From: Marinibacterium sp.
GTDB taxonomy: Bacteria; Pseudomonadota; Alphaproteobacteria; Rhodobacterales; Rhodobacteraceae
Direction of reading: 5' to 3'
Assembly: GCA_025800215.1 (NCBI GenBank)
Contig: JAOXSC010000147.1
Location: 1-64,000, forward strand
DNA length: 64,000 bases
The position numbers and the translations under genes are program-made. A model generated the notes under the pieces. That model was not told the DNA's origin. It did not search any database and saw only the letters and a program-made list of their open reading frames with translations. Positions 1 through 64,000 of this stretch are shown here, in pieces; within the stretch, counting starts at the first letter, position 1, and each line of letters opens with the position of its first letter.

Positions 1-1
1 C

Positions 2-3000
2 ACCTTCCCGCAATGGTGGCTGGCCCAGCCGTTCCGCATGCTCGCCCATAATGGCGAGATCAACACGCTGCACGGCAACGTCAACTGGATGAAAAGCCAC
101 GAGATCCGCATGGCCAGCAGTGCGTTCGAGCACATGGCCGAAGACATCAAGCCGATCATCCCCGGCGGGTCGTCGGATTCGGCCGCACTTGATGCGGTGT
201 TCGAGGTGCTTGTGCGTGCGGGCCGCAACGCGCCCATGGCTAAGACCATGCTGGTGCCCGAAAGCTGGTCCAAGCAGGCGGTCGAACTGCCGCAGGCCTG
301 GCGCGACATGTATTCCTACTGCAACTCGGTGATGGAGCCCTGGGACGGGCCCGCCGCGCTGGCCATGACCGATGGTCGCTGGGTCTGCGCGGGGCTGGAC
401 CGCAACGGCCTGCGCCCGATGCGCTATGTCGTCACCGGTGACGGGCTGCTGATCGCGGGATCCGAGGCGGGCATGGTTCCCACCGACGAAGCAACCGTGG
501 TGGAAAAAGGCGCGCTTGGCCCCGGCCAGCTGATCGCCGTGGACATGGCCGATGGCCAGCTGTACCGCGACACCGAAATCAAGGACCAGCTTGCCGCGTC
601 CCAACCCTTTGGCGACTGGGTCGAAAAGATCAACGATGCCGATGGCACGCTGGCGGCGGTGACCGAACAGCCGCTGTTTTCGGGCGATGACCTGCGCCGG
701 CGTCAGATCGCGGCGGGCTACAGCGTCGAAGAGATCGAACAGATCCTGGCCCCGATGGCCGAAGACGGCAAAGAGGCGCTGGCCTCGATGGGCGATGACA
801 CCCCGTCGGCGGTCCTGTCCAAGATGTACCGGCCGCTTAGCCATTTCTTCCGGCAGAACTTCAGCCAGGTGACCAACCCGCCCATCGACAGCCTGCGCGA
901 ATATCGCGTCATGTCGCTGAAGACGCGGTTCGGCAACCTCAAGAACGTGCTCGACGAAGACAGCAGCCAGACCGAAATCGTGGTGCTGGAAAGCCCCTTT
1001 GTGGGCAATGCGCAATGGGATGCACTCTGCGCCCAGTTCGACGCGCCGCTGGCGGAAATCGACTGTACCTTTGAACCGGGCGGCGAACGCGCCCTGCGCG
1101 AGGGGCTGGACCGGATCCGGGCCGAGGTCGAAGAAGCCGTGCGTTCGGGCGCAGGCCATATCGTGCTGACCGATCAGCATTCGGGCCCCGGCAAGGTGGC
1201 GATGCCGATGATCCTGGCCACCAGCGCGGTGCACAGCCACCTGACGCGTCAGGGGCTGCGGACCTTCTGTTCGCTGAACGTGCGTTCGGCCGAATGCATC
1301 GACCCGCATTACTTTGCCGTGCTCATCGGCTGTGGCGCCACCGTGGTGAACGCCTATCTGGCCGAAGACACCCTGGCCGACCGCATCGCGCGCAACCTGG
1401 TCGAAGGCACCCTGACCGAAGCCGTGAAACGTTATCGCGACGCGATTGATGCCGGTCTGCTGAAGATCATGGCGAAGATGGGGATTTCGGTGATCTCGTC
1501 CTATCGCGGCGGCCTGAATTTCGAGGCCGTCGGCCTCAGCCGTGCGATGTGCGCCGAATTCTTCCCCGGCATGACCTCGCGCATTTCGGGGATCGGGGTG
1601 CGCGGCATCCAGACCAAGGTCGAAGAGATCCACGCCCAGGGCTGGGACAGCGGCCTGACGACCCTGCCCATCGGTGGCTTTTACAAGGCGCGCAAATCGG
1701 GCGAGACCCACGCCTGGGAAGCCACGTCCATGCATATGATGCAGATGGCGTGCAACAAGGCGTCTTACGAGATCTGGAAACAGTATTCGGCCAAGATGCA
1801 GTCGAACCCGCCGATCCATCTGCGCGATCTGCTGGACATCAAGCCCATGGGCAAGGCGATCCCGATCGAAGAGGTCGAATCGATCACCTCGATCCGCAAG
1901 CGCTTTGTGACGCCGGGCATGAGCCTGGGCGCGCTCAGCCCCGAGGCGCACAAGACGCTGAACGTGGCGATGAACCGCATCGGTGCCAAATCCGACAGCG
2001 GCGAAGGCGGCGAAGATCCGGCGCATTTCGTGCCCGAGGCCAATGGCGACAACCCGTCGGCCAAGATCAAGCAGGTCGCATCGGGCCGCTTTGGCGTGAC
2101 GGCGGAATACCTCAACCAGTGCGAAGAGCTGGAAATCAAGGTGGCCCAGGGCGCCAAGCCCGGCGAAGGCGGGCAGCTGCCTGGCATGAAGGTCACCGAC
2201 CTGATTGCCCGTCTGCGTCATTCGACCAAGGGTGTGACGCTGATTTCGCCGCCGCCGCACCATGACATCTATTCCATCGAAGATCTGGCTCAGCTGATCT
2301 ATGACCTCAAGCAGATCAACCCGCGCTGCAAGGTGACGGTCAAGCTGGTGGCGTCGTCGGGTGTGGGCACGATCGCGGCAGGCGTGGCCAAGGCCAAGGC
2401 CGATGTGATCCTGATTTCGGGCCACAACGGGGGCACCGGCGCGTCGCCTGCGACCTCGATCAAATTTGCCGGCCTGCCCTGGGAAATGGGCCTGACCGAG
2501 GCCCATCAGGTGCTAGCGATGAACAAGCTGCGCGACCGGGTGACCCTGCGCACCGATGGCGGGCTGCGCACCGGGCGTGACATTGTCATGGCCGCGATGC
2601 TGGGGGCCGAAGAATACGGCATCGGCACCGCCGCGCTGATCGCCATGGGCTGCATCATGGTGCGCCAGTGCCAGTCCAACACCTGCCCGGTGGGCGTGTG
2701 TACCCAGGATCAGGCGCTGCGCGACAAGTTCACCGGCAATGCCGACAAGGTGGTCAACCTGATCACCTTCTATGCCCAGGAAGTGCGCGAGATCCTCGCG
2801 TCGATCGGTGCACGGTCGCTGGACGAGGTGATCGGGCGCGCGGATCTTCTGGCGCAGGTCAGCCGGGGTTCGGCCAATCTTGATGATCTTGACCTCAACC
2901 CGCTGCTGATCACCGTGGATGGGGCCAAGGACATCAACTATGACCGCGACCGCGCCCGCAACGCGGTGCCCGACACGCTGGATGCCGAAATCGTGCGCGA

Positions 3001-3793
3001 CGCCGCGCGGTTCCTGCAGGAAGGTGAAAAGATGCAGCTGAGCTATGCGGTGCAGAACACCCACCGCACCGTCGGCACCCGCACATCGAGCCACATCGTC
3101 CGCAATTTCGGCATGCGCAACACCCTGCAGGAAGATCACCTGACGGTGAAACTGCAAGGATCGGCCGGTCAGTCACTGGGGGCCTTTGCGGCGCCAGGGC
3201 TCAAGATCGAAGTGTCGGGCGATGCCAATGACTATGTGGGCAAGGGCCTGTCGGGCGGCACCATCGTGGTGCGCCAGCCGCAGGTCAGCCCGCTCAAGGC
3301 GGACGAAAACACGATCATCGGCAACACCGTTCTGTATGGTGCGACCGACGGGAACCTGTTTGCTGCGGGCCGCGCGGGCGAACGCTTTGCAGTGCGCAAT
3401 TCGGGGGCCAAGGTCGTGGTCGAAGGCTGCGGATCCAACGGCTGTGAATACATGACCGGTGGGGTTGCGGTGATCCTGGGCCGGATCGGGGCCAATTTCG
3501 GCGCCGGGATGACCGGTGGCATGGCCTATCTTTATGATCCTGACGGGTCGGCACATACGCTGATGAACATGGAAACACTGGTCACCTGCCCGGTCACCAC
3601 CGAGCACTGGGAATCGCAGCTCAAGGCGCTGATCACCCGCCATGCCGAAGAAACCGGCAGCCGCAAGGCCGCCGACATCCTTCAGCATTGGGAGGTCGAG
3701 CTGGGCCATTTCGTCCAGATCTGCCCGCAAGAGATGCTGGCGCATCTGCCTGCCCCGCTCAGCCGGGACGAGGCCGCCATGCCCGCCGAATGA
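2..3793 (+). CDS. gltB: Glutamate synthase (NADPH) large subunit, 5'-truncated by window edge
   Basis: The reading frame is open from the first bases, so the true start lies upstream; 1263 residues of a roughly 1500-residue family are visible. The protein makes glutamate from glutamine and 2-oxoglutarate in the cytoplasm together with the small GltD subunit, which is not in the window. Visible in order are the end of the glutamine amidotransferase domain (AHNGEINT), the central domain, the FMN-barrel domain (GEGGEDP, SGHNGGTGASP), the 3Fe-4S cysteine motif C-x5-C-x4-C at about 2649-2690, and the C-terminal beta-helix domain rich in glycines (about 3170-3550). A strong terminator follows 25 bp downstream, so nothing is co-transcribed on its 3' side. 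The identification is secure. Confidence 0.97.
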   Translation, partial: TFPQWWLAQPFRMLAHNGEINTLHGNVNWMKSHEIRMASSAFEHMAEDIKPIIPGGSSDSAALDAVFEVLVRAGRNAPMAKTMLVPESWSKQAVELPQAWRDMYSYCNSVMEPWDGPAALAMTDGRWVCAGLDRNGLRPMRYVVTGDGLLIAGSEAGMVPTDEATVVEKGALGPGQLIAVDMADGQLYRDTEIKDQLAASQPFGDWVEKINDADGTLAAVTEQPLFSGDDLRRRQIAAGYSVEEIEQILAPMAEDGKEALASMGDDTPSAVLSKMYRPLSHFFRQNFSQVTNPPIDSLREYRVMSLKTRFGNLKNVLDEDSSQTEIVVLESPFVGNAQWDALCAQFDAPLAEIDCTFEPGGERALREGLDRIRAEVEEAVRSGAGHIVLTDQHSGPGKVAMPMILATSAVHSHLTRQGLRTFCSLNVRSAECIDPHYFAVLIGCGATVVNAYLAEDTLADRIARNLVEGTLTEAVKRYRDAIDAGLLKIMAKMGISVISSYRGGLNFEAVGLSRAMCAEFFPGMTSRISGIGVRGIQTKVEEIHAQGWDSGLTTLPIGGFYKARKSGETHAWEATSMHMMQMACNKASYEIWKQYSAKMQSNPPIHLRDLLDIKPMGKAIPIEEVESITSIRKRFVTPGMSLGALSPEAHKTLNVAMNRIGAKSDSGEGGEDPAHFVPEANGDNPSAKIKQVASGRFGVTAEYLNQCEELEIKVAQGAKPGEGGQLPGMKVTDLIARLRHSTKGVTLISPPPHHDIYSIEDLAQLIYDLKQINPRCKVTVKLVASSGVGTIAAGVAKAKADVILISGHNGGTGASPATSIKFAGLPWEMGLTEAHQVLAMNKLRDRVTLRTDGGLRTGRDIVMAAMLGAEEYGIGTAALIAMGCIMVRQCQSNTCPVGVCTQDQALRDKFTGNADKVVNLITFYAQEVREILASIGARSLDEVIGRADLLAQVSRGSANLDDLDLNPLLITVDGAKDINYDRDRARNAVPDTLDAEIVRDAARFLQEGEKMQLSYAVQNTHRTVGTRTSSHIVRNFGMRNTLQEDHLTVKLQGSAGQSLGAFAAPGLKIEVSGDANDYVGKGLSGGTIVVRQPQVSPLKADENTIIGNTVLYGATDGNLFAAGRAGERFAVRNSGAKVVVEGCGSNGCEYMTGGVAVILGRIGANFGAGMTGGMAYLYDPDGSAHTLMNMETLVTCPVTTEHWESQLKALITRHAEETGSRKAADILQHWEVELGHFVQICPQEMLAHLPAPLSRDEAAMPAE

Positions 3794-3817
3794 CGCGACC
3801 GGCATTGTGATGCTTTG

Positions 3818-3846
3818 ACGCCCGGACCCCTTGTCCGGGCGTTTTT
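3818..3846 (+). terminator. Rho-independent terminator of gltB
   Basis: A perfect 10-bp stem, ACGCCCGGAC against GTCCGGGCGT, with a 5-base loop is followed directly by a run of T. It lies 25 bp after the gltB stop codon and isolates gltB from mtgA. Confidence 0.9.
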
Positions 3847-3944
3847 GCTTGGGCGGGTCGTGGTGAATGGCGCTGCGGCGTGGTCTGCGGTATAGATCGG
3901 TCAAAACAAGGCTCAGCGCAGTGATACGGGCATAAACGGGGCTG

Positions 3945-4673
3945 ATGGCAGGCAAGACATCGAAATCATCGAAATCGCGCAAAAACGGGCCCGTGCGGGT
4001 GCCCGTCCTGACGCGGCTGCGGCGCTGGATCCGGCGCGCGCTGTGGCTGCTGGTGCTGGCGGTGCTGGCGCTGGTGCTGCTGTTTTCGGTGGTGAACCCG
4101 CCCATCACCCACACCATGTGGGTCGAAAAGGGCAAATACGGCGCGCTGAAACGCGACTGGGTGCCGATGACCGACATCGCCCCGGTCATGGCGCGTTCGG
4201 TGGTCGCGGCCGAAGACGCCAATTTCTGCCGCCACTGGGGCTTTGATCTGGATGCGATCCAGGCCGCGATCGACGCGGGCGCCAGCCGGGGCGCTTCGAC
4301 GATCAGCCAGCAGGTGGTCAAGAACGTGTTCCTGTGGCAGGGCCGGTCCTGGACGCGCAAGGCGCTGGAAACCGCGCTGACGCCGCTGGTGGAACTGACC
4401 TGGTCCAAGCGTCGGATTCTGGAAGTCTACCTGAATGTGGCCGAGTTCGGTCCCGGTGTCTTTGGGGTCGAGGCCGCCGCGCAGGCCAGTTTCGGGATCT
4501 CAGCCGCCGATCTGAGCGCCACCCAGGCCGCGCGCCTGGCTGCGGTGCTGCCCAACCCGCGCGGACGGTCGGTGCGCGCGCCGTCGGCCTTTGTGCGCCG
4601 CCGGGCGGTTTCGATCGCCGATGGTGCGGCGACGATCCGCAAGGACGGGCGCGACGATTGTTTTGAGAATTGA
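3945..4673 (+). CDS. mtgA: Monofunctional biosynthetic peptidoglycan transglycosylase
   Basis: This 242-residue inner-membrane enzyme polymerises glycan strands from lipid II. A basic cytoplasmic tail (residues 1-31) leads into one membrane anchor at about 32-50. The glycosyltransferase family 51 motifs follow: AAEDANFCRHWGFD with catalytic Glu90, GASTISQQVVKN, RKALE, and KRRILEVYLN. Length and order match MtgA; no transpeptidase domain is present. The reading frame starts with ATG shortly after the gltB terminator, so it should have its own promoter. The glutathione S-transferase gene follows after a 58-bp gap. Confidence 0.95.
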   Translation: MAGKTSKSSKSRKNGPVRVPVLTRLRRWIRRALWLLVLAVLALVLLFSVVNPPITHTMWVEKGKYGALKRDWVPMTDIAPVMARSVVAAEDANFCRHWGFDLDAIQAAIDAGASRGASTISQQVVKNVFLWQGRSWTRKALETALTPLVELTWSKRRILEVYLNVAEFGPGVFGVEAAAQASFGISAADLSATQAARLAAVLPNPRGRSVRAPSAFVRRRAVSIADGAATIRKDGRDDCFEN

Positions 4674-4731
4674 AACGCGATCCATTCCACGGCAAGACAG
4701 ATCTGATACCGCCCATAGCCCCGGATGACCC

Positions 4732-5397
4732 ATGGCCCGATTGTTCCACGTTCCCCTTTCTCCGTTTTGCCGCAAGGTGCGCCTGTCGCTGGCCGAAAAG
4801 AAGATCGAAGTGGAGCTGGTCGAAGAACGCTATTGGGAAGCCGACCCCGATTTCCTGCGCCGCAACCCGGCGGCCAAGGTTCCGGTGATCCGGCTGGATG
4901 GCAAGATGATGGCCGAAAGCGCGGCGATCTGTGAATATATCGAAGAAACCCGCCCAGAACCGCCCCTGATGCCCGACGATCCCGAGGGCCGGTTCGAGGT
5001 GCGCCGCCTGGTGGGCTGGTTCGATGACAAGTTCCACAGCGAAGTGACATCGAAACTGCTCTACGAACGGGTCAACAAGAAGGTCACCGGGCAGGGCTTT
5101 CCCGACAGCCGCAATGTCAAGGATGGCGCCAAGGCGATCAAATATCACCTGGATTACATGACCTGGCTGCTGGACCACCGGCGCTGGCTGGCCGGGGACA
5201 TGATGACGCTCGCCGATTTTGCGGCTGCGGCGCATCTGTCGGCGCTTGATTACATTTCGGACGTGGATTGGAACCGGTCGGCCGTGGTCAAGGACTGGTA
5301 CGCCAAGATCAAGTCGCGCCCGGCCTTCCGGTCGATCCTGGCCGACCAGATCCCCGGCTTCCGCCCGCCTGCGCATTATGCGGATCTTGATTTCTGA
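4732..5397 (+). CDS. Glutathione S-transferase family protein
   Basis: A 221-residue cytoplasmic protein with the two-domain GST layout. The N-terminal thioredoxin-like half carries SPFCRK (residues 10-15, possible catalytic Ser or Cys), the cis-proline loop KVPVIRL at about 49-55 and the glutathione gamma-glutamyl contact [10 protein letters not shown] at about 62-71. The C-terminal helical half ends near residue 210. It probably conjugates or reduces small electrophiles, but the substrate cannot be read from sequence. The queG start lies 17 bp downstream, so the two may be co-transcribed, although no functional link is obvious. Confidence 0.9.
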
Positions 5398-5414
5398 CCC
5401 GGCGGGCACGCACT

Positions 5415-6449
5415 GTGTCTGAGCCGCTCAAACCCCGGCTGGTGGCGCAGGCCCTGGCCGAAGGGTTCGTGTCCTGCCGCATCTGCCGCCCCGATGCCGT
5501 GCCCGAGGTTGCCGCGCGCCTGCGCGCCTTTGTCGATGCGGGCTATCACGGGCAGATGGGCTGGATGGCCGATCGCATGCATTGGCGCGGTGATCCCGCC
5601 GCGCTCTGGCCCGAGGCGCGATCCGTGATCATGCTGGCCGAAAGCTACACCCCCGACGAAGACCCCACGCAGGTGCTGGCCCATCCCGACCGGGGCGCGG
5701 TGTCGGTCTATGCCCGCAACAAGGACTACCACGATCTGGTCAAAAAGCGCCTCAAGCGGCTGGCGCGCTGGCTGATTGCCGATGCCGGGGGCGAGGTGAA
5801 GGTCTTTGTCGACACCGCCCCGGTGCCCGAAAAGCCGCTGGGTCAGGCGGCGGGGCTGGGCTGGCAGGGCAAGCACACCAATCTGGTCAGCCGCGACTGG
5901 GGCAACTGGGCCTTTCTTGGGGCGGTGTTCACCACGCTGGATCTGCCCGTGGACCCGCCCGAGCGGGATCATTGCGGATCCTGCCGCTCCTGTCTGGATG
6001 CCTGCCCGACCGATGCCTTTCCCGCGCCCTATCGGCTGGATGCGCGGCGCTGCATTTCCTATCTGACCATCGAACACAAAGGCCCTGTGCCTGAAGATCT
6101 GCGCACCCGCATGGGCAACCGGATCTATGGCTGCGACGATTGTCTGGCGGCCTGCCCGTGGAACAAGTTTGCGGTAGAGGCCAGCGACATGCGCTATGCC
6201 GCACGCCCCGACCTGCTGGCGCCGCCCCTGGCCGAGCTGGCGGCGCTGGATGATGCAGGGTTCCGGGCACGGTTTTCGGGGTCGCCCATCAAACGCATCG
6301 GGCGCGACCGGTTCGTGCGCAATGTGCTTTATGCCATCGGCAATTCCGGACAGTCGGCGCTGCGGCCTGCGGCACTGGCGCTGCTGGATGACCCGGATCC
6401 GACGGTGGCCGACGCCGCGCGATGGGCAGTGAAACGGTTGCCAGTGTAA
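5415..6449 (+). CDS. queG: Epoxyqueuosine reductase (tRNA queuosine biosynthesis)
   Basis: This 344-residue enzyme carries out the last step of queuosine synthesis, reducing epoxyqueuosine in tRNA with cobalamin and two 4Fe-4S clusters. The cluster motifs [12 protein letters not shown] (about residue 191) and [10 protein letters not shown] (about 239) are clear, as is the catalytic-aspartate stretch VDTAPVPEK (about 134). The C-terminal part ends in a HEAT-like segment, as usual for the family. The start codon is GTG; the next in-frame ATG would remove conserved N-terminal sequence. Its stop codon lies inside the first of two operators for the next gene pair. Confidence 0.95.
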
Positions 6450-6462
6450 AGTGTACTTGACA
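6445..6462. promoter_or_regulatory. Operator-like inverted repeat O1
   Basis: TGTAAAG-TGTA-CTTGACA is a 7-4-7 inverted repeat with one mismatch. It overlaps the queG stop codon, and its right arm contains a TTGACA that fits a -35 element. It matches the architecture of O2, 37 bp downstream centre to centre. Confidence 0.6.
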
Positions 6463-6487
6463 TTTCCCAGGCCGATGACAATGTAAA
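6457..6487 (+). promoter_or_regulatory. Candidate promoter for the membrane protein/HTH pair
   Basis: TTGACA at 6457-6462 is followed after 17-19 bp by AT-rich sequence (AATGTAAA) that could serve as a -10 region. Both elements lie within the two inverted repeats, which is the classic layout for repression by occlusion. Confidence 0.45.
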
Positions 6488-6499
6488 GGAAACTTTACA
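6482..6499. promoter_or_regulatory. Operator-like inverted repeat O2
   Basis: TGTAAAG-GAAA-CTTTACA is a perfect 7-bp inverted repeat with a 4-bp spacer. It covers the presumed -10 region and lies 13 bp upstream of the first gene of the pair. It is likely bound by the small HTH protein encoded at 6883-7089 (inference). Confidence 0.65.
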
Positions 6500-6512
6500 G
6501 GATCTGCCTTCT

Positions 6513-6881
6513 ATGCTGCGCTATTTCTTGGAACTGACCGGTGCATTTTTGGTCTACGGGCTGTCGCTATGGGCGTCAGGCCAGCTCGCGTCTCATATCG
6601 ACACAGGTGGGCACGCGCAGATCTGGCCTGCGCTGATCCCTCTGCCGTCGACCCTGTTGGTGGGGTGGGTGATGTGGCGTTCGGTGCTGAAGATGGACGA
6701 GATGCAGTTGCGTCAGCAGCTTGAGGCGATCGGTATTGCCTTTGCCTTGACCGGGCTGTTGACCTTCAACTACGGGTTTCTGGAAAGCGTTGGGTTTCCC
6801 CGGCTGACCATGTTCTGGGTCTGGCCGGTGATGTGCGCCAATTGGGTTCTGGGACAGATTGCGGTCAAGCTGCGCTACTAG
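6513..6881 (+). CDS. Small integral membrane protein, function unknown
   Basis: A 122-residue protein with four likely membrane helices (about residues 5-25, 35-55, 68-90 and 95-118) and a short charged loop (KMDEMQLRQQLEAIG) between helices 2 and 3. I do not recognise a catalytic motif. It is followed one base later by a small Cro/C1-type regulator. Similar pairs of a membrane protein and a roughly 70-residue HTH protein are common in bacteria and are usually autoregulated, but the role of the membrane protein is generally not known. Confidence 0.8.
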   Translation: MLRYFLELTGAFLVYGLSLWASGQLASHIDTGGHAQIWPALIPLPSTLLVGWVMWRSVLKMDEMQLRQQLEAIGIAFALTGLLTFNYGFLESVGFPRLTMFWVWPVMCANWVLGQIAVKLRY

Positions 6882-6882
6882 G

Positions 6883-7089
6883 ATGCATCTGGACAATCAC
6901 ATCAAGGCGCTGCGCAGGGCGCGGGGCTGGACGCAAAAAGACCTTGCCGACCGGCTTTCAGTGTCACGCCAGACGGTGATTGCCATTGAAAACGGGCGCT
7001 ATGACCCCAGCCTGCCGCTGGCCTTTGCAATCGCGTCGGTTTTCGGGCAGCGCATCGAAGAGATCTTTTTTGAGGTGGAAACACCCTGA
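6883..7089 (+). CDS. Small XRE (Cro/C1)-type HTH regulator
   Basis: A 68-residue DNA-binding protein consisting almost only of an HTH domain: IKALRRARGWTQKDLADRLSVSRQTVIAIENG (residues about 6-37), then a short tail ending in FGQRIEEIFFEVE. This is the YozG/Xre-like compact class. I chose the ATG at 6883, one base after the upstream stop, over an earlier in-frame start that would lie inside the previous gene. It most likely represses its own two-gene operon through the inverted repeats at 6445-6499. Confidence 0.88.
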   Translation: MHLDNHIKALRRARGWTQKDLADRLSVSRQTVIAIENGRYDPSLPLAFAIASVFGQRIEEIFFEVETP

Positions 7090-7171
7090 GGGTTGCCACA
7101 TCTTGCAGCCCGGTGGGTTTGGGGCAGGTCGGGCCTGCCGCGGAACAATACGTTGAAAAGGAAAGCCTCAG

Positions 7172-9172
7172 ATGGCGCTGGCACTGGGTGTGGATACCGG
7201 GGGAACCTATACGGATGCGGTTCTGATCCGTGATCAGGACGAGGTGATCGCCTCGGCCAAATCGCTGACCACGCGGGCGGATCTGGCGCTTGGTGTGTCT
7301 GACGCCATCCGGGCGGTGCTGGATGCGTCGGGCGTGGCGCCGGGGGACATTGCGCTGGCGGCGCTGTCGACCACGCTGGCGACCAATGCGCTGGTCGAAG
7401 GACAGGGCGGGCGCGTGGGGCTGATCTATGTCGGCTTTGCCGAAACCGATCTGGATCGCCACGGGCTGAGCGATGCGCTCAAGGGGGACCCGGCGCTGGT
7501 GGTCGCGGGCGGCCACACCCATGCCGGGACCGAAGCCGCGCCGCTGGACATGGACGCCATCGCGCAATTTCTTGAAACCCATCGTGGCCGCGTGTCTGGC
7601 TGGGCGGTGGCCGCCCAGTTTGCCACCCGAAACCCTGCCCATGAACTTGCCGTGGCCGAGGCCGTGACCCGCATCACCGGTGCTCCGGTGACGGCGTCGC
7701 ATGACCTGTCGGCGCGGCTCAACGGGCCCAAACGGGCGGTGACGGCGGTTTTGAATGCACGCCTGATCGGGATGATCCACCGGCTGATCGGACGGGCCGA
7801 AGATGCGCTGGTGGATCTGGGGATCCACGCGCCGCTGATGGTGGTGCGCGGGGATGGTGCGCTGATGTCGGCCCCTCAGGCCAAGGCGCGGCCCATCGAA
7901 ACCATCCTCAGCGGGCCTGCGGCGTCGATCGTGGGCGCGCGCTGGCTGACCGGGGCGCAGGATGCGCTGGTGTCGGATATCGGGGGCACGACCACCGACG
8001 TGGCGCTGCTGCGCGGCGGGCGTCCGGCGATTGATCCGCAGGGGGCCAAGGTTGGCGCATTCCGCACCATGGTCGAAGCGGTGGCGATGCGCACCACGGG
8101 GCTCGGCGGTGACAGCGAGGTGCATGTCCAGACCGGCGGGCTGCAGGGCGGGCTGACGCTTGGGCCGCGCCGGGTGCTGCCGGTGGCGCTGGCCGCACAG
8201 ATGGCGCCCGACGTGGTGCACGCGGCGCTGGATGCGGCGCTGCGGTCTGAGCTGGGGCGCGAATTCGACGGCCGCTTTGTGCTGGGCGTGGCAGGCATGA
8301 CCGCCGAAGGCCTGAGCGAGCGTGACGCCGCCCTGCTGGCCCGCATCGGGGATGAGCTGCACCCGATGAACGATGTACTGCGCAACCGGATGGATCTGGG
8401 CGGGCTGAAACGGCTGGTGGATCGCGGGCTGGTGCAGGTGTCGGCGGTGACCCCGTCGGATGCCGCCCATGTGCTGGGCCGGCTGGACGCCTGGGATGGC
8501 AGCGCGTCGCACAAGGCGCTGACCCTGCTGGCGCGCCGCCGCATCGGCAGCGGCGAACGTCTGGCGCCGGGGGCCGAGCCGCTGGCGCAGATGATCATTG
8601 ATCAGCTGACGCAGCAGACGGGGGCGGCGCTGCTCGAAGCGGCCTTTGCCGAAGATCCCGCGTTTGACGATGATGCGGCGTATCTGGCCCGGCATGTGCT
8701 GCTGCGCGCCGGTCTTGGCCGTCATCGCGGGCTGCTGGCGCTGGATGCGGCGCTGAATGTGGATGTGGTGGGGCTGGGGGCGTCGGCGCCCAGCTACTAT
8801 CCGGCGGTGGGCGATCATCTGAACTGCCGCATGATCCTGCCCGAACACGCGGGCGTGGCCAATGCCATCGGGGCGGTGGTGGGGCGGATCACGCAGCGCC
8901 GCTCGGGCCAGGTGACATCCCCCGCCGAAGGCAAGTTCCGCGTGCATCTGGACACCGGCCCCGAGGATTTCGCCGATCCCGATGCGGCGCTGGCGCGGAT
9001 CGAAGCGGTGCTGACCACGGCTGCGCGCGATGCGGTCAGCGCGGCGGGGGCCGATGACATCCGCGTCACCGCCGACCGCCAGATCCGCTCGGCCCAGGTC
9101 GAAGCGCGCGAGGTGTTTGTCGAGGCCACGGTCACCGTCGAAGCATCGGGCCGCCCCCGGATCGCGGTCTAG
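7172..9172 (+). CDS. Hydantoinase/oxoprolinase family protein (HyuA-like), orphan
   Basis: A 666-residue cytoplasmic protein with the actin-like ATPase fold of the HyuA/5-oxoprolinase A family. The N-terminal phosphate-binding motif GVDTGGTYTDAV (residues 6-17) and the second one VSDIGGTTTDVALL (about 268-281) are both intact, so it is probably an active ATP-dependent ring-opening or carboxylating subunit. HyuA-type subunits normally sit next to a HyuB gene; none is present here, because the neighbours are the small HTH gene and an MFS transporter. The substrate is unknown. The start follows a purine-rich stretch (GAAAAGGAAAG). Confidence 0.85.
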   Translation: MALALGVDTGGTYTDAVLIRDQDEVIASAKSLTTRADLALGVSDAIRAVLDASGVAPGDIALAALSTTLATNALVEGQGGRVGLIYVGFAETDLDRHGLSDALKGDPALVVAGGHTHAGTEAAPLDMDAIAQFLETHRGRVSGWAVAAQFATRNPAHELAVAEAVTRITGAPVTASHDLSARLNGPKRAVTAVLNARLIGMIHRLIGRAEDALVDLGIHAPLMVVRGDGALMSAPQAKARPIETILSGPAASIVGARWLTGAQDALVSDIGGTTTDVALLRGGRPAIDPQGAKVGAFRTMVEAVAMRTTGLGGDSEVHVQTGGLQGGLTLGPRRVLPVALAAQMAPDVVHAALDAALRSELGREFDGRFVLGVAGMTAEGLSERDAALLARIGDELHPMNDVLRNRMDLGGLKRLVDRGLVQVSAVTPSDAAHVLGRLDAWDGSASHKALTLLARRRIGSGERLAPGAEPLAQMIIDQLTQQTGAALLEAAFAEDPAFDDDAAYLARHVLLRAGLGRHRGLLALDAALNVDVVGLGASAPSYYPAVGDHLNCRMILPEHAGVANAIGAVVGRITQRRSGQVTSPAEGKFRVHLDTGPEDFADPDAALARIEAVLTTAARDAVSAAGADDIRVTADRQIRSAQVEAREVFVEATVTVEASGRPRIAV

Positions 9173-9295
9173 CTTCCGCCGACTTGTTTCGGCTCGCTGG
9201 GGGTGCAATCCTTTGACCATTGGGGCGGAGGATATGATGGGTTTGAACGCGGTTGCGGATGGCGCCTGCTGCGCGCCTTGCGCTTTGGGGTCAGG

Positions 9296-10471
9296 ATGAC
9301 AGGCCCCGCCCGTCCGTGGCTGGTGCTTGCCGGGCTGGCGCTTGGCGTGACGGCGACCAACGGGTTCGCGCGCTTTGCCTATGGGCTGATCCTGCCGGCG
9401 ATGAAGTCGGAAATGGGCTGGAGCTATGCTCAGGCGGGCTGGCTGAACACGGCCAATGCGCTTGGCTATATGGTCGGGGCGGTCCTGACCATGGTGCTGA
9501 TCGGGCGGGTGCCCCCATCGCGGCTGTTTTCCGTGGGGCTTCTGAGCACCACGGCGGCGCTGCTGGCCACGGGTCTGAACCCGGATCTGTGGTGGCAGAC
9601 ACTGTGGCGCGGTCTGGCCGGATTGTTCGGTGCGATGTCCTTTTCCACGGCTGGTGCGCTGACGGCGGGGCTGTTTCGGGATGATCCCAGGCGCAACGCG
9701 CTGGCGATTGCCATCCTGTTTGGCACCGGCGGCGGGCTGGCCATTGTGCTGTCGGGCGCGGTGCTGCCGCTTGTGCTGGATGCGTTCGGCCCCGCTGCAT
9801 GGCCGCTCTGCTGGGTTCTGGTGGGGGTGACCGCCGCCAGCTTTGTCCCGCTTGGCCTGTGGTCGGCGGCGCAGCTGAGGCCCCCGGTGCAGGCCGAGCG
9901 CCCGGCGCGCCGCCCCCTGCCGGTGCTGCGGATGCTGCCCGAGATCCTGGGGTACATGGGCTTTGGCATGGGGTATTTCGTGTTCCTGACCTTTCTGTCG
10001 GCCTGGATGACGGAACAGGATGCGGGGGCCGGGTTCATTGCGCTGGTCTGGGTGGTTCTGGGCGCGTGCATCTGCATCTGCCCGGCGGTCTGGCGCCCGG
10101 TGTTGGAGCGGTTCGACAATGGCGTGCCGCTGGCGATGATCCTGACGGGGATCGCGATCGGGTCGGCGGTGCCGGTGCTGCTGCCGGGGGGTGGGGCGCT
10201 GGTGGGATCGGCGGTGATCTTCGGGGTGTCGGTGTTCATGGCGCCGGGGGCGGTCACCACCTTTGTGCGCAAGAACCTGCCCGCCGACAGCTGGGGCCGC
10301 GCGATCAGCCTGTTTACCGCACTGTTTGCGCTGGCGCAGATTGCTGGCCCCTATGGCGCGGGTCTGGTGGGGGATCTCTTTGGCAATATCGGGGTCAGCC
10401 TGCTGGCCGCCGCTGCGATCCTGTTGATGGGGGCAGCGGCAGCGCTGATGCAGAAACCGATCGCGGATTGA
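9296..10471 (+). CDS. MFS transporter, YbfB/YjiJ-like
   Basis: A 391-residue inner-membrane protein with about twelve hydrophobic helices. The N-terminal region (GVTATNGFARFAYGLILPAMKSEMGWSYAQAGWLNTANALGYM) resembles the YbfB/YjiJ group of major-facilitator proteins. I chose the ATG at 9296, because upstream in-frame codons give a cysteine-rich, non-hydrophobic extension. The substrate is unknown. It converges on msrA, with a 10-bp inverted repeat spanning the shared 3' end. Confidence 0.85.
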   Translation: MTGPARPWLVLAGLALGVTATNGFARFAYGLILPAMKSEMGWSYAQAGWLNTANALGYMVGAVLTMVLIGRVPPSRLFSVGLLSTTAALLATGLNPDLWWQTLWRGLAGLFGAMSFSTAGALTAGLFRDDPRRNALAIAILFGTGGGLAIVLSGAVLPLVLDAFGPAAWPLCWVLVGVTAASFVPLGLWSAAQLRPPVQAERPARRPLPVLRMLPEILGYMGFGMGYFVFLTFLSAWMTEQDAGAGFIALVWVVLGACICICPAVWRPVLERFDNGVPLAMILTGIAIGSAVPVLLPGGGALVGSAVIFGVSVFMAPGAVTTFVRKNLPADSWGRAISLFTALFALAQIAGPYGAGLVGDLFGNIGVSLLAAAAILLMGAAAALMQKPIAD

Positions 10472-10480
10472 TCCGCGATC
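10459..10480. terminator. Inverted repeat between convergent genes, possible terminator
   Basis: GATCGCGGAT-TG-ATCCGCGATC is a perfect 10-bp inverted repeat that overlaps the stop codon of the MFS gene and abuts the msrA stop. There is no T run on either side, so Rho-independent function is uncertain. Confidence 0.4.
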
Positions 10481-10990
10481 TCAGGATGCCGCGCGGCGGG
10501 GCAGGATCCAGTCGGCGCGGGGGAAATGGCAGGTATAGCCGTTGGGGCGGTGTAGCAGGTAATCCTGATGCTCGGGCTCGGCCTCCCAGAAATCGCCCAC
10601 CGGTTCGACTTCGGTCACCACCGGTCCGGGCCAAAGCCCGCTGGCATTGACGTCAGCGATGGTGTCACGCGCCACCTGATGCTGGGTGTCGTCCAGATAA
10701 TAGATGGCCGAGCGATAGCTCAGCCCCATGTCGTTGCCCTGCCGGTTCAGCGTGGTGGGGTCGTGGATCTGAAAGAAGAATTCCAGCAGATCACGATAGC
10801 TGGTCACCGCGGGGTCAAAGATGATCTCGATCCCTTCGGCATGGGTGCCGTGGTTGCGATAGGTGGCGTTGGGCACGTCGCCACCGGTATAGCCCACGCG
10901 GGTTTTCAGAACGCCGGGGCGCTTGCGGATCAGATCCTGCATTCCCCAGAAACAGCCCCCCGCCAGAACGGCGCGTTCGGTCGTGCTCAT
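10481..10990 (-). CDS. msrA: Peptide-methionine (S)-S-oxide reductase
   Basis: A 169-residue cytoplasmic repair enzyme that reduces the S-epimer of methionine sulfoxide. The active-site motif GGCFWG (Cys13) is at the N-terminus, followed by [33 protein letters not shown] and a C-terminal HQDYL, all typical of MsrA. Its start overlaps the msrB stop by 4 bp (ATGA), so msrB-msrA form one operon covering both sulfoxide epimers. Confidence 0.97.
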
Positions 10991-11436
10991 GCGATGTCCT
11001 CCACCTGGTCAAGATAAGCGCCATAACCTTCGGCTTCCATGTCGTCGCGATGGACGAACCGCAGACTGGCGGAATTGATGCAGTAGCGCAGCCCGCCCTG
11101 ATCGCGCGGCCCGTCGGGAAAGACATGGCCCAGATGGCTGTCGCCATGGGTCGAGCGGACTTCGGTGCGCACCATGCCCAGCGAACGGTCTTCGATTTCC
11201 TGGATATGGGCGGCTTCGATCGGCTTGGTAAAGCTGGGCCAGCCGCAGCCGGATTCGTATTTGCGCGATGACGAAAACAGCGGTTCGCCCGACACGATGT
11301 CCACATAGATCCCCGGATCCTTGTTATAAAGCAGCTTGCCGGTGCCGGGGCGTTCCGTGCCGCTTTTCTGGGTGACGTGGAATTCTTCGGGCGACAGCCG
11401 GGCGATGGCGTCGGGGTCTTTGTGATAGGTGGTCAT
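10987..11436 (-). CDS. msrB: Peptide-methionine (R)-S-oxide reductase
   Basis: A 149-residue enzyme that reduces the R-epimer of methionine sulfoxide, upstream of and overlapping msrA. The catalytic-cysteine motif [11 protein letters not shown] lies near residue 125 and the fold motif SGCGWPSF near 75. The paired CxxC zinc ligands of zinc-type MsrB are absent ([10 protein letters not shown] in their place), so it belongs to the zinc-free group. I chose the ATG at 11436; the upstream open frame codes for low-complexity, Arg/Pro-rich sequence. Confidence 0.95.
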
Positions 11437-11587
11437 GGCGCCTCCGATACGGGGTTCTGGGGCATTATGTGGCGCGCAGGCAGCCGGTTTCAAAGCCCTT
11501 TCTTGGACAGATCGCGGGATCGTGCAGGTCATCCAATCGGCGCGCTGCTGCGTAGACAGCACAGGACACGGAACAGGGGGATTGTTC

Positions 11588-12109
11588 ATGCGCGGCATTC
11601 TGGCAATGATCTTTGGTCTCTGGGCGGGGTTGGCGCAGGCGGGCGGGCTGACCGGGACATTTGCGTCCATCGACGGAGGAGAGCTGCGGATCGAAGCCTG
11701 GCGCGGCCAGCCTGTGCTGGTGGTCAATACCGCGTCGCGCTGCGGCTTTACCGGGCAATATGCGGGCCTTCAGGCGCTCTATGGCCGCTACCGGGCGCAG
11801 GGGCTGGTGGTGCTGGCGGTGCCGTCGGACGATTTCCGGCAAGAGCTGTCCAGCGCCGAGGCGGTCAAACGCTTTTGCGAGATCCAGTTCGGGCTGGATC
11901 TGCCGATGACGGACATCTCGCGCGTCACCGGGGCGGATGCGCATCCGTTCTATCGCGCGGTGCGCCAGCAAACGGGCTTTGTGCCGCGCTGGAATTTCAA
12001 CAAGATCCTGCTGGATGGGAATGGCGATGTGCTGGGCAGCTGGGGCGCGCGGGTGCGGCCCGATGATCCGGCCATCATCGCCGGGATCGAACAGGTGCTG
12101 GCCGACTAG
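11588..12109 (+). CDS. Glutathione peroxidase family protein with signal peptide
   Basis: A 173-residue thiol peroxidase that should act in the periplasm. Residues 1-19 ([19 protein letters not shown]) form a Sec signal peptide with an AQA cleavage site. The mature protein has the GPx motif [12 protein letters not shown] (peroxidatic Cys at about 53), VLAVPSDDF, and the Trp-Asn active-site stretch [11 protein letters not shown]. It is a cysteine and not a selenocysteine type. It is divergent from msrB-msrA across about 150 bp, so this is a local oxidative-damage group. Its stop shares the bases CTAG with the convergent EamA gene. Confidence 0.92.
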
Positions 12110-12978
12110 GACTGTTCGCGCCCCCGCGACAGCTGTACCGCAAGGATCCCCAGCGTGACGATCCCCACGCCCACCATATCCATCACCCCAAGCCGTTCCC
12201 CCAAAAGCAGCGACGCGATGGCCACGCCGAAGACGGGGTTGAGGAAATGAAACGTCGCTGCCCGGATCGCGCCGATGCGATCGACCAGCAGGAACCACAC
12301 CAGCGTCGCCGCCAGCCCCGGCACCAGCGTGGTATAGGCAAAGGCGGCCGCCAGGGGCCAGCTTGGGGTCATGCGGAAGGTTTCGAACGGGATGGCCACG
12401 GCCAGCAGCACCGCCGCACCAATCAGCATCTGCAAGCCCACCACCATCAGGAAATTGCCGCCGGTCGACGCCCCACGCATGGCGAGTGTGGCAAAGCTGA
12501 GCGCCAGCACGCCGATGCCGCAGAACACCACGCCCAGCAGATCGACACCCGCAGTCAGGCGCGCCCCCATGATCAGGGCCACGCCACCCATGCCCGCAAA
12601 CAGCCCTGCCATGGCGAGCGGGCGCAGCCGGTCGCCATAGATCAGCCAGCTGAACAGCGCCACCAGCAGCGGCATGGCCGATGCGATGATCGCGGCCAGC
12701 GATGCTTCGACCCATTGCATGGCGACAAAGTTCAGCCCCAGATACAGCGCGTTCTGGCAGATCCCGAAGATCACCGTCGCGCGCCATTGGGCAGGCGTCA
12801 GCCGCCAGCTTTGGCCAAGGGCACGGGCCAGGGCGACGCCCAGCAGGCCCGACACCAGAAACCGGGCCGCCAGCGCATACAGGGGCGATGCATCGGCCAC
12901 GATGATCCGGGCCGATGTAAAGGCCGATGACCACATCAGGGCAAAAGCCAGCCCCATCCCGATTGCACGCAGATCCAT
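12106..12978 (-). CDS. DMT-superfamily (EamA) transporter
   Basis: A 290-residue inner-membrane protein with ten predicted helices arranged as two EamA repeats; motifs include GLAFALMWSSAFTSARII at the N-terminus and FHFLNPVFGVAIASLLLGERL in the second repeat. Such proteins export metabolites or amino acids; the substrate cannot be inferred. The ATG at 12978 has a good upstream ribosome-binding site (AAGGGG), which favours it over the start 30 codons upstream. The stop overlaps the convergent peroxidase stop through CTAG. Confidence 0.9.
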   Translation of the reverse strand: MDLRAIGMGLAFALMWSSAFTSARIIVADASPLYALAARFLVSGLLGVALARALGQSWRLTPAQWRATVIFGICQNALYLGLNFVAMQWVEASLAAIIASAMPLLVALFSWLIYGDRLRPLAMAGLFAGMGGVALIMGARLTAGVDLLGVVFCGIGVLALSFATLAMRGASTGGNFLMVVGLQMLIGAAVLLAVAIPFETFRMTPSWPLAAAFAYTTLVPGLAATLVWFLLVDRIGAIRAATFHFLNPVFGVAIASLLLGERLGVMDMVGVGIVTLGILAVQLSRGREQS

Positions 12979-13032
12979 ATCGGCCCCTTTTGGTGGTGAC
13001 GCCCCGGTGCTGTGCCGCATTTGCCTGAAAGC

Positions 13033-13060
13033 AAAAAGGGCCGCGCAAAGGCGACCCTTT
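13033..13060 (-). terminator. Terminator of the HU gene
   Basis: On the minus strand AAAGGG and CCCTTT form a stem around a GC-rich loop, followed by further T residues (CCCTTTTTG). It lies 22 bp past the HU stop codon. Confidence 0.65.
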
Positions 13061-13081
13061 CCAGACAAAGATGGCTGGGGC

Positions 13082-13369
13082 TTATTCGTTCACGCTGTCT
13101 TTCAGCGCTTTGGCGATGGTCATCTTAACGACCTTGTCCGCCTCTTTCTTGAACTGTTCGCCGGTGGCGGGGTTGCGCACCATGCGCTCGGGACGCTCGC
13201 GGCAATAGATCTTGCCAACGCCCGGCAGGGTCAGAGCGCCGCCGCCCGACACTTCGCGCGTGATCAGGGTGGTGATCGCATCCAGAGCCGCACCTGCGGC
13301 TTTCTTGTCGGTGCCCATCTCTTCGGCCAGCGCGGCAACAAGCTGCGTCTTGGTCATGGGTTTTGCCAT
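13082..13369 (-). CDS. HU-family DNA-binding protein
   Basis: A 95-residue nucleoid protein. It starts with the HU helices (MTKTQLVAALAEEMGTDKKAAGAALDAITTLI) and has the beta-arm region with the DNA-intercalating proline segment shortened to PERMVRNPATGEQ, which aligns with the RxxRNPxTGE signature. It ends in the usual C-terminal helix (KEADKVVKMTIAKALKDSVN). A strong ribosome-binding site (AAGGAG) precedes the ATG. Its gene stands alone with its own terminator. The acidic helix content and TKTQL start are typical of alphaproteobacterial HU variants rather than IHF. Confidence 0.93.
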   Translation of the reverse strand: MAKPMTKTQLVAALAEEMGTDKKAAGAALDAITTLITREVSGGGALTLPGVGKIYCRERPERMVRNPATGEQFKKEADKVVKMTIAKALKDSVNE

Positions 13370-13499
13370 TTTGTTATCTCCTTGTCTGCCCGAGAACTTG
13401 GGCCTCGTTCGCGCAGTTTAGCGCCATCTTGTGGGCGAACACAACAAATGGCGGTGCAAACAAGGCCAAAAACCTTGATTTTATGGGGTCTGCGTTGCG

Positions 13500-14966
13500 T
13501 TAAAGGAACGCGGTTTCCTCGAATGAGCGCAATTTGCGGCTGTGAAGACGTGCCAAAGGCATTTCGCGCAGATTTTCCATTGCCTTGATCCCGATCTTGA
13601 GATGGCGGCTGACCTGGGTTTTGTAGAAATCCGACGCCATGCCCGGCAGCTTGAGTTCCCCGTGCAATGGTTTGTCCGACACACAAAGCAGCGTTCCGTA
13701 AGGCACCCGGAACCGGTAGCCATTGGCCGCGATCGTGGCGCTTTCCATATCCAGCGCGATGGCCCGCGATTTGCTGAGCCGCTGCACCGGGCCGGACTGG
13801 TCGCGAAGTTCCCAGTTGCGGTTGTCATGGGTGGCCACTGTGCCGGTGCGCATCACCCGCTTCATGTCATAGCCTTCCATATCGGTCATTTCCTCGACCG
13901 CGCGTTCCAGGGCGATCTGAACCTCGGCCAAGGCCGGGATCGGCACCCACACAGGCAGGTCGTCATCCAGAACATGGTCTTCGCGCAGATAGGCATGGGC
14001 CAGCACGAAATCCCCAAGCGCCTGGGTTTTGCGCAGGCCAGCGCAGTGGCCCACCATCAGCCAGGCATGCGGGCGCAGCACGGCGATGTGGTCTGTCGCG
14101 GTTTTCGCGTTGGACGGCCCCACCCCGATATTGACCAGTGTGATGCCGTTCCCGTCGGGCCGCTTGAGGTGATAGGTCGGCATCTGGGGCATCTTTGCCA
14201 CCGGTGCGATGGGGGTCGTGGCATCGGTGATTTCCACATTCCCGGTGCTCACAAAGCTGGAATAGCCGCTGTCGGGATCGGCCAGGGCCGCACGCGCGAA
14301 ATCTTCGAATTCGCTGACGTAGAACTGGTAGTTGGTGAACAGGATGTGGTTCTGGAAATGCTCGGGCTCGGTCGCGGTGTAATGGCTGAGCCGGGCCAGC
14401 GAATAATCCACCCGCTGCGCGGTAAACGGGGCCAGAGGGCCAACGCCGTCGCGGTCCAGTTCATGCACGCCATTGACGATGTCGTCATTGATCACGTTCA
14501 GATCGGGCACGTCAAAGGCGTCGCGCAGGATGAAATCGCTGACACCGTCCTGCGGCACGGTCAGGCTGCTGTCATTGGCCACGGCAAAATGCACCGGCAT
14601 CGGCGTGGTGGATGGCCCGACGCTGACGGGCACCTTGTGGTTTTCGATCAGCAGCCCGATCTGCTGGATCAGATAGTTGCGGAACAGCTGCGGCCGGGTG
14701 ATCGTCGTAGCATATGTGCCCGGATCGTTGACATGGCCAAAGCTGAGCCGGCTGTCCACCTGCGCGTGGCTGGTCGTCGTCATGCGCACTTCGGGGTAGA
14801 AGGCCCGCACATGCTGACCCGGCATGCCGTCACTCAGCGCCCGGCCAAGGGCGCCCGTTAGGTATGACGTCGCTTCGTCATACAGCGTTTCCAGATAGTC
14901 CACCGCGTCGGTGGCGTTGTCGAAGCTGCGGGTCTTGGTGGTGTCTGGCGTGTCGGTCGGGGTCAT
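13500..14966 (-). CDS. amn: AMP nucleosidase
   Basis: A 488-residue cytoplasmic enzyme that splits AMP into adenine and ribose 5-phosphate. The N-terminal AMP nucleosidase domain (about residues 1-170) contains RPQLFRNYLIQQIGLLIENH and VSVGPSTTPMPVHFA. The C-terminal phosphorylase-like domain contains NIGVGPSNAKTATDHIAVLRPHAWLMVGHCAGLR and ALDMESATIAANGYRFRVPYGTLLCVSDKPLHGE. Its start overlaps the stop of the adenine deaminase gene by 4 bp (ATGA). The product adenine is therefore the substrate of the enzyme encoded just upstream in the operon. Confidence 0.96.
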   Translation of the reverse strand: MTPTDTPDTTKTRSFDNATDAVDYLETLYDEATSYLTGALGRALSDGMPGQHVRAFYPEVRMTTTSHAQVDSRLSFGHVNDPGTYATTITRPQLFRNYLIQQIGLLIENHKVPVSVGPSTTPMPVHFAVANDSSLTVPQDGVSDFILRDAFDVPDLNVINDDIVNGVHELDRDGVGPLAPFTAQRVDYSLARLSHYTATEPEHFQNHILFTNYQFYVSEFEDFARAALADPDSGYSSFVSTGNVEITDATTPIAPVAKMPQMPTYHLKRPDGNGITLVNIGVGPSNAKTATDHIAVLRPHAWLMVGHCAGLRKTQALGDFVLAHAYLREDHVLDDDLPVWVPIPALAEVQIALERAVEEMTDMEGYDMKRVMRTGTVATHDNRNWELRDQSGPVQRLSKSRAIALDMESATIAANGYRFRVPYGTLLCVSDKPLHGELKLPGMASDFYKTQVSRHLKIGIKAMENLREMPLARLHSRKLRSFEETAFL

Positions 14967-16783
14967 GTGGCGGGTTCCAGCAGGTCGATTTTCTGAAAGC
15001 TGCGGACATCCACAAGGCCCAGATCCGAAATCCGAAGCTCGGGGATGACCACAAGGGCCAGCAGCGAATGTTGCATATAGGCGTTGTTGAGCCTGCAGCC
15101 CGCCGCCTCCATCGCGGCGATCAGCGCGTCGGCGCGGGCGGCGACCTGCGCGGCGGGGCTGTCGGACATCAGCCCGGCAATCGGCAGGGGCACCAGCGCC
15201 TGTTCGGTGCCGTCCCGGAACAGGGTGATCCCGCCGCCGACCTCGGCCAGGCGGTTGGCGGCGCGGGCCATTTCATCACGGTCGGTGCCCACCACGATCA
15301 TGTGGTGGCTGTCATGCGCGACGGTGGACGCCATCGCCATCGGCCCGCGATAGCCAAAGCCCGACACAAAGGCATTGACCACCCCGCCAGTGGCGCGGTG
15401 ACGTTCCACAAGGGCGATCTGGCAGACGTCGTCGGTGCTCTGCGTGGGTTCCACAAGCCCGTTAGCCACCGGCAGATCGAGCTTGAGCGCCTTGGTCGGG
15501 GCCTGGTTTTCCACCACGCCGATGACATTGGCGCGCACCGTATTGGCGCCCTCGGGGGCGGCGATTTCGAAATCCGCGGCGGTCAGGGCATGGCCTAGAT
15601 GCACGGTCTGGCGGGCGTCATCGGGCCAGTCAAGATGCGGGCAATCCACCGTGATCGCGCCGGCGCGGGCCACGGTGCGGCCGCGCGCGATGACATGTTC
15701 GATGGGCAGCGTGGTCAGGTCCGATGTCAGGATCACATCCGCCCGCCGTCCGGGGGCCAGCGATCCGATCTCGCGTTCCAGCCCAAAATGGGTGGCGGTG
15801 TTTACCGTGGCCATCTGCAGCGCCACCAGCGGGTCGCAGCCACAGGCGATGGCGTGGCGCACCACCCGGTTCATATGCCCGTCATTGATCAGCGTGCCCG
15901 AATGGCAGTCATCGGTGCACAGGATGAAATTGCGCGGATCCAGCCCCTTTTCGGTGATCGCGGTGATCTGGCTTTCGACATCGTACCACGCGCTTCCCAG
16001 CCGCATCATCGAGCGCATGCCCAGTCGCACGCGGGCAATGGCGTCGGCTTCGCAGGTGCCTTCGTGGTCATCGGCGGGGCCGCCGGCCACATAGCCTGCA
16101 AATGCCGGGCCCAGATCGGGCGATGCATAATGCCCGCCCACGGTTTTGCCTGCGGCCTGGGTGGCGGCGATTTCGGCCAGCATCTTGGGATCGCAATTGG
16201 ACACGCCGGGGAAATTCATCATCTCGCCCAGCCCGATGATGCCGGGCCAGGTCATCGCTTCGGCCACATCCTCGGGCGAGATTTCATAGCCCGTGGTTTC
16301 CAGGCCCGGCGCCGACGGCGCGCAGGACGGCATCTGCGTATAGATGTTCACCGGTTGCATCAGAGCTTCGTCATGCATCAGTCGCACACCGCGCAGACCC
16401 AGCACATTCGCGATCTCGTGGGGGTCGGTGAACATGGTGGTGGTGCCATGGGGGATCACCGCGCGGGCGAATTCGGCGGGCGTCAGCATGCCGCTTTCGA
16501 TATGCATGTGCCCGTCGCACAGGCCGGGGATCATATAGCGGCCATCGGCTTCGATGACTTCGGTGTCCGGGCCGGTGCAATAGGCGGCATCGGGCACGAT
16601 ACAGGCGATGCGGCCGGATTTGATGGCGATGTCATGGCCGGGCAGCACTTCGCGCGTGTGCACATTGACCCACTGCCCGCCCCGGATCACCAGATCGGCG
16701 GGCGCGCGGCCGGTTGCAACATCAATGAGAGAGGCGGCCGTGTCGGCCCAGGTGGGAAAAGCGGGGAATGCGTTTGGTTCCAT
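14963..16783 (-). CDS. ade: Adenine deaminase
   Basis: A 606-residue binuclear metal amidohydrolase that converts adenine to hypoxanthine and ammonia. The metal-binding motif GLCDGHMHIESGML is at about residues 84-97, followed by GTTTMFTDPHEIANVLG, GHYASPDL, and ILCTDDCHSGTLINDGHMNRVVR. The C-terminal half carries HHMIVVGTDRDEMARAANRL and VVIPELRISDLGLVDVRSF, as in Ade. I chose the ATG at 16783 (MEPNAFPAF), because the 37-codon upstream extension is Arg/Cys-rich and unlike the family. First gene of the ade-amn operon. Confidence 0.96.
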   Translation of the reverse strand: MEPNAFPAFPTWADTAASLIDVATGRAPADLVIRGGQWVNVHTREVLPGHDIAIKSGRIACIVPDAAYCTGPDTEVIEADGRYMIPGLCDGHMHIESGMLTPAEFARAVIPHGTTTMFTDPHEIANVLGLRGVRLMHDEALMQPVNIYTQMPSCAPSAPGLETTGYEISPEDVAEAMTWPGIIGLGEMMNFPGVSNCDPKMLAEIAATQAAGKTVGGHYASPDLGPAFAGYVAGGPADDHEGTCEADAIARVRLGMRSMMRLGSAWYDVESQITAITEKGLDPRNFILCTDDCHSGTLINDGHMNRVVRHAIACGCDPLVALQMATVNTATHFGLEREIGSLAPGRRADVILTSDLTTLPIEHVIARGRTVARAGAITVDCPHLDWPDDARQTVHLGHALTAADFEIAAPEGANTVRANVIGVVENQAPTKALKLDLPVANGLVEPTQSTDDVCQIALVERHRATGGVVNAFVSGFGYRGPMAMASTVAHDSHHMIVVGTDRDEMARAANRLAEVGGGITLFRDGTEQALVPLPIAGLMSDSPAAQVAARADALIAAMEAAGCRLNNAYMQHSLLALVVIPELRISDLGLVDVRSFQKIDLLEPAT

Positions 16784-16908
16784 GGTCCAATTGTCCAGAT
16801 TGCGGGGGCGGGCGCAAGCCCGATCTGTCACCACCTGCAACGCGACGCTATGCAACCCGCATGACCGCAATATGACGTGGCGGGGCCGTGTCACATAGGC
16901 GGCGGATT

Positions 16909-17841
16909 TCAGGCCACAGCGCCCTGATCTGTTCCGAAGTTGGCCACCACGCGGCGCCAGAACACGTCGAGAGGCGCAGAATGTGTCCCTTTGCGCCGTG
17001 CCGCACAGATGTTCCAGAACAATTCGCGTTCGGTCCGAACCTCTTTGAGGCGGCCCATCGCTTCGTATTCGGCAAAGGCATCGACCCGCCCGCCACAGAC
17101 CACGTCCGAACGGCTTGCCAGATCGACCAGCAGCGTGAAGTCGTCACATTCGATCTGCGGCAGCCGGTCAGCGGCTTCGCGCGCGGCCCGGTTGCCGCCC
17201 AGAATGGTGCCCGCCGCACTCTGCCAGTATCGGTTCATGTAGCCCGAAGCAAAGCAGCTGGAAAACACGTCATAAAGTGTGGCGGGGTTCTTGTCGTGGA
17301 TCGGGTGGCCGGGCCGGGCCCAGAACGACACCGGTTCCTTGCGCAGCAGCACGATTTCAAGATCGCTCAGATCCGGGGTGTGGGTCAGGTCGCAGACCAC
17401 CACATCAATGATGCCGTTTCGCAGATCTTCGAGGGGTTTCTTGGTCGCGCTGACGTCGATCCGCGTGCGCAGATCGGGGTTTTCGTCAAGCATGTCGGCC
17501 AGAACCGGGGAAATCACCGTGCGGGTCGTCAGCGGACCACAGCCGATGCTGAGAACCTGTTCGCCACCCCCTCGCAGATTCGCGACGCTGGTTTCAAACA
17601 GGTTCGTGGCCTCGGTCAGGCGGTTCAGAAGATCCACGAAGGCCCGCCCGGACGCGGTCAGGCGCGCCCCGTTGCGGCGACGTTCGAACAGGGGCTGGCC
17701 GACATAATCTTCGGCCTGCGAAATATGGCGTGAAAAACTTGCAGGAGAGGTTCCAAGCGCTTCGGCCGCATCGCGAAAGCTTCCATGCCGGGCCAGTGCT
17801 TCAACCGCAGCCTTCGATTTGTCGTCTAGTGCTTTGTTCAT
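16909..17841 (-). CDS. LysR-family transcriptional regulator
   Basis: A 310-residue regulator with an N-terminal winged HTH (AVEALARHGSFRDAAEALGTSPASFSRHISQAEDYVGQPLFERRRNGARLTASG, residues about 11-65) and a substrate-binding-like effector domain (about 85-300). The open frame extends to an ATG at 17943 (344 residues); I prefer 17841 because it gives the usual family length, but neither start has a clear ribosome-binding site. It lies 125 bp upstream of ade on the same strand, so it could control ade-amn or a distant target. The effector is unknown. Confidence 0.85.
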   Translation of the reverse strand: MNKALDDKSKAAVEALARHGSFRDAAEALGTSPASFSRHISQAEDYVGQPLFERRRNGARLTASGRAFVDLLNRLTEATNLFETSVANLRGGGEQVLSIGCGPLTTRTVISPVLADMLDENPDLRTRIDVSATKKPLEDLRNGIIDVVVCDLTHTPDLSDLEIVLLRKEPVSFWARPGHPIHDKNPATLYDVFSSCFASGYMNRYWQSAAGTILGGNRAAREAADRLPQIECDDFTLLVDLASRSDVVCGGRVDAFAEYEAMGRLKEVRTERELFWNICAARRKGTHSAPLDVFWRRVVANFGTDQGAVA

Positions 17842-18254
17842 TGCTTTTGTCGTTTGGGAGGACGGTTCCGAAAATTGAAAGCAGGTCAGGTTGCACTCGC
17901 ATTCTTGGTAGATGCGTTGCATGAACGCGACTGTCGGATCCATTTATCCGCTAAGTGTCTGAATATTCAAGGGACAGACTAGGGGAAGCCTTACGCATCG
18001 CAAGAAATGTGGAGGCAACCGCACAGGCCGGGGGCACCGGTATTGTCGCCCCGCCCGGTCAGGCCCGGAAGAGTATCCGGTGCCGGTCCGGGCTGCGAAG
18101 CTCTGCGATCTGACGGGCCGCCCCGTTCGGATCGCTGGCTTTGCAACGGCCGGGCGCATCAGGCCAGACGTGGCTGGCGCCCATTGTGATGCACCGCCCC
18201 AACCGGCTCCCGCCGCGGGGCGGTGCATCACACGATCAACAGTGCCGAAGCGCG
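17842..18254. other. Intergenic region without a convincing gene
   Basis: About 410 bp between the LysR gene and the YCII-domain gene. The part next to the LysR gene is noticeably lower in GC and probably holds its promoter. The rest is GC-rich; short open frames here have no ribosome-binding site and no recognisable protein features. The only structured element is the long hairpin at 18185-18232. Confidence 0.6.
18185..18232. repeat. 16-bp perfect inverted repeat (hairpin)
   Basis: The arms TGTGATGCACCGCCCC (18185-18200) and its exact reverse complement (18217-18232) enclose a 16-base GC-rich loop. There is no T run on either strand, so it is not a normal intrinsic terminator. It lies 23 bp past the end of the YCII-domain gene, on that gene's 3' side. 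Confidence 0.8.
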
Positions 18255-18569
18255 CTACATCTGGATGATCTCGGCCACTTCGACCGATCCGGTGCCATCG
18301 CGCACCATGGGGCAGCCTTTTGCCATCTCGCAGGCGGCCTGCTGGTCAGCGGCTTCGACGATGGTCAGGCCTGACACCGGGTTGGCACCGCCATCATCGG
18401 TGATGCCATCCGCAGAGACGGTTTTCGACAGTCCCGCCGGTCCGCCGCCGTCCAGAACCGCGTCACCCATTTCGGCAAACCAGGCGCCCCATGCGGCCAT
18501 CGCGGCCTCTTGCGCGGCGGGGCTTTCGGGGGTCGAGCCCCCGTGAAACACATACATGAACCTTGGCAT
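18255..18569 (-). CDS. YCII-related domain protein
   Basis: A 104-residue protein with the dimeric alpha/beta-barrel YCII fold: MPRFMYVFHGG at the start, a helix with AAMAAWGAWFAEMGDAVLDGGGPAG, and the SGLTIVEAADQQAACEMAKGCP segment. A GGAGAG ribosome-binding site precedes the ATG. The family is probably enzymatic, but its substrates are mostly unknown. It is third in a minus-strand row after an ArsR regulator and an AHSA1/SRPBCC protein, a combination often seen together in bacteria. Confidence 0.88.
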   Translation of the reverse strand: MPRFMYVFHGGSTPESPAAQEAAMAAWGAWFAEMGDAVLDGGGPAGLSKTVSADGITDDGGANPVSGLTIVEAADQQAACEMAKGCPMVRDGTGSVEVAEIIQM

Positions 18570-18613
18570 TGTCCGTCTCTCCGATCTGGTTGTGGAACAG
18601 GGGAAGGGATCGT

Positions 18614-19045
18614 TCAGGCAAAAAGCGCCTGCAGTTTGCGCAGCGACGATGTCCAGCCGGTTTCGTGATTGGCGGCCGTGTCATCATCGGGCAGGTCTGC
18701 ATGGGTCAGGGTAAAGTCGGTGCCGCCGGATTGGGCAGGCACCAGCCGCATGGTCACATGGCTTTCGACGCCGCGCCGGTCCTGTTCGTCATGCCAGGCC
18801 CAGGTAAAGCCCACCGAATGCGGCGGATCCACATGGGTGACCTGCCCCGACACCTTGTAGCGGTCCCCGTCGCTGTTCATCATCACCGAATACCAAGGGC
18901 CCAGACGGTCAAAGCGCAGGTCATGTTCGGGCAGGGACATGGATTCGGGGCCCCACCAGGTCAGCAGATGATCGCTGCGGGTGATGGCGGCAAAGACCTT
19001 GTCGGGCGGGGCATTGAAATGGCGGGTCAGCGTCAGGGTTGTCAT
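18614..19045 (-). CDS. SRPBCC (AHSA1-like) domain protein
   Basis: A 143-residue START-like ligand-binding protein. The opening LTRHFNAPPDKVFAAITRSDHLLTWWGPESM and the later GGTDFTLTHADLPDDDTAANHETGWTSSLRKLQALF are the standard AHSA1 signatures. It begins 4 bp inside the stop of the ArsR gene (ATGA overlap), so the two are translationally coupled. The ligand is unknown; in such pairs the ArsR protein is usually the transcriptional sensor for the operon. Confidence 0.92.
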   Translation of the reverse strand: MTTLTLTRHFNAPPDKVFAAITRSDHLLTWWGPESMSLPEHDLRFDRLGPWYSVMMNSDGDRYKVSGQVTHVDPPHSVGFTWAWHDEQDRRGVESHVTMRLVPAQSGGTDFTLTHADLPDDDTAANHETGWTSSLRKLQALFA

Positions 19046-19380
19046 GGCGTGCTGTCCTTTTCATCCAGCAGGGCCGCCAGCCGGTCGAGGCTGGGTGCCC
19101 AGAAGGCTTCATGCCCCCCGATCCAGCGGCTGAGCTGGCCGACCGCCTGCGGGTTCACCGCATAGATCCGTCGCGGGCCATCCACCGTCTGGGTCACCAG
19201 ACCTGCGTTGCGCAGAACCTTGAGGTGGCGCGACACCGCAGGGGCGGAAATCTCGGCCACATCCTGCAGGGCCCCGGCGCTTTGGGCGCCCTGGGTCAGC
19301 AGGCGTTCGGTGATGGCAAAGCGCACCGGGTCACCCAGGGCGGCAAAGAGGGCGGGCAGGGGGGATTCGTGTTTCTGCAT
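19042..19380 (-). CDS. ArsR-family HTH regulator (SRPBCC-associated type)
   Basis: A 112-residue winged-HTH protein: FAALGDPVRFAITERLLTQGAQSAGAL, then the recognition region ISAPAVSRHLKVLRNAGLVTQTVDGPRRIYAVN, then a C-terminal helix with WIGGHEAFWAPSLDRLAALLDE. No metal-binding Cys cluster of the arsenic type (CVC) is present, which fits the group that travels with AHSA1 proteins. I start at the ATG at 19380; a TTG at 19419 would extend it by 13 residues but would place the palindromic operator inside the gene. Confidence 0.9.
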   Translation of the reverse strand: MQKHESPLPALFAALGDPVRFAITERLLTQGAQSAGALQDVAEISAPAVSRHLKVLRNAGLVTQTVDGPRRIYAVNPQAVGQLSRWIGGHEAFWAPSLDRLAALLDEKDSTP

Positions 19381-19382
19381 TT

Positions 19383-19404
19383 CGTTAATTAACGTATCGG
19401 TTAA
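19383..19404. promoter_or_regulatory. Palindromic operator cluster for the ArsR regulator
   Basis: CGTTAATTAACG (19383-19394) is a perfect 12-bp palindrome. TTAAC-N6-GTTAA (19389-19404) forms a second, overlapping inverted repeat. It stands immediately upstream of the ArsR start and about 100 bp from the divergent arsC, which fits autoregulation. Confidence 0.6.
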
Positions 19405-19499
19405 ATTGAGGTCCGGCAAGCCCCCGGCCGCACATGTGCTTTTGTCGAATCCCGATCTCGGCTAGGCAGCTGTCACAGGATCAACGCCGGAGACCGAGC

Positions 19500-19925
19500 A
19501 TGAACATCGTCATTCATCACAACCCCGCCTGCGGGACATCGCGCAATGTGGTGCGGATCGTGCGGGATGCGGGCTATGCGCCCGAGGTGATCGAATACCT
19601 CGACACCGGCTGGACCCGCCCGCAATTGCTGGCCCTGTTTGCCGCCGCCGATCTGACCCCGCGCGCTGCGCTGCGCACGACCAAATCCCCCGCCGAAGAG
19701 CTGGGCCTGCTGGACCCCGATGTGTCCGATGACGCCCTGCTGGATGCGATGATCGAACACCCGGTGCTGGTGAACCGCCCCATCGTGGCCTGCGCAAAAG
19801 GGGTCAAGCTGTGCCGCCCGTCGGGCGAGGTGCTTGATCTGCTCGAAACCTGGCCGACGGCGCCGTATGAAAAGGAAAACGGGCAGCTGCTGATTGATGC
19901 AGATGGCAACCGCCTTGCCGAATGA
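19500..19925 (+). CDS. arsC: Arsenate reductase (glutaredoxin-coupled, ArsC family)
   Basis: A 141-residue thioredoxin-fold protein with the catalytic loop HHNPACGTSRN (Cys11) and the family motifs VIEYLDTGWTRPQL, RTTKSPAEEL, and HPVLVNRPIVACAKGVKLCRPSGEVLDLL, where conserved arginines bind the oxyanion. It reduces arsenate to arsenite with glutathione/glutaredoxin. The start ATG at 19500 fits the conserved N-terminus. No arsenite exporter gene is nearby, so it may act alone, or it may be a YffB/ArsC-like protein with another role. It is divergent from the ArsR gene. Confidence 0.88.
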   Translation: MNIVIHHNPACGTSRNVVRIVRDAGYAPEVIEYLDTGWTRPQLLALFAAADLTPRAALRTTKSPAEELGLLDPDVSDDALLDAMIEHPVLVNRPIVACAKGVKLCRPSGEVLDLLETWPTAPYEKENGQLLIDADGNRLAE

Positions 19926-20352
19926 CCCGACCGACTACGACCGCATTGATGCGGATGGGTTTGGCCGGTCTCTGCGCGGGATCGGCCTGAACCTGCTGGT
20001 GCGCGACGTGGGGGCGAGCTGCGATTTTCTGATCGCGGTCTTCGGCATGACGGCGCATCAGCCCACGGCGGATTTTGCCATTCTGCGCTATGGCGATCAG
20101 GTGTTTCAGATCCATAGCGACGGAACCTATCACGCCAACCCGCTGCTGGGGCTCTTGCCCGATGCCCCGCCGCGCGGTGCGGGGATCGAGATCCGGCTTT
20201 ACGACAGCGACCCCGACGCGGCGGTGGCGCGGGCCGGGGCGGTGCCGCAAGCCACGGTGTTGCAGGCCCCGACCGACAAGCCCCACGGCCTGCGCGAAGC
20301 CTATATCCTGGATGGCGACGGCTATGCCTGGGTGCCGTCACGCCCCCGATAG
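19903..20352 (+). CDS. Glyoxalase/VOC-fold protein
   Basis: A 149-residue protein with vicinal-oxygen-chelate features: IGLNLLVRDVGASCDFLIAVFGMTAHQPTADFAILRYGDQVFQIHSDGTY in the first half and GAGIEIRLYDSDPDAAVARA ... GLREAYILDGDGYAWVPS in the second. The start is within the end of arsC (23-bp overlap), so the two are probably co-transcribed. Its 3' end overlaps the convergent GlxA-type regulator by 15 bp. The substrate is unknown; similar proteins bind metals or act in resistance. Confidence 0.82.
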   Translation: MATALPNDPTDYDRIDADGFGRSLRGIGLNLLVRDVGASCDFLIAVFGMTAHQPTADFAILRYGDQVFQIHSDGTYHANPLLGLLPDAPPRGAGIEIRLYDSDPDAAVARAGAVPQATVLQAPTDKPHGLREAYILDGDGYAWVPSRPR

Positions 20353-21267
20353 CCCCGCGCGCAGGGCACGCGGCGCGGCGCCGAATTCGCGGCGAAAGGC
20401 ACGGGTAAAGCTGCTGGCATCGCCATAGCCGCTGCGCAGGGCAATTTCGGACACCGGCAGTTCGGTTTCGGTGACCAGCTTGCGCGCATGTGCCAGCCGC
20501 AGCCGTTGATAGACCCGGCGCGGGGCGGCGCCCAGATCCCGCTGCATGCGTTGCTCGAGCCATTTTTGCGGGCGCCCCGCGCGGCGGGCAATCTCGGCGA
20601 TGCTGAGCGGATGTTCCAGATTGCCCCGCATCAGCGCCAGCGCCCGCGTCACCGGCGCGCTGCGCGATGCGACCTGATCCTGACCGGGGCTCACAAAAAG
20701 CTGCGCCACATCCAGCGCCAGCGCCTGACCATGGGCGTCGGCCAGAAGATGCAGCACCAGATCAAACGCGGTCATCGCACCCGAACAGGTGATGCGCCGC
20801 CCGTCGATGACAAAGCGGGCGCGCTGGGCGTCGATCTCGGGGAAGCGCTCGGCAAAGCGGTCGAACTCATCCCAGTGGATGGTGGCGCGGTGCCCGTCCA
20901 GCAACCCCGCCGCCGCCATCAGCCAGGCCCCGGTATCAAGCCCGGCCATCACCGCAAAGCGCCGTGCCGCCATCCGCAGCGCAGGCCCCGCCAGGTGGCG
21001 TTCATAGTCATAGGACGGGATCAGCGCCAGCAGATCGCCGCCCGCATCGGCCAGCGCGGCGTCGGCCTGCAGCGTCAGCCCGCTTGAGGATGTGATGGGG
21101 TCTCCGTTCAGGCTCAGGATCTGCCAGTGATAGCTGTCGCGCCCCAGAAACCGGTTGGCCGCGCGCAGCGGTTCCAGCAGATTGGCCAGGCAGTGATTGG
21201 AAAACCCGTCAAACAGCAGCACCCCGATCTGCTGCGTTGCGGCGTTTGATTTGGACCAGACTGGCAT
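20338..21267 (-). CDS. GlxA-family AraC-type regulator (GbdR/CdhR-like)
   Basis: A 309-residue regulator with an N-terminal DJ-1/PfpI-like sensor domain (IGVLLFDGFSNHCLANLLEPLRAAN ... GLDTGAWLMAAAGLLDGHRATIHWDE, residues about 13-190) and a C-terminal AraC HTH (about 210-300, ending DASSFTRAFRREFGAAPRALR). The DTGA segment in place of a nucleophilic cysteine elbow is characteristic of the GbdR/CdhR/ArgR branch, whose members sense betaine, carnitine or arginine. It is divergent from the acyl-CoA dehydrogenase gene of the carnitine-type module and is the likely regulator of that operon. Confidence 0.88.
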   Translation of the reverse strand: MPVWSKSNAATQQIGVLLFDGFSNHCLANLLEPLRAANRFLGRDSYHWQILSLNGDPITSSSGLTLQADAALADAGGDLLALIPSYDYERHLAGPALRMAARRFAVMAGLDTGAWLMAAAGLLDGHRATIHWDEFDRFAERFPEIDAQRARFVIDGRRITCSGAMTAFDLVLHLLADAHGQALALDVAQLFVSPGQDQVASRSAPVTRALALMRGNLEHPLSIAEIARRAGRPQKWLEQRMQRDLGAAPRRVYQRLRLAHARKLVTETELPVSEIALRSGYGDASSFTRAFRREFGAAPRALRAGLSGA

Positions 21268-21345
21268 GATTTCGATCTAATCGCGCATGATGACGCAGCG
21301 CAAGCCCCGGCATCCTTGACCCAAGGGTGAGGGAAGGGGCCTGCG

Positions 21346-22506
21346 ATGCAATACGGGTTGACCGAGCAAGACGAGATGATCGCCGCCACCGTGCGCAGCT
21401 TTGTCGAGCGCGAGATCTATCCGCACGAGGATCTCGTCGAACGCAGCGGCGCAGTGCCCGACGAGATCGCCGATGACATCCGCCGCAAGACGATCGAGCT
21501 GGGCTTTTATGCCTGCAATTTTCCCCAAAGCGTCGGCTGTGCGGGGCTGAGCCATCGCGAATTTGCGCTGGTCGAACGCGAGCTGGGGCGCGGATCCATG
21601 GCGCTGACGCATTTCTTTGGCCGGCCCCAGAACATCCTGATGGCCTGCACCGGCGATCAGATCGAGCGCTATCTGATGCCGGCGGTGCGCGGCGTGCGGA
21701 TGGATGCGCTGGCCATGACCGAGCCCGGCGCGGGGTCGGACATTCGCAGCATGAGTTGCACCGCGACACGCGACGGCGGCGACTGGGTGGTGAACGGGAC
21801 CAAGCATTTCATCTCGGGCGCCGAACATGCGGATTTTGTCATCGTCTTTGTCGCCACTGGCGAGGATCAGACGCCCAAAGGGCCGAAAAAGCGCATCACC
21901 TGTTTTCTGGTCGATCGCGGGCATCCGGGGTTCACGATCCGTGATGGCTATCGGTCGGTCAGTCATCGTGGCTATCACAACATGATCCTGGAATTTGACG
22001 ATTGTCGGCTGCCGGATGCTCAGGTGCTCGGGGCCGTGGATGGCGGGTTCGAGGTGATGAACAGCTGGCTTTATGCCACGCGCCTGACGGTGGCGGCGAT
22101 GTCGGTGGGGCGGGCGCGACGGGTGTTTGACTATGCCTTGGACTATGCGGCCACGCGCACCCAGTTCGGCCAGCCCATCGGCCGGTTTCAGGGCGTGTCG
22201 TTCCAGATTGCCGACATGATCACCGAAATTGACGCCGCCGATCTGCTGACGCTGGCGGCGGCGGATCGGTTGGACCGGGGGCTGCCTGCCGAACGCGAGA
22301 TTGCGTCGGCCAAGCTTTACGCAAGCGAGGTGCTGGCACGCGTCACCGATGCGGCCCTGCAGATCCATGGCGGGATGGGGCTGATGGAGGACTACCCGCT
22401 CGAGCGGTTCTGGCGCGACGCGCGGGTCGAGCGGATCTGGGATGGCACGAGCGAAATCCAGCGCCACATCATTTCGCGCGCGCTGCTGCGGGCGCTCGGC
22501 GCATGA
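21346..22506 (+). CDS. Acyl-CoA dehydrogenase (probable betainyl-CoA dehydrogenase)
   Basis: A 386-residue FAD enzyme of normal family length. Motifs include the FAD/substrate stretch ALAMTEPGAGSDIRSM, WVVNGTKHFISGA, RTQFGQPIGRFQ, and the C-terminal IHGGMGLMEDYPLERFWRDARVERIWDGTSEIQ, where the catalytic glutamate region lies (IWDGTSEI). It oxidises an acyl-CoA to the 2-enoyl-CoA. Its place next to a carnitinyl-CoA dehydratase and a GbdR/CdhR-type regulator suggests gamma-butyrobetainyl-CoA or crotonobetainyl-CoA as substrate; that is inference, since the protein itself is generic. Confidence 0.88.
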   Translation: MQYGLTEQDEMIAATVRSFVEREIYPHEDLVERSGAVPDEIADDIRRKTIELGFYACNFPQSVGCAGLSHREFALVERELGRGSMALTHFFGRPQNILMACTGDQIERYLMPAVRGVRMDALAMTEPGAGSDIRSMSCTATRDGGDWVVNGTKHFISGAEHADFVIVFVATGEDQTPKGPKKRITCFLVDRGHPGFTIRDGYRSVSHRGYHNMILEFDDCRLPDAQVLGAVDGGFEVMNSWLYATRLTVAAMSVGRARRVFDYALDYAATRTQFGQPIGRFQGVSFQIADMITEIDAADLLTLAAADRLDRGLPAEREIASAKLYASEVLARVTDAALQIHGGMGLMEDYPLERFWRDARVERIWDGTSEIQRHIISRALLRALGA

Positions 22507-22522
22507 GGAGGGGCCGGGATTT

Positions 22523-22545
22523 AGGTATTTTTGGCCACAAAGAAG
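22523..22545 (+). repeat. 23-bp dispersed repeat, copy 1
   Basis: AGGTATTTTT followed by GGCCACAAAGAAG stands in the short gap between the dehydrogenase and ligase genes. A second copy differing at one base lies inverted at 26286-26308, past the end of the module. Confidence 0.75.
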
Positions 22546-22549
22546 CCAC

Positions 22550-24565
22550 ATGAGCGCGCTGTCGCGATTGTTTGGCGCCAAGAGCCTGGCGGTGATCGGC
22601 GGCGGCGCCTGGGGGGCGGCGCTGATCCGTCAGGCGCGGGCGATGGGGTTTGCCGGGCCGATCTGGCCGGTGCATCCCCACCGGAGCGAGCTGGGCGGAG
22701 AGGCGGCCGTGGCGCGCATTGCCGATCTGCCGGGGGCGCCGGATGCGGCCTTTGTCGCGGTCAACCGCCATGCCACGGTCGAGGCCGTGCGCGCGCTGTC
22801 GGCCATGGGGGCGGGCGATGCAGTCTGCTTTGCATCGGGCTTTTCCGAAGCCGGGGCCGAAGATGCGGCGGGCGCCGATCTGCAGGCGGCGCTGGTTGCT
22901 GCGGCGGGAGAGATGCCATTGCTGGGGCCCAATTGCTATGGGTTCGTCAACGCGCTGGACCGGGTTGCGGTCTGGCCGGATCAGCACGGGATGCAACCGG
23001 TGGCGCGCGGTGTGGCGATCCTGACGCAATCATCGAATATCGCGATCAACCTGACGATGCAGCGGCGGGCCTTGCCCATTGCCATGACGGTGGCCTGTGG
23101 CAATCAGGCGGTGCTGGGGCAGGCCGATCTGGCGATGGCACTGCTTGATGATCCCCGGATCACGGCCATCGGGCTGCATGTCGAGGGGTTTGGTGATCTG
23201 CGCGCCTGGGAGGCGCTGGCCGCGCGGGCACGGGTGCGGGGGGTGCCCTTGGTTGCGCTCAAGGTCGGGCGGTCCGAGCAGGCGCAGGCGGCGGCGGTGT
23301 CGCATACCGCGTCGCTTGCCGGGGGGGATGCCGGGGCGGGGGCGCTGCTGGCGCGGCTGGGGATCCTGCGGGCCGATGATCTGCCGGTCTTTGTCGAGCT
23401 GCTCAAGCTCATGCATCTGCGCGGGCGTCTGGGGACGCCGCGCATCGCGTCGATCAGCTGTTCGGGGGGCGAGGCCAGCCTGGTTGCCGACATGGCGCTG
23501 CAGCGCCGGCTGGCGCTGCCGGCGCTTGCGCCTGCACAGCATGATGACCTGCGCGCCGTGCTGGGCCCGATGGTGGCGCTGGCCAATCCGCTGGATTACC
23601 ACACCTATATCTGGCGCGATGCCGATGCCATGGCGCGGGCCTGGGCGGCGATGACCCGCGACGATCTGGGCATGACCCTGTCGGTGGTGGACTACCCCCA
23701 TACCGATCCGCAGGACTGGACCTTTGCCACCCGCGCCGCGCTGCAGGTGGTGGCGTTGACGGGGCGGGCCTTTGGCGTGGTGGCGTCCATGCCCGAACTG
23801 ATGCCGCCCGATGTGGCGCAGGAGCTGATGGCGGGAGGTGTCGTGCCCTTTTGCGGGCTGGCCGAAGCGCTTGATGCCATTCGCATCGCCAGCCAGCCCA
23901 TGCCCGAGCCGGCCGCGCCGTTGTGGCTGGCCCCTGCGCCAAAGGGGGTGCACCTGCTGGACGAAGCCCGCGCCAAGGCCGCGCTGGCCGCAACTGGCGT
24001 CGACGTGCCTGCGCTGTGCGTAGCTGACGATGTGGCCGCCGCCCAGGCCTGGGCTGTGGGGCGCGACGGGCCCTTTGCGGTCAAGGGGATGGGGGCGGCG
24101 CATAAATCCGAAGCAGGGCTGGTGCGGCTGAACGTGGCGCATGCGGATCTGGGCGGGGTCATCTCCGATCTTGGGCCCCCGGTGCTGATCGAAGAGATGA
24201 TCACCGGTGGCCTGGCCGAGCTCTTGATCGGGGTGGTGCGCGACCCGGCCCATGGCTTTGTGCTGACGCTGGCGGCGGGCGGCGTGCAGACCGAGATCTT
24301 GCAGGACAGCGTGTCGCTGTTGCTGCCGGCCAGCGATGCATCGGTCAGCGCGGCCCTGGATGGGCTGCGCATCGCACCGCTGCTGCGCGGCTATCGCGGC
24401 CAGCCCCCGGCGGACCGCGCCGCCATCCTGCGGACCGTGCGGGCGCTGTCCACCTATCTGCACGACCACGCAGGCCAGATCGACGAGATCGAGATCAACC
24501 CGCTGATCTGCACGCCCGCCCGGGCGGTTGCCGCAGATGCGCTGATCCGAAAGGGAGACCCATGA
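22550..24565 (+). CDS. ADP-forming acyl-CoA ligase (acetate-CoA ligase family), single-chain
   Basis: A 671-residue fused alpha-beta enzyme of the NDP-forming acyl-CoA synthetase family. The N-terminal CoA-binding Rossmann domain starts SLAVIGGGAWGAALIRQAR; the succinyl-CoA-ligase-like domain has GPNCYGFVN, VAILTQSSNIAINL and AAAVSHTASLAGGD with the phosphorylated His in SHTAS; the ATP-grasp part has FAVKGMGAAHKSEAGLVRLNV and VLIEEMI. It makes an acyl-CoA from the free acid and ATP, giving ADP. Next to caiD it probably activates carnitine or gamma-butyrobetaine in place of an AMP-forming CaiC. The ATG at 22550 follows the repeat directly, and the 3' end overlaps caiD by 4 bp. Confidence 0.88.
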   Translation: MSALSRLFGAKSLAVIGGGAWGAALIRQARAMGFAGPIWPVHPHRSELGGEAAVARIADLPGAPDAAFVAVNRHATVEAVRALSAMGAGDAVCFASGFSEAGAEDAAGADLQAALVAAAGEMPLLGPNCYGFVNALDRVAVWPDQHGMQPVARGVAILTQSSNIAINLTMQRRALPIAMTVACGNQAVLGQADLAMALLDDPRITAIGLHVEGFGDLRAWEALAARARVRGVPLVALKVGRSEQAQAAAVSHTASLAGGDAGAGALLARLGILRADDLPVFVELLKLMHLRGRLGTPRIASISCSGGEASLVADMALQRRLALPALAPAQHDDLRAVLGPMVALANPLDYHTYIWRDADAMARAWAAMTRDDLGMTLSVVDYPHTDPQDWTFATRAALQVVALTGRAFGVVASMPELMPPDVAQELMAGGVVPFCGLAEALDAIRIASQPMPEPAAPLWLAPAPKGVHLLDEARAKAALAATGVDVPALCVADDVAAAQAWAVGRDGPFAVKGMGAAHKSEAGLVRLNVAHADLGGVISDLGPPVLIEEMITGGLAELLIGVVRDPAHGFVLTLAAGGVQTEILQDSVSLLLPASDASVSAALDGLRIAPLLRGYRGQPPADRAAILRTVRALSTYLHDHAGQIDEIEINPLICTPARAVAADALIRKGDP

Positions 24566-25344
24566 GCAACGTCATCAGAACCCGGCGCGAGGGCGCCATA
24601 TTCGAGCTGGTCCTGGACCGGCCCAAGGCCAATGCCATCGACCTGGCCACCAGCCGCGAGATGGGCCGCGCCTTTGCCGCCTTTCGCGACGATCCCGATC
24701 TGCGGGTGGCCATCGTCACCGGCGGGGGCGATCGGTTCTTCTGCCCCGGCTGGGATCTCAAGGCCGCCGCCGATGGCGACGCGGTGGATGGCGACTATGG
24801 CGTTGGCGGCTTCGGCGGGCTGCAAGAGCTGCGCGACCTCAACAAACCGGTGATCGCGGCGGTGAACGGCATCGCCTGTGGCGGTGGGCTGGAACTGGCG
24901 CTGAGCGCGGACATGATCCTTGCGGCTGACCATGCGCGCTTTGCGCTGCCTGAAATCCGGTCCGGCACGGTGGCGGATGCCGCCAGCGTCAAGCTGCCCA
25001 AACGCATCCCCTATCACATCGCGATGGAGCTGCTGCTGACCGGTCGGTGGTTCGACGCGCCCGAGGCCCATCGCTGGGGCCTCGTCAACGAAATCCTGCC
25101 CCCCGATCAACTGATGCCGCGCGCCTGGGATCTGGCGCGGCTGCTCGCCAGCGGCCCGCCTCTGGTCTATGCCGCGATCAAGGACATTGTGCGCGATGCC
25201 GAAGATGCCAAATTCCAGGACGCCATGAACCGCATCACCAAACGACAGCTGCGCAGCGTCGATCGCCTCTATGACAGTGAAGATCAGCTTGAAGGCGCCC
25301 GCGCCTTTGCCGAAAAGCGTGATCCGGTGTGGAAAGGGCGCTAG
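24562..25344 (+). CDS. caiD: Carnitinyl-CoA dehydratase
   Basis: A 260-residue crotonase-fold enzyme that interconverts carnitinyl-CoA and crotonobetainyl-CoA. Several segments match the CaiD proteins I know from enterobacteria: LDRPKANAID, FRDDPDLRVAIVTGGGDRFFCPGWDLKAAADGD, NKPVIAAVNGIACGGGLELALSAD, and above all the C-terminus AFAEKRDPVWKGR. The family oxyanion-hole residues are present. It overlaps the ligase gene by 4 bp (ATGA), so activation and hydration/dehydration are coupled. This gene anchors the interpretation of the whole module as carnitine/betaine metabolism. Confidence 0.9.
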   Translation: MSNVIRTRREGAIFELVLDRPKANAIDLATSREMGRAFAAFRDDPDLRVAIVTGGGDRFFCPGWDLKAAADGDAVDGDYGVGGFGGLQELRDLNKPVIAAVNGIACGGGLELALSADMILAADHARFALPEIRSGTVADAASVKLPKRIPYHIAMELLLTGRWFDAPEAHRWGLVNEILPPDQLMPRAWDLARLLASGPPLVYAAIKDIVRDAEDAKFQDAMNRITKRQLRSVDRLYDSEDQLEGARAFAEKRDPVWKGR

Positions 25345-25412
25345 CCCCAGCCTTTGCGCCTGCCTGCGCGGGATGCTAAGCCTCGGGGGCTGAACTGCTT
25401 TCGGGGGCCGAC

Positions 25413-26267
25413 ATGTCCAAGCATCTGCTGTCCTTTGGTCACGGGTTTTCCGCGCGCGCGCTGACGCCGCGCCTGCTGGATCGGGGCTGGCAGATCACCG
25501 GCACCACCCGCAGCGCCGACAAGGCCGCCGCGCTGGCCCGGACCGGCATCACGCCGGTGATCTGGCCGGGCTCGGGGATCGACCTTGATGGCGTCACCCA
25601 CCTGCTGATCTCGGCTGGACCCGATGCCGATGGTGATCCGGTGCTGCGGGCGCTCGGGGATGACATCGCCGCCCGCGCGGGTCAGTTCGCCTGGGTGGGA
25701 TACCTCTCGACCACCGGCGTCTACGGCGACCATCAGGGCGGATGGGTCGATGAAACCACGCCTCTGACCCCGTCCACCCGGCGCGGGCGCTGGCGGGTCA
25801 ATGCCGAAACCGCCTGGCAGGCGATCCCGGATCTGCCGCTGCATATCTTCCGGCTCGCCGGCATCTACGGGCCCGGCCGCGGCCCCTTTGCCAAGGTGCG
25901 CAAAGGCACCGCGCGCCGCATCATCAAGCCGGGGCAGGTGTTTTCGCGCATCCATGTGGACGACATCGCGCAGGTGCTCGACGCCTCGATCCAGCGCCCC
26001 AACGCGGGCGCGATCTACAACCTGTGCGATGATGACCCGGCGCCGCCGCAGGACGTGATCGCCCATGCCGCGCAGCTTCTGGGCCTGCCGCTGCCCCCCG
26101 AAGAGCCCTTCGACAGCGCCGACATGACCCCCATGGCGCGCAGCTTCTACGCCGAAAGCAAACGCGTGCGGAACGACCGCATCAAAACCGAACTGGGGGT
26201 CGACCTGCTCTATCCCGACTATCGCCGCGGGCTTGCCGCCCTGCTTGCCGAAGAACCGGGTGCCTGA
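25413..26267 (+). CDS. NAD-dependent epimerase/dehydratase-like SDR protein (YeeZ-type)
   Basis: A 284-residue protein with a degenerate N-terminal nucleotide-binding motif (LLSFGHGFSARALTPRLLDRGWQITGTTRS) and the extended-SDR features YLSTTGVYGDHQGGWVDETTP, FRLAGIYGPGRGPFAKV and FSRIHVDDIAQVL. The usual catalytic YxxxK is not obvious: the region after the STTGVYG strand reads RRGRWRVNAE. The family is annotated as epimerase-like with unknown substrate. It follows caiD after 68 bp and may be part of the same transcript, but the pathway link is not clear. Confidence 0.8.
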   Translation: MSKHLLSFGHGFSARALTPRLLDRGWQITGTTRSADKAAALARTGITPVIWPGSGIDLDGVTHLLISAGPDADGDPVLRALGDDIAARAGQFAWVGYLSTTGVYGDHQGGWVDETTPLTPSTRRGRWRVNAETAWQAIPDLPLHIFRLAGIYGPGRGPFAKVRKGTARRIIKPGQVFSRIHVDDIAQVLDASIQRPNAGAIYNLCDDDPAPPQDVIAHAAQLLGLPLPPEEPFDSADMTPMARSFYAESKRVRNDRIKTELGVDLLYPDYRRGLAALLAEEPGA

Positions 26268-26285
26268 GCCGAAGCGTCCTTTGCC

Positions 26286-26308
26286 CTTCTTTGTGGCGAA
26301 AAATACCT
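26286..26308 (-). repeat. 23-bp dispersed repeat, copy 2
   Basis: On the minus strand AGGTATTTTT is followed by CGCCACAAAGAAG, which is 22 of 23 bases identical to the copy at 22523-22545. It sits between two convergent genes. Confidence 0.75.
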
Positions 26309-26329
26309 CGGGGGTGAATGGCGCAGCCA

Positions 26330-26348
26330 GAGGGGGCAGCGCCCCCTC
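26330..26348. terminator. GC hairpin between convergent genes, possible terminator
   Basis: GAGGGGGC-AGC-GCCCCCTC is a perfect 8-bp stem with a 3-base loop. It lies 16 bp from the ilvE stop codon and 63 bp past the epimerase-like gene. No T run follows on either strand. Confidence 0.45.
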
Positions 26349-26363
26349 CAACCGAAATCACAA

Positions 26364-27230
26364 TCAGGCGCGCACCAGCTGTTCATAGCTTTCGGCGATC
26401 TCGCGGGTCAGGGCACCGACCTCGAACCGGTAATCGCCGATCTCGCCCACCGGGGTCACCTCGGCGGCGGTGCCGGTCAGCCAGCACTGCTCGAACCCCT
26501 CCAGCTCATCAGGCATGATGTGGCGCTCATGCACCGTAACGCCGCGCTCCTTGAGCATGCCGATCACCGTCTGGCGCGTGATGCCGTTCAGGAAGCAGTC
26601 GGGCAGGGGGGTGTGGACCTCGCCATCCTTGACAAAAAAGATGTTTGCGCCCGTCGCTTCGGCCACATAGCCGCGATAGTCGAACATCATCGCGTCCGAA
26701 CAGCCCTTGGCCTCGGCCGCGTGCTTGGACATGGTGCAGATCATGTAAAGCCCGGCCGCCTTGGCGTGGCTGGGGATGGTTTCGGGGCTGGGGCGCTTCC
26801 ACTTGGAAATGTCCAGCTTGGCGCCCTTGTATTTCGCGTCACCATAATACGCGCCCCATTCCCATGCGGCGACGGCCATGCGCACGGGGTTCTTGGCCGA
26901 TGCGACCCCCATGTCTTCGCCCGCGCCGCGCCATGCGACCGCGCGCACATAGGCGTCCGACAGCCCGCTTGCGGCCATGACCTCGGCCTTGGCGGCCTCG
27001 ATCTCTTCGACGCTGTAGGGGATCTCGAAATCAATCATCTGCGCCGACGCCTTCAGGCGCTCGGTGTGTTCCAGACTCTTGAAGATCTTGCCGCCATAGG
27101 CGCGCTCGCCTTCGAAGACCGAGCTGGCATAGTGCATCGCATGGGTCAGGATATGTACATTGGCATCGCGCCAATCCACCAGTTTGCCATCCATCCAGAT
27201 CTTGCCGTCGCGATCATCATACGCTGCCAT
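26364..27230 (-). CDS. ilvE: Branched-chain amino acid aminotransferase
   Basis: A 288-residue PLP enzyme of fold type IV that makes leucine, isoleucine and valine from their 2-oxo acids. Motifs: WMDGKLVDWRDANVHILTHAMHYASSVFEGERAYGG at the N-terminus, the PLP-lysine stretch around WKRPSPETIPSHAKAAGLYM, EATGANIFFVKDGEVHTPL, and CFLNGITRQTVIGML. A TAGGAG ribosome-binding site stands before the ATG at 27230, which decides the start against one 24 codons upstream. It is divergent from petP. Confidence 0.95.
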   Translation of the reverse strand: MAAYDDRDGKIWMDGKLVDWRDANVHILTHAMHYASSVFEGERAYGGKIFKSLEHTERLKASAQMIDFEIPYSVEEIEAAKAEVMAASGLSDAYVRAVAWRGAGEDMGVASAKNPVRMAVAAWEWGAYYGDAKYKGAKLDISKWKRPSPETIPSHAKAAGLYMICTMSKHAAEAKGCSDAMMFDYRGYVAEATGANIFFVKDGEVHTPLPDCFLNGITRQTVIGMLKERGVTVHERHIMPDELEGFEQCWLTGTAAEVTPVGEIGDYRFEVGALTREIAESYEQLVRA

Positions 27231-27329
27231 CTTACCATCTCCTAGGGCATGCGGTTTCAAATGTTGCTTCGATATGGCCGATCCGGTCATAAAGTTGCGC
27301 AAAAATCGCGATTCGATACCGCTCTGCTA

Positions 27330-27358
27330 TTGGAATGTCAACAAGGCTGACATATGCT
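27330..27358 (+). promoter_or_regulatory. Candidate petP promoter with internal inverted repeat
   Basis: TTGGAA at 27330-27335 and TATGCT at 27353-27358 are separated by exactly 17 bp. The spacer itself is bounded by TGTCA (27336-27340) and TGACA (27348-27352), an inverted repeat that a MarR-type dimer could bind. The petP ATG is at 27401. Confidence 0.55.
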
Positions 27359-27400
27359 GCCGGGAAATGTGATGATCTGAACCAGGGTGAAACACGGACC

Positions 27401-27913
27401 ATGGGCGAAACACGCGGTTCGCAGGCCTTCGGGGGGGAAACCCTTCTGTTCCTGACGGACGAACAATTGCGGCAGGGGATCGAGGCGATGTATTTCGCCT
27501 ATCGCGGCTTTACCGCCGATCCCGACTGGATCCTGAGCGATCTCGACTATGGCCGCGCCCATCACCGGGCGATCCATTTCATCAACCGCGCGCCGGGCAC
27601 CACGGTGAACAACCTGCTGGCGCTTCTGGGGGTGACCAAACAATCGCTCAACCGGGTGCTGCGCACATTGATTTCTGATGGTCTGGTCGAAAGCCGTGTG
27701 GGCACCCGTGACAAGCGCGAACGCCATCTGTTTCTCACCGAAGCGGGTCGCGGGCTGGAATCGCGCCTGTCGGATGCACAGCGCAGCCGCATGCGCAGCG
27801 CCTACAAATCCGCAGGCCCCGAGGCCGTGTCAGGGTTTCGTCAGGTGCTCGAAGCGATGATGGACCCCGACATGCGCCGCGCCTATGCCAAGCTGCGGGA
27901 TCCCGCCCCATGA
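27401..27913 (+). CDS. petP: MarR-family regulator, PetP-like
   Basis: A 170-residue winged-HTH protein: a dimerisation helix region (FLTDEQLRQGIEAMYFAYRGFTADPDWILSDLDYGRAHHRAIHFINR), then GTTVNNLLALLGVTKQSLNRVLRTLISDGLVESRVGTRDKRERHLFLTEAGR as the DNA-binding part. It overlaps the response-regulator gene by 4 bp. This MarR-plus-response-regulator pair is the arrangement known as petP-petR in Rhodobacter capsulatus, where it was tied to growth and cytochrome bc1 expression. I chose the ATG at 27401, 43 bp after the predicted -10 element. Confidence 0.85.
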   Translation: MGETRGSQAFGGETLLFLTDEQLRQGIEAMYFAYRGFTADPDWILSDLDYGRAHHRAIHFINRAPGTTVNNLLALLGVTKQSLNRVLRTLISDGLVESRVGTRDKRERHLFLTEAGRGLESRLSDAQRSRMRSAYKSAGPEAVSGFRQVLEAMMDPDMRRAYAKLRDPAP

Positions 27914-28611
27914 TTGATCTTGATGCCCATCTGCTGATTGTCGATGACGATGAACGCATCCGCGATCTGCTCAAGAAATTCCTGATGCGCAACGGGTTTC
28001 TGGTCACTGCGGCGCGCGACGCAGCCCATGCCCGGCGGGTGCTGGAAGGGCTGGATTTCGATCTGATCGTGCTGGATGTGATGATGCCGGGCGAAGACGG
28101 GCTGAGCCTGACCCGTTCGTTGCGCGAAACCCATGCCACGCCGATCCTGCTGCTGACTGCCAAGGGTGAAACCGGCGACCGGATCGAAGGGCTCGAAGCG
28201 GGGGCCGATGACTATCTGGCCAAACCCTTTGAACCGCGCGAGCTTTTGTTGCGGATCAACGCGATCCTGCGGCGCATGCCCGAAACCAGCGCTGAAGACA
28301 CCGCGCCCAAGATGCTCATGCTGGGCCAGATCCGCTATGACATCGAACGGGGCGAAATGTGGGATGGCGACGATCTGGTGCGCCTGACCGCCACCGAAAG
28401 CCAGCTGATGCGGATCTTTTCGTCCTGCCCCGGCGAAGCGGTCAGCCGCAGCAAGCTGGTCGAAGATCTGGGCCGCGATCGCGGACAGGCGCAGGAACGC
28501 GCGGTGGATGTGCAGATCACCCGGCTGCGGCGCAAGATCGAGCCCGATCCCAAACGCCCGCGCTATCTGCAGACGGTGCGCGGCGCGGGCTATATGCTGA
28601 CGCCCGACTGA
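27910..28611 (+). CDS. petR: OmpR-family response regulator, PetR-like
   Basis: A 233-residue regulator with a receiver domain (LLIVDDDERIRDLLKKFL, phosphoacceptor Asp56 in IVLDVMMPGEDG, conserved Thr and Lys in LLLTAKGE and YLAKPFEP) and a C-terminal winged helix (about 135-230: LVRLTATESQLMRIFSSCPGEAVSRSKLVE ... RAVDVQITRLRRKIEPDPKRPRYLQTVRGAGYML). No histidine kinase gene is adjacent, consistent with the orphan PetR arrangement. It is translationally coupled to petP. Confidence 0.9.
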   Translation: MIDLDAHLLIVDDDERIRDLLKKFLMRNGFLVTAARDAAHARRVLEGLDFDLIVLDVMMPGEDGLSLTRSLRETHATPILLLTAKGETGDRIEGLEAGADDYLAKPFEPRELLLRINAILRRMPETSAEDTAPKMLMLGQIRYDIERGEMWDGDDLVRLTATESQLMRIFSSCPGEAVSRSKLVEDLGRDRGQAQERAVDVQITRLRRKIEPDPKRPRYLQTVRGAGYMLTPD

Positions 28612-28627
28612 TCCGCGCGATGCCCGC

Positions 28628-29566
28628 ATGACGACCGCTCTGATCACCCATCCCGACGGGCTGCTGCATCAGACGCCCCGGCGTTGCGCCGAGCGGGTGG
28701 CGCGCCTCGACGAGGTGCTGCGCGCGCTCGAAGATCTGCCGCTGGCGCGCCACCCTGCCCCCATGGCCACGCCCGACCAGATCGCGCTGCTGCATGACCG
28801 GGCCTATGTGGATCACATCCAAAGCGCCATTCCCGAAACCGGGTTCACCCCGCTTGATGCGGATCGCGAAGACGAAACGGCGCTGTCTGCGACCTCTCTC
28901 GGGGGGGTGATGCGGGCGGTGGGCGCTGCGCGTCTGGGGGTGGATCTGGTGATGACGGGCGCGGTCGGCAATGCCTTTGTGGCCATGCGCCCGCCGGGCC
29001 ACCATGCGCTGCGCGATCAGGCCATGGGGTTCTGCGTCTTTGGCAATGTGGCGCTGGCCGCGCGCCATGCGCTGGACCATCACGGGGCCGCCCGCGTGGC
29101 GGTGGTGGATTTCGACGTGCATCATGGCAATGGCACCGAAAGCCTGCTCTGGGACGATCCGCGCTGCCTGTTTGTCAGCAGCCATCAGGCGCCGCTCTGG
29201 CCCGGATCGGGGTGCGCGGAAGATCGCGGGCCCCATGACAGTGTGCTCAATGTCCCGCTGCCGCCCGGCAGCGCCGGGGCCGAGATGCGGCAGGCCTATA
29301 TCGACCTGGTGTTCCCGCGCCTGCGGGCGTTCGACCCCGATCTGGTGCTGATCTCGGCGGGGTTCGATGGCCATCGAGATGACCCGCTGGCCGAACTCAA
29401 CTGGCTGGCGGATGATTTCGACTGGCTGACCCGCAACCTGTGCGCCATTGCGCGCGCCGCCTGTGGCGGGCGGGTCGTGTCGGTGCTGGAAGGGGGGTAT
29501 CATCTGGATGCGCTGGCCACATCGGCACGGGCGCATGTCATGGCGATGCTGCGTGCCTTTGACTAG
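28628..29566 (+). CDS. Histone-deacetylase-family hydrolase (paralogue 1)
   Basis: A 312-residue zinc hydrolase of the arginase/deacetylase fold. The metal- and substrate-site motifs are intact: MRPPGHHALRDQAMGFCVFGNVALAA with the catalytic HH pair, VVDFDVHHGNGTESLLWDDPR with the Asp/His zinc ligands, and SAGFDGHRDDPLAELN. Bacterial relatives deacetylate acetylpolyamines or are annotated as acetoin-utilisation proteins; the substrate is open. It lies 16 bp after petR and is followed 59 bp later by a closely similar gene. Confidence 0.9.
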   Translation: MTTALITHPDGLLHQTPRRCAERVARLDEVLRALEDLPLARHPAPMATPDQIALLHDRAYVDHIQSAIPETGFTPLDADREDETALSATSLGGVMRAVGAARLGVDLVMTGAVGNAFVAMRPPGHHALRDQAMGFCVFGNVALAARHALDHHGAARVAVVDFDVHHGNGTESLLWDDPRCLFVSSHQAPLWPGSGCAEDRGPHDSVLNVPLPPGSAGAEMRQAYIDLVFPRLRAFDPDLVLISAGFDGHRDDPLAELNWLADDFDWLTRNLCAIARAACGGRVVSVLEGGYHLDALATSARAHVMAMLRAFD

Positions 29567-29625
29567 GCCCCCATCCGCCCGCTTGGCCATTGCCCCGCGC
29601 CCATGCGGTTGCTAGCGTGCCGCCC

Positions 29626-30552
29626 ATGACAACTGCCCTGATCACACATGCCGACTGCCTCGAGCACGTGACCCCCGAAGGCCATCCCGAACGGGTGGCG
29701 CGGCTGGCCCATGTGCTGCACGCGCTGGAACCTCTGGACCTGACCCGCGTGCGCGCGCCGCTGGCGGCCGATGCGGATGTGCTGCGCGTGCATCCCGAGC
29801 GCTACGTGGCCGATCTGCGCGACGCCGCGCCGGTGAACCGCTTTGCCGCCATTGATGGCGATACGTTCCTGTCGCCGGGATCGCTGACGGCGGCCTATCG
29901 CGCGGCCGGGGCCGGGGTGCGCGCGGTGGACATGGTGCTGGGCGGAGAGGTGCAGAACGCCTTTTGCGCCGTGCGCCCGCCGGGCCATCACGCCGAAACC
30001 GACACCGCCATGGGGTTCTGTTTCTTCGGCAGCGTGGCGATTGCGGTGAAACACGCGCTGGATCATCACGGGCTGTCGCGCGTGGCGGTGGTGGATTTCG
30101 ACGTGCATCACGGCAATGGCACCCAGGATCTGCTGTGGGACGAACCGCGCGCGCTGCTGATCACCAGTCAGGAAATGCCGCTGTTTCCCGGATCGGGACG
30201 TCGCGACGAAGACGGGGCGCATGGGCAGATCGTCAACCTGCCGCTGCCCGGTGGCAGTGACGGGGCGCATATGCGGCAGGTCTATGAGGCCGAAGTCTTT
30301 CCCCGGCTGCGGGCCTTTGCCCCCGAACTGATCGTGATGTCCGCCGGCTTTGACGCCCATCGCGACGATCCGCTGGCCACGCTGGACTGGACCGAAGATG
30401 ATTTCGCATGGATCACCCGCGGCATCTGTGACATTGCCGATGACATCTGCGGGGGGCGTGTGGTGTCGATGCTTGAAGGCGGCTATGATCTGGCCGCGCT
30501 TGCGGCCTCGGCCCGCGCCCATGTGCAAGAACTGATGAAGGCCGGAACATGA
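29626..30552 (+). CDS. Histone-deacetylase-family hydrolase (paralogue 2)
   Basis: A 308-residue tandem paralogue of the preceding gene: MTTALITHADCLEHVTPEGHPERVARLAHVLHALE, VRPPGHHAETDTAMGFCFFGSVAIA, VVDFDVHHGNGTQDLLWDEPR, SAGFDAHRDDPLATLDW and VSMLEGGYDLAALAASARAHV. All zinc-site residues are kept, so both copies should be active. I chose the ATG at 29626, which aligns with the start of paralogue 1. Its 3' end overlaps xseB by 4 bp, so it shares a transcript with the isoprenoid genes. Confidence 0.9.
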   Translation: MTTALITHADCLEHVTPEGHPERVARLAHVLHALEPLDLTRVRAPLAADADVLRVHPERYVADLRDAAPVNRFAAIDGDTFLSPGSLTAAYRAAGAGVRAVDMVLGGEVQNAFCAVRPPGHHAETDTAMGFCFFGSVAIAVKHALDHHGLSRVAVVDFDVHHGNGTQDLLWDEPRALLITSQEMPLFPGSGRRDEDGAHGQIVNLPLPGGSDGAHMRQVYEAEVFPRLRAFAPELIVMSAGFDAHRDDPLATLDWTEDDFAWITRGICDIADDICGGRVVSMLEGGYDLAALAASARAHVQELMKAGT

Positions 30553-30791
30553 CCGACACCCCGATCGACGAAATGAGCTTTGAAGACGCGATGCGCGCGC
30601 TTGAGCAGGTGGTTGACCAGCTCGAACGCGGCGATGTGGCGCTTGAGGCGTCCATCGCCCTCTATGACCGGGGCGCCAAGCTCAAGGCCCGCTGCGAGGC
30701 CAAGCTGAAAGAGGCCGAAGAAAAGGTCGCGGCCATCACGCTGAATGCCGATGGGCAGCCCCAGGGGACACAGGCGGTCGAAGGTCTCTAG
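30549..30791 (+). CDS. xseB: Exodeoxyribonuclease VII small subunit
   Basis: An 80-residue helical protein with the family signature MSFEDAMRALEQVVDQLERGDVALEASIALYDRGAKLKARCEAKLKEAEEKV. It forms exonuclease VII with XseA, whose gene is not in the window. It overlaps the upstream deacetylase-like gene by 4 bp and shares one base with ispA. The order xseB-ispA-dxs is widely conserved in proteobacteria. Confidence 0.96.
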   Translation: MTDTPIDEMSFEDAMRALEQVVDQLERGDVALEASIALYDRGAKLKARCEAKLKEAEEKVAAITLNADGQPQGTQAVEGL

Positions 30792-31657
30792 TGTTTCACG
30801 ACCAGATTGCTCGGGACGCCGCCGCCATTCAGCGGCAGTTTGATCATGTGCTGGCCGCGTTTGACGCGGTGCCGGTGGTGCAGGCCATGGGGCATGCCAC
30901 GCGCGGTGGCAAACGGCTGCGCGGGTTTCTGGTGCTGGAATCAGCACGCCTGCACGGGGTGGATGCCGCGCGCGCGATCTGGCCTGCCACGGGGATCGAG
31001 GCGCTGCATGCCTATAGCCTGGTGCATGACGATCTGCCCTGCATGGATGACGACGACCTGCGGCGCGGCGAACCCACCGTTCATGTGAAATGGGACGACG
31101 CCACCGCCGTTCTGGCCGGCGATGCGCTGCAGACGCTGGCCTTTGAACTGGTGGCCCATCCCGATTGCGGCAGCGCAGAGGTGCGCGCCGATCTGACGCT
31201 GAGCCTGGCGCGTGCCAGCGGGGCGCAGGGGATGGTGCTGGGGCAGGCGCTGGACATTGCCGCCGAAACCGCCGCCGATCCGCTGACGCTGGAACAGATC
31301 ACCCGTCTGCAGGCGGGCAAGACCGGGGCGCTGATCGGCTGGTCGGCCGAAGCAGGCGCGCGGCTGGCCGGGGCGGATCCGACACCGCTCGGGGCCTATG
31401 CGCAGGCGCTTGGGCTGGCCTTCCAGATCGCTGACGACATTCTGGATGTCACCGGTGATGCCGCCCTGGCCGGCAAGCGCCTGCAAAAGGATGCCGATGC
31501 GGGCAAGGCCACATTCGTGTCGCTTCTGGGGCTCGACGGGGCGCGGGCGCGGGCGTCGGATCTGGTCGATCAGGCCTGCGCGGCCCTTGACGGCTTTGGT
31601 TCGGGTGCCACAGTCTTGAAGGACGCCGCCCGCTTCGTTATCTCGCGCGACAGCTAA
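30791..31657 (+). CDS. ispA: Farnesyl diphosphate synthase (polyprenyl synthetase)
   Basis: A 288-residue isoprenyl transferase that condenses IPP with DMAPP and GPP. The first aspartate-rich motif is in [22 protein letters not shown], the second in [13 protein letters not shown], with [15 protein letters not shown] between them. The start is GTG at 30791, sharing one base with the xseB stop codon. It supplies precursors for quinones and carotenoids together with the adjacent dxs. Confidence 0.96.
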
Positions 31658-31692
31658 ACCGGTGGCCACAGGGCCGCGAAAGGATCAGCACC

Positions 31693-33621
31693 ATGTCGAA
31701 CCGTCCGGACACTCCGCTGCTTGACCGTGTCAGCCGCCCCGCCGATCTGCGGGCCTTTTCCGATGCCGAACTGGCCCGCGTCGCAGACGAGCTGCGCAGC
31801 GAAACCATTTCGGCCGTGTCCGAAACCGGGGGCCATCTGGGCGCCGGGCTGGGGGTGGTGGAACTGACCGTCGCCCTGCATGCGGTGTTCGACGCGCCCC
31901 GCGACAAGATCATCTGGGACGTGTCGCACCAGTGCTATCCGCACAAGATCCTGACCGAACGCCGCGACCGCATCCGCACCCTGCGGCAAAAGGACGGGCT
32001 GAGCGGGTTCACCAAACGCTCGGAAAGCCCCTATGACCCGTTTGGCGCGGCCCATAGCTCGACGTCGATTTCGGCCGCCCTTGGCTTTGCCGTGGCGCGG
32101 GATCTGGGCGGTGTCGTGCCCGAAGGGCTGGGTGATGCGATTGCGGTGATTGGCGATGGTGCCATGAGCGCGGGCATGGCGTTCGAAGCGCTGAACAATG
32201 CAGGCCACCTGAAAAAGCGGCTGATCGTCATCCTCAATGACAATGAAATGAGCATCGCCCCCCCCGTGGGCGCGCTGTCATCCTACCTGTCGCGCCTTTA
32301 CGCCGAAGAGCCGTTCCAGGATCTCAAGGCGGCGGCCAAGGGCGCGATTTCGCTGTTGCCGGAACCCTTCCAGGAAGGGGCCAAGCGCGCCAAGGAAATG
32401 CTCAAGGGCATGGCCGTGGGCGGCACCCTGTTCGAAGAGCTTGGCTTTTCCTATCTCGGCCCCATCGACGGGCATGACATGGACCAGCTGTTGCCGGTCC
32501 TGCGCACCGTCAAGTCGCGCGCGCGCGGGCCGATCCTGATCCATGTGGTCACCAAAAAGGGCAAGGGCTATGCCCCCGCCGAAAGCGCCCGTGACGGCGG
32601 TCACGCCACCGCGCGCTTTGATGTGGTCACGGGCAAGCAGCACAAGGCGCCGTCGAACGCGCCCAGCTATACCAAGGTTTTTGGCGATACGCTGGTGGCC
32701 GAAGCCACCCGTGACGACAAGATCTGCGCGGTGACGGCGGCGATGCCGGACGGGACCGGGCTCAACCTCTTTGCCGAACGCTTTCCCAGCCGCTGTTTTG
32801 ATGTGGGGATTGCCGAACAGCACGGGGTGACCTTTGCCGCCGGGCTGGCGGCGGGGGGGCTAAAGCCGTTCTGCGCGATGTATTCGACATTCCTGCAGCG
32901 GGGCTATGATCAGGTGGTGCACGACGTGGCGCTGCAGCGCCTGCCGGTGCGCTTTGCCATCGACCGTGCCGGGCTGGTGGGGGCCGATGGGGCCACCCAT
33001 GCGGGCAGTTTCGACATCGGCTTTATGGCCAATCTGCCGGGCATGGTGGTGATGGCCGCCGCTGACGAGGCCGAATTGATGCATATGGTCGCCACCGCTG
33101 CGGCCCATGACACAGGGCCCATCGCGTTCCGCTATCCGCGCGGCGAAGGGGTCGGGGTGGATCTGCCCGAACGCGGCGAAGTGCTTGAGATCGGCAAGGG
33201 CCGCATCATCCGTGATGGCGGCCGGGTTGCGGTGCTGTCCTTTGGCACCCGCCTGTCCGAGGTCGAAAACGCGGCCGAGGCACTGGCCGCGCGCGGTCTG
33301 CCCATCACGGTGGCCGATGCCCGCTTTGCCAAGCCGCTGGACGAAGATCTGATCCGTCAGCTGGCGGCCGATCACGAGGCCCTGATCACCATCGAAGAAG
33401 GCGCCGTGGGCGGCTTTGGCAGCCATGTGGCGCAGTTTCTGGCCGATGAGGGCGTGTTCGACGGCGGGCTCAAATTCCGCTCGATGGTGCTGCCGGACAT
33501 TTTCATCGACCAGGCCAGCCCCGAAGACATGTACGCGGTGGCCGCGATGAACGCCGAACAGATCGAAGCCAAGGTGCTCGACACGCTTGGCGTCGCCAAC
33601 CTGGACGAAAAACGCGCCTGA
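31693..33621 (+). CDS. dxs: 1-Deoxy-D-xylulose-5-phosphate synthase
   Basis: A 642-residue thiamine-diphosphate enzyme and the first step of the non-mevalonate isoprenoid pathway, joining pyruvate and glyceraldehyde 3-phosphate. Motifs include [43 protein letters not shown], the ThDP-binding [19 protein letters not shown], the catalytic glutamate in [16 protein letters not shown], and [18 protein letters not shown]. Length is normal. AAAGGA before the ATG is a fair ribosome-binding site. Nothing on the plus strand continues the operon, because an IS element follows about 370 bp later. Confidence 0.97.
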
Positions 33622-33667
33622 GGTGTGGCGGCATCGCAGGGTGCGGTGTGCCGCACTGCGATGGCGT

Positions 33668-33991
33668 TCAGATGACTGTGCCGGGCGGATTGGGCGCTAT
33701 AGGCGATAGTTGCGTCATGAAGCGGTTCAGCACCTCCGTCCCAGTCTCGGTCCATGCTGCGGAAAGCCGTTCGAAGTTTTCACCCCCTATGGCGAACGTA
33801 TTCCCTTCAGAAATCGCTGTGTGTGACAATTGATCATCATCTCGAAGGTACTCAAAGTGGTCGATTGAGAGGTCGTTCGCGTTAAGGCCAAATTCAAGTC
33901 TCGAGGATACCTCGTTATGATGATCAAAGAACGGGCGAATGGTGAAAGGCGTGCTTAGGCATAGCCCTTCAGCTTTGGGAGCGACCGGCAT
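33668..33991 (-). CDS. Hypothetical protein next to the IS element, possibly a 5'-truncated remnant
   Basis: An open frame of 107 residues with lower GC and a protein-like composition (for example HFEYLRDDDQLSHTAISEGNTFAIGGENFERL). I do not recognise the family. Its first possible ATG is only 4 bp outside the left end of the IS, and the frame runs into a stop codon within the IS, so the original gene may have been longer and cut by the insertion. It could also be a chance frame in intergenic DNA between dxs and the operon. No clear ribosome-binding site is available. Confidence 0.35.
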   Translation of the reverse strand: MPVAPKAEGLCLSTPFTIRPFFDHHNEVSSRLEFGLNANDLSIDHFEYLRDDDQLSHTAISEGNTFAIGGENFERLSAAWTETGTEVLNRFMTQLSPIAPNPPGTVI

Positions 33992-33995
33992 AACT

Positions 33996-34020
33996 GGTGT
34001 TTAGTCCCAGTGTGTGGTGG
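33996..34020 (+). repeat. Left terminal inverted repeat of the IS481 element
   Basis: Begins GGTGTTTAGTCCCAG and continues TGTGTGGTGG; matched by the reverse complement at 34974-34998 with one difference (T against C at the sixteenth base). Confidence 0.85.
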
Positions 34021-34053
34021 TCTACTGATCTGTGACCATCAGAAGGATGCACT

Positions 34054-35001
34054 ATGGGACAAATTCTTCACGGGAGCGCCAAGACCACGCACGCCGTCCG
34101 AGCTCTCATACAGCGATCAAAAGCTTCGAACGCGGCGCTGAGCCGGGAACTGGGCATCAACGTCAAGACCGTCGCAAAGTGGCGCAAGCGTGACAGCGTT
34201 CAAGACGCTGCTATGGGGCCGAAGGAGGCCCATTCCACGGTTCTCAGCATCGAAGAGGAGGCCGTCATCGTTGCTTTCCGGCGGCACAGTTTGCTGCCGT
34301 TGGATGACTGCCTCTACGCTTTACAGCCGACCATCCCGCATCTGACGCGGTCGTCGCTGCACAGATGCCTGCAGCGGCATCAGATCAGTCGGCTACCGGA
34401 GGTCGAAGGCGACAAACCGAAGAAGAAGTTCAAGCGCTACCCGATTGGGTATTTCCATATCGACATCGCGGAAGTTCGAACCGGTGAGGGTAAAATCCGC
34501 CTGTTCGTGGCCATCGACCGCACCTCCAAGTTCGCTTATGTTGAACTGCATGAACGGGCGGGCAAGATGATCGCGGCTCAATTCCTGCGCAATCTTATCG
34601 TAGCTGTACCCTACAAGATTCACACGATCCTGACCGACAACGGCATCCAGTTCACCAATCGCAAGCAGGATACATCGGCATTCGAACACGTCTTCGACCG
34701 CGTCTGTCGCGAACATGAGATCGATCACCGGCTGACCAAGGTGAACCACCCCTGGACCAATGGGCAGGTCGAGCGGATGAACCGGACGATCAAGGAGGCG
34801 ACGGTCAAGCGGTATCACTATGACACCCATTCCCAGCTTGAAACGCACGTCACCGATTTCATCGCAGCCTACAACTACGCACGCCGATTGAAGACGCTCC
34901 AAGGCCTCACACCGTTCGAATACACCTGCAAAATCTGGACATCAGAACCAGAGCGATTCAATGTCGACCCAACCCACCACACGCTGGGACTAAACACCTA
35001 A
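34054..35001 (+). CDS. IS481-family DDE transposase
   Basis: A 315-residue transposase. The N-terminal HTH part (KTTHAVRALIQRSKASNAALSRELGINVKTVAKWRKRDSV) is followed by the DDE integrase core: first Asp in YFHIDIAEVRTGEGKIRLFVAIDRTSKFAYVELHERA, second in ILTDNGIQFTNR, and the Glu in HPWTNGQVERMNRTIKEATVKRYHYD. The C-terminus reads THHTLGLNT and is encoded within the right inverted repeat, so the stop codon at 34999-35001 falls just outside the repeat. The frame is intact and the enzyme is presumably active. Confidence 0.92.
   Translation: MGQILHGSAKTTHAVRALIQRSKASNAALSRELGINVKTVAKWRKRDSVQDAAMGPKEAHSTVLSIEEEAVIVAFRRHSLLPLDDCLYALQPTIPHLTRSSLHRCLQRHQISRLPEVEGDKPKKKFKRYPIGYFHIDIAEVRTGEGKIRLFVAIDRTSKFAYVELHERAGKMIAAQFLRNLIVAVPYKIHTILTDNGIQFTNRKQDTSAFEHVFDRVCREHEIDHRLTKVNHPWTNGQVERMNRTIKEATVKRYHYDTHSQLETHVTDFIAAYNYARRLKTLQGLTPFEYTCKIWTSEPERFNVDPTHHTLGLNT
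34974..34998 (-). repeat. Right terminal inverted repeat of the IS481 element
   Basis: Reverse complement begins GGTGTTTAGTCCCAG and continues CGTGTGGTGG, matching the left end. It also encodes the last eight residues of the transposase. Confidence 0.85.
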
Positions 35002-35119
35002 GCTAGTCATACGTCCGATTGCGAGTTGTCGCATTCTGGTTTGATGCTTGCGACGATGGCCCCGTTCTTCGCGCCTTGTGGCGTTCACCCTGCATCGGCA
35101 CCCGGCGCGCCTTGTTGAG

Positions 35120-35147
35120 GGCGCGGAACCTGGGCAGGTTCCGCGCC
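35120..35147 (-). terminator. Strong hairpin after the iron alcohol dehydrogenase gene
   Basis: GGCGCGGAACCT-GGGC-AGGTTCCGCGCC is a perfect 12-bp stem with a 4-base loop, 11 bp past the stop of the last gene of the minus-strand operon. A T run is lacking on the minus strand (CTCAAC follows); on the plus strand GTTTGT follows. It probably ends or stabilises the operon transcript. Confidence 0.6.
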
Positions 35148-35158
35148 GTTTGTACCCC

Positions 35159-36304
35159 TTAAAGCACCCGGTCGAGCAGGGCGTTGGTGTAGTCTTCGGT
35201 CATCTCGATGGGGTTGCCGCCGCAGGACGGGTCTTTGAGCGCGCCTTGCAGGATCGCGGCGCGGTCGGGGTTGGTCACACCCAGTGCGGCCAGATCCGCA
35301 GGGATGCCCAGCCTGGCGTTCAGATCGCCCACAAAGGCGTAGAACCCGTCAAACCCGCCGTCGATCCCCAGATAGCGCGCCGCCATGGCCAGACGGTCTG
35401 CGATGGCCGGGCGGTTGGCATCGAGCACCGCCTGCATCACCACCGCATTGGTGGTGCCGTGATGGGTGTGATAGATTGCGCCGATCGGGTGGCTGAGCGC
35501 ATGGATCGCGCCCAGGCCCTTTTGGAACGCCGTTGCCCCCATCATCGCCGCCGACATCATATGCGCGCGGGCCTCAAGATCGTCGGGGGTGTCATAGGCG
35601 CGCGGCAGGTTGTCCTTGACCAGACGCATCCCTTCGAGCGCGATGCCCTGGCTCATCGGGTGGTAATGGGGGCTGCAGAACGCTTCGAGGCAATGGGCAA
35701 AGGCATCCATCCCGGTGCCTGCGGTGATGAAGGCGGGCATGCCCACGGTCAGTTCGGGATCCGCGATCACCACAGATGGCAGCACCTTGGGGTGAAAGAT
35801 GATCTTCTTTTCCTGCGTGTCGGCATTGGTCAGGACGCTGGCGCGGCCGACCTCGGACCCGGTTCCGGCGGTGGTGGGCACCGCGATATTGGGATAGATC
35901 GCATCGGCATCGGCACGGGTCCACCAGTCGCCGATGTCTTCGAAATCCCAGACCGGGCGGGTCTGACCGGCCATGAAGGCCACCATCTTGCCCAGATCCA
36001 GCCCCGAGCCGCCGCCAAAGGCGATGACCCCGTCATGCCCGCCGGATCTGAAGGCCACCACACCGGCGGTCAGGTTGGCTTCGTTGGGGTTGGGATCCAC
36101 ATCGGCAAAGAGTGCGCGGCCAAGGCCTGCGGCCTCAAGCACATCCAGCGCGCCCTGGGTGATGGGCAGATCGGCCAGGCCGCGATCGGTCACCAGCAGG
36201 GGCTTGGTGATCCCGGCCTGGGCGCAGGCCTCGGGCAGTTCCTGAATGCGGCCTGCGCCAAAGCGGATGGCGGTGGGATAGGACCAGTTTGCGGTCAAAG
36301 ACAT
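35159..36304 (-). CDS. Iron-containing alcohol dehydrogenase
   Basis: A 381-residue group III alcohol dehydrogenase. The NAD-binding stretch GVIAFGGGSGLDLGKMVAFMAGQ and the substrate region AVPTTAGTGSEVGRASVLT are clear. The metal ligands lie in GTGMDAFAHCLEAFCSPHYHPMS (Asp/His) and GLGAIHALSHPIGAIYHTHHG (His). It would oxidise a primary alcohol to the aldehyde. It is the last gene of the minus-strand operon, 25 bp after the aldehyde dehydrogenase that could take its product. In context the substrate may be a gamma-glutamylated amino-alcohol (inference). Confidence 0.92.
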   Translation of the reverse strand: MSLTANWSYPTAIRFGAGRIQELPEACAQAGITKPLLVTDRGLADLPITQGALDVLEAAGLGRALFADVDPNPNEANLTAGVVAFRSGGHDGVIAFGGGSGLDLGKMVAFMAGQTRPVWDFEDIGDWWTRADADAIYPNIAVPTTAGTGSEVGRASVLTNADTQEKKIIFHPKVLPSVVIADPELTVGMPAFITAGTGMDAFAHCLEAFCSPHYHPMSQGIALEGMRLVKDNLPRAYDTPDDLEARAHMMSAAMMGATAFQKGLGAIHALSHPIGAIYHTHHGTTNAVVMQAVLDANRPAIADRLAMAARYLGIDGGFDGFYAFVGDLNARLGIPADLAALGVTNPDRAAILQGALKDPSCGGNPIEMTEDYTNALLDRVL

Positions 36305-36329
36305 AGGGTTTGCCTTTCCTGAAAGGGCC

Positions 36330-37712
36330 TTAGCCCGTCACTTTCTTGAGATGGTAGGATTTCGGGCGTGTGAGGTTGTGAAACCCGATCACCGACAGCC
36401 CGCCGCCACGCCCGGTGTTCTTGCAGCCGGTCCAGCACAGGCCGGGATCCAGATAATCGGCCCGGTTCATGAAGACGGTGCCGGTTTCGATGCGATCCCC
36501 AACCGCCATGGCGCGATCCAGATCGCGGGTCCAGAGGCTGGCGGTCAGGCCAAAGTCGCTATCGTTCATCAGCGCGATGGCCTCGTCATCCGAAGACACC
36601 TTCATGATGCCGACCACAGGCCCGAAGCTTTCGTCGCGCATCACCCGCATGTCATGGGTGACCCCGGTCAGGATCTGCGGTGTCAGATAGGCGCCGCCAT
36701 CATCTTCGGCAAAGGGGGCGATATGGGCGGTGGCGCCATCCGCGACCGCTTCGGCGATCTGGGCGCGCACTTCGGTGGCAAAGCGCAGATTGGCCATCGG
36801 GCCGATGGTGGTGTCGGGATCCAGCGGGTTGCCCAGCCTGTAGCCCCGGACGGTCTCGATCGCCTTGGCGACAAAGTCGTCATAGAGGCTGTCATGCACA
36901 TAGATCCGTTCGATCCCGCAGCAGCATTGCCCGGAATTGAACATCGCCCCGTCGATCAGCGTGTCCACGGCCGCGTCAAGATCGGCGTCCTCCATCACAT
37001 AGCCGGGATCCTTGCCGCCCAGTTCGGTGCCCACGCCGGTAAAGGTGCCGGCTGCCGCGCGCTCCATCGCCTGACCGCCGCCCACCGATCCGGTGAAGTT
37101 CACGAAATCGAACGCGTTGCCAGCGATCAGCGTGTTGGTGGTGTCGTGGCTCAGGAACAGGTTCTGGAACAGATCCGCCGGGATGCCCGCGCCGTGAAAG
37201 GCCTGCGCCATGCGTTCGCCCACCAGCAGCGTCTGGGTCGCGTGTTTGAGCATCACCGCATTGCCCGCGATCAGCGCGGGCGCCACGGTGTTGATCGCAG
37301 TCATGTAGGGATAGTTCCACGGTGCGACCACAAACACGACCCCGTGCGGCACCCGCTTGATCAGGCGTTTGAATGTGGCGTCTTCGCCCACCTCGATGTC
37401 GGCCAGCGCCTCGGCGGCGATGTTGGCCATATGGGTGGCGCGCTCTTCAAAGCCGCCGAATTCGCCGCCATAGCGTACCGGGCGGCCCATCATCCGGGCC
37501 AGTTCCGGGACGATGTCGTCATTCATTGCGCCCACGGCGGCGACACCGGCCAGCACCAGGTCGATACGCTCTTGCAGGGGGCGGGCGGCCCAGTCGGCCT
37601 GGGCCGTGCGCGCCCGCGCCACGGCGTCAAAGGCCGCATCGGCCGACAGCGTGTCCCGCGTGGCAAAAACCGATCCGTCGATCGGCGAGATACAGGTCAG
37701 AACCTCGGTCAT
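36330..37712 (-). CDS. NAD(P)-dependent aldehyde dehydrogenase
   Basis: A 460-residue ALDH-fold enzyme. Motifs: the Rossmann-linked VVAPWNYPYMTAINTVAPALIAGNAVMLKHATQT, FVNFTGSVGGGQAM, the catalytic Glu in GVGTELGGKDPGYVMEDADLD and the catalytic Cys in FNSGQCCCGIERIYVH, then ESFGPVVGIMKV. It oxidises an aldehyde to the acid. The ATG at 37712 has GGGGAT upstream; an in-frame TTG four codons earlier is less likely. It sits between the glutamine-synthetase-like ligase and the alcohol dehydrogenase, with only about 25 bp on each side. Confidence 0.93.
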   Translation of the reverse strand: MTEVLTCISPIDGSVFATRDTLSADAAFDAVARARTAQADWAARPLQERIDLVLAGVAAVGAMNDDIVPELARMMGRPVRYGGEFGGFEERATHMANIAAEALADIEVGEDATFKRLIKRVPHGVVFVVAPWNYPYMTAINTVAPALIAGNAVMLKHATQTLLVGERMAQAFHGAGIPADLFQNLFLSHDTTNTLIAGNAFDFVNFTGSVGGGQAMERAAAGTFTGVGTELGGKDPGYVMEDADLDAAVDTLIDGAMFNSGQCCCGIERIYVHDSLYDDFVAKAIETVRGYRLGNPLDPDTTIGPMANLRFATEVRAQIAEAVADGATAHIAPFAEDDGGAYLTPQILTGVTHDMRVMRDESFGPVVGIMKVSSDDEAIALMNDSDFGLTASLWTRDLDRAMAVGDRIETGTVFMNRADYLDPGLCWTGCKNTGRGGGLSVIGFHNLTRPKSYHLKKVTG

Positions 37713-37736
37713 GGATATCCCCAAAAGTTGAGAGGG

Positions 37737-39092
37737 TCAGGCGCGCTCGAACCCGCGCGCGATTTCATAATCGGTGACGATCTTGTCGAATTCTTCGATT
37801 TCCCATTCGGCGGCGCGGGCATAGTGGTCGATCACTGTGTCGCCCATGGCGTCGCGCAGCATCTGCGACCCCAGCAGGGCATCGCGCGCATCGCGCAGGG
37901 TGCGCGGGATGTGCCGTTTGGCATCGTCGGCATAGGCGTCGCCGTCATGGGGGTCGGGCAGGGGCAGTTCGTCTTCGATCCCCTTGAGCCCGGCGGCCAG
38001 CATCGCGGCCTGCGCCAGATAGGGGTTCATGTCCGCACCCGGAATGCGGCATTCCACGCGCACGCCGCGCGTGCCATCCCCGCACAGCCGGAACGCGGCG
38101 GTGCGGTTGTCCACCGACCACACGGTCTGGGTGGGGGCAAAGCTGCCTTTGGCAAAGCGTTTGTAGCTGTTGATATAGGGCGCCATGAAACAGGTGTAGT
38201 CGCCCGCATAGGCGATCAGCCCGGCCATGTAGTGATCCATCAGCCTGGATTTCGCCAGCGGCCGGTCGGCGTCATGGAACGCATTGGCCCCGTCCTGCCA
38301 CAGCGACTGGTGCACATGGCTGGCGCTGCCCACGCGGTCCTTGTGCCATTTGGGCAGAAAGCTGGCCGCAACCCCGTGCTGATGGGCGATCTCTTTGACC
38401 GCGTGCTTGGCCAGCGTGTGGTGGTCGGCGGTGGACAGGGCGTCGGCATATTTGATGTTCAGCTCTTCCTGACCGGCCTCGGCTTCGCCCTTGGAGCCTT
38501 CGACAGGCACCCCCATGGCGCGCAGGTGGTTGCGGATCGGGCGCATCACGTGCTCTTCCTTGGAGGTCTGGAAGATGTGGTAATCTTCGTTGTAATTCGA
38601 AATCGGAGTGAGCTCGAACCCCCCCCGCGCAATGGCGTCATGGGTGCCCTGGAACAGGAAGAATTCCAGTTCCGTCGCCATCACCGGATCAAATCCCATG
38701 GCCTGCGCCCGCGCCACCTGACGTTTCAGGATCTCGCGCGGGGCGTGGGGCACTGGCGCGTGGCTGTGGTGGTCGATCACGTCGCACAGCACCATCGCGC
38801 TGCCGTCGGCCCAGGGCAGGGGGCGCAGCGTCGACAGGTCGGGCTTCATGATGTAGTCGCCATAGCCCCGTTCCCACGAGGTCGCGTCATAGCCATCGGG
38901 CGTGGCCATTTCCAGATCGGTCGCCAGCAGATAGTTGCAGCAATGGGTTTCCCCATGGGCGATCTCAAGAAAGGCTTCGGCATGGAACCGTTTGCCCATC
39001 AGGTGGCCCTGCATGTCGACAATGCAGGCCACAACCGTGTCGATGCGACCCGTGGCGACCAGGTCCTGAAGCGTTTCAAAGGTCAATGACAC
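37737..39092 (-). CDS. Glutamine synthetase family ligase (probable gamma-glutamyl-amine synthetase)
   Basis: A 451-residue member of the GS fold outside the GlnA core: TELEFFLFQ for the metal site, GEAEAGQEELNIKYADAL, GVAASFLPKWHKDRVGSASHVHQSLW, and CRIPGADMNPYLAQAAMLAAGLKGIEDEL. These are features shared with PuuA/IpuC-type ligases that join an amine to the gamma-carboxyl of glutamate. The GTG at 39092 is the start: AAGGAG lies seven bases upstream, and the longer open frame is Arg/Pro-rich. Its neighbours (ALDH, alcohol dehydrogenase, TRAP transporter, amidohydrolase) suggest an imported amino-alcohol as substrate, for example ethanolamine or a relative. Substrate identity is inferred. Confidence 0.88.
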   Translation of the reverse strand: MSLTFETLQDLVATGRIDTVVACIVDMQGHLMGKRFHAEAFLEIAHGETHCCNYLLATDLEMATPDGYDATSWERGYGDYIMKPDLSTLRPLPWADGSAMVLCDVIDHHSHAPVPHAPREILKRQVARAQAMGFDPVMATELEFFLFQGTHDAIARGGFELTPISNYNEDYHIFQTSKEEHVMRPIRNHLRAMGVPVEGSKGEAEAGQEELNIKYADALSTADHHTLAKHAVKEIAHQHGVAASFLPKWHKDRVGSASHVHQSLWQDGANAFHDADRPLAKSRLMDHYMAGLIAYAGDYTCFMAPYINSYKRFAKGSFAPTQTVWSVDNRTAAFRLCGDGTRGVRVECRIPGADMNPYLAQAAMLAAGLKGIEDELPLPDPHDGDAYADDAKRHIPRTLRDARDALLGSQMLRDAMGDTVIDHYARAAEWEIEEFDKIVTDYEIARGFERA

Positions 39093-39134
39093 CGGGGTCT
39101 CCTTGTCATGAAGGGCGCGAAGGATGCGAAGGAC

Positions 39135-39158
39135 GGGGCAGGCCCGGTGGCCCGCCCC
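39135..39158 (-). promoter_or_regulatory. Intercistronic hairpin between the TRAP binding-protein gene and the ligase gene
   Basis: A 10-bp stem with one G-U pair in RNA (GGGGCGGGCC with GGCCTGCCCC, minus strand) and a 4-base loop, in the 85-bp gap between the two genes. Without a T run it is more likely an mRNA stability element or a weak attenuator than a full terminator. Confidence 0.5.
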
Positions 39159-39177
39159 GCCCGAGGATCTGCGTGGA

Positions 39178-40212
39178 TCAGCCGTAGCGATAGGGCCGAC
39201 CGGCCTTGAGCATGTCGGCGTTGTAGCGCTTGAAGATCTCGACCACCTTGGCCTTGGTTTCGCTTTCGGCGGCGATCTCGTCCCAGAAGGTGACGGCGGC
39301 GGCTTCGACCTGGGCCCATTCTTCATCGGGGATCGAGGTCAGCTGCATCTTGTCGCCATTGACGCGCAGGCTTGCCTCGCCGCCCCAGTACCACCACTGG
39401 CGGTAGTAATGGGACTGGTCGGTGCAGACGCGGAACAGGGTCTGCAGGTCTTCGGGCAGTTCGTTCCAGCGATCCATATTGGCAAAGAACGATCCCGCCC
39501 AGGCGCCCGAGATGTTGTTGGTCAGGAAATAGTTCGTCACATCCGCCCAGCCGACGGTGTAATCTTCGGTGATGCCCGACCAGGCGATGCCGTCGAGCTC
39601 GCCGGTCTGCACGGCGACTTCGATGTCTTCCCAGGGCAGGGTGACCGGCACCACGCCGAATTGCGACAGGAAGCGGCCCGCCGTGGGGAAGGTGAAGACG
39701 CGCTTGCCCTTGAGATCCTCAAGGCTGCGGATCGGATCCTTGGTGGCGAAATGGCACGGATCCCATGCCCCTGCGGAGATGTGTTTCACGCCGACCTTGG
39801 AATATTCTTCGTCCCAGATCTCGTTCAGGCCGTATTGGTTGAACAGCACCGGCACATCCAGCGAATAGCGCGACGCAAAGGGGAAATAGCCGCCGAACAC
39901 GGTGACTTCGGTGGGCGATGCCATGGAATCGTCATCCGACTGCACCGCGTCGATGGTGCCGCGCTGCATGGCGCGGAACAGCTCGCCCGTGGGCACCAGC
40001 TGATCGGCGTAGAACAGTTCGATCTGCATGCGGTCGCCGGCGATCTTGTTGAACATCTCGATCGCAGGGTCGATCACATGGGCCGCCAGCGCCGGGCCCG
40101 CATAGGTCTGCATCCGCCAGGTGATGGTCGATTGCGCCAGTGCCGGGGCCGCCAGCGGGGCAGCCGCAGCGCCGATGCCCGCGGTTTTCAGGAAATTGCG
40201 TCTTGTCGTCAT
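39178..40212 (-). CDS. TRAP transporter substrate-binding protein (DctP-type), Tat-exported
   Basis: A 344-residue periplasmic binding protein. The N-terminus MTTRRNFLKTAGIGAAAAPLAAPALAQ is a twin-arginine signal with AxA cleavage near residue 26. The mature part has the TRAP family pattern: AGDRMQIELFYADQLVPTGELFRAMQRGTIDAV, SLEDLKGKRVFTFPTAGRFLSQFGVVPVTLPWEDIEVAVQTGELDGIAW with the ligand-carboxylate arginine region, and a C-terminal helix. It delivers a ligand to the DctQM permease encoded just upstream. In this branch ligands are often organic acids or amides; here the ligand is unknown. Confidence 0.92.
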   Translation of the reverse strand: MTTRRNFLKTAGIGAAAAPLAAPALAQSTITWRMQTYAGPALAAHVIDPAIEMFNKIAGDRMQIELFYADQLVPTGELFRAMQRGTIDAVQSDDDSMASPTEVTVFGGYFPFASRYSLDVPVLFNQYGLNEIWDEEYSKVGVKHISAGAWDPCHFATKDPIRSLEDLKGKRVFTFPTAGRFLSQFGVVPVTLPWEDIEVAVQTGELDGIAWSGITEDYTVGWADVTNYFLTNNISGAWAGSFFANMDRWNELPEDLQTLFRVCTDQSHYYRQWWYWGGEASLRVNGDKMQLTSIPDEEWAQVEAAAVTFWDEIAAESETKAKVVEIFKRYNADMLKAGRPYRYG

Positions 40213-40264
40213 GGGATCACCTCTCTGTGTCAGGTTGCATGTGCCCTTTGCGGGCCTCTTGTGG

Positions 40265-41584
40265 TTAATTTCCGTAGACCACGCCGGGCAGCCACAGGGC
40301 GATGCCGGGGAAGGTCATGATGATGGCCAGCGCCACGATCATCACCGCCACGAAGGGCAGGATCGACCGGTAGATGTCGCGCAGGCCGATTTCCGGCGGC
40401 GCCATGGCCCGCATCAGAAACAGGTTATAGCCAAAGGGCGGCGTCATATAGGCGATCTGCGTGGTGATCGTGTAAAGCACCCCGTACCAGATCAGATCAA
40501 AGCCAAGCGCCCCCACCAGCGGCACATAAAGCGGCGCCACGATGACCAGCATGGCGGTGTCATCCAGGAACGTGCCCATGACGATAAAGCTCAGCTGCAT
40601 CAGGATCAGGATCACCCAAGGGTTCAGCCCCAGCTGATCGGTGAACAGGTTTTCGATGGCACGCACCGCGCCCAGCCCGTCAAACACCGCGCCAAAGCCC
40701 AGGGCGGCCAGGATGATCCACATGAACATGCATGAAATCGCCAGCGTCTGCTTGGTGCAGGTTTCAAAAATGGCCCAGCTCATACGCCCCTTGAGGATCG
40801 ACGCCGCCAGCGCCGCGAGCGCCCCGATGGCCGAACTTTCGACCAGCGATGTCCAGCCATTCACAAAGGGCACCATCATCGTGGCAAAGATGCCAAAGGG
40901 CAGCAGACCGGCACCCAGCAGGCGGATCTTTTCGGCGCGCGGGACGGTGTGGGCGTCTTCCATGGCCGGGCCAAGCTCGGGCTGGATGCGGCAGCGGATC
41001 CAGATATAGGCGATGAACATCGCCGCCATCATCAGCCCCGGCACCACGCCCGCCAGCCACAGCTGGCCGACCGGCTGGCGCGCGATCATCGCATAAAGCA
41101 CCAGCACCACCGATGGCGGCACCAGGATCCCCAGCGATGACCCTGCCTGCACCACGCCGGTCACCATGATCTTGTCATAGCCCCGCCGCAGCAGTTCGGG
41201 CAGAGCGATCGTGGCGCCGATGGCCATGCCCGCCACGCTCAGCCCGTTCATGGCAGAAATCAGCACCATCAGCCCGATGGTGCCGATGGCAAGCCCGCCC
41301 TGCACCGGCCCCATCCAGACGTGGAACATGCGATAAAGATCATCTGCCAGCCGCGATTCCGACAGCACGTAGCCCATGAAGATGAACATCGGCAGGGTCA
41401 GAAGCGGATACCATTTCATCAGCTTCATCGCCGCCGAAAACGGGATGTCGGTGCCCCCCGTCCCCCACAGCGCCAGCGCGGCGATGGCCCCCACCGCGCC
41501 GATGGCGCCAAACACGCGCTGGCCGGTGAACAGCATCAGCATCATGGATGCGAACATGAAGATCGCGATGTATTCCTGGCTCAT
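40265..41584 (-). CDS. TRAP transporter large permease subunit (DctM-type)
   Basis: A 439-residue inner-membrane protein with about twelve helices, typical for DctM: FMFASMMLMLFTGQRVFGAIGAV at the start, LPMFIFMGYVLSESRLADDLYRMF, VQAGSSLGILVPPSVVLVLYAMIA and LDDTAMLVIVAPLYVPL. It forms the ion-coupled channel for the binding-protein ligand. The ATG at 41584 overlaps the small-permease stop by 4 bp (ATGA); the longer open frame upstream is His/Gly-rich shadow of that gene. Confidence 0.94.
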   Translation of the reverse strand: MSQEYIAIFMFASMMLMLFTGQRVFGAIGAVGAIAALALWGTGGTDIPFSAAMKLMKWYPLLTLPMFIFMGYVLSESRLADDLYRMFHVWMGPVQGGLAIGTIGLMVLISAMNGLSVAGMAIGATIALPELLRRGYDKIMVTGVVQAGSSLGILVPPSVVLVLYAMIARQPVGQLWLAGVVPGLMMAAMFIAYIWIRCRIQPELGPAMEDAHTVPRAEKIRLLGAGLLPFGIFATMMVPFVNGWTSLVESSAIGALAALAASILKGRMSWAIFETCTKQTLAISCMFMWIILAALGFGAVFDGLGAVRAIENLFTDQLGLNPWVILILMQLSFIVMGTFLDDTAMLVIVAPLYVPLVGALGFDLIWYGVLYTITTQIAYMTPPFGYNLFLMRAMAPPEIGLRDIYRSILPFVAVMIVALAIIMTFPGIALWLPGVVYGN

Positions 41585-42165
41585 CTGCGGGCCACCCCGA
41601 TGTCGTGGCCCCTGAGGCGGGCAATGTCCTTGAAAAGCTCGGAAATGGCCTGCAGCAGCATCAGAAAGATGCCGGTGACCATGATCGCCTTGACCGGCCA
41701 GATGAATGGCCTCCACGCGGTCGAGGATCGTTCAAGGCGCCCGATCTCTTCGCTGCCGGTGATCAGCCCGCCGAAGAATTCAAACGGGTTGGTGCCCCAA
41801 TATCCAAGCGAATAGGCGGTCGATCCCAGCCCGCCATAGAACAGCACGCCCAGATAGAAGATCAGAAACAGCACCGTGAAGCTGTCGACCCAGGCTTTCC
41901 GGCGTGGGCTCCAGTCGTGATAGAACAGATCCATGCGCACATTCGCGCCAAGCTGCATCGCATAGGGGCCGCCGATCAGGTAGTAGGTGACCATGGCAAA
42001 CTGCGCCATTTCCAGCGTCCAGAGCGAGGGCAGAAAGAAGGTCTTTGAGATCGAAGACCACAGCAGGATCCCCATCATCCCGAACAGCCCCCACATCATC
42101 ACCCGGCCGATCCGGTAATTCACCGCATCGACGACACGCACATAGGCTGCCATTGCACGGATCAT
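41581..42165 (-). CDS. TRAP transporter small permease subunit (DctQ-type)
   Basis: A 194-residue inner-membrane protein with four helices; key stretches are MWGLFGMMGILLWSSISKTFFLPSLWTLEMAQFAMVTYYLIGGPYAMQLGANVRMDLFYHDWSPRRKAW, which is the DctQ hallmark, and a C-terminal helix AIMVTGIFLMLLQAISELFKD. The start ATG at 42165 overlaps the stop of the upstream amidohydrolase-like gene by 4 bp, so hydrolase and transporter are coupled. Confidence 0.92.
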   Translation of the reverse strand: MIRAMAAYVRVVDAVNYRIGRVMMWGLFGMMGILLWSSISKTFFLPSLWTLEMAQFAMVTYYLIGGPYAMQLGANVRMDLFYHDWSPRRKAWVDSFTVLFLIFYLGVLFYGGLGSTAYSLGYWGTNPFEFFGGLITGSEEIGRLERSSTAWRPFIWPVKAIMVTGIFLMLLQAISELFKDIARLRGHDIGVARR

Positions 42166-42959
42166 TGGATGCCCCTTTCCCTGATTTGGGAAAGTGTCCC
42201 GGAAATCCACGGCGCCAGCGCCTGTCCCCAGGCATCCTGATCCCCGGTTCGGGCGATCAGATCATTGCGGATCTCCAGCATCACGCTCAGCAATCCGTTC
42301 TTGGCCCCCTGCACATCCAGCGTATGCGCCACCCCGTCCGCAGCGCTATAGGGTTCATTGAGGCGCGTCAGATGCGCCCAGCCCGGCGGGGTCTGCGCCA
42401 GCATGGCGCGGGCAAAGCGGTCGTCGCGCCCGTGCAGCAGCCCCAGTTCCACCTTGCGCGGGACGCCGCGATAGATGGGGGTAAAGCTGTGCACCGTGAC
42501 CATCAGGCGAAGCGTGTCACGATGGCGTGCGATGACCTCGCTCAGGGCGGCGCGGAACGGGTCATGCACGCCCGCGATGCGTGCCGCGCGGGCGGCATCA
42601 TCCAGGTTGCGGTTGCCCGGAATGTCATGAATTTCGCTGCGTGAGGGCATGGCGTCGGGCGCATCGGGCGGGCGGTTGCAGTCAAACACCAGCCGCGAGA
42701 TCTGCCCCAGCACCAGCGGCGCATTCAGCGCGCCTGCCAGTGCGCGCGCCACCCCTGCGGCGCCGGGATCCCATGCGATGTGGCTTTGCAGCTGCGGCGC
42801 GCTCAGCCCCAGATCACCCAAGGCGGCCGGAACCCGGTTGGACGCATGTTCGCACACCACCAGGATCTGCGGATCAGGCGCCGCCGCGATCACCTCGGCC
42901 GCCGGACCAAAGCCCGGATCGTGCCGCTTTGATGCAATATCTGTCAGTCCCCGTGTCAT
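42162..42959 (-). CDS. N-formylglutamate amidohydrolase-like hydrolase
   Basis: A 265-residue protein of the N-formylglutamate amidohydrolase fold: ILVVCEHASNRVPAALGDLGL at the N-terminus (metal ligands E and H), SHIAWDPGAAGVARALAGALNAPLVLGQISRLVFDCNRPPDAPDAMP in the middle, and VTVHSFTPIYRG and GLLSVMLEIRNDLI towards the end. No histidine-utilisation genes are near, so a HutG role is unlikely. It is the first gene of the operon that carries a glutamate-amine ligase, which makes hydrolysis of a gamma-glutamyl amide, or of another N-acyl glutamate, an attractive but unproven role. Confidence 0.85.
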   Translation of the reverse strand: MTRGLTDIASKRHDPGFGPAAEVIAAAPDPQILVVCEHASNRVPAALGDLGLSAPQLQSHIAWDPGAAGVARALAGALNAPLVLGQISRLVFDCNRPPDAPDAMPSRSEIHDIPGNRNLDDAARAARIAGVHDPFRAALSEVIARHRDTLRLMVTVHSFTPIYRGVPRKVELGLLHGRDDRFARAMLAQTPPGWAHLTRLNEPYSAADGVAHTLDVQGAKNGLLSVMLEIRNDLIARTGDQDAWGQALAPWISGTLSQIRERGIQ

Positions 42960-42979
42960 GGTGAAGAGCTTTCTTCACC
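42960..42979. promoter_or_regulatory. Inverted-repeat operator candidate at the operon start
   Basis: GGTGAAGA-GCTT-TCTTCACC is a perfect 8-bp inverted repeat with a 4-bp spacer. It lies directly before the start codon of the amidohydrolase-like gene in the divergent region shared with the RpiR regulator. Confidence 0.65.
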
Positions 42980-43013
42980 GCAATGCCACCTGTCAAGATT
43001 CTTTCCGTTCACT

Positions 43014-43043
43014 TTGACAACAGCCTGCTGCGCCCTGTAGAAT
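43014..43043 (+). promoter_or_regulatory. Promoter of the RpiR gene
   Basis: TTGACA (43014-43019) and TAGAAT (43038-43043) with an 18-bp spacer form a near-consensus sigma-70 promoter. The predicted transcription start falls inside the inverted repeat at 43048-43062. Confidence 0.65.
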
Positions 43044-43047
43044 TTTC

Positions 43048-43062
43048 TTCAGAACTGCTGAA
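43048..43062. promoter_or_regulatory. RpiR-type operator candidate
   Basis: TTCAG-AACTG-CTGAA is a 5-5-5 inverted repeat covering the predicted start point of the rpiR-like transcript; outer bases (GAAT and ATTC) extend the symmetry imperfectly. This fits autorepression. Confidence 0.55.
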
Positions 43063-43087
43063 ATTCACATCTGCCGGATGCCGCCCC

Positions 43088-43942
43088 ATGCCCACCATCG
43101 CCGAGATCATCGCCCGGGCCGACGATCTGACCCGCGCCGAACGCCAGCTTGCGGCGGCGATCCTCGACAATTATCCGATCCCCGGTCTGGGCAGCATCAC
43201 CGAGCTGGCCGAGCTGGCCGATGTCTCGACCCCGACCGTGGCGCGGATGGTGCAGAAACTGGGGTTTTCGGGGTATCCCGCCTTTCAGTCGGCCCTGCGC
43301 GAAGAGCTGCACGAGATCATTTCGAACCCGATCGAAAAGCGCACCCACCCCATTGCCGACCTGCCCGAAGGGCACATCCTGAACCGCTATGCACAAGCGG
43401 CCAGTGACAATCTGCGCAGCACGCTGGACCATATCGACGTCGATGCCTTTGGGGCGCTGTGCCAGCGGGTTTCCGACCCCGACCGGCGCATTCAGATCGC
43501 GGGTGGACGGCTGAGCGGGGTTCTGGCCCAGAGCCTCTATCTGCACCTGCAGATGATACGGCCCGATGTCTTCTTTATCCCGCCCCAGGCGTCCTGGCCG
43601 CATTGCGTGCTGGATCTGGGGGCGCGCGACACGCTGATCCTGTTTGACATCCGGCGCTATGAAAACGCGACGCTCACGCTGGCGGAAATGGCGCATGAGC
43701 GCGGTGCCGAAATTGTTCTTTTCACCGATCAGTGGCGGTCGCCCATTCAGCGGCTGGCCACCCACAGCTTTGCCGCGCGCATCGACGTGCCTTCGGCGTG
43801 GGATTCGTCGCTGGGGCTGATGCTGCTGGTGGAATGTCTGGTGGCGTCGGTGCAGGATCTGATGTGGGACAGTGTCAAAGCGCGCACCGATGAGCTCGAA
43901 GCCGCCTTTGACCGCACCCGGCTGTTCCGCAAATTCACCTGA
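43088..43942 (+). CDS. MurR/RpiR-family transcriptional regulator
   Basis: A 284-residue regulator: N-terminal HTH of the RpiR type (MPTIAEIIARADDLTRAERQLAAAILDNYPIPGLGSITELAELADVSTPTVARMVQKLGFSGYPAFQSALREEL) and a C-terminal SIS domain (about 125-260, IQIAGGRLSGVLAQSLYLHLQ ... ILFDIRRYENATLTLAEMAHERGAEIVLFTDQ). SIS domains usually bind phosphosugars, but in alphaproteobacteria this family also controls amino-acid and amine uptake operons. I chose the ATG at 43088, downstream of the promoter and operator. It is divergent from the seven-gene operon and probably controls it. Confidence 0.9.
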   Translation: MPTIAEIIARADDLTRAERQLAAAILDNYPIPGLGSITELAELADVSTPTVARMVQKLGFSGYPAFQSALREELHEIISNPIEKRTHPIADLPEGHILNRYAQAASDNLRSTLDHIDVDAFGALCQRVSDPDRRIQIAGGRLSGVLAQSLYLHLQMIRPDVFFIPPQASWPHCVLDLGARDTLILFDIRRYENATLTLAEMAHERGAEIVLFTDQWRSPIQRLATHSFAARIDVPSAWDSSLGLMLLVECLVASVQDLMWDSVKARTDELEAAFDRTRLFRKFT

Positions 43943-43954
43943 GATCGCGCGCCC

Positions 43955-44380
43955 TCAGACCGAGCTGAGCAGGATCGAGGTTTCGCTGTTGGTGATCCCC
44001 TCGATCATGCGGACCTCGCGCAGGACGCGGTCGAATTCGGGCAGGCTGCTGGCCGACAGCCGCGCCACCAGATCCCATTTGCCATTGGTGGAATGCAGTT
44101 GGCGCAGTTCAGGCAGGCCGCGCAGGCGTTTGATCACCTGCAGCGTGGCGTGGCCGGTGACCTCGATCATCATGATCGCCTGCACCCCGTCTGCGCCGTG
44201 ATCTTCGCGGGCGCGCACGGTAAAGCCCAGCACCGCCCCGCTGTCGAGCAGTCGGTCCAGCCGGTTCTGCACCGTCGCCCGCGACACTCCCAGGATCGTG
44301 GCCAGTTTCGACACCGGCGCGCGCCCATCGGTGCGCAGGGCCGAAATCAGCCTGCGGTCGAGCGCGTCAAGGGATTGCAT
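43955..44380 (-). CDS. Lrp/AsnC-family transcriptional regulator
   Basis: A 141-residue regulator with an N-terminal HTH (LDALDRRLISALRTDGRAPVSKLATILGVSRATVQNRLDRLLDSGAVLGFTVRA) and a C-terminal RAM sensor domain (VQAIMMIEVTGHATLQVIKRLRGLPELRQLHSTNGKWDLVARLSASSLPEFDRVL). The ATG at 44380 is chosen; a longer open frame upstream is shadow of the arginase gene. It is divergent from arginase and ornithine cyclodeaminase genes and is the likely arginine/ornithine-responsive activator of that pair. Confidence 0.92.
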   Translation of the reverse strand: MQSLDALDRRLISALRTDGRAPVSKLATILGVSRATVQNRLDRLLDSGAVLGFTVRAREDHGADGVQAIMMIEVTGHATLQVIKRLRGLPELRQLHSTNGKWDLVARLSASSLPEFDRVLREVRMIEGITNSETSILLSSV

Positions 44381-44445
44381 GAGCATATCGCCAATCGAAC
44401 ATGACATATTGTGTAGAATGGCCGCGCATATCGCGCAAGACGTGC

Positions 44446-44458
44446 GTACACTTTGTAC
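44446..44458. promoter_or_regulatory. Short inverted repeat, possible Lrp-type operator
   Basis: GTACA-CTT-TGTAC is a 13-bp inverted repeat in the 128-bp region between the divergent regulator and arginase genes. Size and place fit a site for an Lrp/AsnC-type dimer, though it is short. Confidence 0.4.
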
Positions 44459-44508
44459 AGGCTGCCGCGATACCATTTGGGTTATTGGATCTGACAAAAG
44501 GGCCACGC

Positions 44509-45429
44509 ATGACCGACATAACCCTATTGGGCGTCCCGATCGAGGATGGTGCAGGCCGACGCGGCTGCGCCATGGGGCCTGCCGCCTATCGCACGGCGGG
44601 TCTGGCGCAGGATCTGGCCGGGCTGGGCCATCACGTGCAGGACCGGGGCGATCTCGCCCCTGACCTGTCGGGCATGCAGGATGATCGCCTTGTCCGACCC
44701 GCGCATGTGTCGGGCTGGTCGCGCGCACTGTTTCGGGCGGCGCGGGATTTGGCGTTGCAGGATACGCTGCCGATCTATCTGGGCGGGGACCACGCCCTGT
44801 CTATCGGCAGTATCGCGGGCCATCTGGCCGCCGCCGAGATCCGGGGCCGCCCGCAATTCGTGCTGTGGCTGGACGCGCATGCCGATTTCAATACGCCCGC
44901 CACAAGCCCGAGCGGCAACATGCATGGCACGCCGCTGGCCTATCTGACAGGGATCGAGGACGCGAGCGCGCTGATGGGCGCGCCGCTGCCTGCGCGGCTT
45001 GATCCGGGCAACCTGTGCCTGCTGGGGCTGCGGTCGGTGGATGGGCCGGAACGGCAGCTGCTGCGCGGCTCGGGCGCGCTGGCCCATGACATGCGCGCGA
45101 TTGACGAGGCCGGGATCGGCCCCCTGCTGCGCCCGTTTCTGGATCGGGTCGTGGCGGAAGGCGGGCTGCTGCATGTCAGTCTTGATGTCGATTTCCTGGA
45201 CCCCGACATCGCCCCTGCGGTCGGCACCACGGTGCCCGGCGGCGCCACGTTCCGCGAAGCGCATCTGGTGATGGAGATGCTGCATGACAGCGGCTGTGTC
45301 GGCTCGCTCGACCTTGTGGAACTGAACCCCTTTCTGGACATGCGCGGGCGGACCACGCGGCTGATGGTCGATCTGACGGCCAGCCTGTTTGGCCGCACCG
45401 TGCTTGACCGTCCCACCACCAGCTATTGA
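44509..45429 (+). CDS. rocF: Arginase
   Basis: A 306-residue binuclear manganese enzyme that hydrolyses arginine to ornithine and urea. All metal motifs are present: GGDHALSIGS, WLDAHADFNTP, SLDVDFLDPDIAP, and the C-terminal SLDLVELNPFLD. Length and order match arginase rather than agmatinase, and the next gene uses ornithine, which supports the call. The start ATG at 44509 gives the family-typical MTDITLLGVPIEDG; the longer frame lies in the promoter region. Confidence 0.94.
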   Translation: MTDITLLGVPIEDGAGRRGCAMGPAAYRTAGLAQDLAGLGHHVQDRGDLAPDLSGMQDDRLVRPAHVSGWSRALFRAARDLALQDTLPIYLGGDHALSIGSIAGHLAAAEIRGRPQFVLWLDAHADFNTPATSPSGNMHGTPLAYLTGIEDASALMGAPLPARLDPGNLCLLGLRSVDGPERQLLRGSGALAHDMRAIDEAGIGPLLRPFLDRVVAEGGLLHVSLDVDFLDPDIAPAVGTTVPGGATFREAHLVMEMLHDSGCVGSLDLVELNPFLDMRGRTTRLMVDLTASLFGRTVLDRPTTSY

Positions 45430-45437
45430 GGCCGCTT

Positions 45438-46505
45438 ATGACAGACCCTGTCACCCCCGCCCCTTCGGATCTGGCCTTTGTGCCGTTTGTGTCGGTCGAT
45501 CACATGATGGGGTTGGTGCATCATATCGGCATCCGAACCGTGCTGGGCGACCTTGCCCGCGCCATCGAGGCCGATTTTCGCCGCTGGCCCGCCTTTGACA
45601 AGACGCCGCGCGTGGCGTCGCATTCCGATGTGGGCGTGATCGAGCTGATGCCCACATCCGATGGCGAAACCTACGGGTTCAAATATGTGAACGGCCACCC
45701 CAGCAACACCCGCGACGGGCTGCAGACGGTGACGGCCTTCGGGCTCTTGGCGGATGTGACCACCGGTTACCCCAAGCTGCTGTCGGAAATGACGCTGCTG
45801 ACGGCGCTGCGCACGGCGGCGACCTCGGCCATGGCGGCGCGGCATCTGGCGCCCAAAGGGGCGGGCACCATGGCGATGATCGGCAACGGGGCCCAGGCCG
45901 AATTCCAGTGTCTGGCGTTTCAGGCCGTGTGCGGGGTCGACCATGTGCGGCTGTATGATCTTGACCCGCGTGCCACCGAAAAATGCGCCCGCAACCTGCA
46001 GGGCTCGGGGCTGCGCGTGACCCCCTGCATCAGCGCCGAACAGGCGATGGAGGGCGCGCGGATCGTCACCACCTGCACCGCCGACAAGCAATATGCCACC
46101 ATCCTGACAGACAACATGATCGGCAGCGGCGTGCATATCAACGCCATTGGCGGGGATTGTCCGGGCAAGACGGAACTGGCCCGTGACATCCTGCTGCGAT
46201 CCGACATCTTTGTGGAATACCCGCCCCAGACGCGGGTCGAAGGCGAAATCCAGCAGCTGCCCGCCGATCACCCGGTGACCGAGCTGTGGCAGGTCATCAG
46301 TGGTGCGGCCCCTGGCCGGCGCTCGGCGGGGCAGATCACGCTGTTTGACAGCGTGGGCTTTGCGGTCGAAGATTTTGCCGCCCTGCGCTATGTGCATGAC
46401 GCGATCCAGGGCACGGAATTCTATACCCGGCTTGATATGCTGGCCGATCCCGACGATCCGCGCGATCTGTTCGGGATGCTGCAGCGGGCCGCCCCGGCGG
46501 GCTGA
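45438..46505 (+). CDS. Ornithine cyclodeaminase
   Basis: A 355-residue NAD-dependent enzyme of the ornithine cyclodeaminase/mu-crystallin family, converting ornithine to proline and ammonia. Motifs: FKYVNGHPSNTRDGLQTVTAFGLLADVTTGYPKLLSEMTLLTALRTAATSAMAARHLAP, the nucleotide-binding AMIGNGAQAEFQCLAF, and GVHINAIGGDCPGKTEL with the catalytic aspartate. AGG lies upstream of the ATG. It follows arginase by 8 bp, so the pair turns arginine into proline plus urea and ammonia. Confidence 0.94.
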   Translation: MTDPVTPAPSDLAFVPFVSVDHMMGLVHHIGIRTVLGDLARAIEADFRRWPAFDKTPRVASHSDVGVIELMPTSDGETYGFKYVNGHPSNTRDGLQTVTAFGLLADVTTGYPKLLSEMTLLTALRTAATSAMAARHLAPKGAGTMAMIGNGAQAEFQCLAFQAVCGVDHVRLYDLDPRATEKCARNLQGSGLRVTPCISAEQAMEGARIVTTCTADKQYATILTDNMIGSGVHINAIGGDCPGKTELARDILLRSDIFVEYPPQTRVEGEIQQLPADHPVTELWQVISGAAPGRRSAGQITLFDSVGFAVEDFAALRYVHDAIQGTEFYTRLDMLADPDDPRDLFGMLQRAAPAG

Positions 46506-46553
46506 TGCGTTTTTGCGGATGACACCGCCAGCCAGACAGGTAGCTTTGGCGAC

Positions 46554-47339
46554 ATGGATACGCAGCTTGATTCATGGACAGCTCTGGCGCTGCTCGACTG
46601 GCAGGTCGAGCTGGGCGCGGATGAAGCCATTTGTGACCAGCCCGTGGATCGCTATGCGCTTGCCGCCGAAGCCCGCAAGGTCAAGGCCAAGCCTGCTGCC
46701 GCCCCCGCACAGACGCCGATGGTCGCGCCTCAGGTCGATCCGGTCGCGGAGGCCCGCGCCATGGCGGCAGGGGCCGGCAGCCTTGAGGCGCTGCGCGCCG
46801 CGCTGGCCGATTTCGACCATTGCGATCTGAAGAAAGGCGCCCGGTCGCTGGTGTTTGCAGATGGCGTGCCCGGCGCGCGGGTGATGATCATCGGCGAAGC
46901 GCCGGGCCGGGACGAAGACCGCGAAGGCCGTCCCTTTGTCGGGCGGGCCGGGCAGCTGCTGGACCGGATGCTGGCCCCGATCGGGCTGGGCCGGGCGGCG
47001 GATCGCGACAGCGCGGTTTACATCACCAATGTGCTGCCCTGGCGGCCACCGCAGAACCGCGATCCCAAACCCGACGAGATCGCGATGATGATGCCCTTTC
47101 TGGAACGCCACGTGGCGCTGGCCGATCCGGATGTGATCGTGCTGATGGGCAATATTTCCTGTCAGGCGGTGCTGGGCAAACGTGGCATCACCCGTCTGCG
47201 CGGCATCTGGACACAGGCGATGGGCAAGCCCGTCCTGCCCATGTTCCACCCCGCCTATCTGCTGCGCAACCCTGCCGCCAAACGCGAGGCATGGGCCGAT
47301 CTGCTGTCGCTGAGCGCGCGGCTTGCGGAGGGCACGTGA
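46554..47339 (+). CDS. Uracil-DNA glycosylase, family 4-like, lacking Fe-S ligands
   Basis: A 261-residue DNA-repair protein. The catalytic motif [27 protein letters not shown] and the DNA-binding motif [17 protein letters not shown] are those of family-4 glycosylases. The usual four Fe-S cysteines are not conserved: for instance [13 protein letters not shown] has Trp where the canonical motif has Cys. The first 75 residues are an Ala/Pro-rich extension. It removes uracil from DNA, or is a related enzyme without the cluster. The next gene begins one base inside its stop codon. Confidence 0.88.
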
Positions 47340-47953
47340 TGGTGGACGGGCCGGTCCTGCTGGCCTTTGTACCTGCCGCACTGGCGCTGAACCTGACGCC
47401 GGGGGCGGATATGATGTTCTGCGTGGGTCAGGGTCTGCGGTCGGGGGGACGGGCGGCGCTGGCCGCCAGTGCCGGGGTCGCCTGTGGCGTGCTGATGCAT
47501 GCCGCATTGGCCGGGCTGGGGCTGGGGACGATGGTGGCGGCGCTGCCTTGGGCCTTTGATGTGATCCGCTGGATCGGGGTGGGCTATCTGCTGTGGCTGG
47601 CGCTGCAGTCGCTGCGCAGCGGCCCGGTGGGGGCGGCGTCGGGCGATGGTCTGGCGCACCCGTTCAGGTCGGGCTTTGTCGTCAATATCACCAACCCCAA
47701 GGTGATCCTGTTCGTGCTGGCCTTTGTACCACAATTTGTCGATCCGACCCGTGCGGTGCTGCCGCAGTTTCTGCTGTTGGGGCTGGTGCTGTCGCTGGGC
47801 GGGTTTGTTGCCAATGCCTTGGCCGGGGTGCTGGCCGGACGGGCGGGCCAACAGGTCATGACCCGCCCGCGCGCCGCGCGCCTGCTGGGCTGGCTGAGCG
47901 GCGGGATCTTTGCCGCACTGGCCCTGCGCCTTGCCATTCTTGAAAGGGGATAG
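47339..47953 (+). CDS. LysE/RhtB-family amino-acid exporter
   Basis: A 204-residue inner-membrane protein with five or six helices and the family opening LLAFVPAALALNLTPGADMMFCVGQGLRSGGRAALAASAGVACGVLMHAALAGLGL. The middle has FVVNITNPKVILFVLAFVPQFVD, the typical NPK motif. It exports an unidentified amino acid or derivative. Its ATG overlaps the glycosylase stop by one base and MoaB follows 3 bp after its own stop, so the three genes probably form one transcript. Confidence 0.9.
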   Translation: MVDGPVLLAFVPAALALNLTPGADMMFCVGQGLRSGGRAALAASAGVACGVLMHAALAGLGLGTMVAALPWAFDVIRWIGVGYLLWLALQSLRSGPVGAASGDGLAHPFRSGFVVNITNPKVILFVLAFVPQFVDPTRAVLPQFLLLGLVLSLGGFVANALAGVLAGRAGQQVMTRPRAARLLGWLSGGIFAALALRLAILERG

Positions 47954-47956
47954 CCC

Positions 47957-48499
47957 ATGTCGCGTCTTGATGAGAGCCTTGATTTCATGCCCGTGCGCAT
48001 CGCCGTGCTGACCGTGTCCGACACCCGCAGCCTGGACGATGACCGGTCCGGTCAGGTTCTGGTGGACCGCATCGCGGCGGCGGGGCACGATCTGGCCGAC
48101 CGCCGGATCCTGCCCGATGAACGCGCGGCCATCGCCGATCAGCTGCGCGCCTGGATCGCAGATCCGCAGATCGACGTGGTGATTTCCACCGGAGGCACCG
48201 GTCTGACGGGCCGCGATGTCACGGTCGAGGCGCATCGCGATGTCTATGAAAAGGAAATCGACGCCTTCGGCACCGTCTTCACCATCCTGTCGATGGAAAA
48301 GATCGGCACCAGCGCGGTGCAATCACGCGCCACGGGCGGTGTGGCGGGGGGCACCTATCTGTTTGCACTGCCCGGCAGCCCCGGCGCCTGCAAGGACGCG
48401 TGGGACGGGATCTTGGCCAAACAGCTCGATTATCGGCACCGGCCCTGCAATTTTGTCGAAATTATGCCCCGGCTGGACGAACATTTGCGACGGAAGTGA
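47957..48499 (+). CDS. moaB: Molybdenum cofactor biosynthesis protein MoaB
   Basis: A 180-residue MoaB/Mog-fold protein. Motifs: RIAVLTVSDTRSLDDDRSGQVLVDRIAAAGH, then VVISTGGTGLTGRDVTVEAH with the molybdopterin-binding GGTG, and LFALPGSPGACKDAWDGILAKQLDYRHRPCNFVEIMPRL. It takes part in adenylating molybdopterin before metal insertion. Other molybdenum-cofactor genes (mobA, mobB, fdhD) lie 14 kb downstream, not in this transcript. Confidence 0.94.
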   Translation: MSRLDESLDFMPVRIAVLTVSDTRSLDDDRSGQVLVDRIAAAGHDLADRRILPDERAAIADQLRAWIADPQIDVVISTGGTGLTGRDVTVEAHRDVYEKEIDAFGTVFTILSMEKIGTSAVQSRATGGVAGGTYLFALPGSPGACKDAWDGILAKQLDYRHRPCNFVEIMPRLDEHLRRK

Positions 48500-48609
48500 C
48501 GGGCACGGCCGTTTGAACAGGATAGATGCACGTCACGCTTGGAATCTCGGGTGTTTCGGCTAACTGTTTAAGAACCTTATCGAGATCACCCTGCGGGAGG
48601 GATCCAGAC

Positions 48610-50067
48610 ATGCGCTTTGTTCGGCAGACCCTGGTTGGCGTGCTCATCGTGGCACTGAGCCTGGGCATGCTGATCTATGCAGGGGCTGCGGTACGCGATG
48701 CCGTGCAGGCCAAGCTGGCCGAAGAACCGCGCGCGCAGCAGCCGCGCGAACGGGTTTTTGCGGTGAACACCGTGCGGGCCAGCCTGGGCACCGAAACACC
48801 CGACCTGATCGCCTTTGGCCAGATCCAAAGCCGCCGCACGCTGGAACTGCGCGCTGCAGCGTCCGGTCGCATCACAAATCTGTCTCCTGACTTTGTCGAA
48901 GGCGGGGCCGTGCGCACGGGCGAGGTTCTGATGCAGATCGACCCTGCCGAATCCCAGGCCGCGCTTGACCGGGTCCAGAGCGATCTTCTGGATGCCCAGG
49001 CCGAGGTGCGCGATGCTGACCGCGCCCGCACGCTGGCCGTGGATGAACTGGCTGCCGCTCAGGATCAGGCCCGCCTGCGCGACAGCGCGCTGGCCCGCCA
49101 GCAGGATCTGAGCGCGCGCGGCATCGGATCGGCGGCGGCCGAAGAAACCGCCGAACTGTCGGCGGCATCGGCACGACAGGCGGTGCTGTCGCGCCGCATT
49201 GCGCTGGCTCAGGCCGAAGCGCGCATTGATCAGGCCGCCACCCGGCTGGCCCGCGCGCGCATTGCCCTGACCGAAGCCGAACGCGATCTGGCCGACACGC
49301 GGGTGACGGCGGAATTTGACGGCACGCTCAGCAATGTGACGCTGGTGCAGGGGCGGTTGGTGTCGAGCAATGAAAAGCTGGCCGATCTGATTGACCCGCA
49401 TCAGCTCGAAGTCGCGTTCCGGGTGTCGACGGTGCAATATTCGCGGCTGCTGGACGGGTCGGGGCGGCTGATCGCAGCGCCGGTCAGCGTGTCGCTCAAT
49501 GACCGGGTGAGCGGGCTGACCGCAACCGGCGTGCTCAGCCGCGACGCGGCACTGGCGGGCGAAGGGCAGTCGGGGCGCCTGCTGTTTGCCCGGCTTGATG
49601 CTGCGCCGGGTTTCAAACCGGGCGATTTCGTGACGGTCCGCGTGCAGGAACCGCCGCTTGACCGGGTCGCGCGGCTGCCCGCGTCGGCTCTGGATGCCAG
49701 CGGCACCGTGCTGGTTCTGGGCGAAGATGAGCGGCTTGAGGTGATTGATGTGGCGCTGATGCGGCGCCAGGGGGATGATGTGCTGGTGCGCGGGCGGGGG
49801 CTCGATGGGCGCGACGTGGTTGTGGCGCGCACCCCGCTTCTGGGCCCCGGCATCCGCGTGCGTGCGGTGCGTGAGGGCGCCGAGCAGGCGCCCGCGCCGC
49901 CCGCAATGCTGCAGCTCAGCGACGAGCGCCGCGCCCGGCTGGTGGCCTTTGTAGAACAGAACAACCGCATGCCCAGCGAGGCCAAGCAGCGCGTTCTGAC
50001 CCAGCTGGGGCAGACGCAGGTGCCCGCGCAGCTGGTGGAACGCATCGAATCGCGGATGGGAGGATGA
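48610..50067 (+). CDS. RND efflux periplasmic adaptor (membrane fusion protein)
   Basis: A 485-residue adaptor with an N-terminal membrane anchor (FVRQTLVGVLIVALSLGMLIYAG), a biotinyl-lipoyl-like part (LRAAASGRITNLSPDFVEGGAVRTGEVLMQIDPAESQAALD), a long alpha-helical hairpin (about 95-215) and a beta-barrel segment (DTRVTAEFDGTLSNVTLVQGRLVSSNEKLADL). The C-terminal ~50 residues form an extra charged helical tail. GGAGGGAT precedes the ATG at 48610. The permease gene starts 6 bp after its stop, so the two make an inner-membrane pump; no outer-membrane factor is encoded nearby. Confidence 0.92.
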   Translation: MRFVRQTLVGVLIVALSLGMLIYAGAAVRDAVQAKLAEEPRAQQPRERVFAVNTVRASLGTETPDLIAFGQIQSRRTLELRAAASGRITNLSPDFVEGGAVRTGEVLMQIDPAESQAALDRVQSDLLDAQAEVRDADRARTLAVDELAAAQDQARLRDSALARQQDLSARGIGSAAAEETAELSAASARQAVLSRRIALAQAEARIDQAATRLARARIALTEAERDLADTRVTAEFDGTLSNVTLVQGRLVSSNEKLADLIDPHQLEVAFRVSTVQYSRLLDGSGRLIAAPVSVSLNDRVSGLTATGVLSRDAALAGEGQSGRLLFARLDAAPGFKPGDFVTVRVQEPPLDRVARLPASALDASGTVLVLGEDERLEVIDVALMRRQGDDVLVRGRGLDGRDVVVARTPLLGPGIRVRAVREGAEQAPAPPAMLQLSDERRARLVAFVEQNNRMPSEAKQRVLTQLGQTQVPAQLVERIESRMGG

Positions 50068-50073
50068 CCACTC

Positions 50074-53000
50074 ATGCGTGACATCCCCGGACGGGCCAGC
50101 GGCATCCTGAGCTATTTCACCCGCCATCGCACGGCGGCCAACCTGCTTTTGGTGCTGCTGCTGGCCTTCGGGGCGCTGGCGATCCCCAATATGCGGGCGC
50201 AGTTCTTTCCCGATGTGATCGTCGACAATGTGCGCGTCAATGTGCACTGGGATGGTGCCGGGCCCGATGATGTGGACAGCGCCATCGTTCAGGTGATCGA
50301 ACCGGCGCTGCTGCTGGTCGACGGGGTGGCCCGCGCCACCAGCCGGTCACGCGAAGGCCATGCGTTGGTCGAGCTCGAATTCGAACCGGGCTGGGATATG
50401 GCGCGCGCGGTGGATGACGTGCGCACCGCGCTTGATCAGATCACCGACCTGCCCGATGATGTGGACGACCCGCAGGTGCGGCGCGGCGGCTGGCGTGACC
50501 GGGTCACCGATGTGGTGATCACCGGCGACATCGGGTCCGAACAGCTGGGTCTGTTTGCCGATGAATTCACCGCCCGCCTGTTTGCCGAAGGTGTCACGCG
50601 CACTACGATCCGGGGCCTTGCGGCACCCGAAACCGTGGTCGAAGTGCCATCGCTGAAGCTGATCGAGCATGACGTGACCATGGCCCAGATCGCGCAGGCC
50701 ATTACCGCCGAGGCCGCCGCCGACCCCGCCGGCGACGTCACCGGCGCCAATCTTCGCGTGCGCACGGGCACGCAAAAGCGCCGGGCCGACGAACTGGCCG
50801 AGATCGCGCTGCGGTCGAACCCCGACGGATCCAAACTGACAATTGGCGATGTGGCCACGATCCATGTGCAGGGCGTGGACCGGAACCGGAGCTATTTTGT
50901 GGGCGATCACCCGGCCATGTCGGTGCGCGTCGACCGGTCGGACAAGGGCGATTCCATCGCCATCCAGCGCACCGTCGAAGAGGTCGCGGCCGAGATGCAG
51001 CTGAGCCTGCCGCAGGGGGTGACGCTTGAACTGATCCGCACCCGCGCCGAGGCGATCACGGGCAGGCTCAACATCCTTCTGGACAACGGTCTGGTGGGGC
51101 TGGGTCTGGTGGTGGTTCTACTGTTTCTGTTTCTCAATGCGCGCATCGCCTTCTGGGTGGCTGCGGGCATTCCGGCGGCGATGTTTGCGGCCATTGCCAT
51201 CATGTGGGCGGGGGGGCTGACGATCAACATGATCAGCCTTTTCGGGCTGATCATCACGCTGGGCATCGTGGTGGATGATGCCATCGTTGTGGGCGAACAT
51301 GCCGATTTCCGTGCCCGGCGTCTGGGCGAACACCCGGTTGTGGCCGCCGAAACCGCCGCCAAGCGCATGGCCCTGCCGGTCACGGCGGCGGCGCTGACCA
51401 CCATCGTGGCCTTTTTCGGGCTGACGGCGATCGGCGGGCGGTTCGGTGAACTGATCCGCGACATTCCCTTTACGGTGATCGCGGTGCTGGCGGCATCGCT
51501 GGTCGAGTGCTTTCTGATCCTGCCCAATCACATGGCCCATGCGGTGGCCCACACCGCCAAGACCCACTGGTATGATGCCCCGTCCCGCGTGGTGAACCGG
51601 GGCTTTCGCCGGGTGCGTGACCACGCCTTTCGCCCACTGATCGGGCTGGTGGTCCGGGCACGCTATGCAGTGCTGGCGGGGGCGGTGCTGCTGCTGTCCA
51701 CTCAGATCGTTCTGTTCATTGACGGCGATGTGAAATGGCGGTTCTTCAACGCACCCGAGCGGGGGTCGGTCACCGGCAATTTCATGATGGTCGAAGGCGC
51801 CACCCGCGATGACACGCTGGCGATGATGCAGGAAATGCAGCGCGCCACCGAAGAGCTCGCCCGTGAGCTTGAAACCCGGCTTGGCGTTTACCCGCTGGAC
51901 TACGTGATCGGCGAGATCGGCGGCAATTCGGGGCGGGGCCTGTCGGGGGCCGACACCAAGGATGCCGATCTGCTGGGCGGCATTTCGATCGAGCTGATCG
52001 ACGCCGATCTGCGGCCGGGCTATTCCAGCTTTGCCTTTGTCGCCGAGCTGCAGGACCGCGTGCAGCGCCATCCCCTGCTTGAGGCGCTGAGCTTTCGTGG
52101 CTGGCGCTCGGGTCCGGGGGGCGATGCGCTTGACGTGGAATTCTATGGCGCGGATGCTGAGACCCTCAAGGCCGCGAGCACCGATCTGCAGACCGCGCTG
52201 CTGCAATATCCCGAAGTGTCCGCCGTCGAAGACAACCTGGTCTATGACAAGGAAGAGCTGATCCTGGATCTGACCCCGCAGGGGCAGGCGCTTGGCTTTA
52301 CCATCGACGATCTGGGCCGGGTGCTGCGCAACCGCCTGAACGGGATCGAAGCTGCCACCTATCCCTTGGGCGGGCGCAGCGCCGCGATCCGGGTTGAACT
52401 GCCCGCCGATGAGCTGACCGCCGATTTCATGGAACGGACCTATCTGCGTGCGGCGTCGGGCAGCTATGTGCCGCTATCCGACATTGTCAGCGTCGAACAG
52501 CGCACCGGCTTTTCCACCATCCGGCGCGAAAACGGGCTGCGGGTGATCAATGTCACCGGCGATATTTCCGAAGACGACCCCGCCCGCGCCGAAGCGGTGG
52601 TCCAGGCGCTGGAGCAAGAGATCCTGCCCACGATTTCCAGCGAACGGCAGGTCGAATGGCGGCTGTCGGGGCTCAGCCAGGACGAAGACGATTTTCTGCG
52701 TGATGCCCGGACCGGGCTGACGCTGGTGCTGACGGGGATCTACCTGATCCTGGCGCTGGTCTTTGCCAGCTGGACGCGGCCGCTGGTGGTGATGGCGATC
52801 ATTCCCTTCGGCCTCGTCGGGACGATCTGGGGGCATTACATCTGGGATGTACCGCTTAGCATGTTCACGGTGGTGGGTCTGCTGGGGATGACCGGGATCA
52901 TCATCAACGATTCCATCGTTCTGATCACCACCATCGACGAATATGCGCAGGATCGCGGCCTGATCCCGTCGATCATCGACGCGACCGCAGACCGGCTGCG

Positions 53001-53457
53001 GCCGGTGCTGCTGACCACGCTGACCACCGTGCTGGGGCTGGCGCCGCTGATGTATGAAAGCTCGCAACAGGCGCAGTTCCTGAAACCCACGGTGATCACG
53101 CTGGTCTATGGGCTGGGCTTTGGCATGCTGCTGGTGCTTCTGGTGGTGCCCGCGCTGGTGGCGATGCAAAGCGATTTTGCCACCCCCCTGCGGGCGCTGC
53201 GCCGGGCGGGTGATGCGCGCGCCGGGCTGCGCCTGCCGCTGACGGGGCTGGGTGTGGTGCTGGCGGGCTGGCTGGGGCTGACCATGGGCGTGCCGCTGAT
53301 CACCGGATCGCTGCTGCCTGCGCTGGCCACGGCGTTGCCGGGCCTTGGGGCGATGGATCCGGTTCTGGCCGGGCTGCTTTTGTTTGTTGCAGGGGTGGTG
53401 CTGGTGATCGGGCTGACCTATCTGGCGGCGCTGGTGCGGCGCCCGCGCCAGATCTAG
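50074..53457 (+). CDS. RND multidrug efflux permease
   Basis: A 1127-residue inner-membrane proton antiporter of the AcrB/MexB-like family, with twelve helices in two halves separated by large periplasmic domains. Typical stretches are GAGPDDVDSAIVQVIEPALLLVDGVA, LGIVVDDAIVVGEHADFRARRLGEHP (helix 4 aspartates), GMTGIIINDSIVLITTIDEYAQDRGLIPSIIDATADRLRPVLLTTLTTVLGLAPLM and VYGLGFGMLLVLLVVPALVAM. It is longer than most RND permeases because of an added C-terminal pair of hydrophobic helices (about 1050-1120). Its stop shares CTAG with the convergent NUDIX gene. Confidence 0.93.
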   Translation: MRDIPGRASGILSYFTRHRTAANLLLVLLLAFGALAIPNMRAQFFPDVIVDNVRVNVHWDGAGPDDVDSAIVQVIEPALLLVDGVARATSRSREGHALVELEFEPGWDMARAVDDVRTALDQITDLPDDVDDPQVRRGGWRDRVTDVVITGDIGSEQLGLFADEFTARLFAEGVTRTTIRGLAAPETVVEVPSLKLIEHDVTMAQIAQAITAEAAADPAGDVTGANLRVRTGTQKRRADELAEIALRSNPDGSKLTIGDVATIHVQGVDRNRSYFVGDHPAMSVRVDRSDKGDSIAIQRTVEEVAAEMQLSLPQGVTLELIRTRAEAITGRLNILLDNGLVGLGLVVVLLFLFLNARIAFWVAAGIPAAMFAAIAIMWAGGLTINMISLFGLIITLGIVVDDAIVVGEHADFRARRLGEHPVVAAETAAKRMALPVTAAALTTIVAFFGLTAIGGRFGELIRDIPFTVIAVLAASLVECFLILPNHMAHAVAHTAKTHWYDAPSRVVNRGFRRVRDHAFRPLIGLVVRARYAVLAGAVLLLSTQIVLFIDGDVKWRFFNAPERGSVTGNFMMVEGATRDDTLAMMQEMQRATEELARELETRLGVYPLDYVIGEIGGNSGRGLSGADTKDADLLGGISIELIDADLRPGYSSFAFVAELQDRVQRHPLLEALSFRGWRSGPGGDALDVEFYGADAETLKAASTDLQTALLQYPEVSAVEDNLVYDKEELILDLTPQGQALGFTIDDLGRVLRNRLNGIEAATYPLGGRSAAIRVELPADELTADFMERTYLRAASGSYVPLSDIVSVEQRTGFSTIRRENGLRVINVTGDISEDDPARAEAVVQALEQEILPTISSERQVEWRLSGLSQDEDDFLRDARTGLTLVLTGIYLILALVFASWTRPLVVMAIIPFGLVGTIWGHYIWDVPLSMFTVVGLLGMTGIIINDSIVLITTIDEYAQDRGLIPSIIDATADRLRPVLLTTLTTVLGLAPLMYESSQQAQFLKPTVITLVYGLGFGMLLVLLVVPALVAMQSDFATPLRALRRAGDARAGLRLPLTGLGVVLAGWLGLTMGVPLITGSLLPALATALPGLGAMDPVLAGLLLFVAGVVLVIGLTYLAALVRRPRQI

Positions 53458-53897
53458 CCGCCGTCGCGCTGCGCCAGCCTGAGCAGGTCATCGACCCCTG
53501 CGCTCATCGGCAGGCGGTGGGCCAGCACGTCCTCCACCGGGATCCAGGCCGCGTCACTGACATCATCCGCTGCCACCGGCGTTCCCGATACATAGCGGCA
53601 AAGCACACCGGCCAGCAGGAAATGCGTGTGCACCACGCCGTCCCGCTCAAGGATCACATCGGCATTGCCCAGATAGGCGACCGGGTCGGCCCGCACTCCG
53701 GTTTCTTCGTGCAGCTCGCGTGCGGCGGCCTCAAGCGCGGTTTCGCCCCATTCCACGTGGCCACCGGGATAGCCCCAAAGCCCCGCATCCGGCGCCTTCC
53801 GCCGCCGGGCCAGCAGCACATGATTGTCATGCAGCACCACCGCGATGGCGCCCAGCCTGGGGATGGGGGATGTGGGCTCAGCCTGATGTGCAGCCAC
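53454..53897 (-). CDS. NUDIX hydrolase
   Basis: A 147-residue hydrolase with a Nudix box GHVEWGETALEAAARELHEETGVRAD (about residues 44-69) and flanking beta strands (IPRLGAIAVVLHDNHVLLARRRKAPDAGLWGYPG). It hydrolyses a nucleoside-diphosphate-linked substrate or acts as a sanitiser. The start is uncertain: I use the GTG at 53897, which removes an Arg-rich N-terminal stretch overlapping the upstream gene. The 3' end shares CTAG with the RND permease. Confidence 0.85.
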   Translation of the reverse strand: MAAHQAEPTSPIPRLGAIAVVLHDNHVLLARRRKAPDAGLWGYPGGHVEWGETALEAAARELHEETGVRADPVAYLGNADVILERDGVVHTHFLLAGVLCRYVSGTPVAADDVSDAAWIPVEDVLAHRLPMSAGVDDLLRLAQRDGG

Positions 53898-54702
53898 GGA
53901 TATCGACCGCGTGCCGGTCCCCCAGAACGGTAAAGCGCAGCGCCGACCGGTCGAGCGCAAAGGTGCCGCCATCCACATGGATCAGCGTGCTGGTCAGGGT
54001 CAGCACATCGCCCGCGCGCGATGTATCGGGGTCCGAGGCCCAGATTTCGGGGTTGCCGGGTTCGACCACGGCCTCTTCCGGGGTACCGGCCGATGGCATG
54101 GTGATGCGCGCGGTCAGCTCGAGCCCGTTGTTCACCGGGCGCAGCGTGCAGGTCGCGGTCGTGACCCCGGCCTGTGCGGCGCTGAAGGGGCGCGATGCCA
54201 TGGCCGCCGCGATCACCGGGCTGCGCGCGGCATCCGGCGATACCGGATCGTCAAAATGCAGGGTGCTGGGCAGGCAGACGTCTTCGCAGACACCGATGTC
54301 CATCCGGCCCTTCATATGGACGGGGGCTGCCGCGTCCTTGGGGGTGATTTCCACCGGCAGCACCAGCTGGTCTTCGTAACCGACGCTGCGCAGGCCATAT
54401 TGCGTGAACACCTCGGGGGCGGGCCAGTGCACCGCCACGGCGCGGATGTTGCGCGACCCCTGCCACGAGATCTGCGGCGGGATGCCCGCATCGCCCGGCG
54501 CGCGCCAATATGTCTTCCAGCCCGGCGCCAGCCGCAGCCGCAGCGCCGCCATCACCGTGCCGCGTTCGGTCCGGCCGCCTTCCACCACATCAAGAACCAC
54601 CACATTCCCAAGGGTCTGGGCGGGTGCGTGCGATGGGGCAAGCGCGCCCAGAGCAAACAGGGCAAGCGCAAGAACAGGGGCAATCGGAAAAAGACGTGTC
54701 AT
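53878..54702 (-). CDS. Periplasmic DsbD N-terminal-domain-like protein
   Basis: A 274-residue exported protein: signal peptide [29 protein letters not shown], then a fold resembling the N-terminal domain of the thiol-disulfide interchange protein DsbD, with the redox pair [12 protein letters not shown] (C-x3-C, about residue 139). Unlike DsbD it has no membrane helices or thioredoxin domain, so it could only act as a periplasmic shuttle or carrier. It is divergent from yqgE. Confidence 0.82.
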
Positions 54703-54844
54703 GCCCTCTATTTGGGCGAGAGCCGCGCGAATGCCAAGTCACGTTCGGGTCAGGACGCAGGGTCCGGCAGGGTGGATCGGCGGTTTCCGTCGCGGAAGCC
54801 GCCTTTCTCTTGAACGGAGTGCGCCGCGCGGCCATCATGAGCAC

Positions 54845-55438
54845 ATGAGTGATGCGCGCGCCTCTGACGCACTGGAACTGACCGGCCATCTGCTGATCGC
54901 CATGCCCAGCATGGGCGATATGCGGTTTGAGCACTCTGTCGTCTATATCTGCACCCATAGCGACGAAGGCGCGATGGGGCTCATCGTGAACAAGCCGTCG
55001 GTCGATCTGACAGTGGCCCGCCTGCTCGAACAGCTCGACATCGACGGGGCCGGGCAGGGCGGTGGGCGCTTTGATGCGGCACCGGTGCATTTTGGCGGGC
55101 CGGTGGAAACCGGGCGGGGCTTTGTGCTGCACAGCGATGACTACCGGTCGAACCTGCAAAGCCTGACCATGGGCGACGGGCTGGCCATGACGGCGACGCT
55201 CGACATCCTCGAAGCGATGGCGCGCGGTCAGGGGCCGGAACAGGCGCTGATGGCCCTGGGCTATGCGGGGTGGGGGCCGGGACAGCTTGAAGGTGAAATC
55301 GCCCAGAACGGATGGCTGACGGTGCCTGCCACCCGCGATCTGGTCTTTGCCTGCGCCAACGAAGACAAATGGTCCCAGGCGCTGGCCCTGCTGGGGATCA
55401 CACCGCTGATGCTGTCGGGCGACGCGGGGCACGCCTGA
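54845..55438 (+). CDS. yqgE: YqgE/AlgH family protein (UPF0301)
   Basis: A 197-residue cytoplasmic protein with the UPF0301 signature: [41 protein letters not shown] near the start and [20 protein letters not shown], then [26 protein letters not shown] in the second half. I use the ATG at 54845, which gives the family length; upstream in-frame sequence is shadow. The biochemical function is not established. A short GC hairpin with T run follows. Confidence 0.92.
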
Positions 55439-55459
55439 TCCCCGCACCCGGTTGCGGCC

Positions 55460-55481
55460 GGGGCGACCCCTTTTTGTTTTT
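55460..55481 (+). terminator. Probable terminator of yqgE
   Basis: GGGG-CGA-CCCC is followed directly by TTTTTGTTTTT. The stem is short, but the T tract is strong and it lies 22 bp past the yqgE stop. Confidence 0.5.
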
Positions 55482-55486
55482 GGTAG

Positions 55487-55504
55487 GGCGGGCTTCAGCC
55501 CGCC
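55487..55504. repeat. Short palindromic GC repeat (REP-like)
   Basis: GGCGGGCT-TC-AGCCCGCC is a perfect 8-bp inverted repeat with a 2-base loop, in the gap between yqgE and the convergent tsaC-like gene. Its form resembles short palindromes dispersed in many bacterial genomes. Confidence 0.6.
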
Positions 55505-55530
55505 ACCCCCCAAGCGGCGCCTGCGACCCT

Positions 55531-56481
55531 TCAGCCGCGCGGCGCGGCGGCGCGGCGCAGCCGGTCGTTGATGGCGCGGCCCAGCCCGTGATCGGGCACC
55601 GGGGCGACGGCGATGGGCTGGCCTGTGGCATCCAGCCGGTGCAGCGCGCCGAACAAGGCGGCGGCGGCCTCGTGCAGATCGCCGCTGGCCGACAGGGTGT
55701 CGTCGCCCGGCACCGCGCCAAAACCCAGCATCACCTCGCCCGGCCGGGCGGCGTCGGCGTTCAGCCGGACCGCCGCGCGGGGCGCGTAATGCGACAAAAG
55801 CTGGCCGGGTGCGGTGATCGGATCGCTCTTGTCCACTGCCGGGATCGTGGCGCCCAGACAGGCTTCGAGCGCTTCGACCGGCACCCCGCCCGGTCGCAGC
55901 AGGCGCGGCGTGTCCGCCAGCCCAAGGATGGTTGATTCCAGCCCCACCGGGCAGGCGCCGCCATCCAGCACCGCCGCGATGCGACCGGACAGACCGTCCA
56001 GAACATGATCCGCCGTCGTTGGGCTGATCCGGCCTGACGGGTTGGCCGACGGTGCCGCCACCGGCCCGTCGAAGCGGCGCAGCAGATCGCGCGCCAGCGG
56101 GTGCGCCGGCACCCGGATCGCCAGCGTCCCGAGCCCCGCCGTCACCAGATCCGACAGCCCGTGATCCCCGTGCAGGCCGCCGCGCAGCGGCAGCACCAGT
56201 GTCAGCGGGCCGGGCCAGAAGGCCTGCGCGATCCGGTCGGCATCGTCGGACCAGGTGACATAGCGCTCTGCGGTGGCGATGTCGGGCACATGCACGATCA
56301 GCGGGTTGAACCGGGGCCGCCCCTTGGCGTCGAAGATCGCCGCGACCGCGCGCCCGTTGCGCGCGTCGGCCCCCAGCCCATAGACGGTCTCGGTCGGCAG
56401 GGCCACAAGATCGCCCGCCGTCAGCAGCGCGGCGGCGTGTGCGATACCGTCTGGATCGGGGGCAAGACGTAGGGTCGTCAT
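55531..56481 (-). CDS. tsaC: L-threonylcarbamoyladenylate synthase (Sua5/YwlC/TsaC)
   Basis: A 316-residue enzyme that makes threonylcarbamoyl-AMP for the t6A tRNA modification. The N-terminal YrdC domain (about 1-210) has LVALPTETVYGLGADARNGRAVAAIFDAKGRPRFNPLIVHV, FWPGPLTLVLPLR, TLAIRVPAHPLARDLLRRFDGPVAAPSANPSG, and the C-terminal Sua5 extension has RPGGVPVEALEACLGATIP and PGQLLSHYAPRAAV. It is the long Sua5-type form. The ATG at 56481 fits the family start. Confidence 0.94.
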   Translation of the reverse strand: MTTLRLAPDPDGIAHAAALLTAGDLVALPTETVYGLGADARNGRAVAAIFDAKGRPRFNPLIVHVPDIATAERYVTWSDDADRIAQAFWPGPLTLVLPLRGGLHGDHGLSDLVTAGLGTLAIRVPAHPLARDLLRRFDGPVAAPSANPSGRISPTTADHVLDGLSGRIAAVLDGGACPVGLESTILGLADTPRLLRPGGVPVEALEACLGATIPAVDKSDPITAPGQLLSHYAPRAAVRLNADAARPGEVMLGFGAVPGDDTLSASGDLHEAAAALFGALHRLDATGQPIAVAPVPDHGLGRAINDRLRRAAAPRG

Positions 56482-56678
56482 CGCGGCTTCTCCTGCGCTT
56501 TGGCCATGCCGGGATTGCGCCCCGGTCATGCCGGTCTTCCGATGCGGCGGGGTGACGCAGCGTCTGATCAGATCAGCATCGCCCAACAGGCTTTTTACAC
56601 CCATGCTTGCCCTTACAATTCGGCCCAACCAATGGCAAGTTACCCGTCACGCGGCCAGACCCGGCGGAGGAGAGTTCG

Positions 56679-58388
56679 ATGCCCTATACTGCGACGATCA
56701 AAGACTACGAATTCCTTTTCGACCATGTGGTCGATCTGGCCCAGGTCGCGGGCACCGATCGCTTTGCCGAAGCGACACCCGATCTGGTGCAGGCGATCCT
56801 GTCCGAGGCGGGCAAGCTCTGCGAAGAGGTGATGGCCCCCCTCAACCGGGGCAGCGATACCGATCCCGCGCGGCTGGAAAACGGTGTGGTGCGGTCGTCG
56901 CCGGGCTTTGTCGAAGGCTGGAAATCCATCGCCGAAGGCGGCTGGGTCGGCATCAGCGGCAACCCCGAACATGGCGGCATGGGCCTGCCCATGACCGTGA
57001 CCACCGCCGTCAACGAAATGATGAGCGCGGCCTGCGTATCGCTGCAGCTTGCATCGCTCATGAGCCAGGGCCAGATCGAGGCGCTGGAACACCACGCATC
57101 GGATGCGATCAAAGAGCTTTACCTGCCCAAGCTGATTTCGGGCGAATGGACCGGGACGATGAACCTGACCGAACCGCAGGCGGGATCGGATGTGGGGGCG
57201 CTGTCGTCCAAGGCCGTGCCCAATGGCGATGGCACCTATGCGATCACCGGCCAGAAGATCTATATCAGCTGGGGCGACGCGGATTTTTCCGGCAATGTCT
57301 GCCATCTGGTGCTGGCGCGCCTGCCCGATGGCGTGCCGGGGACCAAGGGGATTTCGCTGTTCCTGGTGCCCAAATACCTGCCCGACGAAAACGGCAATGC
57401 GGGCGTGGCCAACACGCTCAAGGTGGTCAGCCTTGAACACAAGCTGGGCCTGCACGGCTCGCCCACCTGCGTGATGCAGTATGACGGCGCCACCGGCTGG
57501 CTGGTGGGCGAAGAACATGGCGGCATGGCCGCGATGTTCACCATGATGAACAACGCCCGTCTGGGCGTGGGCATGCAGGGCATCGGTGTCGCCGAAGGCG
57601 CCTATCAGCACGCGCTGGCCTATGCGCTCGAACGCCGTCAGGGCAAATCGCTGCACGGCTATTCCATCGCGGCCCATGCGGATGTGCGCCGCATGCTGAT
57701 GACGATGAAGGCCGAAACCTATGCCGCGCGCGCCATCGCGCTGAGCTGTGCCATTGCCATCGACATGCAGAACGCCACCGGCGATGCCGACTGGGCCACG
57801 CGGGCGGCGTTCCTGACGCCCATCGCCAAGGCCTTTGGTACCGATACCGGGGTGGATGTGTCCAATATGGGCATTCAGGTGCATGGCGGCATGGGGTTCA
57901 TCGAAGAAACCGGCGCCGCCCAGTTTGCCCGCGATGTGCGGGTGATGACCATCTACGAAGGCACCAACGGCATCCAGTCGATGGATTTTGTCGGTCGCAA
58001 GCTGATGGATGGCGGCGACATGGCGGGCCGCATCCTGGATGAGATCGAAGGCTGTGCCGAAACCGCCCGCGGCACCTTCCCGGATCTGGCTGAAGCGGTC
58101 TGGCAGGCCTCTGAAACGCTGCGCGAAACCACCGAATGGATGGTGGCCGAGCCGGATATGGATCAGCGCTTTGCCGGGGCCGTTCCCTTCCTGCGCGGGT
58201 TTGCGCGGGTGCTGGGCGGGTACATGCATCTGCGGTCGGCCATGGCTGCTCCGGGCACGGCGCGCGAAACGCTGGCGCGGTTCTATATCGAACGGCTGCT
58301 GCCTGAACATGCGGCGCTGATGGCGCATGCGCAGGCCGGGGCTGATGGGCTTTATGCCATGAACCTTGACGATCTGTCGGCGGCCTGA
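56679..58388 (+). CDS. Acyl-CoA dehydrogenase with C-terminal extension (DmdC/FadE-like)
   Basis: A 569-residue FAD enzyme, much longer than the ~385-residue members. Core motifs: NLTEPQAGSDVGAL, ITGQKIYISWGDADFSGNVCHLVLARL, NNARLGVGMQGIGVAEGAYQHAL, and QVHGGMGFIEETGAAQFARDVRVMTIYEGTNGIQSMDFVGRKL with the catalytic region; about 130 further residues form a helical tail. This long form includes the methylthiopropionyl-CoA dehydrogenase DmdC and fatty-acyl-CoA enzymes; sequence alone does not decide. GGAGGAGAG precedes the ATG at 56679. A metallo-beta-lactamase gene follows 3 bp later. Confidence 0.9.
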   Translation: MPYTATIKDYEFLFDHVVDLAQVAGTDRFAEATPDLVQAILSEAGKLCEEVMAPLNRGSDTDPARLENGVVRSSPGFVEGWKSIAEGGWVGISGNPEHGGMGLPMTVTTAVNEMMSAACVSLQLASLMSQGQIEALEHHASDAIKELYLPKLISGEWTGTMNLTEPQAGSDVGALSSKAVPNGDGTYAITGQKIYISWGDADFSGNVCHLVLARLPDGVPGTKGISLFLVPKYLPDENGNAGVANTLKVVSLEHKLGLHGSPTCVMQYDGATGWLVGEEHGGMAAMFTMMNNARLGVGMQGIGVAEGAYQHALAYALERRQGKSLHGYSIAAHADVRRMLMTMKAETYAARAIALSCAIAIDMQNATGDADWATRAAFLTPIAKAFGTDTGVDVSNMGIQVHGGMGFIEETGAAQFARDVRVMTIYEGTNGIQSMDFVGRKLMDGGDMAGRILDEIEGCAETARGTFPDLAEAVWQASETLRETTEWMVAEPDMDQRFAGAVPFLRGFARVLGGYMHLRSAMAAPGTARETLARFYIERLLPEHAALMAHAQAGADGLYAMNLDDLSAA

Positions 58389-58391
58389 GCC

Positions 58392-59483
58392 ATGGACGGG
58401 ATCGACGGGGCGGGCAAACGGGGTCTCGGCTATCCCTGGCCCGAGCCGCCCGAGCGTGGCACCATGATCGAGATCGCCCAGGGTGTGCTCTGGGCGCGGC
58501 TGCCGCTGCCGATGAAGCTTGATCACGTCAATGTCTATGCGCTGGATGATGGCGATGGCTGGACGGTGATCGACACCGGCATGGCGTCATCCCTCAGCAA
58601 AGAGATCTGGACCACGCTGCTGGCCGGGCCGCTTGGCGGCAAACCGGTGACCCGCGTGGTGGTGACCCACCACCATCCCGATCATATCGGGCTTGCGGGC
58701 TGGTTTCAGAGCGATCACGGCGCCGAGCTCTGGACCACGCGCACGGCCTGGCTTTTTGCGCGGATGCTGTGGCTGGACGAACAATCGGTGCTGCCGCCCG
58801 AAACGGTCGCGTTTTACCGCAGCGCAGGCATGGATCCCGAGATCCTGGCCACCCGCAGCAGTGAACGTCCGTTCAACTATGCGGATATTCTGGCGCCCCT
58901 TCCGCTTGGCTTTCGCCGCATCCGGCAGGGCAGTGTCGTGCGGATGGGCGGGCGCGACTGGGATGTGCATATTGGCAATGGCCATGCCCCCGAGCACGCT
59001 ACATTCTGGAGCCGCGACGACAACCTTGTCATTTCCGGCGATCAGATCCTGTCGTCGATCAGCCCCAATCTGGGCGTCTACGTGACCGAACCGCTGGCCG
59101 ACCCGGTGGCCGAATGGCTCGAGGCCTGCGAACGCTTTGCCGGGCTGGCGCGGCCCGATCATCTGGTGCTGGGCGGGCACAAGCTGCCCTTTACCGGGCT
59201 GCCCACGCGGATGCGCCAGCTGATCGACAACCATCACGGCGCGCTGCGCCGCCTGCGTGAGCACATCGCCACACCCCGTAGTGCCGCCGACTGTTTCATG
59301 CCGCTGTTCAAGCGCACGATCGGATCGGGGGAATACGGGCTGGCGCTGGTGGAAACGGTGGCGCATCTCAACCACCTGTATCTGGCCGGGCACGCCGTGC
59401 GCACCCGGCGCGACGATGGGGCGTGGCTCTATCAGGCAGCCCCCGAAGCGCCCGCAGGGCGGGGCGACGACATGACGGGGTGA
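58392..59483 (+). CDS. Metallo-beta-lactamase-fold hydrolase
   Basis: A 363-residue protein with the zinc motif VVVTHHHPDHIGLAG (HxHxDH, about residues 91-105), VNVYALDDGDGWTVIDTGMASS before it, HIGNGHAPEHATFWSRDDNLVISGDQILSSISPN and a C-terminal VLGGHKLPFTGL; together they give the full set of zinc ligands. The C-terminal part has an added helical domain. It follows the acyl-CoA dehydrogenase by 3 bp and could hydrolyse an acyl-CoA thioester (inference from its neighbour). Confidence 0.9.
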   Translation: MDGIDGAGKRGLGYPWPEPPERGTMIEIAQGVLWARLPLPMKLDHVNVYALDDGDGWTVIDTGMASSLSKEIWTTLLAGPLGGKPVTRVVVTHHHPDHIGLAGWFQSDHGAELWTTRTAWLFARMLWLDEQSVLPPETVAFYRSAGMDPEILATRSSERPFNYADILAPLPLGFRRIRQGSVVRMGGRDWDVHIGNGHAPEHATFWSRDDNLVISGDQILSSISPNLGVYVTEPLADPVAEWLEACERFAGLARPDHLVLGGHKLPFTGLPTRMRQLIDNHHGALRRLREHIATPRSAADCFMPLFKRTIGSGEYGLALVETVAHLNHLYLAGHAVRTRRDDGAWLYQAAPEAPAGRGDDMTG

Positions 59484-59541
59484 CAGGGGCGCGAATTTCG
59501 ATTACCCCGGTTACCGCAACTTGCAGACAGGACCTTGACCC

Positions 59542-59676
59542 ATGGCAGACCACAAACACGGCGAAATGGACATCACCGTTCAGGAAGACACCTTTGAGGG
59601 CTTCGTCAATTTCACCAAATGGGCCACCATCGCGATCCTGATCTTTCTGGTGTTCCTGGCCGTCTTCGCGACCTGA
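59542..59676 (+). CDS. aa3-type cytochrome c oxidase subunit IV (44 residues)
   Basis: A small gene that is easily missed. It encodes MADHKHGEMDITVQED, then TFEGFVNFTKW and a single membrane helix ending LVFLAVFAT. A short hydrophilic head with a single C-terminal helix is the pattern of the bacterial aa3-type oxidase subunit IV found in Rhodobacterales and Paracoccus. The main oxidase genes are not in the window. It is preceded by a weak ribosome-binding site (AGGACC) and followed 24 bp later by a lipoprotein gene. Confidence 0.82.
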   Translation: MADHKHGEMDITVQEDTFEGFVNFTKWATIAILIFLVFLAVFAT

Positions 59677-59700
59677 TCGCGATCTGCAGGATCTGACATC

Positions 59701-60300
59701 ATGCGCGTGATTCTGGCGCTGCTGCTGGGGATGACCCTGCTGGCGGCCTGTTCCGAACGTCACCCCTATGCTTCGGATGCCGAAGTGGCCGCGATGCGTT
59801 ACAGCGATCCGGGCAATCCCGAGCTGCGTCTGATCACCGTGATCAGCAACCGCACCGGGGCGGGCGCGCATTCGGCACTGGTGATCAACGCGCAGGAACG
59901 GGTGCTGTTTGATCCCGCGGGGTCGTTCTATACCAATGCGGTGGCCGAACAGCGCGATGTGCTGCACGGGTTTTCGCCCCGTGTGGAGCAGTATTACAAA
60001 AGCGCCTATGCCCGCGACATTCGCCATGTGGTCATCCAGACCATTCCGGTGACGGCCGAGCAGGCGCAGGTGGCCTATGAACTGGCTCTCAAACGCGGGC
60101 CTGTGGGGGCTGCGATGTGCACCAATGCCACATCGGGGATCCTGCGGCAGGTTCCGGGCTTTGAAGACATCCGGCACGTGTACCAGCCCACCAAGCTGAT
60201 GGAGCAGGTGGCTCAGATCCCCGGTGTCGAAACCGAACGCTATTTCGAAGATGATGATGGCACGCTTGATGATGCGCTGGCCGTCGGGATCGACAACTGA
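59701..60300 (+). CDS. Hypothetical lipoprotein
   Basis: A 199-residue protein with a lipoprotein signal (MRVILALLLGMTLLAACSE, lipobox LLAAC, Cys17). The mature part includes LRLITVISNRTGAGAHSALVINAQERVLFDPAGSFYTNA and YARDIRHVVIQTIPVTAEQAQVAYELALKRGPVGAAMCTNATSGILRQVPGF. I do not recognise a named family; the NRTGAGAHSALVIN and Cys-containing AAMCTNATS segments could belong to a peptidase-like or amidase-like fold. It lies 24 bp after the oxidase subunit IV gene. Confidence 0.82.
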   Translation: MRVILALLLGMTLLAACSERHPYASDAEVAAMRYSDPGNPELRLITVISNRTGAGAHSALVINAQERVLFDPAGSFYTNAVAEQRDVLHGFSPRVEQYYKSAYARDIRHVVIQTIPVTAEQAQVAYELALKRGPVGAAMCTNATSGILRQVPGFEDIRHVYQPTKLMEQVAQIPGVETERYFEDDDGTLDDALAVGIDN

Positions 60301-60310
60301 TCGGCTGCCT

Positions 60311-60637
60311 CTAGGCGCCCAGCATCAGCCCAAGAGCCAGCACCACCGCGCCTCCCAGGATGGACAGCACCACATTCTTGGTCAGCACCCCAAGCGTCAG
60401 CGTGACCGCAGCGGCGGCCAGTCGTGCGGGATCGGGTGTGCCCTCGGTGGCGGCGGGCCACAGCACCAGCGGCGCCACCAGGGCGGGGATGATCGCCACC
60501 GACGCATAGCGCAGGTGCCGCAGCAGCCACTCCGGCAGCGCCCGCCCGCCCACAAAGCCGATGAAAAAGAACCGCAGGGCAAAACTGCCAAGCGCCAGAC
60601 CGATGATCACGATCCACAATTCGGTCCGGTCGATCAT
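60311..60637 (-). CDS. azlD: AzlD-family branched-chain amino acid exporter small subunit
   Basis: A 108-residue inner-membrane protein with four helices: LWIVIIGLALGSFALRFFFIGFVGGRALPEWLLRHLRYASVAIIPALVAPLVLW is the AzlD signature. The ATG at 60637 overlaps the AzlC stop by 4 bp. It works with AzlC as a two-component exporter for branched-chain amino acids or their analogues. Confidence 0.9.
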   Translation of the reverse strand: MIDRTELWIVIIGLALGSFALRFFFIGFVGGRALPEWLLRHLRYASVAIIPALVAPLVLWPAATEGTPDPARLAAAAVTLTLGVLTKNVVLSILGGAVVLALGLMLGA

Positions 60638-61353
60638 CCTGCCGCCGCCTTTCTCCGTTCGAACCACAGTTCGGCCTGGGCGCCGGCCATCATGCCCGCC
60701 AGACCGGCCACGATCAGCCCCAGATTGAACGGCAGCCCCGCTGCCGCCAGCGCCGTGCCCGCTGCCACCAGGGCCGCCACCCGATGCGCCGGGGTGCGCA
60801 GTGCCGGGCCGATCATCGCCAGAAAGGCAATGGGCAGCGCAAAATCCAGCCCGCTGTCCAGCGGCAGCCGCGATCCCGCCACCGCGCCCAGCCAGCTCAT
60901 GGCGTACCAAAGCGGCGCGATCAGCGCCGAGGTTCCAAAGAAATAGGCCACGCGATGGGCCAGCGGCATCTGCGGTTCGGTTTCGAATTTCACGGTCGAC
61001 AGGGCTGCGGACTGATCGACGATGAAATAGGCCGCAATCGCCCTTTGCCACAGCGGCGCACCCCCCAGATAGGGCGTCAGCGCCGCCGAATACATCGCCA
61101 CCCGCAGGTTCACCGCCAGCGCCGAAATCAGCACGATCACGGTGGGGGTGTTCTCCTGCAAGAGCTGCAGCGCGGTGAACTGCGCGGCCCCGGCAAAGAC
61201 GGCCAGCGAAAAGCCCAGCACCTCGGCCACGTTAAGCCCCGCTTCGGTCCCCAGCACGCCAAAGAGCAGCCCAAAGGGCCCAGCCACAAGAATAAAGGGC
61301 AGGCTGTCGCGGGCGCCTGCGCCAAAGGATGAAATCGGTGTGGTCGCGCCCAT
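60634..61353 (-). CDS. azlC: AzlC-family branched-chain amino acid exporter large subunit
   Basis: A 239-residue inner-membrane protein: SFGAGARDSLPFILVAGPFGLLFGVLGTEAGLNVAEVLGFSLAVFAGAAQFTALQLL at the N-terminus, NLRVAMYSAALTPYLGGAPLWQRAIAAYFIVDQSAAL, and further helices. These are standard AzlC features. First gene of the azlC-azlD pair; divergent from fdhD across about 50 bp. Confidence 0.92.
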   Translation of the reverse strand: MGATTPISSFGAGARDSLPFILVAGPFGLLFGVLGTEAGLNVAEVLGFSLAVFAGAAQFTALQLLQENTPTVIVLISALAVNLRVAMYSAALTPYLGGAPLWQRAIAAYFIVDQSAALSTVKFETEPQMPLAHRVAYFFGTSALIAPLWYAMSWLGAVAGSRLPLDSGLDFALPIAFLAMIGPALRTPAHRVAALVAAGTALAAAGLPFNLGLIVAGLAGMMAGAQAELWFERRKAAAG

Positions 61354-61401
61354 ATCTTCTGCCTAGAGTGATCCGGCCCACCTTAGGCCCCCGCAGGGAG
61401 G

Positions 61402-62301
61402 ATGCAATTGGCCAAAGCCCCAAATAGCGCCGACAGCGCCGATTTCATCATCGCCCCCGATCCGTCGGCCCCCGGCCTGACGCGGGCCGTGACCGGCACC
61501 GATCAGACCGGTGCGGCGGTTGACATCGCCGTGGTCGAAGAGCGCCCCCTGACCATCTTCCTGAACGCGCGCGAGATCGTGACCGCCATGACCATCGGTG
61601 ATCATCCCGATTATCTGGCGCTTGGGTTTCTGCGCAATCAGGGCATGCTGCGCGACGATGACACGATCACCGGCGTCGATTACGATGAAGAGCTGGAAAC
61701 CGTGGTGGTCCGCACCGCGCGTGAAACGCTTTATGAAGACAAGCTGAAGAAAAAGACCCGCACCAGCGGCTGTGCCGTGGGCACCGTGTTCGGGGACATG
61801 ATGGAAGGGCTGGAACAGGTCAGATTGCCTGCGACGCCGGTGCGGGTTTCATGGCTTTATGCGCTGGCCGACCGGATCAACCGCACGCCGTCGCTCTATC
61901 TTGAGGCGGGGGCGATCCATGGCACGGTGTTGTGCCAGCAGGACCGGCCGCTGGTCTATATGGAGGATGTCGGGCGCCACAACGCGGTCGACAAGATCGC
62001 AGGCTGGATGCTGCATCACGGGGTCAGCGCGGATGACAAGATCCTGTACACCACCGGGCGGCTGACCTCGGAAATGGTGATCAAGACCGCCTTGATGGGC
62101 ATTCCGGTGCTGGCGTCGCGCTCGGGCTTTACCGCCTGGGGCGTTGATATTGCGCGGCAGGTTGGCCTGACCCTGATCGGGCGGATGCGCGGGCACCGGT
62201 ATATGTGCCTGTCGGGCGATGACCGGCTGATCCGCGATGTGGATCCCGGCACCATCCCCGGCGAAGACCGCAAGCACCGCCGCAAAGGTGCCAGAGCATG
62301 A
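61402..62301 (+). CDS. fdhD: Formate dehydrogenase accessory sulfurtransferase FdhD
   Basis: A 299-residue cytoplasmic protein that hands sulfur to the molybdenum centre of formate dehydrogenase. Motifs: EERPLTIFLNAREIVTAMTIGDHPDYLALGFLRNQGML, the cysteine loop TRTSGCAVGTVFGDMMEGL, AGAIHGTVLCQQDRPLVYMEDVGRHNAVDKIAGWML, and LYTTGRLTSEMVIKTALMGIPVLASRSGFTAWGVDIARQVGLTLIGRMRGHRYMCLSG. The loop has one cysteine only (CAVG), not the CxxC of the enterobacterial protein. The stop overlaps mobA by 4 bp. Confidence 0.94.
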   Translation: MQLAKAPNSADSADFIIAPDPSAPGLTRAVTGTDQTGAAVDIAVVEERPLTIFLNAREIVTAMTIGDHPDYLALGFLRNQGMLRDDDTITGVDYDEELETVVVRTARETLYEDKLKKKTRTSGCAVGTVFGDMMEGLEQVRLPATPVRVSWLYALADRINRTPSLYLEAGAIHGTVLCQQDRPLVYMEDVGRHNAVDKIAGWMLHHGVSADDKILYTTGRLTSEMVIKTALMGIPVLASRSGFTAWGVDIARQVGLTLIGRMRGHRYMCLSGDDRLIRDVDPGTIPGEDRKHRRKGARA

Positions 62302-62924
62302 TGTCCACAAGGGTGCCCGGTGTGATTCTGGCCGGGGGGCAGGCGCGCCGCATGGGCGGGGGCGACAAGGGGCTTAGACCGCTGGGGCAGGGCACCATCC
62401 TGTCGCATGTGATCGCACGTCTGGCGCCGCAGGTCGGGGCCATGGCGATCAATGCCAATGGCGATCCCGGCCGGTTTGCCGATCTGGGCCTGCCGGTGGT
62501 CGCCGACAGCCTTGCCGACTATCCGGGCCCGCTGGCCGGGGTACTGGCGGGGCTGGACTGGGCGGCGTCGATCGGGGCCGATCACATTGTCACGGCGGCG
62601 GCCGACACGCCGTTCTTTCCCGCCGATCTGGTGGCGCGTTTGCAGGCGGCGGGTGATGGCATGGCGCATCCGCTGGTTCTGTCGGCAACGCCGGATCCCG
62701 AACGGGGCATCAACCGGCACCCGACCTTTGGCCTCTGGCCGGTGGGTCTGCGCGACGATCTGCGCGCGGCGCTGCAGGACGGGCTGCGCAAGGTGGTGCT
62801 GTGGACGGACGCGCATGACGGGCGTGTGGCGATGTTCGATGCCGACCCCTTCGACCCGTTTTTCAACGTCAACACGCCGCAGGATCTGTCCCGTGCGCAG
62901 GACATGCTGGAGCACATGCCATGA
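62298..62924 (+). CDS. mobA: Molybdenum cofactor guanylyltransferase MobA
   Basis: A 208-residue nucleotidyltransferase that joins GMP to molybdopterin. The Rossmann-like start VILAGGQARRMGGGDKGLRPLGQGTILSHVIARL has the nucleotide-binding LAGGxxxRMGGxDK motif; SLADYPGPLAGVLAGLDWA and VTAAADTPFFPADL follow. It overlaps fdhD and mobB by 4 bp each, giving a compact fdhD-mobA-mobB operon for the bis-MGD cofactor. Confidence 0.95.
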   Translation: MMSTRVPGVILAGGQARRMGGGDKGLRPLGQGTILSHVIARLAPQVGAMAINANGDPGRFADLGLPVVADSLADYPGPLAGVLAGLDWAASIGADHIVTAAADTPFFPADLVARLQAAGDGMAHPLVLSATPDPERGINRHPTFGLWPVGLRDDLRAALQDGLRKVVLWTDAHDGRVAMFDADPFDPFFNVNTPQDLSRAQDMLEHMP

Positions 62925-63418
62925 CGCAGCGGATCTATGGCGTGACCGGCTGGAAGAACGCGGGTAAGACCGGGCTGATGGAGCGGCTGGTGGCCGAGCT
63001 GACCGGGCGTGGCCTGCGCGTGTCGACGATCAAGCACGCCCATCACAGTTTCGACGTGGATCAACCGGGGCGAGACAGTTACCGCCACCGCAACGCGGGC
63101 GCGTCCGAGGTGCTGCTGGCGTCGGGCAGCCGTGTGGCCCTGATGCAAGAGCTGCGCGGAGCGCCCGAACCGCGCCTTGGAGATCTCCTGGCGCGCCTCA
63201 GCCCCGTCGATCTGGTCCTGATCGAAGGCTACAAGCGCGAACCCCACCCCAAGATCGAAGCCTTCCGCGCCGAAACCGGCAATGCGCTGATCGCGCCGGG
63301 CGACCCCGCGATCCGGGCCGTGGCCAGTGACACGCCGCTGGCGCTTAACCGTCCGGTCTTTGATCTTGATGACACCGCTGCGATTGCCGATTTCATCCTG
63401 TCCGAGGTGGGCCTGTGA
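62921..63418 (+). CDS. mobB: Molybdopterin-guanine dinucleotide biosynthesis protein MobB
   Basis: A 165-residue GTP-binding adaptor. The P-loop VTGWKNAGKTGLMERLV is at residues 6-22, then STIKHAHHSFDVDQPGRDSYRHRNAGASEVLLAS, and LVLIEGYKREPHPKIEAFR with the conserved Lys/Arg. It stimulates MobA. The following gene begins with GTG 4 bp inside its stop codon. Confidence 0.94.
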   Translation: MTQRIYGVTGWKNAGKTGLMERLVAELTGRGLRVSTIKHAHHSFDVDQPGRDSYRHRNAGASEVLLASGSRVALMQELRGAPEPRLGDLLARLSPVDLVLIEGYKREPHPKIEAFRAETGNALIAPGDPAIRAVASDTPLALNRPVFDLDDTAAIADFILSEVGL

Positions 63419-64000
63419 CCCCGTTCAACCGTTTTGTCATGGTCGATTGGTCGGGTGGCAACGATACCGGGCCGCGCCCGCGCAAGGATGCGATCTGGGC
63501 CTGCGAGGCCGGATTGCCGCCGCAATACCTGCGCAACCGGGCCTGCGCCGAAACCCATCTGGCCGCGCGGATCGACGCAGCACTTGCCGCGGGCGAGAGG
63601 CTGATGATCGGGTTCGATTTTCCCTTTGGCTATCCGCAGGGCTTTGCGCGCGACCTGACCGGGCAGGCGGATCCGCTGGCGCTGTGGGACTGGCTTGACG
63701 CCCGGATCGAAGACAGCCCGCAGGCCAACAACCGTTTTGACCTCGCGGGTCGGATCAACACCGATCTTGGCGGCGGGCAGGGGCCCTTCTGGGGCAATGC
63801 GCTGTCGCGTGACATTGCGGGGCTGCCCCGTGGCAAGGTAGGGTACAAGAACCGTTTTGCCGATCGGCGGGCTTGTGAAACCCGCGCCAAAGGCAGCTTT
63901 ACCTGCTGGCAGCTGAGCGGTGCGGGGGCGGTGGGCAGCCAGATGCTGATGGGCCTGCCGGTGCTGGCGCGGCTGCGCCGGCGCTTTGCGGGGCAGATCG
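63415..64000 (+). CDS. Conserved hypothetical protein, 3'-truncated by window edge
   Basis: The frame opens with GTG at 63415, overlapping the mobB stop (GTGA), and stays open to the end, giving 195 complete codons. The start reads VTPFNRFVMVDWSGGNDTGPRPRKDAIWAC and continues with ERLMIGFDFPFGYPQGFARDLTGQ and RINTDLGGGQGPFWGNAL, suggesting an acidic-cluster nuclease- or hydrolase-like fold (VDWSGG and GFDFPFGYP resemble DUF429-type proteins). No function can be given. Position in the fdhD-mobA-mobB operon suggests a link with molybdenum cofactor, which is guilt by association only. Confidence 0.7.
   Translation, partial: MTPFNRFVMVDWSGGNDTGPRPRKDAIWACEAGLPPQYLRNRACAETHLAARIDAALAAGERLMIGFDFPFGYPQGFARDLTGQADPLALWDWLDARIEDSPQANNRFDLAGRINTDLGGGQGPFWGNALSRDIAGLPRGKVGYKNRFADRRACETRAKGSFTCWQLSGAGAVGSQMLMGLPVLARLRRRFAGQI

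Follow-up and report, generated by a model that had tools for sequence, protein, structure and literature searches.

A Marinibacterium operon very probably of the known eto type, for ethanolamine use by gamma-glutamylation

Ethanolamine derived from phosphatidylethanolamine is an abundant source of nitrogen and carbon in the sea, and about 5-10% of the bacteria in the ocean are reported to carry etoX (PMC10132767). An ethanolamine operon was described in Phaeobacter (Roseobacter) sp. MED193 as MED193_10021-10056 (PMC10132767). According to the legend of Fig. 5 of that paper, it encodes the regulator RpiR (10021), gamma-glutamylglycine amidohydrolase (GGAH, 10026), the transporter proteins EtoV, EtoW and EtoX (etoVWX, 10031-10041), ethanolamine gamma-glutamylase (ETAGA, 10046), gamma-glutamylacetaldehydeamide dehydrogenase (GAADDH, 10051) and gamma-glutamylethanolamide dehydrogenase (GETADH, 10056). 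Five of these proteins, the amidohydrolase, EtoX, the ligase and the aldehyde and alcohol dehydrogenases, were induced on phosphoethanolamine. Purified EtoX bound ethanolamine with a Kd of 7.9 uM and did not bind phosphoethanolamine, phosphocholine, G1P or G3P; the evidence thus consists of ligand binding and induction, not of each enzyme step (PMC10132767). The same paper states that the genes are closely related to those of the pathway in Chromohalobacter salexigens and Agrobacterium tumefaciens.

The DNA analysed here, referred to as the window, was a stretch of 64,000 nucleotides from Marinibacterium sp. (contig JAOXSC010000147.1). Reading of the open reading frames and a Pfam search of the window showed seven open, intact and tightly packed genes on the minus strand at 35159-42959, arranged head to tail. 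A gene of the RpiR family lies upstream of them in divergent orientation. In the order of transcription, with functions predicted from the orthologues and the regulator last, the genes are:

42162..42959, minus strand: GGAH, gamma-glutamylglycine amidohydrolase of the N-formylglutamate-amidohydrolase (FGase) fold (Pfam FGase, 139 bits; role taken from MED193_10026)
41581..42165, minus strand: EtoV, small permease (DctQ) of the TRAP transporter (Pfam DctQ, 64 bits; ATG start; 4-bp overlap on each side)
40265..41584, minus strand: EtoW, large permease (DctM) of the TRAP transporter (Pfam DctM, 214 bits; ATG start; 4-bp overlap with DctQ)
39178..40212, minus strand: EtoX, ethanolamine-binding protein (DctP) of the TRAP transporter with a TAT signal (Pfam DctP, 72 bits; identity to 4uab and to MED193 EtoX)
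37737..39092, minus strand: ethanolamine gamma-glutamylase of the glutamine-synthetase family (Pfam Gln-synt_C, 336 bits; GTG start; member of the eto ligase clade)
36330..37712, minus strand: gamma-glutamylacetaldehydeamide dehydrogenase, an aldehyde dehydrogenase (Pfam Aldedh, 373 bits; catalytic motif FNSGQCCCGIERI present)
35159..36304, minus strand: gamma-glutamylethanolamide dehydrogenase, an iron alcohol dehydrogenase (Pfam Fe-ADH, 156 bits, and ADH_Fe_C)
43088..43942, plus strand: divergent regulator of the RpiR family (Pfam HTH_6 and SIS; the open reading frame opens at 42983)

All scores of the seven operon genes were far above the Pfam cut-offs. The original prediction, made from the letters alone, had described this seven-gene operon with its divergent regulator, and the gene families and intact reading frames bore it out. 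The close spacing that it had described, with overlaps of 4 bp or short gaps between nearly all genes, holds too. Two 4-bp ATGA overlaps occur at the top of the operon, between the amidohydrolase gene and DctQ and between DctQ and DctM; the gaps further down measure 52 bp (DctM-DctP), 85 bp (DctP to the ligase gene), 24 bp (ligase to aldehyde dehydrogenase) and 25 bp (aldehyde to alcohol dehydrogenase). The starts of DctQ, DctM and the aldehyde dehydrogenase gene were corrected to 42165, 41584 and 37712, all ATG. The regulator gene probably starts with the ATG at 43088 rather than at the opening of the frame, because homology begins near residue 33-36.

The eight genes follow the order of the MED193 operon exactly, and the predicted functions are the same. 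The MED193 proteins for this comparison were taken from contig NZ_CH902583.1 of Roseobacter sp. MED193 (locus L045), which carries no locus tags and was equated with MED193_10021-10056 by strain name and gene order. Identity between window and MED193 was 92% for EtoX, 83% for the aldehyde dehydrogenase, 75% for the alcohol dehydrogenase over its full length, 73% for DctM, 69% for the ligase, 60% for DctQ, 48% for the amidohydrolase and 46% for RpiR. We are highly confident that the operon of the window is the eto operon already known, through which ethanolamine is gamma-glutamylated and used. Orthology, gene order and intact genes, as well as the ligase placement and the loss of the carboxylate-binding arginine treated below, were read from the sequence itself. 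The operon is of a type already published, and novelty is absent. The expectation that such a route joined to a TRAP transporter and this hydrolase family would be unusual did not hold, as this is the published layout and occurs in dozens of Rhodobacterales. Reading of the raw sequence alone had recovered a real pathway including its class of substrate, but not its prior publication. The window adds one more genome with a complete eto operon.

In the predicted pathway, EtoX would be exported by the TAT system and capture ethanolamine, which would then be imported by the membrane subunits EtoVW. The ligase would form gamma-glutamylethanolamide from ethanolamine, glutamate and ATP, the iron alcohol dehydrogenase would oxidise this to gamma-glutamylacetaldehyde amide, and the aldehyde dehydrogenase would yield gamma-glutamylglycine. 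Finally, the FGase-family amidohydrolase would release glutamate and glycine. Each enzyme is presumed to act in the host on the same substrate as its orthologues. Each step foreseen by the original prediction, from import through gamma-glutamylation and two oxidations to hydrolysis into glutamate and glycine, has its counterpart in the pathway attributed to the orthologous operon (PMC10132767). A PDB match of the amidohydrolase was 2odf, Atu2144 (E=3e-69). As the amidohydrolase, like RpiR, is only in the 46-48% range of identity to MED193, the specificity of the hydrolase is the weakest enzymatic link. EutB of the classical eut pathway (ethanolamine ammonia-lyase) had no match in the host assembly (3.63 Mb in 228 contigs), an absence that is not firm at about 83% completeness.

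The best PDB match of the binding protein was 4uab (E=3e-192), with 84.6% identity over 318 amino acids, and the next match followed at E=6e-17. PDB 4UAB is Csal_0678 crystallised with ethanolamine (PMC12410723, PMC4646407). The selectivity of TRAP binding proteins for carboxylates is tied to a conserved arginine (Arg-147 of SiaP); 3% of these proteins are without it, phenylalanine being the commonest replacement, and Csal_0678 is named among them (PMC4646407). In DctP of the window this position, set by motif and not by structure superposition, is occupied by Phe173 in LKGKRVFTFP, of which KRVFTFP is identical in 4uab; Phe173 thus stands in a stretch, KRVFTFPTAGRFLS, that 4uab shares. With phenylalanine instead of arginine, binding of a carboxylate is unlikely. 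The original prediction had named affinity for a dicarboxylate or sugar acid as the finding that would speak against it, and the absence of the arginine from the sequence points the other way. Glu216 (GITEDYTVGW) is also conserved with 4uab, its match to Glu220 of Csal_0678, the platform residue of the ethanolamine site, hinging on an assumed numbering offset of three residues. From its identity to 4uab and to MED193 EtoX, the protein belongs with the Csal_0678/EtoX isofunctional group. Ethanolamine, one of the candidates that the original prediction had listed, is the best-supported substrate of the operon.

A pathway of the same type could also serve a related small amino-alcohol, such as 2-amino-1-propanol or isopropanolamine, and yield glutamate together with alanine or another amino acid. 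In favour of this, the amidohydrolase (41-64% identity) and RpiR (42-77%) are more variable among relatives than EtoX (88-97%). The Csal_0678 sequence has a second PDB entry, 4xf5, whose ligand we take to be a 2-aminopropanol. However, EtoX of the window shares 92% of its residues with MED193 EtoX, whose binding of ethanolamine has been measured, and ethanolamine is what the abundant marine phospholipids release (PMC10132767), so that another amino-alcohol as the true substrate appears very improbable.

The best NCBIfam score of the ligase was 252 bits for gamma-glutamylmethylamide synthetase (GMAS)/type III GlnT (TIGR03105; cut-off 469.6), followed by 233 bits for type I GlnA (cut-off 429) and 215 bits for PuuA (NF045547; cut-off 650). 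The last model is too strict to inform, as none of the control genomes, E. coli included, reached its cut-off, and the tree is the better test for PuuA. In a maximum-likelihood tree of GlnA, GMAS, PuuA, host paralogues, eto ligases and two PDB chains, which was built without GlnA4 and IpuC, the ligase fell into a clade with 100/100 support. This clade contained the ligases of MED193 and other eto operons, PDB 5dm3 (66% identity), presumably a C. salexigens protein, and PDB 11zs (54%). It lay apart from GlnA of E. coli and of the host (contig C187), from four GMAS-type proteins, and from PuuA with two PuuA-like host paralogues. Long branches between the groups leave their order unsure, while the eto clade itself is clear. 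The original prediction would have been contradicted by a ligase that groups with plain glutamine synthetases or GMAS; the ligase instead lies in an eto clade of its own, apart from these and from PuuA. A plain glutamine synthetase or GMAS was rejected on the scores below the cut-offs and the separate clade, and carboxylate transport by the operon was rejected on the absence of the arginine from DctP. That a chance assembly of genes combines carboxylate import, the usual cargo of TRAP transporters (PMC4646407), with an ordinary glutamine synthetase or GMAS, as a top score for type III GlnT might be taken to say, has a negligible probability, given a score far below the cut-off, a separate clade, a DctP without the arginine and a gene order fixed in all complete loci.

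Among 80 related loci, 62 held all eight genes at a coverage filter of 50%; order and strands were kept in 62 of 62, all from other genomes and with RpiR divergent in each, so that the arrangement is not due to chance. The other 18 were mostly cut by contig ends or had one gene below the filter; L034, L053 and L005 end at or before the genes of the ligase and the two dehydrogenases. In L010, L016, L064, L069 and L071, genes of an EtoX-like transporter occur with no ligase or dehydrogenase genes next to them, and either the enzymes may be encoded at another site or a different route may be served by the transporter. The closest relatives of the locus were found in Ruegeria, Shimia, Phaeobacter and other Rhodobacterales, and some loci were assigned to Gammaproteobacteria and other Alphaproteobacteria. 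In Marinovum algicola and in Ruegeria sp. B32 the operon, its order unchanged, is located on plasmids. A DctP of at least 63% identity was present in 23 of the 61 sampled genomes, the next matches being at about 30% or less.

The intergenic region near 43.0 kb, where the RpiR protein probably controls the promoter after sensing the substrate or an intermediate, contains two further features:

42991..42996, minus strand: TTGACA box, candidate -35 of the operon promoter, kept in orthologous intergenic regions
42960..42979, minus strand: near-perfect inverted repeat of 20 bp, GGTGAAGA-AAGC-TCTTCACC, candidate RpiR operator over the -10 and ending at the ATG of the amidohydrolase gene

Of 74 orthologous intergenic regions, 69 held TTGACA, whereas mononucleotide shuffles would lead one to expect 3.3; since the loci are related, this is to be read as a footprint and not as a probability. 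In many loci an inverted repeat follows about 11 bp past TTGACA, at the expected -10 (TGTGGAAATTTTTCCACA in Ruegeria, GGTGAAGAAAGCTCTTCACC in the window). The sequence of the palindrome varies with the genome, and its distance from TTGACA is roughly kept. A search of the 74 loci for a single conserved RpiR operator motif gave none, the commonest exact combination of arm and spacer being present in 8 of 74 and the TTGACA box alone being conserved. The two features suggest a promoter of the sigma-70 type with an RpiR operator over its -10, and this footprint is one small addition to a known operon. The repeat of the window abuts the amidohydrolase ATG and leaves no space for a ribosome-binding site, so that translation may begin on a leaderless mRNA or at a start codon further into the frame.

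Additional genes were seen within the operon of some relatives. In several Ruegeria, etoX and the ligase gene are separated by a gene for a PhoU-domain Na+/Pi-cotransporter (PF02690 and PF01895; L006:10184-11869). Similar inserts occur in L007, L008 and L024, and larger gaps between DctP and the ligase gene in L026, L033 and L039. The insert suggests a link to the phosphate released from phosphoethanolamine. In Leisingera/Phaeobacter and some other relatives, etoW is separated from etoX by a gene for a DUF4336 protein (PF14234) of about 240 amino acids (L032:8242-8973, also L022, L055 and L043). These accessory genes and the fast-changing RpiR operators could mark a local specialisation of the known operon, for instance a coupling of ethanolamine use to the phosphate of phosphoethanolamine, although we regard this as unlikely.

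In the window, an IS481-family element (33996-34998; transposase frame 34054-35001, 268 bits) with the terminal repeats GGTGTTTAGTCCC and GGGACTAAACACC separates dxs from the operon end; it is about 160 bp away from the alcohol dehydrogenase stop and leaves the operon unbroken. Beside the regulator, at 43955-46505, genes of the Lrp/AsnC type and for arginase-like and ornithine cyclodeaminase-like proteins were read from the translations only. On host contig C87 (2148-5514; L003, L004), two PuuA-like genes of the glutamine-synthetase family flank a frame for a class I glutamine amidotransferase-like protein (PuuD type); these genes form a second gamma-glutamylation cluster of the genome, probably for polyamine use.

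The ligase of the window shares the glutamine-synthetase fold with GMAS (TIGR03105) and GlnA, but at 30-34% identity and in separate supported clades. The Puu putrescine pathway (PuuA, E. coli) and the Ipu isopropylamine pathway likewise proceed by gamma-glutamylation of an amine, oxidation and deglutamylation; E. coli PuuA is 34% identical to the window ligase and lies outside the eto clade. PuuD is a hydrolase of the class I glutamine amidotransferase type, not of the FGase family. We know of no TRAP operon in the GlnA4 pathway of Streptomyces coelicolor. The chemistry of that pathway, with GlnA4 as gamma-glutamylethanolamide synthetase, is the same as in the window, including a predicted gamma-glutamylglycine amidohydrolase of the FGase family, SCO1615, and the same paper also cites an ethanolamine route for Chromohalobacter (PMC6529630). 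The ethanolamine route of C. salexigens (Csal_0678, PDB 4UAB) and Agrobacterium tumefaciens C58 (Vetting et al. 2015, Biochemistry 54:909) was compared through papers that cite it, and its binding protein is 84.6% identical to that of the window. The closest counterpart is the MED193 operon, with the same eight genes in the same order and on the same strands at 46-92% identity per protein. It differs from the window operon by sequence divergence only, and the window has the IS481 element just downstream of the alcohol dehydrogenase gene.
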